Shown: positions 1 to 32,943, counted from the first letter of the stretch. The stretch is DNA of 32,943 nt from Thermoplasmata archaeon (GCA_021161865.1 JAGGZU010000067.1:1-32943); one strand, 5' to 3'. Numbers and translations are program-made. Notes: generated by a model from the sequence alone, not told the origin.

Positions 1-16
1 CCATAGCGGGGAGGAA

Positions 17-928
17 ATGAAAGGATCAACTGGGAAGGATAAGCCAATAATCCTATTTTTGAAGGGATTATTGATGGGAAGTGCAGACATAATACCTGGC
101 ATATCTGGTGGAACAATCGCTCTTATTATGGGGATATATGATGACCTTCTTTTTACCATTAAATCAATCGATCCTCGCTTCTTGGTTTATCCGTTTTTAG
201 CATTATATGATAGAGATTATTTGAAGAAAACGAAAAAAACTTTTTTTTCCATAGATTTTGAATTTCTTTTGCCGCTCGTTTTTGGCATAGCAACTGCCTT
301 TCTCGTACTTGCTCAAATTATACATTTTATGATTGCTAACTATGATATCTACGTATATTCTTTTTTCCTTGGGTTGATAATTGCCTCTGCTGCCATCCTC
401 TATACCAGAATGGAAAAGAAACGGCTACTTTACCTAATACCTTTAACTCTTGGCATTATCTTCGCTTATGCGCTTCTAAGCCTATCAGAGATTCAGCTGA
501 ATCATTCTCTACCTGTAATCTTTGTATCAGGCATTGTATCCATCTGTGCCATGATTCTTCCTGGAATTTCGGGAGCTTTTATAATGCTACTTCTTGGACA
601 GTATGACTATATGATTAACGCTCTGAAGAGTTTTTCAGTGATTCCTATTGCCACATATCTAACGGGTGCGATCATAGGCATAATTGCTTTCTCGCATGTT
701 CTTTCATTCCTTATAAAGAGATATAGGTTTGTTACCTTGTCGTTTCTCATAGGTATTATGATAGGTGGCTTAAAGAGACCTCTGGATAGATTGTTGGTTG
801 ACTCAAGCCTTTTTTCGGTAACTACAATAATATCCATAGCTATCGGTATGTCTATGGTAATCGGAGTTGAATATCTGTACAAAAAGAGGATGAAAAAATG
901 GAGAAAGAAATCAAGCAGCTCTCAATGA
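17..928 (+). CDS. DUF368 family membrane protein (polyprenyl-phosphate translocase PopT-like)
   Basis: Two DUF368 signature repeats (GSADIIPGISGGTIALIMGIYDDLL and ILPGISGAFIMLLLGQYDYM), multiple TM segments, SD-like ggggagg just upstream of the ATG. Confidence 0.85.
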   Translation: MKGSTGKDKPIILFLKGLLMGSADIIPGISGGTIALIMGIYDDLLFTIKSIDPRFLVYPFLALYDRDYLKKTKKTFFSIDFEFLLPLVFGIATAFLVLAQIIHFMIANYDIYVYSFFLGLIIASAAILYTRMEKKRLLYLIPLTLGIIFAYALLSLSEIQLNHSLPVIFVSGIVSICAMILPGISGAFIMLLLGQYDYMINALKSFSVIPIATYLTGAIIGIIAFSHVLSFLIKRYRFVTLSFLIGIMIGGLKRPLDRLLVDSSLFSVTTIISIAIGMSMVIGVEYLYKKRMKKWRKKSSSSQ

Positions 929-1674
929 AAATTGCAAGAGAGATAGCAAGGACTGTAAAAAAGCTACAGTTTGAGAATATAAACTTGGGTAGGAAAATAG
1001 GTATAGGAGCAGACGGTACACCAACCGAATACATAGACAAGATTACAGAGGATATTGCCATAAAATATGTTAAAAAATCAAATCTTGCTGTGAATATACT
1101 AAGTGAAGAAGCTGGGTTTCTTGATTTTGGCGGTGATTATACACTTATCATTGATCCAATCGATGGTACAAGAAATGCAGTCAGAGGAATACCTTTTTAC
1201 GCCACCTCTATAGCAGTAGGAAAAGACACATTGAACAGTGTTGAGTATGGTATAGTCATAAATATTCCGACTGGTGATACATACATAGCAGAAAAAGGAG
1301 AAGGAGCCTATCTAAACAATCACCGCATATCCACACCACAGCATGTATCAGGTAAAACACTCTCCTCCATAGTTTTAGGGGAAAGTGGAGACAGAAGGAT
1401 GAAAAACCTGCCTTACATGGACAATGTCAGATCGTTTGGTGCAGCCTCACTGGAGATGTGCCTTGTTGCCCATGGAGCGGTTGACTCGTTTATGTGTTTA
1501 AAAAAACATTTAAGAGTAACAGATATCGCAGCGGCAACTCTTATCGTGAGAGAGGCTCATGGCGTAGTGGTTAACCGGGAAAAAAAGCAACTTGACATGC
1601 CCTGTGATATACTTGAACGAACCAGTGTTGCAGCTGCAGCAAACAATGAGGTTATCACAAGACTACTGGGTTGA
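898..1674 (+). CDS. Inositol monophosphatase / fructose-1,6-bisphosphatase family protein (SuhB-like)
   Basis: LSEEAG and DPIDGTRN metal-binding motifs; start overlaps the end of the upstream ORF. Confidence 0.9.
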   Translation: MEKEIKQLSMKIAREIARTVKKLQFENINLGRKIGIGADGTPTEYIDKITEDIAIKYVKKSNLAVNILSEEAGFLDFGGDYTLIIDPIDGTRNAVRGIPFYATSIAVGKDTLNSVEYGIVINIPTGDTYIAEKGEGAYLNNHRISTPQHVSGKTLSSIVLGESGDRRMKNLPYMDNVRSFGAASLEMCLVAHGAVDSFMCLKKHLRVTDIAAATLIVREAHGVVVNREKKQLDMPCDILERTSVAAAANNEVITRLLG

Positions 1675-1735
1675 TAAAACTTTAAACAAATAGGATGGTC
1701 AACTATTAAATATCTCAACTCTTATTCGAGGATGG

Positions 1736-2485
1736 ATGCGGGTTGCAGCTTACATAATAGAGGAGTTAACAAAATATCCACTTCACTTCGCACTCATAGA
1801 CCCAGATAAACAGGATGCTGAAAAGGCTGGACACCTTGCCTCGATTGCTGAAAAGGCTGGTAGCAGCGTCATAATGGTTGGTGGTTCAACCATTGCATCA
1901 CAGCAGCAGGTTGATGAAGCCGTTAAAGCGGTAAAAGAAGAATGTAATCTACCCGTTGTTCTTTTCCCATCTGCAGCAAAATTCCTCAGCAGATATGCGG
2001 ATGCCATATTCTTCATGAGTTTACTGAACTCAAGGAAACTCGATTACGTGATAAGGGAACACGTTAAAGGATCTTTGATAGTTAAAAGGTTTAACCTTGA
2101 ACCAATCTCAATGGGTTACATCATAGTTGAACCAGGTATGACTGCCGGAAGAGTTGGGGAAGCAGATTTAATAAAAAGAGATGACTATGAAACCGCCGTT
2201 GGGTATGCACTCGCTGCGCAATACCTTGGAATGTCACTTGTTTATCTTGAAGCAGGCTCTGGGGCATCTCAGGCTGTACCAAATAGGATGATAACAGATG
2301 TAAAAGAGATGATAGATATACCTCTCATTGTAGGCGGTGGAATAAGAGATGCTGCCACTGCAAAGGAGAAGGTGTTGGCTGGTGCAGACATAATAGTTAC
2401 AGGAACGGCGTTAGAGGAGAAGGGAGACCCAGATAAGACTCTTTCAGATATTGTAAAGAAGATAAGGAGCTGCAGAAGAACATGA
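1736..2485 (+). CDS. Geranylgeranylglyceryl phosphate synthase (GGGPS/PcrB family)
   Basis: HFALIDPDK start region, GYIIVEPGMTAGRVGEAD, YLEAGSGA, LIVGGGIRDAATAKEKVLAGADIIVTGTALEE. Confidence 0.93.
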   Translation: MRVAAYIIEELTKYPLHFALIDPDKQDAEKAGHLASIAEKAGSSVIMVGGSTIASQQQVDEAVKAVKEECNLPVVLFPSAAKFLSRYADAIFFMSLLNSRKLDYVIREHVKGSLIVKRFNLEPISMGYIIVEPGMTAGRVGEADLIKRDDYETAVGYALAAQYLGMSLVYLEAGSGASQAVPNRMITDVKEMIDIPLIVGGGIRDAATAKEKVLAGADIIVTGTALEEKGDPDKTLSDIVKKIRSCRRT

Positions 2486-3045
2486 AAATAATCGTTGGCA
2501 TATGTGGGGCATCAGGTGTAAAGTATGGTGTAAGACTTGTTGAGGTTTTACATCAACTGAAAATTGAAACTCATTTGATAGTCTCTGATGCCGCAAAAAA
2601 GATAATGGAACATGAAACCAAAATTACTGAAGAAAAACTAAGCAAGATCACCAGCAGGATTTACGACAACAAAGACTTTTTTTCAGCACCAGCAAGTGGG
2701 TCATTCCAAATAGATGCAATGATAATAGCACCATGCAGCATAAAAACACTCTCCGCAATAGCAAACGGTTACACAGACACACTTATCTCAAGAGCGGCAA
2801 TATGTTGTCTTAAAGAAAACAAACCACTGGTTCTCGTTCCTAGAGAGACACCTCTTGATTTAGCGACCTTGAGGAACATGGTGAAAGCAAAAGAAGCTGG
2901 TGCAATCATACTGCCAGCTATGCCTGCATTCTACCATAAACCAAAAACCATAGACGACATGATTGACTTCATCGTTGGGAAAATACTGGACCAAATAGGA
3001 GTTAAACACACTCTTTTCACTCGCTGGGAGGATGTAAAAAACTAG
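2482..3045 (+). CDS. ubiX: UbiX family flavin prenyltransferase
   Basis: GICGASGVKYGVRL, LVLVPRETPLDLATLRNMVKAKEAGAIILPAMPAFYHKPKTIDDMIDFIVGKILDQIG; ATGA overlap with the upstream gene. Confidence 0.93.
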   Translation: MKIIVGICGASGVKYGVRLVEVLHQLKIETHLIVSDAAKKIMEHETKITEEKLSKITSRIYDNKDFFSAPASGSFQIDAMIIAPCSIKTLSAIANGYTDTLISRAAICCLKENKPLVLVPRETPLDLATLRNMVKAKEAGAIILPAMPAFYHKPKTIDDMIDFIVGKILDQIGVKHTLFTRWEDVKN

Positions 3046-3138
3046 TTAAACAACCTCAAACCAGTATTTTATGTAAGACGAAAAACCTGATTTAAAAAAT
3101 ATAATCCTAAAAACCTAAAAACGTTATCAGAAAAACGT

Positions 3139-3951
3139 ATGATAAAAAAACCAACTGTATCGACAAAAAAACTATGGTTACTCCTAACCGTCTCAGCGGT
3201 TACACTAATAGTTTTTAGAATAACAGATGATTTTAACATAAAATGGTTTGCGGTCACCATATGGGCTGCATCTCTGATTATATTCGTATTTCTCCACAGC
3301 AAACTACTCTTTGGACTAAAAAATGGAATAATCTTCTTCATCGTCTCCATGTTGACAGCTGGAGCCTTTGAATACGCTGGTACCTCCAACCTGATACCTG
3401 GTTGCAGATACCATTACAACAGCATCATAATGGGTCCATTGTTGTTTGGCAAAATTCCATATGGTGTCCTAATAACCTGGTTTATGTTTCTTTACCTCAC
3501 AACTGTTATGGCGATACTGATTTACAAAAAATGGTTGAAAAACATAAAACATTACCATCTCGTTATCCCTCTTCTATCTGGAGCTATGATGGTGTCATGG
3601 GACCTCATAATGGACCCTGTAACAACCAAATGCATGAAAGGGTGGGTTTGGATAGACAAAGGGCTTTACTATGGAATACCCACATTCAACTTCATTGGAT
3701 GGTTTGTAATATCAAGCTTGTCCTCATACTTTTTTGTTATCTATATGAAAAGAAAAAAAGGATGGAAACCAAACATGGGTGGCGGGGAAGAAACGCTGTA
3801 CAACATCACTGTAGTTCCCTACTTGTTTGAACTACTGTCAGAGTGTTTTGATGGTTTAACATGCAACCTACTTCTAGCAGTTGCATTAGCAAGCATCACA
3901 ATGGGCTTTTTCATAATCCTGGCAATCTACCCTAAGAAGTTAAATGATTAA
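3139..3951 (+). CDS. DUF422 / CruF-like carotenoid biosynthesis membrane protein
   Basis: FEYAGTSNLIPGCRYHY, SWDLIMDPVTTKCMKGWVWIDKGLYYGIPTFNFIGWF pattern; polytopic. Confidence 0.8.
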   Translation: MIKKPTVSTKKLWLLLTVSAVTLIVFRITDDFNIKWFAVTIWAASLIIFVFLHSKLLFGLKNGIIFFIVSMLTAGAFEYAGTSNLIPGCRYHYNSIIMGPLLFGKIPYGVLITWFMFLYLTTVMAILIYKKWLKNIKHYHLVIPLLSGAMMVSWDLIMDPVTTKCMKGWVWIDKGLYYGIPTFNFIGWFVISSLSSYFFVIYMKRKKGWKPNMGGGEETLYNITVVPYLFELLSECFDGLTCNLLLAVALASITMGFFIILAIYPKKLND

Positions 3952-3968
3952 AAAAAAACATTTTTTAC
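3949..3968. terminator. Possible bidirectional poly-A/poly-T termination region between convergent genes
   Basis: gattaaaaaaaaacattttttac lies between the convergent ends of the DUF422 gene and guaAa; gives a T-tract on both strands. Confidence 0.5.
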
Positions 3969-3978
3969 TTGAAACAAT

Positions 3979-4560
3979 TTACCTTCTCTCACAGATTTTT
4001 ACAAAATTTTTGAAAACCTGCACACCATACTCTGTGTGCTCCACCTCAGGATGAAACTGCAAACCAAATATTGGTTTCTTCCTGTGTGCTATAGCCTGAA
4101 CCTCACAAGCATTTGAATGAGCAAGAACATCAAACTCTTCTGGAACAAGGGTTACCTCATCATTATGTGACGACCACACAACGCTTCTCCTTGGAACCTC
4201 AGAAAACAACTCATGCTCCTTATCAACAATGAGATCAACCCTGCCGAACTCTGGGACAACAGCAGGTTCAACCTTTCCACCAAAAAACCTTGCTATAAAC
4301 TGATGACCTGCACAGATACCTAAGATGGGAAAATCAGCATTTTCAAGGTACTCGCCGCATCTGCCTAAAGGATCTTTTAAACCTATCCTTGGTGCACCAC
4401 CTGACAGCACGATTCCATCAACCTTTTTCTCGACCAATATATCATAGGGTGTTGTGTTCGGCAGTATATGTGTCTGCACCCCAAGGTACTTCAACACCCT
4501 CCACTCCCTGTGAGTCCATTGACCGCCATTGTCTATCACATAGATTTTCAAATCCTTCAT
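3979..4560 (-). CDS. guaAA: GMP synthase subunit A (glutamine amidotransferase)
   Basis: Class I GATase motifs GICAGHQFIARFFGG and GLQFHPEVEHTEYG. Confidence 0.94.
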   Translation of the reverse strand: MKDLKIYVIDNGGQWTHREWRVLKYLGVQTHILPNTTPYDILVEKKVDGIVLSGGAPRIGLKDPLGRCGEYLENADFPILGICAGHQFIARFFGGKVEPAVVPEFGRVDLIVDKEHELFSEVPRRSVVWSSHNDEVTLVPEEFDVLAHSNACEVQAIAHRKKPIFGLQFHPEVEHTEYGVQVFKNFVKICERR

Positions 4561-4561
4561 C

Positions 4562-5509
4562 TTACTCCCACTCTATAGTAGCAGGGGGTTTGTTTGTGAT
4601 ATCATAAACCACCCTTGTTACCCTCTCCCCAAGAGAGTTTGTTATCCGTGTTGCAATACGGTCAAGCACCTCATGAGGTATCTTACTGTATGCTCCACTC
4701 ATCGCATCTATGCTATCTATGGCACGTACAGCCACGGTATAACCATAAGCACGTTTATCACCATGTACACCAACCGTTTTGACAGGTAGAAGAACAGCGA
4801 AATACTGCCAGGGTAACTCCATAACTCCAGCATTTGCTGCCTTCTCAATCTCCTCCTCAACAATATGGCAGGCTTCCCTTACAATCTCGGTTTTTTCCCT
4901 TGTGACCTCCCCTATTATTCTAACAGCGAGACCTGGACCAGGAAAAGGTTGCTTCTCAGCTATAGGTATTTTAAGTTCTCTGGCAACGGCTCTAACCTCA
5001 TCTTTGTAAATGTCACGTAACGGTTCAACCAGCTTAAGCTTTAAATCCTTCGGTAATCCACCTACATTATGATGAGACTTTATAGTATCTCTTAGTTGGT
5101 CACCTGACTCAATCCAATCAGGAGCTATCGTTCCCTGAATCAAAGTGTCTATGCCCTCCTCCTCAGCAACCTCCTCAAATATCCTTACAAAAAGCTCACC
5201 AATAATCTTACGTTTTTTCTCGGGTTCAACTACGCCCTTCAAAGCATCGAAAAACCTTTCACCTGCTTCAACAAATCTAAGATTCAACCCCATCTTCTCG
5301 AGGAGTTGCTTCACATGTTGCGACTCATTTTTCCTCATAAGCCCAGTATCCACATGAAGTGCAACCAAGTTTCTTCCTATCGCTTTATCCACAAGTACAG
5401 CAGCAACTGTGCTATCTACTCCACCGGAGCAGGCTATCAAAGCCTTGCCCTCTATGGTTTCCCTAAGCGATTGAACCGTCTCCTCTACAAACGCCTGTGC
5501 ATCAAACAT
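4562..5509 (-). CDS. guaAB: GMP synthase subunit B (ATP pyrophosphatase)
   Basis: ACSGGVDSTVAAVL PP-loop, QPFPGPGLAVRIIGEVT, C-terminal TNKPPATIEWE. Confidence 0.95.
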   Translation of the reverse strand: MFDAQAFVEETVQSLRETIEGKALIACSGGVDSTVAAVLVDKAIGRNLVALHVDTGLMRKNESQHVKQLLEKMGLNLRFVEAGERFFDALKGVVEPEKKRKIIGELFVRIFEEVAEEEGIDTLIQGTIAPDWIESGDQLRDTIKSHHNVGGLPKDLKLKLVEPLRDIYKDEVRAVARELKIPIAEKQPFPGPGLAVRIIGEVTREKTEIVREACHIVEEEIEKAANAGVMELPWQYFAVLLPVKTVGVHGDKRAYGYTVAVRAIDSIDAMSGAYSKIPHEVLDRIATRITNSLGERVTRVVYDITNKPPATIEWE

Positions 5510-5512
5510 GAT

Positions 5513-5959
5513 TTAATCCCCAGTTACCTTCCTTCTCATTTTCTCCCTGTATTCTTCAAGTTGCTTGGCAAGTTTTTGATCCTTCAAAGCACAGATTTCT
5601 ACTGCAAGCAATGCAGCATTATCTCCACGATCTAAACCAACGGCAGCAACAGGTATACCAGGCGGCATCTGAACTATTGAGAGAATGGAATCAAGGTTCA
5701 CCTTCCCAGACACTGGGACACCTACAACCGGTTTTGTGGTATGGGCTGCTATGCTTCCTGGTAAAGCAGCAGCGAGACCAGCGACACCAATAAACACGTC
5801 TGCATCGCTTTCCTCAACCAAGCTCTTTACCCTATCAGGAGTTCTGTGGGCAGAAGCAACGTCCAATTTATACTCGATATCAAATTGTTTAAGAGTGTTG
5901 ATGATTTTGTCTCCAACAGCACTATCAGACTTTGACCCTAGGAGTATATGGATCTTCAT
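5513..5959 (-). CDS. purE: N5-carboxyaminoimidazole ribonucleotide mutase (PurE)
   Basis: LLGSKSDSAVGDKI, VASAHRTPDRV, GVAGLAAALPGSIAAHTTKPVVGVPVSG; start refined from the ORF track to the conserved N-terminus (alternative ATG at 5968). Confidence 0.93.
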   Translation of the reverse strand: MKIHILLGSKSDSAVGDKIINTLKQFDIEYKLDVASAHRTPDRVKSLVEESDADVFIGVAGLAAALPGSIAAHTTKPVVGVPVSGKVNLDSILSIVQMPPGIPVAAVGLDRGDNAALLAVEICALKDQKLAKQLEEYREKMRRKVTGD

Positions 5960-6024
5960 GTTCATCATAAAAGGGAAATACAAAGCACCTAAATTAACTG
6001 TTCTATTCTCCGTAAAATAATTAT

Positions 6025-6048
6025 AGGGAAGCTCTATGTTACTTCCCT
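6025..6048. promoter_or_regulatory. Perfect 7-bp inverted repeat AGGGAAG-N10-CTTCCCT upstream of topA
   Basis: Read directly; directly after a TATA-like aataattata, 24 bp before the probable topA ATG at 6072. Confidence 0.5.
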
Positions 6049-6071
6049 CAACGTCTTGGTATGATGATGCA

Positions 6072-8069
6072 ATGAAGCTTGTAATATGTGAAAAATCGAT
6101 TGCAGCCGGTAGAATAGCAAACATACTCTCCAATGGAAAGGCTGTTCTACGTAGACTGGGAAAGATGCCTTACTACACATTCACAAAGGCCGGTGAGGAG
6201 TGGGTGGTCCTTGGGTTGAAGGGACATATCGTTAACCTTGATTATCCACCAGAATTCAACCGTTGGCATGGAATTTCTCCACTTGATTTGATCTGGATAG
6301 AACCCTACAAGAGGATAACAAATAAAGCAGTTACAGATGCTCTCAAAGCCTTTGCTAATAAAGCCTCTGAGGTTGTTGTTGCAACCGATTTTGACAGGGA
6401 AGGAGAGCTTATCGGTTTGGAGGCTATTGAGATTTTGAGGAAGCACAACAAAAACCTCAAAAACATTAAACGTGCAAGGTTTAGTGCCTTGACAAAATCT
6501 GAGATTCTCTCTGCATTTTCAAATCCTGTTGAAATTGACTACAATCTTGCAAAAGCCGCGGAGACCAGGCAGATAATAGATCTTGTATGGGGAGCAACGT
6601 TAACAAGATTTGTTTCCATGGCAGCGAAACAGTATGGCAAGGAATTCCTGTCGATAGGACGGGTGCAGTCGCCTACGTTAGCCATGATCGTGGATCGTGA
6701 GAGACAAATCAAGGAGTTTGTACCCAAACCATATTGGCAGATCACAGCGACGCTCGATAGAAATGGAAAGTTTTCTGCTCTGCATAAAAAAGACAGGATA
6801 AGCTCTGAGGAGGAAGCAAAGAGAATCTATGAGAAGATAAAGAATGCAAGGGAGGGCATTGTAAAATCTGTAGACAAGACCATTCAAAAGGAAAGACCTC
6901 CATGTCCGTTTGACACAACCTCCTTCCTCAGCGCTGCTTCTTCTTTGCTAAGAATGTCTGCCTCAAAAGCTATGGAGGTGGCCGAGGAGCTTTACATGCA
7001 GGGATGGATATCATATCCAAGGACGGACAATACAGTCTATCCAAGGAGTTTACCCATTGACAAAACCCTTTCTCTGCTGGCAAACTCCCAGTTTTCAGAT
7101 TTAACAAAGGTAGTCCTTGAGAACCGTAGAAAAACGCCTATGAGAGGAAAAAAAGAGACAACGGATCATCCACCTATTCACCCTGTGGATATTCCTCCTT
7201 TTGAAAAACTCACGCCGGAGCAGAAGAATGTTTACACCCTTATTGTTAAAAGGTTTCTAGCAACTCTTACAAAGGATGCAACCTCAGAAACAACCAAGGC
7301 CCTTATTGAAATAAATGAGGAACCATTTGTTGCGGAGGGATACCGACTCATTGAACCAACATGGAAGCTTATCTATCCTGTTAAAACCGGGCAGAAGGAG
7401 ATACCGGAGTTGCATGAGAATGAGAGGGTTGATGTTATTTCCTTAAAACTTCTTAGAAAGGAGACGAAGCCTCCGAAGCGGTTTACCCAAGGAGCTCTTA
7501 TCTCACAGATGGAGAAACTTGGTTTAGGGACAAAATCTACTCGACATGAGATTATAAAGAAGCTGTACAGCAGGAGATACATCATTGGTTCTACACCGAT
7601 ACCAACGGCAACCGCCTTTGCGGTTGTGGATACCATAAAACCATATGACATCTCAAAACCTGACATGACTGCTCAGCTTGAGAAGGACATGGATGAGATC
7701 GCTGAGGGAAAAAAAAATGAGAATAGTGTTATCAAAAAATCCAGGGAGATGCTACAGAAGGTGCTTAAATCCCTGGAGAACAACAAGCATGAGATAAGAC
7801 ATTCCCTTAGAAAGGCTTTGACCTTACAGAACACTATTGGCACATGTCCATCATGCGGTAAACCATTGGTTATAAGGGTTTCCAGTAAAAACAAGAAACG
7901 TTTTGTTGGCTGTACAGGTTACCCAGACTGTAGGGTAACGTATCCTCTACCGCAGAAGGGAGTCATAACAAAAACCGATAAGAAATGCGAGTACTGTGGA
8001 GCACCTATAATTAAAGTGGGTAAGAGGGAGATTTGTATAAACCCCAACTGCCCTGGTAAGAAGGGATAA
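6072..8069 (+). CDS. topA: DNA topoisomerase I (type IA, archaeal)
   Basis: VATDFDREGELIG, SIGRVQSPTLAMIVDRE, ISYPRTDNTVYP, C-terminal zinc ribbons CPSCG...CTGYPDC and CEYCG...CINPNC; start refined to MKLVICEKS. Confidence 0.95.
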   Translation: MKLVICEKSIAAGRIANILSNGKAVLRRLGKMPYYTFTKAGEEWVVLGLKGHIVNLDYPPEFNRWHGISPLDLIWIEPYKRITNKAVTDALKAFANKASEVVVATDFDREGELIGLEAIEILRKHNKNLKNIKRARFSALTKSEILSAFSNPVEIDYNLAKAAETRQIIDLVWGATLTRFVSMAAKQYGKEFLSIGRVQSPTLAMIVDRERQIKEFVPKPYWQITATLDRNGKFSALHKKDRISSEEEAKRIYEKIKNAREGIVKSVDKTIQKERPPCPFDTTSFLSAASSLLRMSASKAMEVAEELYMQGWISYPRTDNTVYPRSLPIDKTLSLLANSQFSDLTKVVLENRRKTPMRGKKETTDHPPIHPVDIPPFEKLTPEQKNVYTLIVKRFLATLTKDATSETTKALIEINEEPFVAEGYRLIEPTWKLIYPVKTGQKEIPELHENERVDVISLKLLRKETKPPKRFTQGALISQMEKLGLGTKSTRHEIIKKLYSRRYIIGSTPIPTATAFAVVDTIKPYDISKPDMTAQLEKDMDEIAEGKKNENSVIKKSREMLQKVLKSLENNKHEIRHSLRKALTLQNTIGTCPSCGKPLVIRVSSKNKKRFVGCTGYPDCRVTYPLPQKGVITKTDKKCEYCGAPIIKVGKREICINPNCPGKKG

Positions 8070-8087
8070 GTGGTATACAACAAACTA

Positions 8088-8096
8088 TTTATATAA
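8088..8096 (+). promoter_or_regulatory. Archaeal TATA box (tttatataa)
   Basis: Centred about 26 nt upstream of ATG 8118, consistent with a leaderless transcript. Confidence 0.6.
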
Positions 8097-8117
8097 TTTT
8101 TATAAAATAAAACATTG

Positions 8118-10079
8118 ATGAGGTTGTCTAAGCCATCCCTTGCTATACTACTCTGTACCATCGCATTAGCCATCATACTATGCCTTCCAACAAACCCATT
8201 TATCACACACACCATCTCAAACAGCAAAAACACCATTCAACAAACCCCATCATATGAAAAAAACCCATTACAACAAGACATTAACATCGTAACGACGCTA
8301 AACCACATAGAAATAGAAAGGGCAAAGACTGGTGTGAATGAAAAAAAAGGTTTTTCACACATAGGAATGCTCTCCTACGATCAAAACATCCCCGTATCCC
8401 AATACAACCATAACTCGTTTCCCTCAATAACAACTCTAAACCAAAACAACATACTCATAGCCTACACACATCATGGAATAAACGATGATATTTACATACA
8501 ACGATCCACCGATGGCGGCTCCACATGGTCTAACGTGTTCTACTCACCTGGTCCAAGGGAGCTCAACTACCCATTTTCAACAAACAACCAGACGAAACCG
8601 GAGGTAACTATAACACCAAATGGCTATGGTTTCTGCGTATTTGAATCAGATGACAACACAAGCAGAATATACATGCTTGAACTCCCAGAGATAAACAACG
8701 AAGAAACATGGTTTGTATCATGGTTCAACCTCTCCCATCTTCAATCAAATGAAGGATACCAATACCACATAGAGGGGATAAGCTATCCAGCTGTTTCTGC
8801 AACAAAGGATAAAAAGGTTGTAATAGCATGTGCAGCAGATATCACAAATACAACAAAAGGTGCAACCTACCATCAGATACCTCTTCTGTTATACAGCACA
8901 GATGGAGGAAACGATTTCACACTAATATTCTCCGAGGACATAAACTACCAGTATCTATCACACACCTCCATCGCCTCAGATGACGGGATATACATCGTCT
9001 ATCAAAAAGGTGATGAACCAGCCAGCGGAGTAGTCTGCCTATACTACCCAGATGGCGTGGTCTCATCAGACTGGATGGATTTCATACCGCAAACAGACCC
9101 ATACAACCTAATAAACCCCTGTGTTTTTACCTACGAAAACAATGTTTTTATAACAGCTGAAAGGGAAAACAACGGTGAACATGACATCATGATGCTGATA
9201 TCAACCGATGAAGGGAAACACTGGAGTACTTTTGATGTTGCTACTGCTCCAGGTGAATCAGAGAGATACCCCTCTGCATTCTTTGATGGAACACAGATTC
9301 TTTGTGCATTCGTAAACACAACATCCAACAACCTATACCTAACCACATCAGAAGACAAAGGTTTAACATGGAGTAAAGTTAAGCAGATAAACCATGAAGA
9401 TTCACCTGCCATCAACGCTTACCATTCCATGCAACTAGGTGGTGAACACAGCATAGTCTGGGTTAGTGGAAAAGAAGGAAAAAACCTGATATACTACTCC
9501 AACCTTGAGGAAAACCCTGCTCCTCAACCATCAACCGACGTTGATCTCTACATAAAACCTGGTAGTGTTAAGATAACAAGTGTTGAGGGAAAAGTAATAA
9601 AACATATGAACAACATCGTTTCAGTTGTTGTATCAAATCAAGGAGAAGAAAGGGTAGAAAACGCTGAGGTTTCACTTTTTATAAAAGTAAAAGGAGATGA
9701 CAAGTTAACACATATAGCAAGTAAAACAGTACTTTATATTAACCCCGGGGAAGAGAAAGAGGTTAAATTGCTCATGTTTTCTCCTATTGTAGCGGATGCT
9801 GCACCAGCACTCATAGAGTTTGCCGGTATAAGTGAAATAAAGGTTGTTGTCGACCCAGAAAACACAGTGCATGAAATCAATGAGTACAATAACGAAGCCT
9901 CCCTTAAATGCAACTACGGCGACATATTTCCAAGGTTAGAATGGCTTGAAAACATTATACTGCATTTCATGGAGAAAGGTGGGAAAAACAATATGTCAAT
10001 GCTTGAGGATACTCTAGTCCAATTACTGCAAAATAGAGATGATGGTAGAGTTAAACTTGTTGAAACCCTGCTATCATAG
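8118..10079 (+). CDS. Secreted sialidase-like BNR/Asp-box repeat protein with CARDB-like domain
   Basis: N-terminal hydrophobic signal; Asp-box repeats STDGGSTW, STDGGNDF, STDEGKHW, SEDKGLTW; CARDB-like VVVSNQGEERVENAEVSLFIKV...VHEINEYNNEASLKC. Confidence 0.75.
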   Translation: MRLSKPSLAILLCTIALAIILCLPTNPFITHTISNSKNTIQQTPSYEKNPLQQDINIVTTLNHIEIERAKTGVNEKKGFSHIGMLSYDQNIPVSQYNHNSFPSITTLNQNNILIAYTHHGINDDIYIQRSTDGGSTWSNVFYSPGPRELNYPFSTNNQTKPEVTITPNGYGFCVFESDDNTSRIYMLELPEINNEETWFVSWFNLSHLQSNEGYQYHIEGISYPAVSATKDKKVVIACAADITNTTKGATYHQIPLLLYSTDGGNDFTLIFSEDINYQYLSHTSIASDDGIYIVYQKGDEPASGVVCLYYPDGVVSSDWMDFIPQTDPYNLINPCVFTYENNVFITAERENNGEHDIMMLISTDEGKHWSTFDVATAPGESERYPSAFFDGTQILCAFVNTTSNNLYLTTSEDKGLTWSKVKQINHEDSPAINAYHSMQLGGEHSIVWVSGKEGKNLIYYSNLEENPAPQPSTDVDLYIKPGSVKITSVEGKVIKHMNNIVSVVVSNQGEERVENAEVSLFIKVKGDDKLTHIASKTVLYINPGEEKEVKLLMFSPIVADAAPALIEFAGISEIKVVVDPENTVHEINEYNNEASLKCNYGDIFPRLEWLENIILHFMEKGGKNNMSMLEDTLVQLLQNRDDGRVKLVETLLS

Positions 10080-11033
10080 ACTCCTTTTTATTCCATCCTC
10101 TGTGATGTAACCTGTAATGTACCTCGCTGGAGTGACATCAAAGGCAGGGTTTCTCACCTTAACCCACTCTGGCAGGAGTCTACAACCGTTTTTCTCCTTC
10201 AACTCTACCTCACTTCTCTCCTCTATCACAATCTCCTCACCCGTCTCAATAGACAGATCGAAGGTACTAACCGGAGCGGCAACATAAAATGGTATGTTGT
10301 TTTCCTTAGCAACAACCGCTTTTTCATATGTTCCAATCTTGTTCGCAACATCACCATTCCTTGCTATCCGATCCGCACCCACTATCACAAGATCAACCTC
10401 CCCCCTCTTCATAAGATAACCTGCTGCATTGTCAGCGATAAGCACACACTCCATGCCCTCCTCCTTGAGTTCCCAAACGGTTAACGACCCCTGCATCCTG
10501 GGTCTCGTCTCATCAGCGTAAACAAAAACCCTTTTACCTTCTCTATGCGCCACTCTCAACGGTGCAAGAGCTGTACCATAATCAATGGTTGCAAGCGCAC
10601 CTGCGTTACAGTGAGTAAGCACCCTTGAACCATCTGAAATCAGTTTCTCACCATGCTCACCTATCCTCCTGCATTTATCAATGATCCCTTCAGCGTACTT
10701 TTCTGCAGCAGACACCACATCAACCCCTTCTTCCATCGACTCCTCCATGTATCTCAAGGCGTAGAAGAGGTCATGTGCCGTTGGCCTTGTTGCCTGCAAC
10801 CTTTCTATAGCCTCTTTTTCTTCACCATCCTTGGCAAGCGCTACACCATAGGCTGCTGCTGCACCAATAGCTGGAGCTCCCCTCACCACCATATCCTTTA
10901 TCGAAAAAACAACGTCATCAACGGTTTCTGCAACAAAAACCTCAAAACGGAAGGGTAACCTCCTTTGATCTATAAGATAGAGTTTTCCATCTTCAAACCA
11001 CACCGACTTGTACTCCCTACCATCGATTAACAT
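10074..11033 (-). CDS. mtnA: S-methyl-5-thioribose-1-phosphate isomerase (MtnA/aIF2B-like family)
   Basis: IDQRRLPF, MVVRGAPAIGAAAAYGVALA, LTHCNAGALATIDYGTALAPLR, ADETRPRMQGSLTVWEL, IVGADRIARNGDVANKIGTYEKAVVAK. Confidence 0.88.
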   Translation of the reverse strand: MLIDGREYKSVWFEDGKLYLIDQRRLPFRFEVFVAETVDDVVFSIKDMVVRGAPAIGAAAAYGVALAKDGEEKEAIERLQATRPTAHDLFYALRYMEESMEEGVDVVSAAEKYAEGIIDKCRRIGEHGEKLISDGSRVLTHCNAGALATIDYGTALAPLRVAHREGKRVFVYADETRPRMQGSLTVWELKEEGMECVLIADNAAGYLMKRGEVDLVIVGADRIARNGDVANKIGTYEKAVVAKENNIPFYVAAPVSTFDLSIETGEEIVIEERSEVELKEKNGCRLLPEWVKVRNPAFDVTPARYITGYITEDGIKRSL

Positions 11034-11539
11034 TACATCTCCCCCTCAACTGTTTTCAAAACATCTGCGAAATCTTTTCCAAGAAACATGGCTTCCTCCC
11101 CCTCCTTGAACATGTTATCCTCTGCTTTGATTGTTCCGAGTATCCTCTTAGTTTTCTCCAAAGGGTTAACCACATCGTTTCCACCATAAAGATGAACAAT
11201 TACGTTTGTATCGTTCCTTACTCTTAGAATAAGCCAATGGATGGCAAGTGATAACGCATTTTCTGGTTGCTGCTCACCAATGAAAACCAGAATGTTTTTC
11301 ACAGGATCATAGTCAACAATCTCAACAAAGAAATCTTCCACTATTTCATCGAGAAACATAGATGATTTAAGTGATAACATCCGATTTCCATATCTCGTAG
11401 ATATGATACCTGTTTTTTCACCTATTTTTCTACCAAGCCCAATCACGTCAGGAACCAAGGGACATGTTATCCTCTCGCTGGATAAACGAAAGAGTTGCAT
11501 ACTCATATCTCCCATGCATACTGCTATACATTCATTCAT
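11033..11539 (-). CDS. Hypothetical protein coupled to mtnA
   Basis: ORF directly upstream of and touching mtnA; start chosen at MNECIAVCMGD; no motif recognised. Confidence 0.6.
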   Translation of the reverse strand: MNECIAVCMGDMSMQLFRLSSERITCPLVPDVIGLGRKIGEKTGIISTRYGNRMLSLKSSMFLDEIVEDFFVEIVDYDPVKNILVFIGEQQPENALSLAIHWLILRVRNDTNVIVHLYGGNDVVNPLEKTKRILGTIKAEDNMFKEGEEAMFLGKDFADVLKTVEGEM

Positions 11540-11721
11540 TTTATAGATTAGCATAACATTTGATACAAAATTGATGAAAGAAAAAGCCACTCCTTTATTT
11601 TTCTTTGCTTCACTTTCTTACTGTACCAAACAGATGAATGTTTGCTCTCCCTGAAAGATGTTTTTATATACTTGCTCATTGTGTTGGTTAATTGTTCCAC
11701 TATCAAAAATGTATAATACGT

Positions 11722-12660
11722 TTATTTTAATTCTGAAAACCCCAATATCCTTATTTTTGCACTCCCATCTAAAAGAACAGCTCTATCTCCCAATTCATAA
11801 ACCACGGATTTTATTAATTTTAATGTTATTTTGTTTCCTTCCTTCCCCATCACTTTACAGCTGATGGTTTGCAGTCCGATGTTTATTTGATAGTCTTCAC
11901 CAACACCAACCTCTTTGTCTATATATGGATTCCATTTCATGTTTAATGTGAACTCAGTAGACACTTTTAAATCACCATTTGACAAAACCATGCCTCTTTC
12001 CAACTCCTCAGGTGCTACACCTTTTAATGCAACTCCTACCCTGGAAAAAGTAGGAGCTTCTGTGTAGTCCCTATCATGTATCTGGATGCTTTTTACCATG
12101 ATGGTTTTTTCTGTTGGATACAGACGTAGATTGTCGTGAACTTTTACTATTCCTTTTTTTACTCTACCAAGCACCACCAGCCCAACGCTTTTAACTGTAA
12201 AAAAATGATCGATAGGAACAGAAGTATATGATAAATCAGTTTCACCAGCAACATCCTGAGGCAACGCCATCATATCCTCTCTTATTTTAATGAAATCCTT
12301 TTCCCTAATATCAAAATCCTTCATCGAAGTGTTTGATACGATGTTTTTTAACTGCTCCACGTCTACATATTCACCAATAACAAAAGCACCTTTTTTTACA
12401 CCCATCATATCAAGTGCCAAAAGTGTTTCTCCCAACTCTTTCCTTATCTCATCTACAAACACCAAAGCATAGTCCGTTAGATTTATACAATATAATAAGG
12501 GTGTAATCTTCTCAGGATATTTCGTAGGTTCTAGGAAAAACACTGCATCCTCGTCTTTTTTGTAATTGTAAAATGTTATATCAGAGGATGTTCCAAGTTT
12601 TCCAAGATTCTTTCCCACACCCTCTACATCCCCATATACACCAACACCTATACTCCTCAC
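11722..12660 (-). CDS. EF-1A/EF-Tu/SelB-like protein with degenerate GTPase domain
   Basis: C-terminal part resembles EF-Tu domains 2/3 (FTVKSVGLVVLGRVKKGIVKVHDNLRLYPTEKTIMVKSIQIHDRDYTEAPTFSRVGVALKGVAPEELERGMVLS); N-terminus lacks GHVDHGKS/T, DxxG and NKxD. Confidence 0.7.
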   Translation of the reverse strand: MRSIGVGVYGDVEGVGKNLGKLGTSSDITFYNYKKDEDAVFFLEPTKYPEKITPLLYCINLTDYALVFVDEIRKELGETLLALDMMGVKKGAFVIGEYVDVEQLKNIVSNTSMKDFDIREKDFIKIREDMMALPQDVAGETDLSYTSVPIDHFFTVKSVGLVVLGRVKKGIVKVHDNLRLYPTEKTIMVKSIQIHDRDYTEAPTFSRVGVALKGVAPEELERGMVLSNGDLKVSTEFTLNMKWNPYIDKEVGVGEDYQINIGLQTISCKVMGKEGNKITLKLIKSVVYELGDRAVLLDGSAKIRILGFSELK

Positions 12661-12803
12661 ATTATCACTCCCCCTAATTTTTTTACAGTATTAAAACATT
12701 ACAATATTGTTGTGTTTTTTCCTTTTAAGTAGCTCAAATCTCCATGTCTCATTTATGGTTACTAACATTCAAATCCTTCTCTGTTTTACAAGAGAGAACT
12801 GCA

Positions 12804-12836
12804 TTGACAGTGTTGACACTATCAATTACTGTCAAC
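12804..12836. promoter_or_regulatory. Composite inverted/direct repeat, putative operator upstream of hypF
   Basis: TTGACAGTGTTGACACTATCAATTACTGTCAAC: 8-bp inverted repeat TTGACAGT/ACTGTCAA and overlapping 7-bp GTTGACA/TGTCAAC, plus direct TTGACA repeats 9 bp apart. Confidence 0.5.
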
Positions 12837-12900
12837 AGATGCACCAAACAAGAGAAGAGCGCAAACCTTCTTAATCCTCTTAGATATACCTCGTTTCCCA

Positions 12901-15180
12901 ATGATTCTCAAAATCCATGTAACAGGGGTTGTACAGGGAGTGGGATTTCGCCCATTCATATACAGACTTGCAAAAACCCATAATCTAAAAGGCTCAGTTG
13001 TTAACCTTGGAGATGCAGGAGTAAAAATAATTATTCAAGGAGAAAACGGAGAGATACAGAGGTTTCTACAGGACCTCAAAAACAAGGCGCCACCTATGGC
13101 AAGAGTAGATGAGATAAAAACAGAGGAGGTTAAAAAGGAGTCGCCCTTCGATGGTTTTCATATAAAGAGGAGTGAACAGGAACGAGAAAATCAGGGTTCC
13201 ATAATACCGCCTGATGTAGGCATATGCGATGAATGCATGAAAGAGCTTTTTGACCCAAATGATAGGAGGTATCTGTATTTCTTCATCACCTGCACAAACT
13301 GTGGTCCAAGGTTCACCATCATAAACTCCCTACCATATGATAGAGAAAGAACAAGCATGACAACCTTCGAGATGTGTGATGAATGCAGAGGAGAATACAC
13401 CAATCCAAACAACCGCAGATTTCATGCTCAAACAGTAGCCTGCCACACATGCGGTCCCAAAGCCATGCTTCTAGATAAAAAAGGTGTTGAGTTATCCGAC
13501 TCATCGGTGGATGCTCTAAAAAAAACAAGTAAACTACTGATGGAAGGAAACATAGTGGCAGTTAAGGGAAACGGTGGATTCCACATCGCATGCAATGCAG
13601 AGGAAGACGAGGTTGTCAACAAACTCAGAAGATTGCTGGGTAGAGAACAGCAACCCTTCGCTATAATGAGTCGAAACCTTGATGTTACTGAAGGATTTGC
13701 TTACGTCTCAGAGGAGGAAAAAAAACTCTTAACCTCATCGGTTAAACCAATAGTTGTTTTGAAAAAAAAAGAGGATTTTGAACAATACTTATCAAAAAAT
13801 GTTTCCCCTGGTTTACACACCATAGGTGTTATGCTACCTTACACCGGGCTTCATGCACTGCTCTTCCATGAAAACAACATCGGCTCACTTGTTATGACAA
13901 GTGCAAATAAACCGGGTTATCCAATGGTCGTGGACAACAGAGAAGCGTTGCATAAACTTGTAGATGTAGTCGACTACTTCCTAATCCACAACAGGGATAT
14001 TGTGCAGAGATGCGATGACTCCGTTGTCTCAATCAATGGAAACAAAAAAACCTTCCTGAGGAGATCAAGAGGTTACGTTCCTCTACCCCTTCTGGTTTCG
14101 CACCCGTCAAAAAACACTGTTTTTGCAACCGGTCCAGACACAGATGTAACCTTCTGCATTCTAACAAAAAACCAAGCCTTTCTGTCACAGCACATTGGTG
14201 ATACAGGTCACCATGAAACCATGGAGTTTTTCAAAAACGCATTTCAACACTTAAAGAAACTCTTGGATGTAAACCCCTCTACAGTAGCATGTGATTTACA
14301 CCCCCGTTTCGCTACAACACTTTTTGCGGAACAAATCTGCCTGGAGAAAAACATTTCATGTGTCCATATTCAGCATCATCATGCACACCTTGCATCCTTG
14401 CTTGGAGAGCACAAAAAGGAGGAGATGGTTTGCATAACAGCTGATGGTTTTGGATACGGTGAAGACAAAAACGCATGGGGTGGTGAGATACTGCTTGGAG
14501 GTTTTTCAAACTACAAAAGAGTTGGACATCTGCAGATGCAACCGCTGATAGGTGGTGACCTCGCTGCAACCTACCCACTGCGTGTAGTTGCTGGTGTGCT
14601 TGGAGAGGATTCAGCAGATTTTCTCATGCAAAATAAACAGGTTTTTCCACATGGCGAAAAAGAGATAGAGCTTGTATTTAAACAGTTAAAAAACCATCGG
14701 TATATTTACACGACAAGCTGCGGGAGAATCCTTGATGCAGCTGCAGCCATACTTGGGTTATGTTACAGACGGACCTATGAGGGGGAGCCAGCGAGAAAAC
14801 TTGAGGCTGCTGCACACAAAGGCAGAGATGTTCTACAGCTTAAACCTGTGATAAAAAACGATGTAATCGACACATCAACCCTGCTGCACACACTGTTTGA
14901 GTACAGAGATAGATACAACCCCATGGACCTTGCCTACTCTGCAGAAGAGTACCTGTCTCAGGGTCTGGCAACCCTTGCAGTGGAACAAGCGGAAAAAAAT
15001 GGGATAAAACACGTTGGATTCTCAGGAGGATGCGCGTACAACAAACATCTTCTCACAAGAATAAAGGAGATGGTGAAAAACGCTGGGCTGATTTTTCTAC
15101 AACATGAAAAGGTGCCACCAGGAGATGGTGGTGTCTCCCTAGGTCAGGCGTTGATAGCAACGGAAACATCGTTTAAGTAA
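12901..15180 (+). CDS. hypF: Carbamoyltransferase HypF (hydrogenase maturation)
   Basis: Acylphosphatase VTGVVQGVGFRPFIYRLA; zinc motifs CDECMKELFDPNDRRYLYFFITCTNCGPRFTI; YrdC-like KGNGGFHIACNA; Kae1-like HIQHHHAHLASLLGEH. Confidence 0.96.
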   Translation: MILKIHVTGVVQGVGFRPFIYRLAKTHNLKGSVVNLGDAGVKIIIQGENGEIQRFLQDLKNKAPPMARVDEIKTEEVKKESPFDGFHIKRSEQERENQGSIIPPDVGICDECMKELFDPNDRRYLYFFITCTNCGPRFTIINSLPYDRERTSMTTFEMCDECRGEYTNPNNRRFHAQTVACHTCGPKAMLLDKKGVELSDSSVDALKKTSKLLMEGNIVAVKGNGGFHIACNAEEDEVVNKLRRLLGREQQPFAIMSRNLDVTEGFAYVSEEEKKLLTSSVKPIVVLKKKEDFEQYLSKNVSPGLHTIGVMLPYTGLHALLFHENNIGSLVMTSANKPGYPMVVDNREALHKLVDVVDYFLIHNRDIVQRCDDSVVSINGNKKTFLRRSRGYVPLPLLVSHPSKNTVFATGPDTDVTFCILTKNQAFLSQHIGDTGHHETMEFFKNAFQHLKKLLDVNPSTVACDLHPRFATTLFAEQICLEKNISCVHIQHHHAHLASLLGEHKKEEMVCITADGFGYGEDKNAWGGEILLGGFSNYKRVGHLQMQPLIGGDLAATYPLRVVAGVLGEDSADFLMQNKQVFPHGEKEIELVFKQLKNHRYIYTTSCGRILDAAAAILGLCYRRTYEGEPARKLEAAAHKGRDVLQLKPVIKNDVIDTSTLLHTLFEYRDRYNPMDLAYSAEEYLSQGLATLAVEQAEKNGIKHVGFSGGCAYNKHLLTRIKEMVKNAGLIFLQHEKVPPGDGGVSLGQALIATETSFK

Positions 15181-15340
15181 AATGTCAACCCTGCTGAAAA
15201 CTAAACCAAAAGGTGTTTTCCTACGATAAACAAATGATAAGAGGGTAAACGTAAAAGCAGCTGATGTATGTCCAGAAACATAAAATGGTTCAAAACGGAC
15301 TGCATTCAAAATGATTTAAATCGATGATGATTCACTCCCT

Positions 15341-16291
15341 CTACTCTTCGCGCTCCTGTATCAGGTCAAATATATCATAGGGGTCTCTCATCTTCTTCAG
15401 CTCCTGTTTCATAATCGTGGGTGTGCCTTCTATGCTACGCACACCTTCTGCTTTTTTATCGGTGAATATGACAGCGTGTCTCCTCGTTATTCTGGCGATG
15501 CTACCAACCACCTTTGCGCGTTCTCTTAAAGAGGCATTGTAAGGATGAACACTCGTTAGAAACAGGTATCTTTTTTCTTTACTTACAGCTTCAAATGGGC
15601 ATCTGCGAAGCGGTATCACATGATATCCTATCTTCTCTATGAGTGAGAGTATCTCTCTTTGGAACCCATAAAGCCATGGTGTCTCATTTACACCACCTCT
15701 CACATCTGTTTTATCCACTGGTCTAAGTAAATCAAGAGGGTTTAAAACCGATGGGTGAAGAATCTCCTCCATCTGTGCTGCTATCTCTACACGTGCATCC
15801 ATTCCTGCCTCGTACATCCTTATGGCTCTACGTGAAACATGAATCATCCTCGCTAAATCCCCACGCGAAAGCCTTCTTTGCTCCCTTATCTTCTTGATTT
15901 TTTCTCCATTTAGCCGCACATAGAATCCGCCTGGTGCAGCGTAAACGTGAACTGGTGTTTCCTCAATGAGATGATTTTTTAATGTGTTGAGTGTTACAGT
16001 TTGGACCCCATACCTGTAATATACAACATCATCATCAAGCCATGATGTACCGTCGCGTTCTCCAATGAGTAGAAGAGATGCTTCTAAAACAGATGCAAGT
16101 GCTTTTAAATCATTAGCGGCCTCCTCTGAGAGGGAGTCGACGTTGGTTAAAACTTTAACTATTAGAAGTGCCTTATCCTTCCTTGCAATAATGTCAAACC
16201 CTATGGTTCGAAACATACATGTTTCGGTCAGTTGAAAACCTGCGCGTTCAAGTATATCGTGGACCTTCTGAACAAGTGCAAGCCTATCCAT
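15341..16291 (-). CDS. Archaeal HTH (XRE-type) transcriptional regulator, COG1395-like
   Basis: Nuclease-like N-terminal region (FDIIARKDKALLIVKVLTNVDSL) and HTH KIKKIREQRRLSRGDLARMIHVSRRAIRMYEAG. Confidence 0.85.
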   Translation of the reverse strand: MDRLALVQKVHDILERAGFQLTETCMFRTIGFDIIARKDKALLIVKVLTNVDSLSEEAANDLKALASVLEASLLLIGERDGTSWLDDDVVYYRYGVQTVTLNTLKNHLIEETPVHVYAAPGGFYVRLNGEKIKKIREQRRLSRGDLARMIHVSRRAIRMYEAGMDARVEIAAQMEEILHPSVLNPLDLLRPVDKTDVRGGVNETPWLYGFQREILSLIEKIGYHVIPLRRCPFEAVSKEKRYLFLTSVHPYNASLRERAKVVGSIARITRRHAVIFTDKKAEGVRSIEGTPTIMKQELKKMRDPYDIFDLIQEREE

Positions 16292-16329
16292 CTATTAATG
16301 ATAAGTACAAGAACTCCTATATAAGTGTA

Positions 16330-17676
16330 TTGGAGGGGGTTTGTATCTGGATTGGTATAGATGACACGGATTCAACAAAAGGTGGCTGCACCACCTTTGT
16401 AGCCTTCACCATAATAAATCGAGTTATGGAAAGAGGGTACAACCTCATAGGTTTCCCAAGGCTTGTCAGGCTTAACCCAAATGTGCCATGGAAGACTAGA
16501 GGAAATGGAGCGGTTGCCATACATGTTGGAGTTGGCAAAGGAGGGAAAATACAGGTTGGTGAAAAACTCGATGAAAGACTGTACTCCCATCAAAAAAACA
16601 GAAGTGATGAAGTAAATATGGATGATTTAATTGATGTGGTGGAGGAGACTATTGAGGAACAAGCGTTTTTTTCTGATGAAAAAACCAACCCTGGTTTTGT
16701 TGTCTCAAAGGAGAAACCATCCCGTGAACTGTACTGGAAAGGAGTTAAAGGATTGGTTGAGCTGGATGAAGTTAAAAATTTGTTGAAAAACATGGGTGCT
16801 TTTTACAGGGGCTATAAGAAGGAACGTGGTTTGATAGGTGCAGCAGCGGCTTTGGCATGGACTCCTGATGACAGAACCTATGAATTGATTGCCTACAGAT
16901 GTAAGGAGAGATGGGGAACCGTTAGACATGTGGATGAAGACTCGGTGAAAGAGATGGATGGAAGGTTCCCTAGCACTTTCGACAATTTTGATTACCGGAA
17001 TCATCATAATAGGATTGTTCCAAACTCTCCTTGTCCTGTTTTGTATGGTATAAGAGGGGATGATATCGAGAGTCTTTTAAAGGCAAAGGATTTGGTTAAA
17101 TCCGAGAAATATTTTGGATGGCTTATCTTTGAAACCAATCAGGGTACTGATGACCATCTGCAGAAGAAAAAAATAGGCAAGGTAAAACCCTTTGAATCGG
17201 TTATTGTTGAAGGTGAAGTCATAGGTAAACCAAGGACTCTATCAGGTGGTCATGTTGTGTTCAAAATCAAAGATGAGAAAGGTGAGGTGATGGATTGTGC
17301 CGCCTATGAACCTACAAAGGAGTTCAGGAATGTGATAAAACAACTTGAAATAGGTGACCTCGTTGAGGTGTATGGCGGAGTGAGAGCAGAGCCTTTCACC
17401 ATAAACCTTGAGAAAATCAATGTTAAGAAGACTGTAGAGGTGAAAAAAAAGGTTGAAAACCCTATTTGCCCCCGGTGCGGTAAACACATGAAATCCATTG
17501 GAAGGGAGGCGGGTTATCGTTGCATCAGATGTGGTTTAGAGGTGGATGAAAAACAGGCGAAGTATGTTAGTGTTGAAAGGGAGTTGAAACTTGGTTTCTA
17601 TGAGGTGCCTGTTTGCGCAAGGAGGCATCTTAGCAAGCCTTTAAAAAGAATGGAAATCTATCGAATGATAAAATGA
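16330..17676 (+). CDS. tiaS: tRNA(Ile2) 2-agmatinylcytidine synthetase TiaS
   Basis: IWIGIDDTDSTKGGCTTF, GFPRLVRLNPNVPWKTRGNGAV, NSPCPVLYGIRGD, C-terminal zinc ribbon CPRCGKHMKSIGREAGYRCIRCG. Start uncertain: TTG 16330 used; track ORF starts at 16219. Confidence 0.92.
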   Translation: MEGVCIWIGIDDTDSTKGGCTTFVAFTIINRVMERGYNLIGFPRLVRLNPNVPWKTRGNGAVAIHVGVGKGGKIQVGEKLDERLYSHQKNRSDEVNMDDLIDVVEETIEEQAFFSDEKTNPGFVVSKEKPSRELYWKGVKGLVELDEVKNLLKNMGAFYRGYKKERGLIGAAAALAWTPDDRTYELIAYRCKERWGTVRHVDEDSVKEMDGRFPSTFDNFDYRNHHNRIVPNSPCPVLYGIRGDDIESLLKAKDLVKSEKYFGWLIFETNQGTDDHLQKKKIGKVKPFESVIVEGEVIGKPRTLSGGHVVFKIKDEKGEVMDCAAYEPTKEFRNVIKQLEIGDLVEVYGGVRAEPFTINLEKINVKKTVEVKKKVENPICPRCGKHMKSIGREAGYRCIRCGLEVDEKQAKYVSVERELKLGFYEVPVCARRHLSKPLKRMEIYRMIK

Positions 17677-19019
17677 GGATTCTACTGGTTGAACCAAGGT
17701 TTGAGCATGGCGTAATAACATACAAGGAGAGAAACAGTCCTTTTTCTAAAATCTACACAAATCCCTCTATCACCCTTCCCATGGTAGCTGCTGTAACCCC
17801 AGGTAACCATCAAATCAGGATTGTAAATGAGAACTATGAGGACTTAAATTTGAATGATGACTATGATTTAGTGGGTATATCCGTTTTAACCATGACTGCA
17901 TTGAGAGCCTATGAGCTTGCTGATTTATTTAGAGAAAAAGGGGTCACTGTTGTTCTCGGTGGCTATCATGTTTCTGCTTTACCTGAGGAGGCGAAGCAGC
18001 ATGCTGATAGTGTGGTTATAGGTGAGGCTGAGGAAACCTGGCCAATGGCTATAAAAGACTTTGAAAAAGGTGAACTTAAACCGTTTTATAGATCCTCCAG
18101 ACCAGAGTTGAATCATCTACCATGGCCGAGGAGGGATCTCTACTACAGTTTCATTGCAGGCGCTGTTCAGGCTGCAAGGGGTTGCCCGGTTGGTTGTGAC
18201 TTCTGCCCAACGTCACGGCTTCTTGGCAGAAGGCTGAGGAAGAGGCCTATAAAAGAGGTTGTGGAGGAGTTGAAGGCTACGCCTAACAAAGTGATTGTTT
18301 TTAGAGACGCAAGTTTAACTGCAGATCCAAACTACTCAAAGGCATTATTTAAAGCTATGAAAGGTTTGAATAAAAGATGGATTGCAAACGGTAACATAAA
18401 CGTTCTCTGCAGAGATGACGAATTCCTTAGACTCGCTAAAGAGTCTGGATGCGTTCAATGGTTTATAGGTTTAGAATCATTGTCCAAAGAGACTTTGAAA
18501 AACATTCATAAAACAACAAACGTGGGGATAGTAGAAAAATACGGGGAATGTATTAAGAAACTTCATAGGTATGGTATGGCGGTGTTTGGTGGACTCATCT
18601 TCGGTTTCGATGAGGACACACCTGATGTTTTTGAAACAACATATGAGGCGTTGGAGGAATGGCAGATAGACGCTGCAGAGTTCAACATCCTCACCCCTTA
18701 CCCTGGAACCACGATATATGAACGTTTTGAGAGAGAAGGTAGGATACTCACAAAGGATTGGTCAAAATATAGTCAAGCTCATGTTGTTTTTCAACCAAAA
18801 AGTATGAGTGTTGAGGAACTACTTGATGGCTACAGTTGGATATCAAAAAGGTTTTACTCGTTTTATGGGTGTATAAAAAGGATTCTTAACCATTTAGGTT
18901 ACAGTGGAAAATGGGGTTACTCTCCCTCTTCTTTGTCAATCGCAGCCACCAACATGGCGTTAAGGAGTTACTACATGAGGGAGAGAAGAAGGATAGAGAA
19001 GGAAAAACATATTTCTTGA
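17673..19019 (+). CDS. B12-binding domain radical SAM protein
   Basis: N-terminal cobalamin-binding-like VLGGYHVSALPEEA...GEAEETWP; radical SAM motif AARGCPVGCDFCPTS (CxxxCxxC). Confidence 0.9.
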   Translation: MRILLVEPRFEHGVITYKERNSPFSKIYTNPSITLPMVAAVTPGNHQIRIVNENYEDLNLNDDYDLVGISVLTMTALRAYELADLFREKGVTVVLGGYHVSALPEEAKQHADSVVIGEAEETWPMAIKDFEKGELKPFYRSSRPELNHLPWPRRDLYYSFIAGAVQAARGCPVGCDFCPTSRLLGRRLRKRPIKEVVEELKATPNKVIVFRDASLTADPNYSKALFKAMKGLNKRWIANGNINVLCRDDEFLRLAKESGCVQWFIGLESLSKETLKNIHKTTNVGIVEKYGECIKKLHRYGMAVFGGLIFGFDEDTPDVFETTYEALEEWQIDAAEFNILTPYPGTTIYERFEREGRILTKDWSKYSQAHVVFQPKSMSVEELLDGYSWISKRFYSFYGCIKRILNHLGYSGKWGYSPSSLSIAATNMALRSYYMRERRRIEKEKHIS

Positions 19020-19024
19020 CAAAT

Positions 19025-19771
19025 TTATTCCTTTTTACCTATAACTGCTACATACCCGGGGTTTCTCTCAGTGGTTTTAATCATTCTCAACCATGAGGTT
19101 AAGAAAGAAAACAGTCTTCTACTTAAATTCCTGTTCAGGAAGAGAGAAAACAGTTTAATCCAAGACCATGGATGTAAAGCCTTTAAACCATCTATTATGT
19201 TGATGTCTGGTTTCACCACCTCCACCTGATGTACGTTGTAACGTTTAAGGAGTTTCATGAAATCCTGAAAAACAATGAGGTTAAGTTTCATACCATATAG
19301 TTTACTAAGTTTTTCCTTGGTTTGCTCGTCCGGTTTATCAAAGTAGATAGATGTGGTTATCGCAAGGAAACCTTTATTCTTCAACACTCTTGTAAACTCT
19401 TTTATGCATTTCTCTACATCATCAACAAAGGGGAGAACATCCTCACATAACACTGCATCAAAAACCTCATCTTTGAAGGGTAAACCGGTTAAATCTCCAA
19501 CAATTAGCTGACTCACTGATCCTTTCGCTTTTGATATAAACCTCCTGTTCTTATCAAGGCCAAAGAGTTGACAATCTATTTCTTTAGATAGAATATTCAA
19601 TGTTTTACCTGTACCACACCCTGCGTCAAGCACCACTGGTCTTTTGTTTTTGAAAACAAGATGTTTTAGTATAGTCTTTGTTGTTTTACTACCTCCAAGA
19701 TGTGTAGTCTCTCCAACATAATCCATTATATCCTGATAACTTAAATCAGGAGATTTTTTCAAGAGGAACAT
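19025..19771 (-). CDS. Class I SAM-dependent methyltransferase
   Basis: VVLDAGCGTGKTLNILSKEIDCQLFGLDKNRRFI ... FDAVLCEDVLPFVDDVEKCIKEFTRVLKNKGFLAIT. Confidence 0.85.
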   Translation of the reverse strand: MFLLKKSPDLSYQDIMDYVGETTHLGGSKTTKTILKHLVFKNKRPVVLDAGCGTGKTLNILSKEIDCQLFGLDKNRRFISKAKGSVSQLIVGDLTGLPFKDEVFDAVLCEDVLPFVDDVEKCIKEFTRVLKNKGFLAITTSIYFDKPDEQTKEKLSKLYGMKLNLIVFQDFMKLLKRYNVHQVEVVKPDINIIDGLKALHPWSWIKLFSLFLNRNLSRRLFSFLTSWLRMIKTTERNPGYVAVIGKKE

Positions 19772-19774
19772 GCA

Positions 19775-20464
19775 TCAAGTACCCTCTCTTTTTATCTCTT
19801 TAGCTGGAACACCAACGTAAACCTTTCCCTTTTCCAGTCTCTGATTCTTTTTAACGAAACTAAGGGCTCCTAGGATTGTGTCATCCTCTAAAACTGCTCC
19901 TGCGGAAACAAGGCTTCCTCCACCAACCGTTACATTCTTGCCTAAAACCGTTTTTTTCAGAATCAGTTTGTTGCCCTCTATCGAATGACAGAGGACTATG
20001 CTGTTTCCACCTATCACACAGTCATCCCCTATACTTATCAGCAATGGATCAGGTATGTCCCCAGCAATGACACAGTTTCTACCAACATCTGCCCCAGCGA
20101 GTTTAAGACAAACCAGTCTGCTGATCTCATGTGGAATCATGATTAAATCGAAGAATCGTCCGCACATTCTGAAAAGCATGTAACTTAAACCCCATGAAAC
20201 AACCGGTGAACTAACCCTGTCAAGGTCGAAAACACCCTCTTTAACTCCTTTTTTAAACAACCTAAAAAACAGGGTAGCCTCCAGCAGGAAAACCAGGATG
20301 TAAAGTAGAAGCAGAGCTGCAAAAACAAAGGGTATCAGCATCTTATACGTCAAAACAAGGTTGAAAACATGGGATATGATAAAACCAACTGGTAGAAGAG
20401 GTATAGCTAATAAAAGAATGAATAGCAGAATATAAGAAGTGTAGTTTAGGTTTGTTCTCATCAT
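19775..20464 (-). CDS. Membrane-anchored left-handed beta-helix (hexapeptide) acyltransferase-like protein
   Basis: Two hydrophobic N-terminal segments followed by hexapeptide-like repeats (ADVGRNCVIAG, ISIGDDCVIGGNSIV, TVLGKNVTVGGGSLVSAGAVLEDDTILGALS) and YVGVPAKEI. Confidence 0.8.
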   Translation of the reverse strand: MMRTNLNYTSYILLFILLLAIPLLPVGFIISHVFNLVLTYKMLIPFVFAALLLLYILVFLLEATLFFRLFKKGVKEGVFDLDRVSSPVVSWGLSYMLFRMCGRFFDLIMIPHEISRLVCLKLAGADVGRNCVIAGDIPDPLLISIGDDCVIGGNSIVLCHSIEGNKLILKKTVLGKNVTVGGGSLVSAGAVLEDDTILGALSFVKKNQRLEKGKVYVGVPAKEIKREGT

Positions 20465-21802
20465 TTCAATCCCTCAACTTTGGATAAAACCACAGGTACA
20501 TTGTTTTCCAGTTTTTTCACTTGTTTTATTTTTATCTCCACATGCTCACCAAGTTTATACTTAAAATCCTTTTCTATGCCCTCAAAATGTTTTTTATACG
20601 TTTCCCACTGGTTGCTCTCTACAGCAACCAGTATCTCCATCTCATCTAAACTGTTCTGTACAATCTGAAACCTCTCTACATTTAAACCTTTTTTAACGTA
20701 ACTGCAGATAATGCTTGTGAAATAAAACGGGGAGAGTATTCTACCATCCAATGTAAAAACCGGGTCACATCTCCTACCCTCTATCTCAGAAATCAAAGGT
20801 GTTTCTCTACCGCACACGCAATCCACTTCAACGTTTTTTGCTGTATCATTCATACCGATGTACCTTAAAACAGGTGTTGCCTCCCCATACAACCTGGTCA
20901 CAACAACACTTCCTCTTTCGCCGTAATCAACTGGTTCACCATCTCTACCAAGGAGTTCAACATGCACAAGCTCAGAGTGAACATGGTACCTGCCCTCTCT
21001 ACACTGGAAGGCTACTGTTCCAGCTTCGGTGGAGGAGTACACATCAAACAGCTTGACATTAAATGCTTCTTCTATAAAATCTCTGGTTTTTTTGTCCAAA
21101 AGGGTTCCTGAAGTGGCTATGCACTTTGGTTTTACTGTTTCACCGTAACCATTTTTTTTTAAGGAACGCTAAACCTTTAAGCATAGGTGGGTAACCACCT
21201 ATGAAATCTGGTTTGAACCTACTGATTTTTTGCATTAAACTCAAAGCATCCTCTTTTACATCCAGGGTTTGAAAATTCTTGGTGTTGAAGAACAAGTTTA
21301 AACCTGAAAAAAACGTGTTCGTAAGGTAAGCGTTTTCTGGTCCACCTGGTGAAAAATCACCTATAATCGTTATTTTATCCTTCCTCCAATTTACCCCATG
21401 CTCAGATAGCTCCTCGGCAAAACCCTGCAGACATCTCAAAGCAGTGTACGTGTCATTCCATATAACAAGCGGTTGGCCTGTTGAACCAGAGGTACTTGCC
21501 TGAAAAATCTTTTTTACGTTGATGGTCTCTGGGAGTAAATCGTTTGGAGATGCTTTTACAAAGTCATCTCTCGTCACAATAGGTAGTTTATCGATGTCTT
21601 CTAAACCTTTTATATCAGATGGGTTTAAACCCTTCTCCCTGTATTTTTCCCTGTAAAACTTAGTTTTAAAGGCACATTCAACGACTTTTTTTAATGCCTT
21701 ATCCTGATATTTTTTAATCCTTTCTCTACCGAGTTTTCTTGTTAAATCCCTGTCGAAAAGGTAGCTTTTCGCTATCTTCATGGTTGATGTTAAATCAAGC
21801 AT
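20461..21802 (-). pseudogene. PaaK-like phenylacetate-CoA ligase/adenylate-forming enzyme, reading frame interrupted (ORFs 21140-21802 and 20461-21099)
   Basis: N-terminal ORF has YREKG and the ATP-binding motif STSGSTGQPLVIWND; C-terminal ORF has YSSTEAG. The frames join across an A9 run (minus strand) to give LKKNGYGETVKPKCIATSGTLLDKKTRDF. Confidence 0.8.
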
Positions 21803-22376
21803 CTCTGTTCAACCTCTTACTGAGGATAACAGACTCCCAGAAAAACGGATGCCTTAAGATTTTTTTAATAACAAAATCTTCTGGTACAATCCCTCTTGGA
21901 TCGTATCTGCTTATGTTTCTAAATATTATTCTCGCATCCGATTTAGCGGTTTTCATAATGTTTTCGAATACTTCTTCAAGCGCCTCCACCCCAAGAGAAA
22001 CCATTATCACATCAAACCCTGATAAATCGTGGTTTACACCGTCTCCAAACATTATTCTTATTCTTGTTGAAGGATTTTTTTTGTAACGTTGCACATACTT
22101 TTTTGCGTTTTTAACCGCAACCAAATCCACATCTATTCCAACTACATCTGCACCTGTTAACTCAGCTATTATAAAGGATGTATATGGCATGGAACCGCAG
22201 CCTATTTGAATAAACTTGTCCTCTTTTTTTATTTTAACAACATCTATCTCTTTTCTTATCACAGGTTCAGAGTAGTTGTTGATCACTACCTCCGCCAGAT
22301 TGGGAGAGTAGGTTGAGATGTACTCCCAGATTATGAAGGATAACCCTGCCAGCTTTCTTGCAAGTTTTTCTACCAT
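21795..22376 (-). CDS. SAM-dependent methyltransferase-like protein, possibly nicotianamine-synthase-like
   Basis: FIQIGCGSMPYTSFIIAELTGADVVGIDVDLVAVKNAKKYV ... GFDVIMVSLGV; ATG 22376 preferred over GTG 22388. Confidence 0.65.
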   Translation of the reverse strand: MVEKLARKLAGLSFIIWEYISTYSPNLAEVVINNYSEPVIRKEIDVVKIKKEDKFIQIGCGSMPYTSFIIAELTGADVVGIDVDLVAVKNAKKYVQRYKKNPSTRIRIMFGDGVNHDLSGFDVIMVSLGVEALEEVFENIMKTAKSDARIIFRNISRYDPRGIVPEDFVIKKILRHPFFWESVILSKRLNRDA

Positions 22377-22378
22377 TT

Positions 22379-23398
22379 TCACATCCACCTCACAGGAAAA
22401 AACATTCCAGTTGCTCTCATCAAAACATCAACCCCTCTTGAATCAATGTTTATCAGGGTTTTTTGGATTAAATTAAGGAAAATGAGTTTCTTTTTATGTC
22501 TTTTAACCCAAATCTTCTGGTAAAGATCCAGGTTGCTGACTCCGTCAAGGTGTTTCTCTATCACCTCAGACGCCAACTCTGCATCCTCTACACTCTGAAA
22601 AACAGGGACACCGACAACCGGTTGCCCATTCCCTGCTGAACCAATTGCAAGCCAGTTTTTGCCAAAACATCTGTTCGCTGTAGAGAGAGGTGTTTGCCCA
22701 TGGAACTCTTCAACTATTTCATGGTTTTTGAAGGATTTTATTGTGTTAACTGAAAACAGTCTTTTTTTCCAATCCCTGTTTTTTTCTACTGAAAAGATAC
22801 CGACTTCCATCCTTTTTTCCCCAATTGGCATCATCCATGTGAATAAACCCTTTGCGTTTTCGTTGTCCACCACAACACCTGTTTCTCTCTCCCCCATTGT
22901 TTTTATTTCACATGCATGTACATCAGCTATAAGACTGTTTTTTACTCCAAGCTGATTCCTTAAACTTCCCCTGTCGGCTCCGCATGCCAGAACCATGATT
23001 TTAAAGGTTACTGTTTCATTCCCTAAACTTATCTTGTTTTTTTCTAAATCTACTATTTTTTCCACACTAACCCCTGTTAGTATCCTTTTTCTATCCGATA
23101 TTTTTTCCATGAAATCCTTTTCTATGTCGCTTGTTTTCATTGAGTAACCTTTGATGTCTGTGGATATCTTGTAACCATGGGCTGAGATTATGTCAACTTG
23201 ATCTAAAAAATCAAGGATTATGTCGCTGTCAGGGTTTATTTTTTTGAAACACTCTTCGCTGACCGCTCTGAACCCTTTGTTTCCAATAGTTTTTTTATTG
23301 TCTACCGTTAGAAAGTTTATTCCTTTTTTATCCAGTAACTGGGAGAGGTAGAGGCCTGATATCCCCCCTCCAACTACAACAACGTCAACCTCTTTCAT
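22379..23398 (-). CDS. FAD-dependent oxidoreductase (geranylgeranyl reductase/UbiH-like flavoprotein)
   Basis: N-terminal dinucleotide-binding VDVVVVGGGISGLYLSQLLDKKGINFLTVD; internal MVLACGADRGSLRNQLG; LAIGSAGNGQPVVGVP. Confidence 0.8.
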   Translation of the reverse strand: MKEVDVVVVGGGISGLYLSQLLDKKGINFLTVDNKKTIGNKGFRAVSEECFKKINPDSDIILDFLDQVDIISAHGYKISTDIKGYSMKTSDIEKDFMEKISDRKRILTGVSVEKIVDLEKNKISLGNETVTFKIMVLACGADRGSLRNQLGVKNSLIADVHACEIKTMGERETGVVVDNENAKGLFTWMMPIGEKRMEVGIFSVEKNRDWKKRLFSVNTIKSFKNHEIVEEFHGQTPLSTANRCFGKNWLAIGSAGNGQPVVGVPVFQSVEDAELASEVIEKHLDGVSNLDLYQKIWVKRHKKKLIFLNLIQKTLINIDSRGVDVLMRATGMFFPVRWM

Positions 23399-23404
23399 GG
23401 TTTT

Positions 23405-24538
23405 TCACCCAATCGGTGGTAACTCCTCCGGTGGCACCTTACCTGATGCCCATGCAACCTCTCTTCTAACCATCCAATCCGTTTCCCTCTTCATTTTATC
23501 CTTCGTCAGATTTTTCCAGTAAACTATAGCATCCCAGAGGCTCCCCTTATTATCATCAACCTCTTTCAACCTTGTTTTTGAGGTATCCCAAACAGGTTTC
23601 TCAGAGTGAAAGGAGCTTAAAACAACCCTTCCTCTCCCGTATGTTTCTGCAACCATAGCCGGATGGTTTGGTATATTGAGGGGTATTATCTCTTCTGTTT
23701 TTTCCCAGCAGGGTTGTTTCCAAGAAGTCTGTACAAGTCTCAGGGGTAAATCAAGAGGATTTTTGTTTTTCTTTAGAAACTTCAGATTTTCTCCTAAAAC
23801 CGTTTTAATGTATCTACGCCAGCATGTGAAACGCCACTTATGTATTCTGTATCCATTAAACACCTCTTTATCGGGGAAATATGCTAAAACATCTGAGTTT
23901 TTTTCTGGTATTAAAGCTGGTCCACCTATCCATCTCACTAAACAAAAGTTGTTTTTGTAGTCTCTGAAAATCGGGTGTTTCCTGTTTATCTTAACCTTAA
24001 TCGGGATCCCGCCTGTTGTTTGTTCTCCTGATACCGTGGTGTTCATACCTGTGTAGTAAACATAAGCAGACTCTCCAGGGTTTCCACCTAAGATTTGATC
24101 AAAGGGTGGTATTGATATATTCCATAGAAGCTTGGTTTTCAACACAAATGCTTTGCCTCTTTCGCTGTTGGAGAGAATTTCAGAGAAGGTCTTTGGATGG
24201 TTAAGTAGTTTGCAGAAGAGTAATGCACCAGCACAGTGAGCCACCACCCCACCGCCTTTTTTAACAAAATGGTTTAAAGTGTTTTTCCATTTATACGCTG
24301 CAGTTGGTGAAAAAAAGGATTTTAAGTATATTAGGAATGTGTCGGCGGCTGGTATTATGACAACATCAAACTTCTCTGGTTTCAAATCTTTTATCGTATC
24401 ATGCCAGTCAAGTTTTTTTACCTTTATATTGTACAACCCATTTCTCCATTTATATCCATCCAGTATGTCGATGAAGTCTTGGAAACTCCAGCTGAAAAAG
24501 TAGAAGTCGGTTAACACAGCCACGTTTATGATGGTCAT
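23405..24538 (-). CDS. BPL_N-type glutamine amidotransferase-like protein
   Basis: FDVVIIPAADTFLIYLKSF ... VKKGGGVVAHCAGALLFCKLL nucleophile-elbow-like Cys; ATG 24538 overlaps upstream stop (ATGA). Confidence 0.6.
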   Translation of the reverse strand: MTIINVAVLTDFYFFSWSFQDFIDILDGYKWRNGLYNIKVKKLDWHDTIKDLKPEKFDVVIIPAADTFLIYLKSFFSPTAAYKWKNTLNHFVKKGGGVVAHCAGALLFCKLLNHPKTFSEILSNSERGKAFVLKTKLLWNISIPPFDQILGGNPGESAYVYYTGMNTTVSGEQTTGGIPIKVKINRKHPIFRDYKNNFCLVRWIGGPALIPEKNSDVLAYFPDKEVFNGYRIHKWRFTCWRRYIKTVLGENLKFLKKNKNPLDLPLRLVQTSWKQPCWEKTEEIIPLNIPNHPAMVAETYGRGRVVLSSFHSEKPVWDTSKTRLKEVDDNKGSLWDAIVYWKNLTKDKMKRETDWMVRREVAWASGKVPPEELPPIG

Positions 24539-25098
24539 GCCTTTGACGACCTCCACCGGTAAATTTCTTCGCAGAATTCATCGCCTTTTGCAATCGATTT
24601 TTTTAGAATAAAACTGAGATTAGGGTTGTATTTTTCAAAGAAAACCTCATCACTTTTACATAGGTAAGGAGAGAGTTCTGAGATGTTGTATTTGTTGAAA
24701 AGGTTGCAGTAGGCGCATCTTTTGACAATTATCTTTGCCTCTTCATCGTTCTCTTCAACGATGCTGTAGTCGCTGTATCTAAAGTACTTGGAGTTCTTTA
24801 ATAGGTTCAGGTACTCTTTTAACCCTTCTCCTTTTTTTAGTTTCGGTAAACTTTTTGATATATCAAGGACACCGCATTCAACGATTATGTTACCAGCTAC
24901 TTCAATGGCTTCTTTTTTACTGATTTTTTCTAAAAGATGCCTGTAAATGTGGATAATGGGAAGAAACTGTTTCTCCACCTCATCCTTTTTTTTGTTAAAC
25001 GCTGTTTTCTGTAATGTTTTAATAAGGATTACAACTGTAGCTGTCAACGGCAGTTTTTTTCTTATTTCTCTGAAAGCTATTTTAGCCTCATCAATCAT
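24535..25098 (-). CDS. L-2-amino-thiazoline-4-carboxylate hydrolase-like protein
   Basis: VKRCAYCNLFNKYNISELSPYLCKSDEVFFEKYNPNLSFILKKSIAKGDEFCEEIYRW resembles the family pattern (C-x-Y...LCxxD...GxxxCxFxxxx). Confidence 0.6.
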   Translation of the reverse strand: MIDEAKIAFREIRKKLPLTATVVILIKTLQKTAFNKKKDEVEKQFLPIIHIYRHLLEKISKKEAIEVAGNIIVECGVLDISKSLPKLKKGEGLKEYLNLLKNSKYFRYSDYSIVEENDEEAKIIVKRCAYCNLFNKYNISELSPYLCKSDEVFFEKYNPNLSFILKKSIAKGDEFCEEIYRWRSSKA

Positions 25099-25793
25099 TT
25101 TTCACTCACTTTTCCAACCACGATTTCAACAGGGAATGGAAACATTTTTGTTCTAGTTATCCTCCTCCTTATTATCCTGAAACCGTTTTTTTCCACCAGC
25201 GGAGACAGATAAATAGGTCTGCTTGAGGGTCTATAACCTAACACAGTTGGCCAGAAAGGGTATACTATCTCGTAGAGGTATCTACCAGCCTTCAAGAGTC
25301 CTTCCCCTTCTTTTGTCATAGTAGTTAGCACACATCTCCCATCTGGTTTAAGGACTCTTCTGATTTCTTGGAGCAGAACAGGCATGTCTTTTTCTTTCAG
25401 TAAATCCAGTATGAAGCTTCCGAAAACAACATCGAATGTGTTTTCCTTGTAAGGCATGTCAAGGACGTTTCCCAGAACCAGATCTGCTTTCTCCTCTAAC
25501 CCTGTTTTTTTCAATCTTTCCCAGGTTACATTATGCATTCTTGGTGAAAAGTCTATCCCATAAACTGTTCCTCCATCCACTTTGTTTATCAGTCTCTCCA
25601 GGACCCATCCTGTTCCAAAGGCTATGTCCAGTATTTTTTCTCCTTTTCTTATATCAGCAAGTTTTATAGCCTCCAGGTTTGGTATTATCTCAAATACTCC
25701 CATTATTAGATGGTAGCCTCTGCTGACGTCATCGTATTTTTTTCTGTCCCCGGTTTTTGGGAATATCACGTTTTGAACCTTTTTGAAATCCAT
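25095..25793 (-). CDS. UbiE-like class I SAM-dependent methyltransferase
   Basis: KILDIAFGTGWVLERLI, VYGIDFSPRM, LGNVLDMPYKENTFDVVFGSFILD, EIRRVLKPDGRCVLTT. Confidence 0.87.
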   Translation of the reverse strand: MDFKKVQNVIFPKTGDRKKYDDVSRGYHLIMGVFEIIPNLEAIKLADIRKGEKILDIAFGTGWVLERLINKVDGGTVYGIDFSPRMHNVTWERLKKTGLEEKADLVLGNVLDMPYKENTFDVVFGSFILDLLKEKDMPVLLQEIRRVLKPDGRCVLTTMTKEGEGLLKAGRYLYEIVYPFWPTVLGYRPSSRPIYLSPLVEKNGFRIIRRRITRTKMFPFPVEIVVGKVSEK

Positions 25794-26641
25794 TTTTCAC
25801 CTCTTGAGTAGATGTATTCAACCATTTCTTTAAGGATGATTGTGTCACCCTTTATGCCCTCTAATTCTTTTATACATGTTTCCTTTTCTTCCTTTAAAAT
25901 CTGTTTTGTTTTTTCTGCACCACAAACCTTTATCATGTTGATTTTTTTGTCCTCCTCAGTATCATTCAGGTCATCAACTATTTGATACAGTAAACCAAAA
26001 TGTTTTGCATATTCGATTATGGAGTTTCTTTCGTCAATCGGAAAGTTCGCGAGTTCAGCACCTAGGAGAGCTGAGAGGTAAAAGAGTGAACCGGTTTTTT
26101 TTACATGTATTAGAAGTATTTCTTCCTCTGAGGGTTGGCTGTAGTTTAAATCCATGAACTGTCCACCTATTGTGCCATCCATCCCTATTAGTTTTGCTGA
26201 CATTTCTATTATTGTGCTCATCAGAGAAGGTTGTGCCCCCAATCTGTTGAGTTCTTTTGATAATATTTCAAAGCCTTTTGATGCCAGTGAGACAGCAGCA
26301 AGGATAGTTGTGGATTCACCGAAGACAATGTGTGGAGATGGGTGGTTTCTTCTTGTTTTTGCGTTGTCCATGGATGGTAAATCATCGAGCATTAGAGAGG
26401 CTGTATGAAAAATCTCTACACAACATGCCGCCAGCAGTATGTTTTCTATGTCCTTCTTTTTGATTTCATATATGGCCATTGTTAAGATTGGCCGAATTCT
26501 TTTTCCTCCGGAGAAAAGCGAGTATCTTATGGTTTGGTCCAGTTTTTTTAGTTTATCCTGATCCCTTTCAGGAAATACTTCCTTTAAACGTCTGTCTACC
26601 AAGTTCTTTTTCTCCAGCAAATAAAATTTTATAGCATCCAT
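25766..26641 (-). CDS. Polyprenyl (farnesyl/geranylgeranyl) diphosphate synthase, bacterial-type FARM
   Basis: GGKRIRPIL, FARM LMLDDLPSMDNAKTRR (DDxxxxD), SARM-like LLYQIVDDLNDTEED. Confidence 0.93.
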   Translation of the reverse strand: MDAIKFYLLEKKNLVDRRLKEVFPERDQDKLKKLDQTIRYSLFSGGKRIRPILTMAIYEIKKKDIENILLAACCVEIFHTASLMLDDLPSMDNAKTRRNHPSPHIVFGESTTILAAVSLASKGFEILSKELNRLGAQPSLMSTIIEMSAKLIGMDGTIGGQFMDLNYSQPSEEEILLIHVKKTGSLFYLSALLGAELANFPIDERNSIIEYAKHFGLLYQIVDDLNDTEEDKKINMIKVCGAEKTKQILKEEKETCIKELEGIKGDTIILKEMVEYIYSRGEKWISKRFKT

Positions 26642-26741
26642 TTTATGAATGTTAAATAGGATATGCTACTAAAAAATTTTCTGTAAATATTAAAATATTA
26701 ACCGCAACGGTTTTTAACATAGTTCTGTATTCGCCTTTGAA

Positions 26742-26815
26742 GCGGGTGTAGTGTAGTCTGGTTATCACTTAAGCTTGCCAAGCTTATAACCCGGGTTCAA
26801 ATCCCGGCACCCGCA
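26742..26815 (+). tRNA. tRNA-Gly (GCC)
   Basis: Acceptor GCGGGTG/CACCCGC, anticodon arm TAAGC-TTGCCAA-GCTTA, T-arm CCGGG-TTCAAAT-CCCGG; intronless, CCA not encoded. Confidence 0.95.
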
Positions 26816-26976
26816 TATATTTAAAATCATGTTTAAAATGGTTCTACAATAAAAACTACGATCAGATTTAACGTCCTATTTTGGGAATTTGGGCTCCTAT
26901 ATTCCTTTTTTAGTCACTTAAAACATCAAATTTGGTTTTTTTGAGAATGATTTTTAAACTCAACTGGTTGAAACGG

Positions 26977-27174
26977 TCATTGCTCACTGAGTTCCGCCTG
27001 TAAATCCAAAACCATCTCCGTCAGCATATCCTCTAGGATTGGATTTCTGTATTCTGCATTTCTACCGTTTGCAAGAAAAGCTCTGGCAACATAGTTGCTG
27101 CCGTTTTTTGTTATCTCAATATGACATATGTATTCCATGGTCCCTTCCTTTTCAGTGAAATCTTTACCAATCAT
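26977..27174 (-). CDS. Small hypothetical protein (65 aa, start uncertain)
   Basis: ORF with a TATA-like aatatttatattttt about 24 nt upstream of ATG 27174; alternative ATG at 27138 preceded by purine-rich ggaaggg. Confidence 0.5.
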   Translation of the reverse strand: MIGKDFTEKEGTMEYICHIEITKNGSNYVARAFLANGRNAEYRNPILEDMLTEMVLDLQAELSEQ

Positions 27175-27294
27175 ATCTTTATATTTGCTAATATTTATAT
27201 TTTTTGAAAGGATTGGTATAGTGTGCCTGCATTTGAACATTTAATTAATTTAATAAACCCATGATGCATTCAGTCTAATGGATTGGGATGCGCC

Positions 27295-27492
27295 ATGGAT
27301 GAGCAGATTAGAGAAGGAAATTTTTGTAGGGTAAAAAACCGTATAGACATCATAGGTAAAGTAGTAAAAAAAGGAGAAAACTTCGTACGGCTTGATGTAC
27401 CAAACTTCAGAGGTGTCATGGAGTACCCTCTGACTCTTGTTGAGTTTATTGACAATGGAGCAGTTTTACATGAGGAAAGCGGAGTCTCCTGA
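27295..27492 (+). CDS. Small hypothetical protein (65 aa)
   Basis: ORF with ATG at 27295 and upstream AT-rich ttaattaatttaataaa; coding direction agrees with the downstream PHP gene. Confidence 0.5.
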   Translation: MDEQIREGNFCRVKNRIDIIGKVVKKGENFVRLDVPNFRGVMEYPLTLVEFIDNGAVLHEESGVS

Positions 27493-27508
27493 CTTTTGAC
27501 ACCACAAC

Positions 27509-27517
27509 CTTATAATA
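27509..27517 (+). promoter_or_regulatory. Archaeal TATA box (cttataata)
   Basis: Centred about 28 nt upstream of the PHP gene ATG at 27542. Confidence 0.55.
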
Positions 27518-27541
27518 GCTGAAACAGCTTGCCTCGTTCGC

Positions 27542-28237
27542 ATGCCTGCACCTGTTAAAGTAGATGCATTGAAGCTTGATCTACACGTACACTCACGTTA
27601 CTCAGAGGATGGTATTGGTGAGCCTAAAGAAATTATTAAAATACTGCAAAAAAAAGGCTTACATGGTGTGAGTATAACCGACCACAACACAGTAAAAGGT
27701 TCATTGGAAGCGTTAAAGGTAAAACCAAAGGATTTTATTGTTATTCCAGGTGTTGAGATATCAACCGCTGAAGGACATATCCTAGCTCTTGGAGTCAAAG
27801 AGGATGTGAAAAGGGATCTCTCAGTTGTTGAAACCGTTGAAAACATACTTGACGCAGGTGGAGTACCTGTGGTTCCACATCTTTTTAGAAGAATGTCAGG
27901 GATTAAAAAGAGAAACCTCGAGCTCATCAAAGACAAGATACCAGCTATTGAGGTCTTTAACGGTTGTAGCCTACCTAAAACCAATGTAAAGGTTTCAAGG
28001 GTTGCAGAGGAGTTCAAACTCGGTGGCACCGGTGGAAGCGATACCCATGAGCCGGCATATGCGGGATATGGTTACACTGTATTTGATTGTTCAGATACAG
28101 ATCTTGACACGCTTTTAGAGGAATTAAAAAAGAAGAGGACATGGGGGCATGGTTCAACGATTCCCCTCCAGATTAGAAAGGAAAGGATGCTGAAGTCAAT
28201 AAAACAGTTTTTCCAACGTGGTTTCAAGAGAATTTAG
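27542..28237 (+). CDS. PHP domain metal-dependent phosphoesterase
   Basis: LDLHVHSRYSEDGIGEP, GVSITDHNTVKG, PGVEIST, GGSDTHEP. Confidence 0.9.
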   Translation: MPAPVKVDALKLDLHVHSRYSEDGIGEPKEIIKILQKKGLHGVSITDHNTVKGSLEALKVKPKDFIVIPGVEISTAEGHILALGVKEDVKRDLSVVETVENILDAGGVPVVPHLFRRMSGIKKRNLELIKDKIPAIEVFNGCSLPKTNVKVSRVAEEFKLGGTGGSDTHEPAYAGYGYTVFDCSDTDLDTLLEELKKKRTWGHGSTIPLQIRKERMLKSIKQFFQRGFKRI

Positions 28238-28700
28238 CGTCGTATTTACCCTCATCAATCTCCTTCTGCATCTCTTTAGCTGGTTTACCCTCAACGGTGA
28301 CACCAACCGACTGACAGCTGCCCACTATCTCTTTCACCTTTTTTTTGAGGTTTGCACCAAGTAGGTTGTCATGCTTCATCTTTGCTATCTTAATCACCTG
28401 ATCCATAGTCAAGTTGCCTACCTTTTTGCTCCTCGGTGAACCTGATCCTTTTTCGGCTCCAACCTCCTTCAATATCAAAGCTGTTGCCGGTGGTGTTCCA
28501 ACCTCTACCTCAAAGTTTTTTGTCGCTGGATCAATGACAACCTTCACCGGTACCTTCATCCCTTCGAAATGTTTTGTTTTCTCATTAATTGTATTGATCA
28601 CCTGCATTATGTTTACACCAAGCGGTCCAAGAGCTGGACCCAATGGTGGACCCGCTGTTGCTTTTCCACCCTCAACCAATGCCTCTATTGTCTCAGCCAT
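28224..28700 (-). CDS. rpl11: Large ribosomal subunit protein uL11
   Basis: GGKATAGPPLGPALGPLGVNIMQVINTINEKT; start refined to MAETIEALVEGG. Confidence 0.96.
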   Translation of the reverse strand: MAETIEALVEGGKATAGPPLGPALGPLGVNIMQVINTINEKTKHFEGMKVPVKVVIDPATKNFEVEVGTPPATALILKEVGAEKGSGSPRSKKVGNLTMDQVIKIAKMKHDNLLGANLKKKVKEIVGSCQSVGVTVEGKPAKEMQKEIDEGKYDAKFS

Positions 28701-28704
28701 AAAT

Positions 28705-29184
28705 CTATTCCTCCTCTTTTCTTCGTACCACTCTAACCTGATCACCTCTAACGGTTATAGGTATGGGCACAACTGAGTCAAACAACTCCACTGTAATCTC
28801 CTCCTTTGTGCTATCGATATGAGTAACCTTAGCCATCTCCCCTCTGAATGGACCAGATACCATCTCAACGATGTCACCCTCAGTTATCTTTTCAACAGTT
28901 GACGCAGGGGTGAGAAAACCCTCTATCTCCTGTATCGGTATATCTCCTTCAAGCATACCTCTTACGTACGATATCGTTTTTATCATCTTCTTAATCAACT
29001 CAGCATTGTATCCTTCAACGAAAACATAACCTCTTAATTCTGGTGCAACAAGCACAGAAAGGATGTTTTTATCATGGGATTTTTTCACCCTGCTGTTTAT
29101 CAGCTCTGCAACATTCTGTTCCTTTCCAATCTGTGTCTTTATTGAGAATATTCTTGGTTTTTCAAACAAATCATTCTCCTGCAT
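28705..29184 (-). CDS. spt5: Transcription elongation factor Spt5 (NusG family)
   Basis: NGN domain (APELRGYVFVEGYNAELIKKMIKTISYVRGML) and KOW GDIVEMVSGPFRGEMAKVTHID. Confidence 0.93.
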   Translation of the reverse strand: MQENDLFEKPRIFSIKTQIGKEQNVAELINSRVKKSHDKNILSVLVAPELRGYVFVEGYNAELIKKMIKTISYVRGMLEGDIPIQEIEGFLTPASTVEKITEGDIVEMVSGPFRGEMAKVTHIDSTKEEITVELFDSVVPIPITVRGDQVRVVRRKEEE

Positions 29185-29197
29185 ATCCTATTTCTCC

Positions 29198-29455
29198 CTA
29201 TATACCAAAAAACGATAGTATCCAGGGTGCAACAACCATCCGTATGATGTATATTGTGAAGCCTATTGCTCCAACAACCATCATACCTATAAAGGTGATT
29301 TTCGCGGTTTTAGCAAACTCTTCATCCGTGGGTTTCCGTGCCATCTTCAGTATTCTACCGTATTTTCCCTTCCCGACATGTTTTATTTTATCCTCTATGC
29401 GATGCTGTATGTCCCATGCCTTGTCGATAATGCCTCCGGATTGCACTTCTAACAC
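29198..29455 (-). CDS. secE: Protein translocase subunit SecE/Sec61 gamma
   Basis: Single C-terminal TM preceded by ARKPTDEEFAKTAKITFIGMMVVGAIGFTIYII; located next to spt5; GTG start. Confidence 0.9.
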   Translation of the reverse strand: MLEVQSGGIIDKAWDIQHRIEDKIKHVGKGKYGRILKMARKPTDEEFAKTAKITFIGMMVVGAIGFTIYIIRMVVAPWILSFFGI

Positions 29456-29483
29456 CTAATCAATAACTGGCATAAAATACTCG

Positions 29484-29492
29484 TATATAAAG
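29484..29492 (-). promoter_or_regulatory. Archaeal TATA box (ctttatata on the minus strand)
   Basis: About 33 nt upstream of the secE GTG, inside the ftsZ-secE intergenic gap. Confidence 0.5.
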
Positions 29493-29507
29493 CATGTGCC
29501 TGTTTTT

Positions 29508-30629
29508 TTATCTTACAAAGTCTATGCCGAACTCCTCATGTTCGAGATTTCGTTGTTCCGGACCAAGTATCTGCTTGGATTTCACACCTGTAACAACCAG
29601 CATAGTTCGTATTGATCCCTTCAACGAAGGGTCAACGGTTGTACCCCATATTATACGTGCGTTTGGATCTATCCTGGAGTAAAGCTCCTCAACGACTCTT
29701 TCAGCCTCACTTATGGTCATATCGTCTCCACCAATTACATTTATAAGTGCACCAGAGGCTTCCGATATATCCACGTCAAGCAACGGTGAGTTTAACGCTT
29801 CGACGATTGCGTTAACAGCCTTGTTCTCGCCCTCTGCCTCTCCGAGTCCGATCATGGCTACGCCACCACGTTTCATAACGGTTTTTAGGTCAGCGAAATC
29901 AAGGTTAACTAGGCCTGGTAAGGTTATCATCTCTGTTATACCCTTTATAGACCTGGTGAGCACCTCATCAGCGACCTTAAACGCGGCATTGAGTGCAAGA
30001 TTTGGGACTATAGAGAGCAGTTTATCATTAGGTATGACTATAACAGTATCGCAGGCTTCTCTGAGTTTTTTCAAACCCGCCTCCGCATTCTGCATCCTTA
30101 TAACTCCCTCTACACTGAATGGCAATGTCACAACACCTATTGTGAGTGCACCAAGTTCTTTGGCTATTCTCGCAATAAGAGGTGAAGACCCTGTTCCTGT
30201 TCCACCCCCTAAACCACAGGTGATGAAAACCATGTCTGAACCCTCCAGTGCACCCCTTATGTCTGCCTCGCTTTCAAGCGCGGCCTCCTCACCTATTTGA
30301 GGCAGTGACCCTGCTCCTAAACCTCTGGTAACATGTCTACCTATCAGTATCTTTGTAGGTGCGTTTGACATAAGAAGATGCTGGGCATCCGTATTCACTG
30401 CTATCAGATCTGCACCTGTTATACCCCCTTCAACACATCTATCTATGGTGTTTGTCCCAGCTCCACCACATCCAACGACACGAATGGTTGTTGTTAAACT
30501 TGACAGTATAGCCTCAAGCTCCTTAATATCTGTTCCCTTAACCGGTTTTTTAGTTGGAGTTGACCTTATTTTCTTTGTGTTCCCCTCCCTATTTTTCCTA
30601 GAGACCGCCTCTTCTATAATCTTTCTCAT
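29508..30629 (-). CDS. ftsZ: Cell division protein FtsZ
   Basis: [56 protein letters not shown]-terminal EFGIDFVR. Confidence 0.96.
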
Positions 30630-30711
30630 TAACTCACCCCTCTCCTATATCACAGAGAGTGCTTCCACTATTCCATAATTGTAAAGCGTTTCGGTTTATT
30701 AAATATTTCTT

Positions 30712-31527
30712 TTATATAATTTCAAGTGAAAAGTCCCTTGATCTCACGCTATGCGTTAAACAGCCCAGAGATATACGGTCAGCGAAGATAGTATACTCCC
30801 TTATATTCCCAGCGTTTATGCCACCTGAAACCTCTATAACTACATTTGGGTTTAGTTGTTTTATTTTTTCAGCAACCCTTCTTCCCTCATCCGGTTTAAA
30901 GTTGTCAAGCATAATCACATCTACGTCTAAACGAGCTGCTTGGAGTGCATCACCTTCATTCTGTGCCTCCACCTCTATAACCTTGTCTTTCACCTTATAC
31001 TTAACCCTTTTTATCGCCTCAGTTATTGAACCCGCTCCTGCTATATGGTTATCTTTGATTAAAACCGCATCGTAGAGGCCAAATCTGTGAGGTATTCCTC
31101 CACCTATTTCAACAGCTTTCTTCTCAAACTTTCTGAAACCAGGCGTTGTTTTTCGGGTTGCAGCTATCTTCACGTCCGGGTTGATTTTCTTGCAGATGTT
31201 CACTAGTTTCCTAGTCTCCGTTGCTATGCCGCTCATCCTGCATATGAAGTTAAGAGCCAGTCTCTCGCCTGTCAAAATAGATTTTATTTTTCCAGAAACA
31301 AATGCGACAACCTCTCCTTTTTTAACCTCACTTCCATCATCCATCCTCCTCTCCATCTCAGCTCCAACTCTCTTGAAAACCTCCTGCGCCTCATTTAAAC
31401 CTGCAACAACACAAGGTTCCTTTGCTATTATCTCAGCCTTACCAGTTTCATCGGTGAATATGCTATCAGAGGTTATGTCTCCTTTTTCATCAAGGTCTTC
31501 TTTGAGGTAGAAGTCTATCTCATCCAT
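30712..31527 (-). CDS. nadC: Nicotinate-nucleotide pyrophosphorylase (carboxylating)
   Basis: EDLDEKGDITSDSIF, RLALNFICRMSGIATETRKLV, AATRKTTPGFRKFEKKAVEIGGGIPHRFGLYDAVLIKDNHI. Confidence 0.95.
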   Translation of the reverse strand: MDEIDFYLKEDLDEKGDITSDSIFTDETGKAEIIAKEPCVVAGLNEAQEVFKRVGAEMERRMDDGSEVKKGEVVAFVSGKIKSILTGERLALNFICRMSGIATETRKLVNICKKINPDVKIAATRKTTPGFRKFEKKAVEIGGGIPHRFGLYDAVLIKDNHIAGAGSITEAIKRVKYKVKDKVIEVEAQNEGDALQAARLDVDVIMLDNFKPDEGRRVAEKIKQLNPNVVIEVSGGINAGNIREYTIFADRISLGCLTHSVRSRDFSLEII

Positions 31528-31574
31528 ATGTAGGTTTTATAGACCAGAGATGTATTAAGATTTTGGTTGAGAAT

Positions 31575-32339
31575 ATGAGGTTGGGAATCATAGGATGTGG
31601 TGCGATCGGTACAGATGTGGCTTTAGCTGCCGATGATATGGAAGAAATAGAGGAGATTTATCTTCATGATAAAAACAGGGATGCTGAGAGACATCTTGTT
31701 GAGAAAGTGAGAAAAGGTAAAGCGGTGACGGTAAATGAGATGCTGAAAAAAGTCGATGCTGTTTTTGAGGCTGCATCTCAGCAGGCAGTTAAAGAATATG
31801 GTATAAAGGTGCTTTCTGCAGGTAGAGATCTTGTGATAATGAGTATGGGAGCACTTTTTGATGACAAACTATGGCAAGGTCTTGTGAAAACAGCAAAGGA
31901 GAAACGCTGTAAAATCTACCTGCCCTCTGGTGCAGTCTGCGGTGTTGATGGCGTAGCAGCTGCAAAAACAGGCGGTTTGGATGAGGTAACTCTTGTTACA
32001 ACTAAACCACCTAAATCCCTTGGTAGATCCGATGAGAAACGATCCGTTGTTTTTGAAGGAAATGCAAGAGAGGCTGTAAGGTTGTTCCCAAAAAACATCA
32101 ACGTTGCAGCATGTGTCTCTTTAGCAGGCATAGGCTTTGATAAAACAAAGGTGGAGATAGTATCTGACCCGGTTGTAACAAGGATAAACCATAAGATTCT
32201 TGCACATGGAAGGTTTGGGAGACTTAGAGCGGAGATAGAAAACATGCCTAATCCCAATAACCCTAAGTCAAGTTACATGGCTTCGCTATCTGCAATCTCG
32301 ATTTTAAGGAGAATCGTTGATCCAGTTCAGATTGGATAA
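31575..32339 (+). CDS. L-aspartate dehydrogenase (NadX-like)
   Basis: MRLGIIGCGAIGTDVALA, YLPSGAVCGVDGVAAAKTGGLDEVTLVTTKPP, GNAREAVRLFPKNINVAACVSLAGIG; divergent from nadC. Confidence 0.9.
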   Translation: MRLGIIGCGAIGTDVALAADDMEEIEEIYLHDKNRDAERHLVEKVRKGKAVTVNEMLKKVDAVFEAASQQAVKEYGIKVLSAGRDLVIMSMGALFDDKLWQGLVKTAKEKRCKIYLPSGAVCGVDGVAAAKTGGLDEVTLVTTKPPKSLGRSDEKRSVVFEGNAREAVRLFPKNINVAACVSLAGIGFDKTKVEIVSDPVVTRINHKILAHGRFGRLRAEIENMPNPNNPKSSYMASLSAISILRRIVDPVQIG

Positions 32340-32347
32340 AGGATACT

Positions 32348-32943
32348 ATGGTAAGGTTTGAAATCAAGGATAGAGATGCTGCCGGTAGACTGGGTGTGCT
32401 TAAAACAGAGCATGGTAGTATTACAACTCCTGCTCTTCTCCCAGTCATTAACCCAAACAAGATGCTTATAGAAGCAGAGGAGATGAAGAAACGTTTTGGC
32501 GCTGAGATTGTTATAACAAACTCCTACATCATCTACAAAAAAAACAGTCTCAGGGAGAAGGCACTTGCTGATGGAGTGCATTCCCTTCTTGGTTTTGATG
32601 GGGCGATAATGACCGACTCCGGAACCTTTCAATCCTATGTTTACAATGACATTGATGTTGATCCTCTGGAGATCGTTGATTTTCAACGCGAGATAGGGAG
32701 CGATATTGGAACTATACTGGATGTGTTCACAACCCCTGACACAGGTTATCAGCAGGCGGAGAAACAAATGATGCTAACGGTTGAACGTGCAAAGAAAAGC
32801 GTTACCAGGAAAGGGGATATGCTGCTTGCCTGCACCGTTCAGGGAGGAATATTCCCTGAGCTTCGTACAAAATGTGCACAACAGTTAAGCAGAATCGATG
32901 CTGATGTCTACCCGATAGGGGGCGTTGTCCCTCTTATGGAAAA
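32348..32943 (+). CDS. tgtA: Archaeosine tRNA-guanine transglycosylase, N-terminal part (truncated by window end)
   Basis: FEIKDRDAAGRLGVLKTEHGSITTPALLPVINPNK, TNSYIIYK, GFDGAIMTDSGTFQSYVYNDIDVDPLEIVDFQREIGSDIGTILDVFT. Confidence 0.93.
   Translation, partial: MVRFEIKDRDAAGRLGVLKTEHGSITTPALLPVINPNKMLIEAEEMKKRFGAEIVITNSYIIYKKNSLREKALADGVHSLLGFDGAIMTDSGTFQSYVYNDIDVDPLEIVDFQREIGSDIGTILDVFTTPDTGYQQAEKQMMLTVERAKKSVTRKGDMLLACTVQGGIFPELRTKCAQQLSRIDADVYPIGGVVPLME

Follow-up and report, generated by a model that had tools for sequence, protein, structure and literature searches.

A ten-gene island with a prenyl diphosphate synthase gene in a Thermoprofundales archaeon: a candidate variant of an order-wide biosynthetic system

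A ten-gene island of ~9 kb (17673–26641), consisting of a B12-binding radical SAM enzyme gene and a nine-gene operon, was delimited in a window of 32,943 nucleotides (the whole stretch of DNA that was analysed, contig C70 of a Thermoplasmata archaeon genome of 1.44 Mb and 88% completeness). The encoded pathway is probably real, since several island families also cluster together in many relatives. In the reading preferred here, held with about as much confidence as doubt, the island represents a lineage-specific version of an anaerobic biosynthetic system that occurs across the order, and its enzymes, working without oxygen, yield a lipid or small molecule that is derived from a prenyl precursor and multiply methylated. 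To our knowledge, few natural-product or cofactor pathways from uncultured archaea are known. Radical SAM/PaaK/NAS-like methyltransferase/UbiA loci recur across an abundant order of sediment archaea, which points to an anaerobic biosynthetic system that is apparently conserved and as yet uncharacterised. With its prenyl synthase and tailoring genes, the island opens the prenyl hypothesis to testing; a membrane redox carrier as product would have implications for energy conservation in Thermoprofundales archaea.

Host and genomes compared

The host was assigned to the order Thermoprofundales (MBG-D), Thermoplasmatota, because its same-order relative G037 (SG8-52-3, contig LSSG01000009) is placed there (PMC6461988). 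Homologues were counted among 60 relatives, co-localisation was assessed across 61 genomes and the distribution of p1 across 395 Thermoplasmatota genomes; beyond Thermoplasmatota, the search consisted of one pattern-based wide scan with p2, using exact peptide patterns of limited reach. The closest genomes compared were four members of the host family, all from outside the host genus.

Organisation and boundaries of the island

The following features were assigned (operon genes numbered p1 to p9 in order of transcription):

17673–19019, plus strand: B12-binding radical SAM enzyme (BchE/HpnJ-like); PF04055 and PF02310, CxxxCxxC at residue 171
19025–19771, minus strand: p9, class I SAM methyltransferase (DVU_1556-like); PF08241 75.9 bits, NF045667 102 bits (cut-off 155), DAGCGTG motif
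19775–20464, minus strand: p8, membrane-anchored left-handed beta-helix (LbH) acyltransferase-like protein; PF00132 32 bits, Pls/PosA terminal-domain similarity
20461–21099, minus strand: p7b, C-terminal part of a PaaK-like adenylate-forming enzyme; FlxY 89.5 bits, below cut-off
21140–21802, minus strand: p7a, N-terminal part of the same enzyme; PaaK/FlxY matches, TSGSTG motif
21795–22388, minus strand: p6, NAS-like SAM-dependent methyl- or aminocarboxypropyl-transferase; below the NAS cut-off, nearest structures thermonicotianamine synthase and CntL
22379–23398, minus strand: p5, geranylgeranyl-reductase (GGR)-like FAD oxidoreductase; TIGR02032 69 bits, below cut-off, PF05834 37 bits, GGGISG and FTWMMP motifs
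23405–24556, minus strand: p4, class I glutamine-amidotransferase-fold protein (predicted); C108/H317/E319 conservation, AF2 model
24535–25098, minus strand: p3, PF14196 'ATC_hydrolase' protein; PF14196 73 bits, AF2 and Foldseek
25095–25793, minus strand: p2, UbiE-like methyltransferase of a distinct subfamily; TIGR01934 68.5 bits (cut-off 158)
25766–26641, minus strand: p1, trans-prenyl diphosphate synthase (FPP/GGPP type); PF00348 142.9 bits, DDLPSMD and QIVDDLND motifs, nearest structure 2j1p
26742–26815, plus strand: tRNA-Gly(GCC); right boundary of the ~9-kb block, a marker outside the pathway

The nine operon genes occupy 19025–26641 on the minus strand, each overlapping its neighbour or lying at most 6 bp from it, with spacings from first to last gene of −28, −4, −22, +6, −10 and −8 bp, then, after the PaaK gene, −4 and +3 bp. 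The continuous, tightly coupled run described in the initial annotation was thus re-found with identical coordinates, and its reading as a biosynthetic operon is supported. All nine families named there were recovered, with the amendment that the PaaK gene is present as two ORFs; the adjoining radical SAM and tRNA-Gly genes had been missed.

The radical SAM gene is convergent with the operon and ends 5 bp from p9, and at its start it shares 4 bp with the stop end of TiaS; at the other end of the block, 100 bp separate p1 from the upstream tRNA-Gly. G002, a genome from another genus of the host family, keeps the flanking gene order HTH–TiaS–tRNA-Gly–PHP–L11–Spt5; TiaS and tRNA-Gly stand only 23 bp apart there, and the host carries the radical SAM gene and the operon exactly between them, so that both form one block present in the host and absent from G002. 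The difference may reflect gain in the host or loss in G002. A p4 homologue in G002 sits across tRNA-Gly from the position of the operon, and the tRNA-Gly site may be a hot spot. Because of where this homologue sits, we dropped the idea that p4 had occupied the site first and the operon was later inserted around it.

Protein families and predicted folds

In p1, both Asp-rich motifs and GGKRxRP, by which trans-prenyl diphosphate synthases are recognised, were found. The protein is closest to GGPP/FPP synthases, its nearest solved structure being a GGPP synthase (2j1p), and from its sequence prenyl diphosphate synthase activity appears catalytically plausible; against the CrtE equivalog for GGPP synthase it reached 157 bits, below the cut-off of 460. 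Likewise, p2 scored 68.5–71 bits against UbiE/MenG equivalogs with cut-offs of 158–216, and the wide scan, limited in reach by its exact peptide patterns, gave 52–57% identical relatives in three named genomes.

The PF14196 score of p3, earlier designated ATC-hydrolase-like, stands above the cut-off of 28.1 bits. An AF2 model of p3 built from two sequences (pLDDT 74) was matched by Foldseek to the ligand binders TRAPP Bet3, the phenol sensor MopR and H-NOX (TM ~0.5). With the caution that such a model demands, p3 is taken as a putative ligand-binding protein, and the family name 'ATC hydrolase' probably misleads. The BPL_N match of p4 is weak (16.6 bits, cut-off 24.2); C108 and H317 are invariant, E319 is present in 15 of 16 homologues and the AF2 model matches Pdx2, HisH and CTP synthase. 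By fold prediction and conservation, p4 is a class I glutaminase-fold protein with a conserved Cys-His-Glu triad and a predicted amidotransferase.

The FAD oxidoreductase noted earlier was supported as a GGR-like flavoprotein, p5 being matched as a GGR-like FAD protein with a GGR-like motif and weak scores for GGR/lycopene-cyclase-like families. Family matches further supported the several methyltransferases (p2, p6, p9) and the adenylate-forming enzyme (PaaK/FlxY-like p7) that had been proposed. The similarity of p6 to thermonicotianamine synthase and CntL concerns their SAM-binding part, so that p6 may transfer either methyl or aminocarboxypropyl groups. In p8, a hexapeptide acyltransferase by family assignment, N-terminal hydrophobic stretches cover residues 5–44 and 33–71. 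A screen for anti-phage defence with PADLOC found no system genes in the island, just generic methyltransferase-domain matches to mad2, and a defence-system reading was dropped.

Conservation of the operon genes

Conserved gene order in relatives had been put forward as a check on the operon. The complete order was found in no other sampled genome, and only the pairs p1–p2 and p2–p3 are kept. Among 60 relatives, p1 has one true relative (G037, 50%), and the gene directly after it, a p2 relative, overlaps it by 4 bp. The one relative of p3 (G026, 46%) is directly preceded by an overlapping p2 relative; a third p2 relative stands alone, and the wide p2 scan, with its exact patterns of limited reach, returned only three named loci. 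Nowhere in the genomes sampled was the p1–p2–p3 module seen together with the remaining island genes. With the p1 module so rare, occurring in two of 395 Thermoplasmatota genomes with the host counted, the prenyl diphosphate synthase does not head a widespread system.

This distribution bears on the possibility that unrelated genes without a common pathway accumulated at a tRNA-Gly hot spot. Such a chance assembly would fit the lack of the complete order in sampled genomes, the independent occurrence of the conserved pairs and the p4 homologue across the same tRNA-Gly in G002, but it has to contend with reading frames that overlap through the whole run and with four of the ten island families that co-localise above chance in other genomes, and we consider it very unlikely.

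Order-wide association of radical SAM, PaaK, NAS-like methyltransferase, UbiA and glutaminase genes

Orthologues of the radical SAM enzyme (68–71%) were present in three genomes of the same family, each adjoining a NAS-like methyltransferase gene and two also a PaaK gene. Across 61 genomes, with counts taken among the matches listed, as lower bounds owing to fragmented assemblies and from related, not independent, genomes, and with chance values from a simple uniform-placement estimate, the following were found within 10 kb: radical SAM orthologue and NAS-like methyltransferase in at least 27 of 37 cases (chance ~0.9), radical SAM orthologue and UbiA in at least 13 of 37 (~0.4), UbiA and NAS-like methyltransferase in at least 25 of 39 (~1.1), and UbiA and a p4 homologue in at least 12 of 39 (~0.6); PaaK and radical SAM genes lay within 2 kb of each other in at least 37 of 75 (~0.6). 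All five families occur together in several clusters, among them L073, L083 and L084. No description of such loci was found in the literature searched.

These order-wide Thermoprofundales loci share with the island the radical SAM orthologue, PaaK, a NAS-like methyltransferase and the p4 family; unlike the island, they contain UbiA and often two radical SAM genes, and lack p1, p2, p3, p5, p8 and p9. Four of the five families are thus present in the host window, the radical SAM orthologue, NAS-like methyltransferase and PaaK all within 17673–22388. None of the operon ORFs encodes a UbiA protein. Elsewhere, the host genome contains eight UbiA homologues, four of them on one contig, and the order-wide UbiA subfamily gave no match at 1e-20 in the host genome or the four family relatives. 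In the PaaK tree, p7 branches outside a core clade with 100/100 support that holds the PaaK proteins of the order-wide loci, and identity between p6 and the NAS-like methyltransferases that adjoin the radical SAM gene in the sister genomes amounts to just ~34%. Orthology of p6 and p7 with the order-wide genes is therefore unsupported by identities and tree, and both are treated as family members instead. As p4 homologues in other genomes often stand beside sulfotransferase genes and some have apparent signal peptides, p4 may serve another process.

Proposed pathway and alternatives

In the scheme suggested by family membership, from which its putative substrates, order of steps and product are all drawn, p1 would supply a C15–C20 prenyl diphosphate, and p5 would reduce double bonds of the prenyl chain. 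Activation of a carboxylic acid by adenylation would fall to p7 and methylation or oxidative alteration of an unactivated carbon to the radical SAM enzyme. Methyl groups would be added by p2, p6 and p9, with p6 possibly adding an aminocarboxypropyl group, and ammonia released by p4 would go into an amide or amine group. The part of p3 could be to bind or carry an intermediate of hydrophobic or phenolic character, p8 would transfer an acyl group at the membrane, and a UbiA protein encoded elsewhere in the host genome might couple the prenyl chain.

In favour of a lineage-specific variant of the order-wide system, we counted the tight gene coupling, the intact motifs, the exact TiaS/tRNA-Gly boundaries, the predicted glutaminase fold and conserved triad of p4, the p1–p2 and p2–p3 pairs, the above-chance co-localisation of the five families in other genomes and the eight UbiA homologues of the host. 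Against it were counted the lack of a prenyltransferase in the operon, the absence of the order-wide UbiA subfamily, the rare p1–p2–p3 module, the status of p6 and p7 as less than clear orthologues, the possible action of p4 elsewhere and the frameshift of the PaaK gene as assembled. The prenyl-linked, methylated molecule originally suggested as product is strengthened, because, across the order, three operon families (PaaK, NAS-like methyltransferase and glutaminase) are associated with a radical SAM enzyme and with UbiA, and at the same time weakened by the missing operon prenyltransferase. The literature searched yielded no described pathway matching the gene set, in agreement with the initial annotation.

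As a respiratory product, a prenyl-tailed electron carrier of the membrane, similar to a quinone or a phenazine, was also weighed. UbiE-like p2, PaaK, GGR-like enzymes and the order-wide UbiA would fit such chemistry, and a prenyl diphosphate synthase and a UbiE-like methyltransferase are common to the island and to menaquinone/ubiquinone biosynthesis; that route differs from the island in that the operon is without UbiA, the window holds no head-group synthesis gene and p2 remains far below the UbiE equivalog cut-offs. A rare distribution would be odd for a core respiratory carrier, and the word quinone is absent from the Thermoprofundales genome paper (PMC6461988). For methanophenazine biosynthesis, no defined gene set was found in the literature searched. 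The redox lipid suggested earlier found no direct evidence, and we regard it as unlikely. More broadly, Thermoprofundales might use B12-radical SAM chemistry to produce prenyl-linked membrane redox carriers or lipid cofactors of a so far unrecognised class, of which the island would encode one chemical variant; this proposal is judged quite unlikely.

Alternatively, the island may tailor membrane or surface lipids by methylation, acylation, amidation and chain saturation of archaeal isoprenoid lipids or a polyprenyl carrier. This is a rather unlikely reading, to which the membrane LbH acyltransferase-like p8, the p4 relatives near genes for sulfotransferases, an MprF-C-like aminoacyl transferase and GNAT acyltransferases, the glycosyltransferases in some order-wide loci and the lipid-acting HpnJ/HpnR-type enzymes among the matches of the radical SAM enzyme all lend weight; an adenylate-forming p7 has no obvious role in ether lipids, however, and the operon is without a lipid head-group gene.

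A carotenoid or chlorophyll-like pigment is highly improbable. Carotenoid clusters (CrtE, CrtI, lycopene cyclase, CruF) share with the island a CrtE-like synthase and a lycopene-cyclase-like FAD protein, and CruF-like, CrtI-like and CrtC-like genes lie elsewhere in the host genome. Phytoene synthase or similar pigment genes are missing from the operon, and PF00494 (phytoene/squalene synthase) had no match in the host genome (88% complete) or the four family relatives, the control being positive in 7 of 14; carotenoids are unlikely for this reason, and the carotenoid pathway was rejected. With the late (bacterio)chlorophyll steps (BchE, BchM, BchP, BchG and V4R-domain BchJ) the island shares the superfamilies B12-radical SAM, methyltransferase, GGR and Bet3/V4R-like ligand-binding protein, but the matches are far below equivalog cut-offs (radical SAM enzyme against BchE 104.9 bits, cut-off 481) and the window holds no tetrapyrrole genes; the chlorophyll-like pathway was set aside as a superfamily-level analogy. 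Compared with flexirubin/aryl-polyene clusters, p7 resembles the putative acyl-CoA ligase FlxY, while ketosynthase, dehydratase and carrier protein genes are lacking from the operon.

Reading frame of the PaaK-like gene

The two ORFs of the PaaK-like gene lie in different frames, owing to one extra A in an A9 run at 21152–21160. Elsewhere in the window, TopA and HypF are intact genes that contain A9 runs in frame; the break in the PaaK-like gene may therefore be a genuine frameshift, may stem from an isolated error of assembly or may be corrected by slippage. When the extra A is left out, p7 reads as one continuous protein of 446 aa with both the TSGSTG and the YSSTE motif.

Radical SAM, PaaK and UbiA loci in related genomes

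Across the order, biosynthetic loci were found that combine a PaaK gene, a gene for a NAS-like methyltransferase, one or two genes for B12-radical SAM enzymes and one or two UbiA genes (L071, L073, L083, L084, L085, L087-L091 and L095-L098, among others). They frequently also hold a gene for a CrtC/lipocalin-like protein of ~430 aa, or genes of epimerase, glycosyltransferase or ketopantoate-reductase-like type. PaaK-radical SAM gene pairs occurred in several copies per genome and were often divergently oriented in the 61 relatives, where, among the matches listed, a radical SAM gene lay within 2 kb of 37 of the 75 PaaK genes. Such pairs were also located on contigs C8 and C101 of the genome that contains the window (G000), and several radical SAM paralogues were arrayed on a 6.9-kb contig of this genome (C11, locus L100).

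Homologues of the glutamine-amidotransferase-fold protein p4, some with apparent signal peptides, recurred at ~12-14 of 21 loci in a cluster that also holds genes for sulfotransferases, arylsulfotransferases and GNAT-like proteins. The loci concerned include L051, L060, L061, L063, L064, L066, L069, L070, L072 and L074.

The tRNA-Gly(GCC) site

26742-26815 (+) in the window; 4032-4104 in L053: tRNA-Gly(GCC)

The gene content flanking this tRNA gene differed on either side between two genera, and the locus is possibly an insertion hot spot.

Carotenoid-like genes and other features

2382-10236 of L113 (contig C27 of G000): four UbiA genes, together with genes for a CrtC-like protein, a FAD protein of CrtI/CrtD-like type and a glycosyltransferase of family 2
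3139-3951 of the window: CruF-like protein of carotenoid biosynthesis (PF04240, 87 bits)
17-928 and 1736-3045 of the window: GGGP synthase (PcrB family), UbiX-like flavoprotein and a protein resembling undecaprenyl-phosphate translocases (PF04018), near one another
21152-21160 of the window: A9 run, one-base frame shift in the PaaK gene

The L113 genes, all on one 10.9-kb contig, resemble a C50-carotenoid-type cluster in content. Despite this cluster and the CruF-like gene, no phytoene synthase was detected in G000, which is 88% complete. The remaining A9 runs of the window fall within intact genes.
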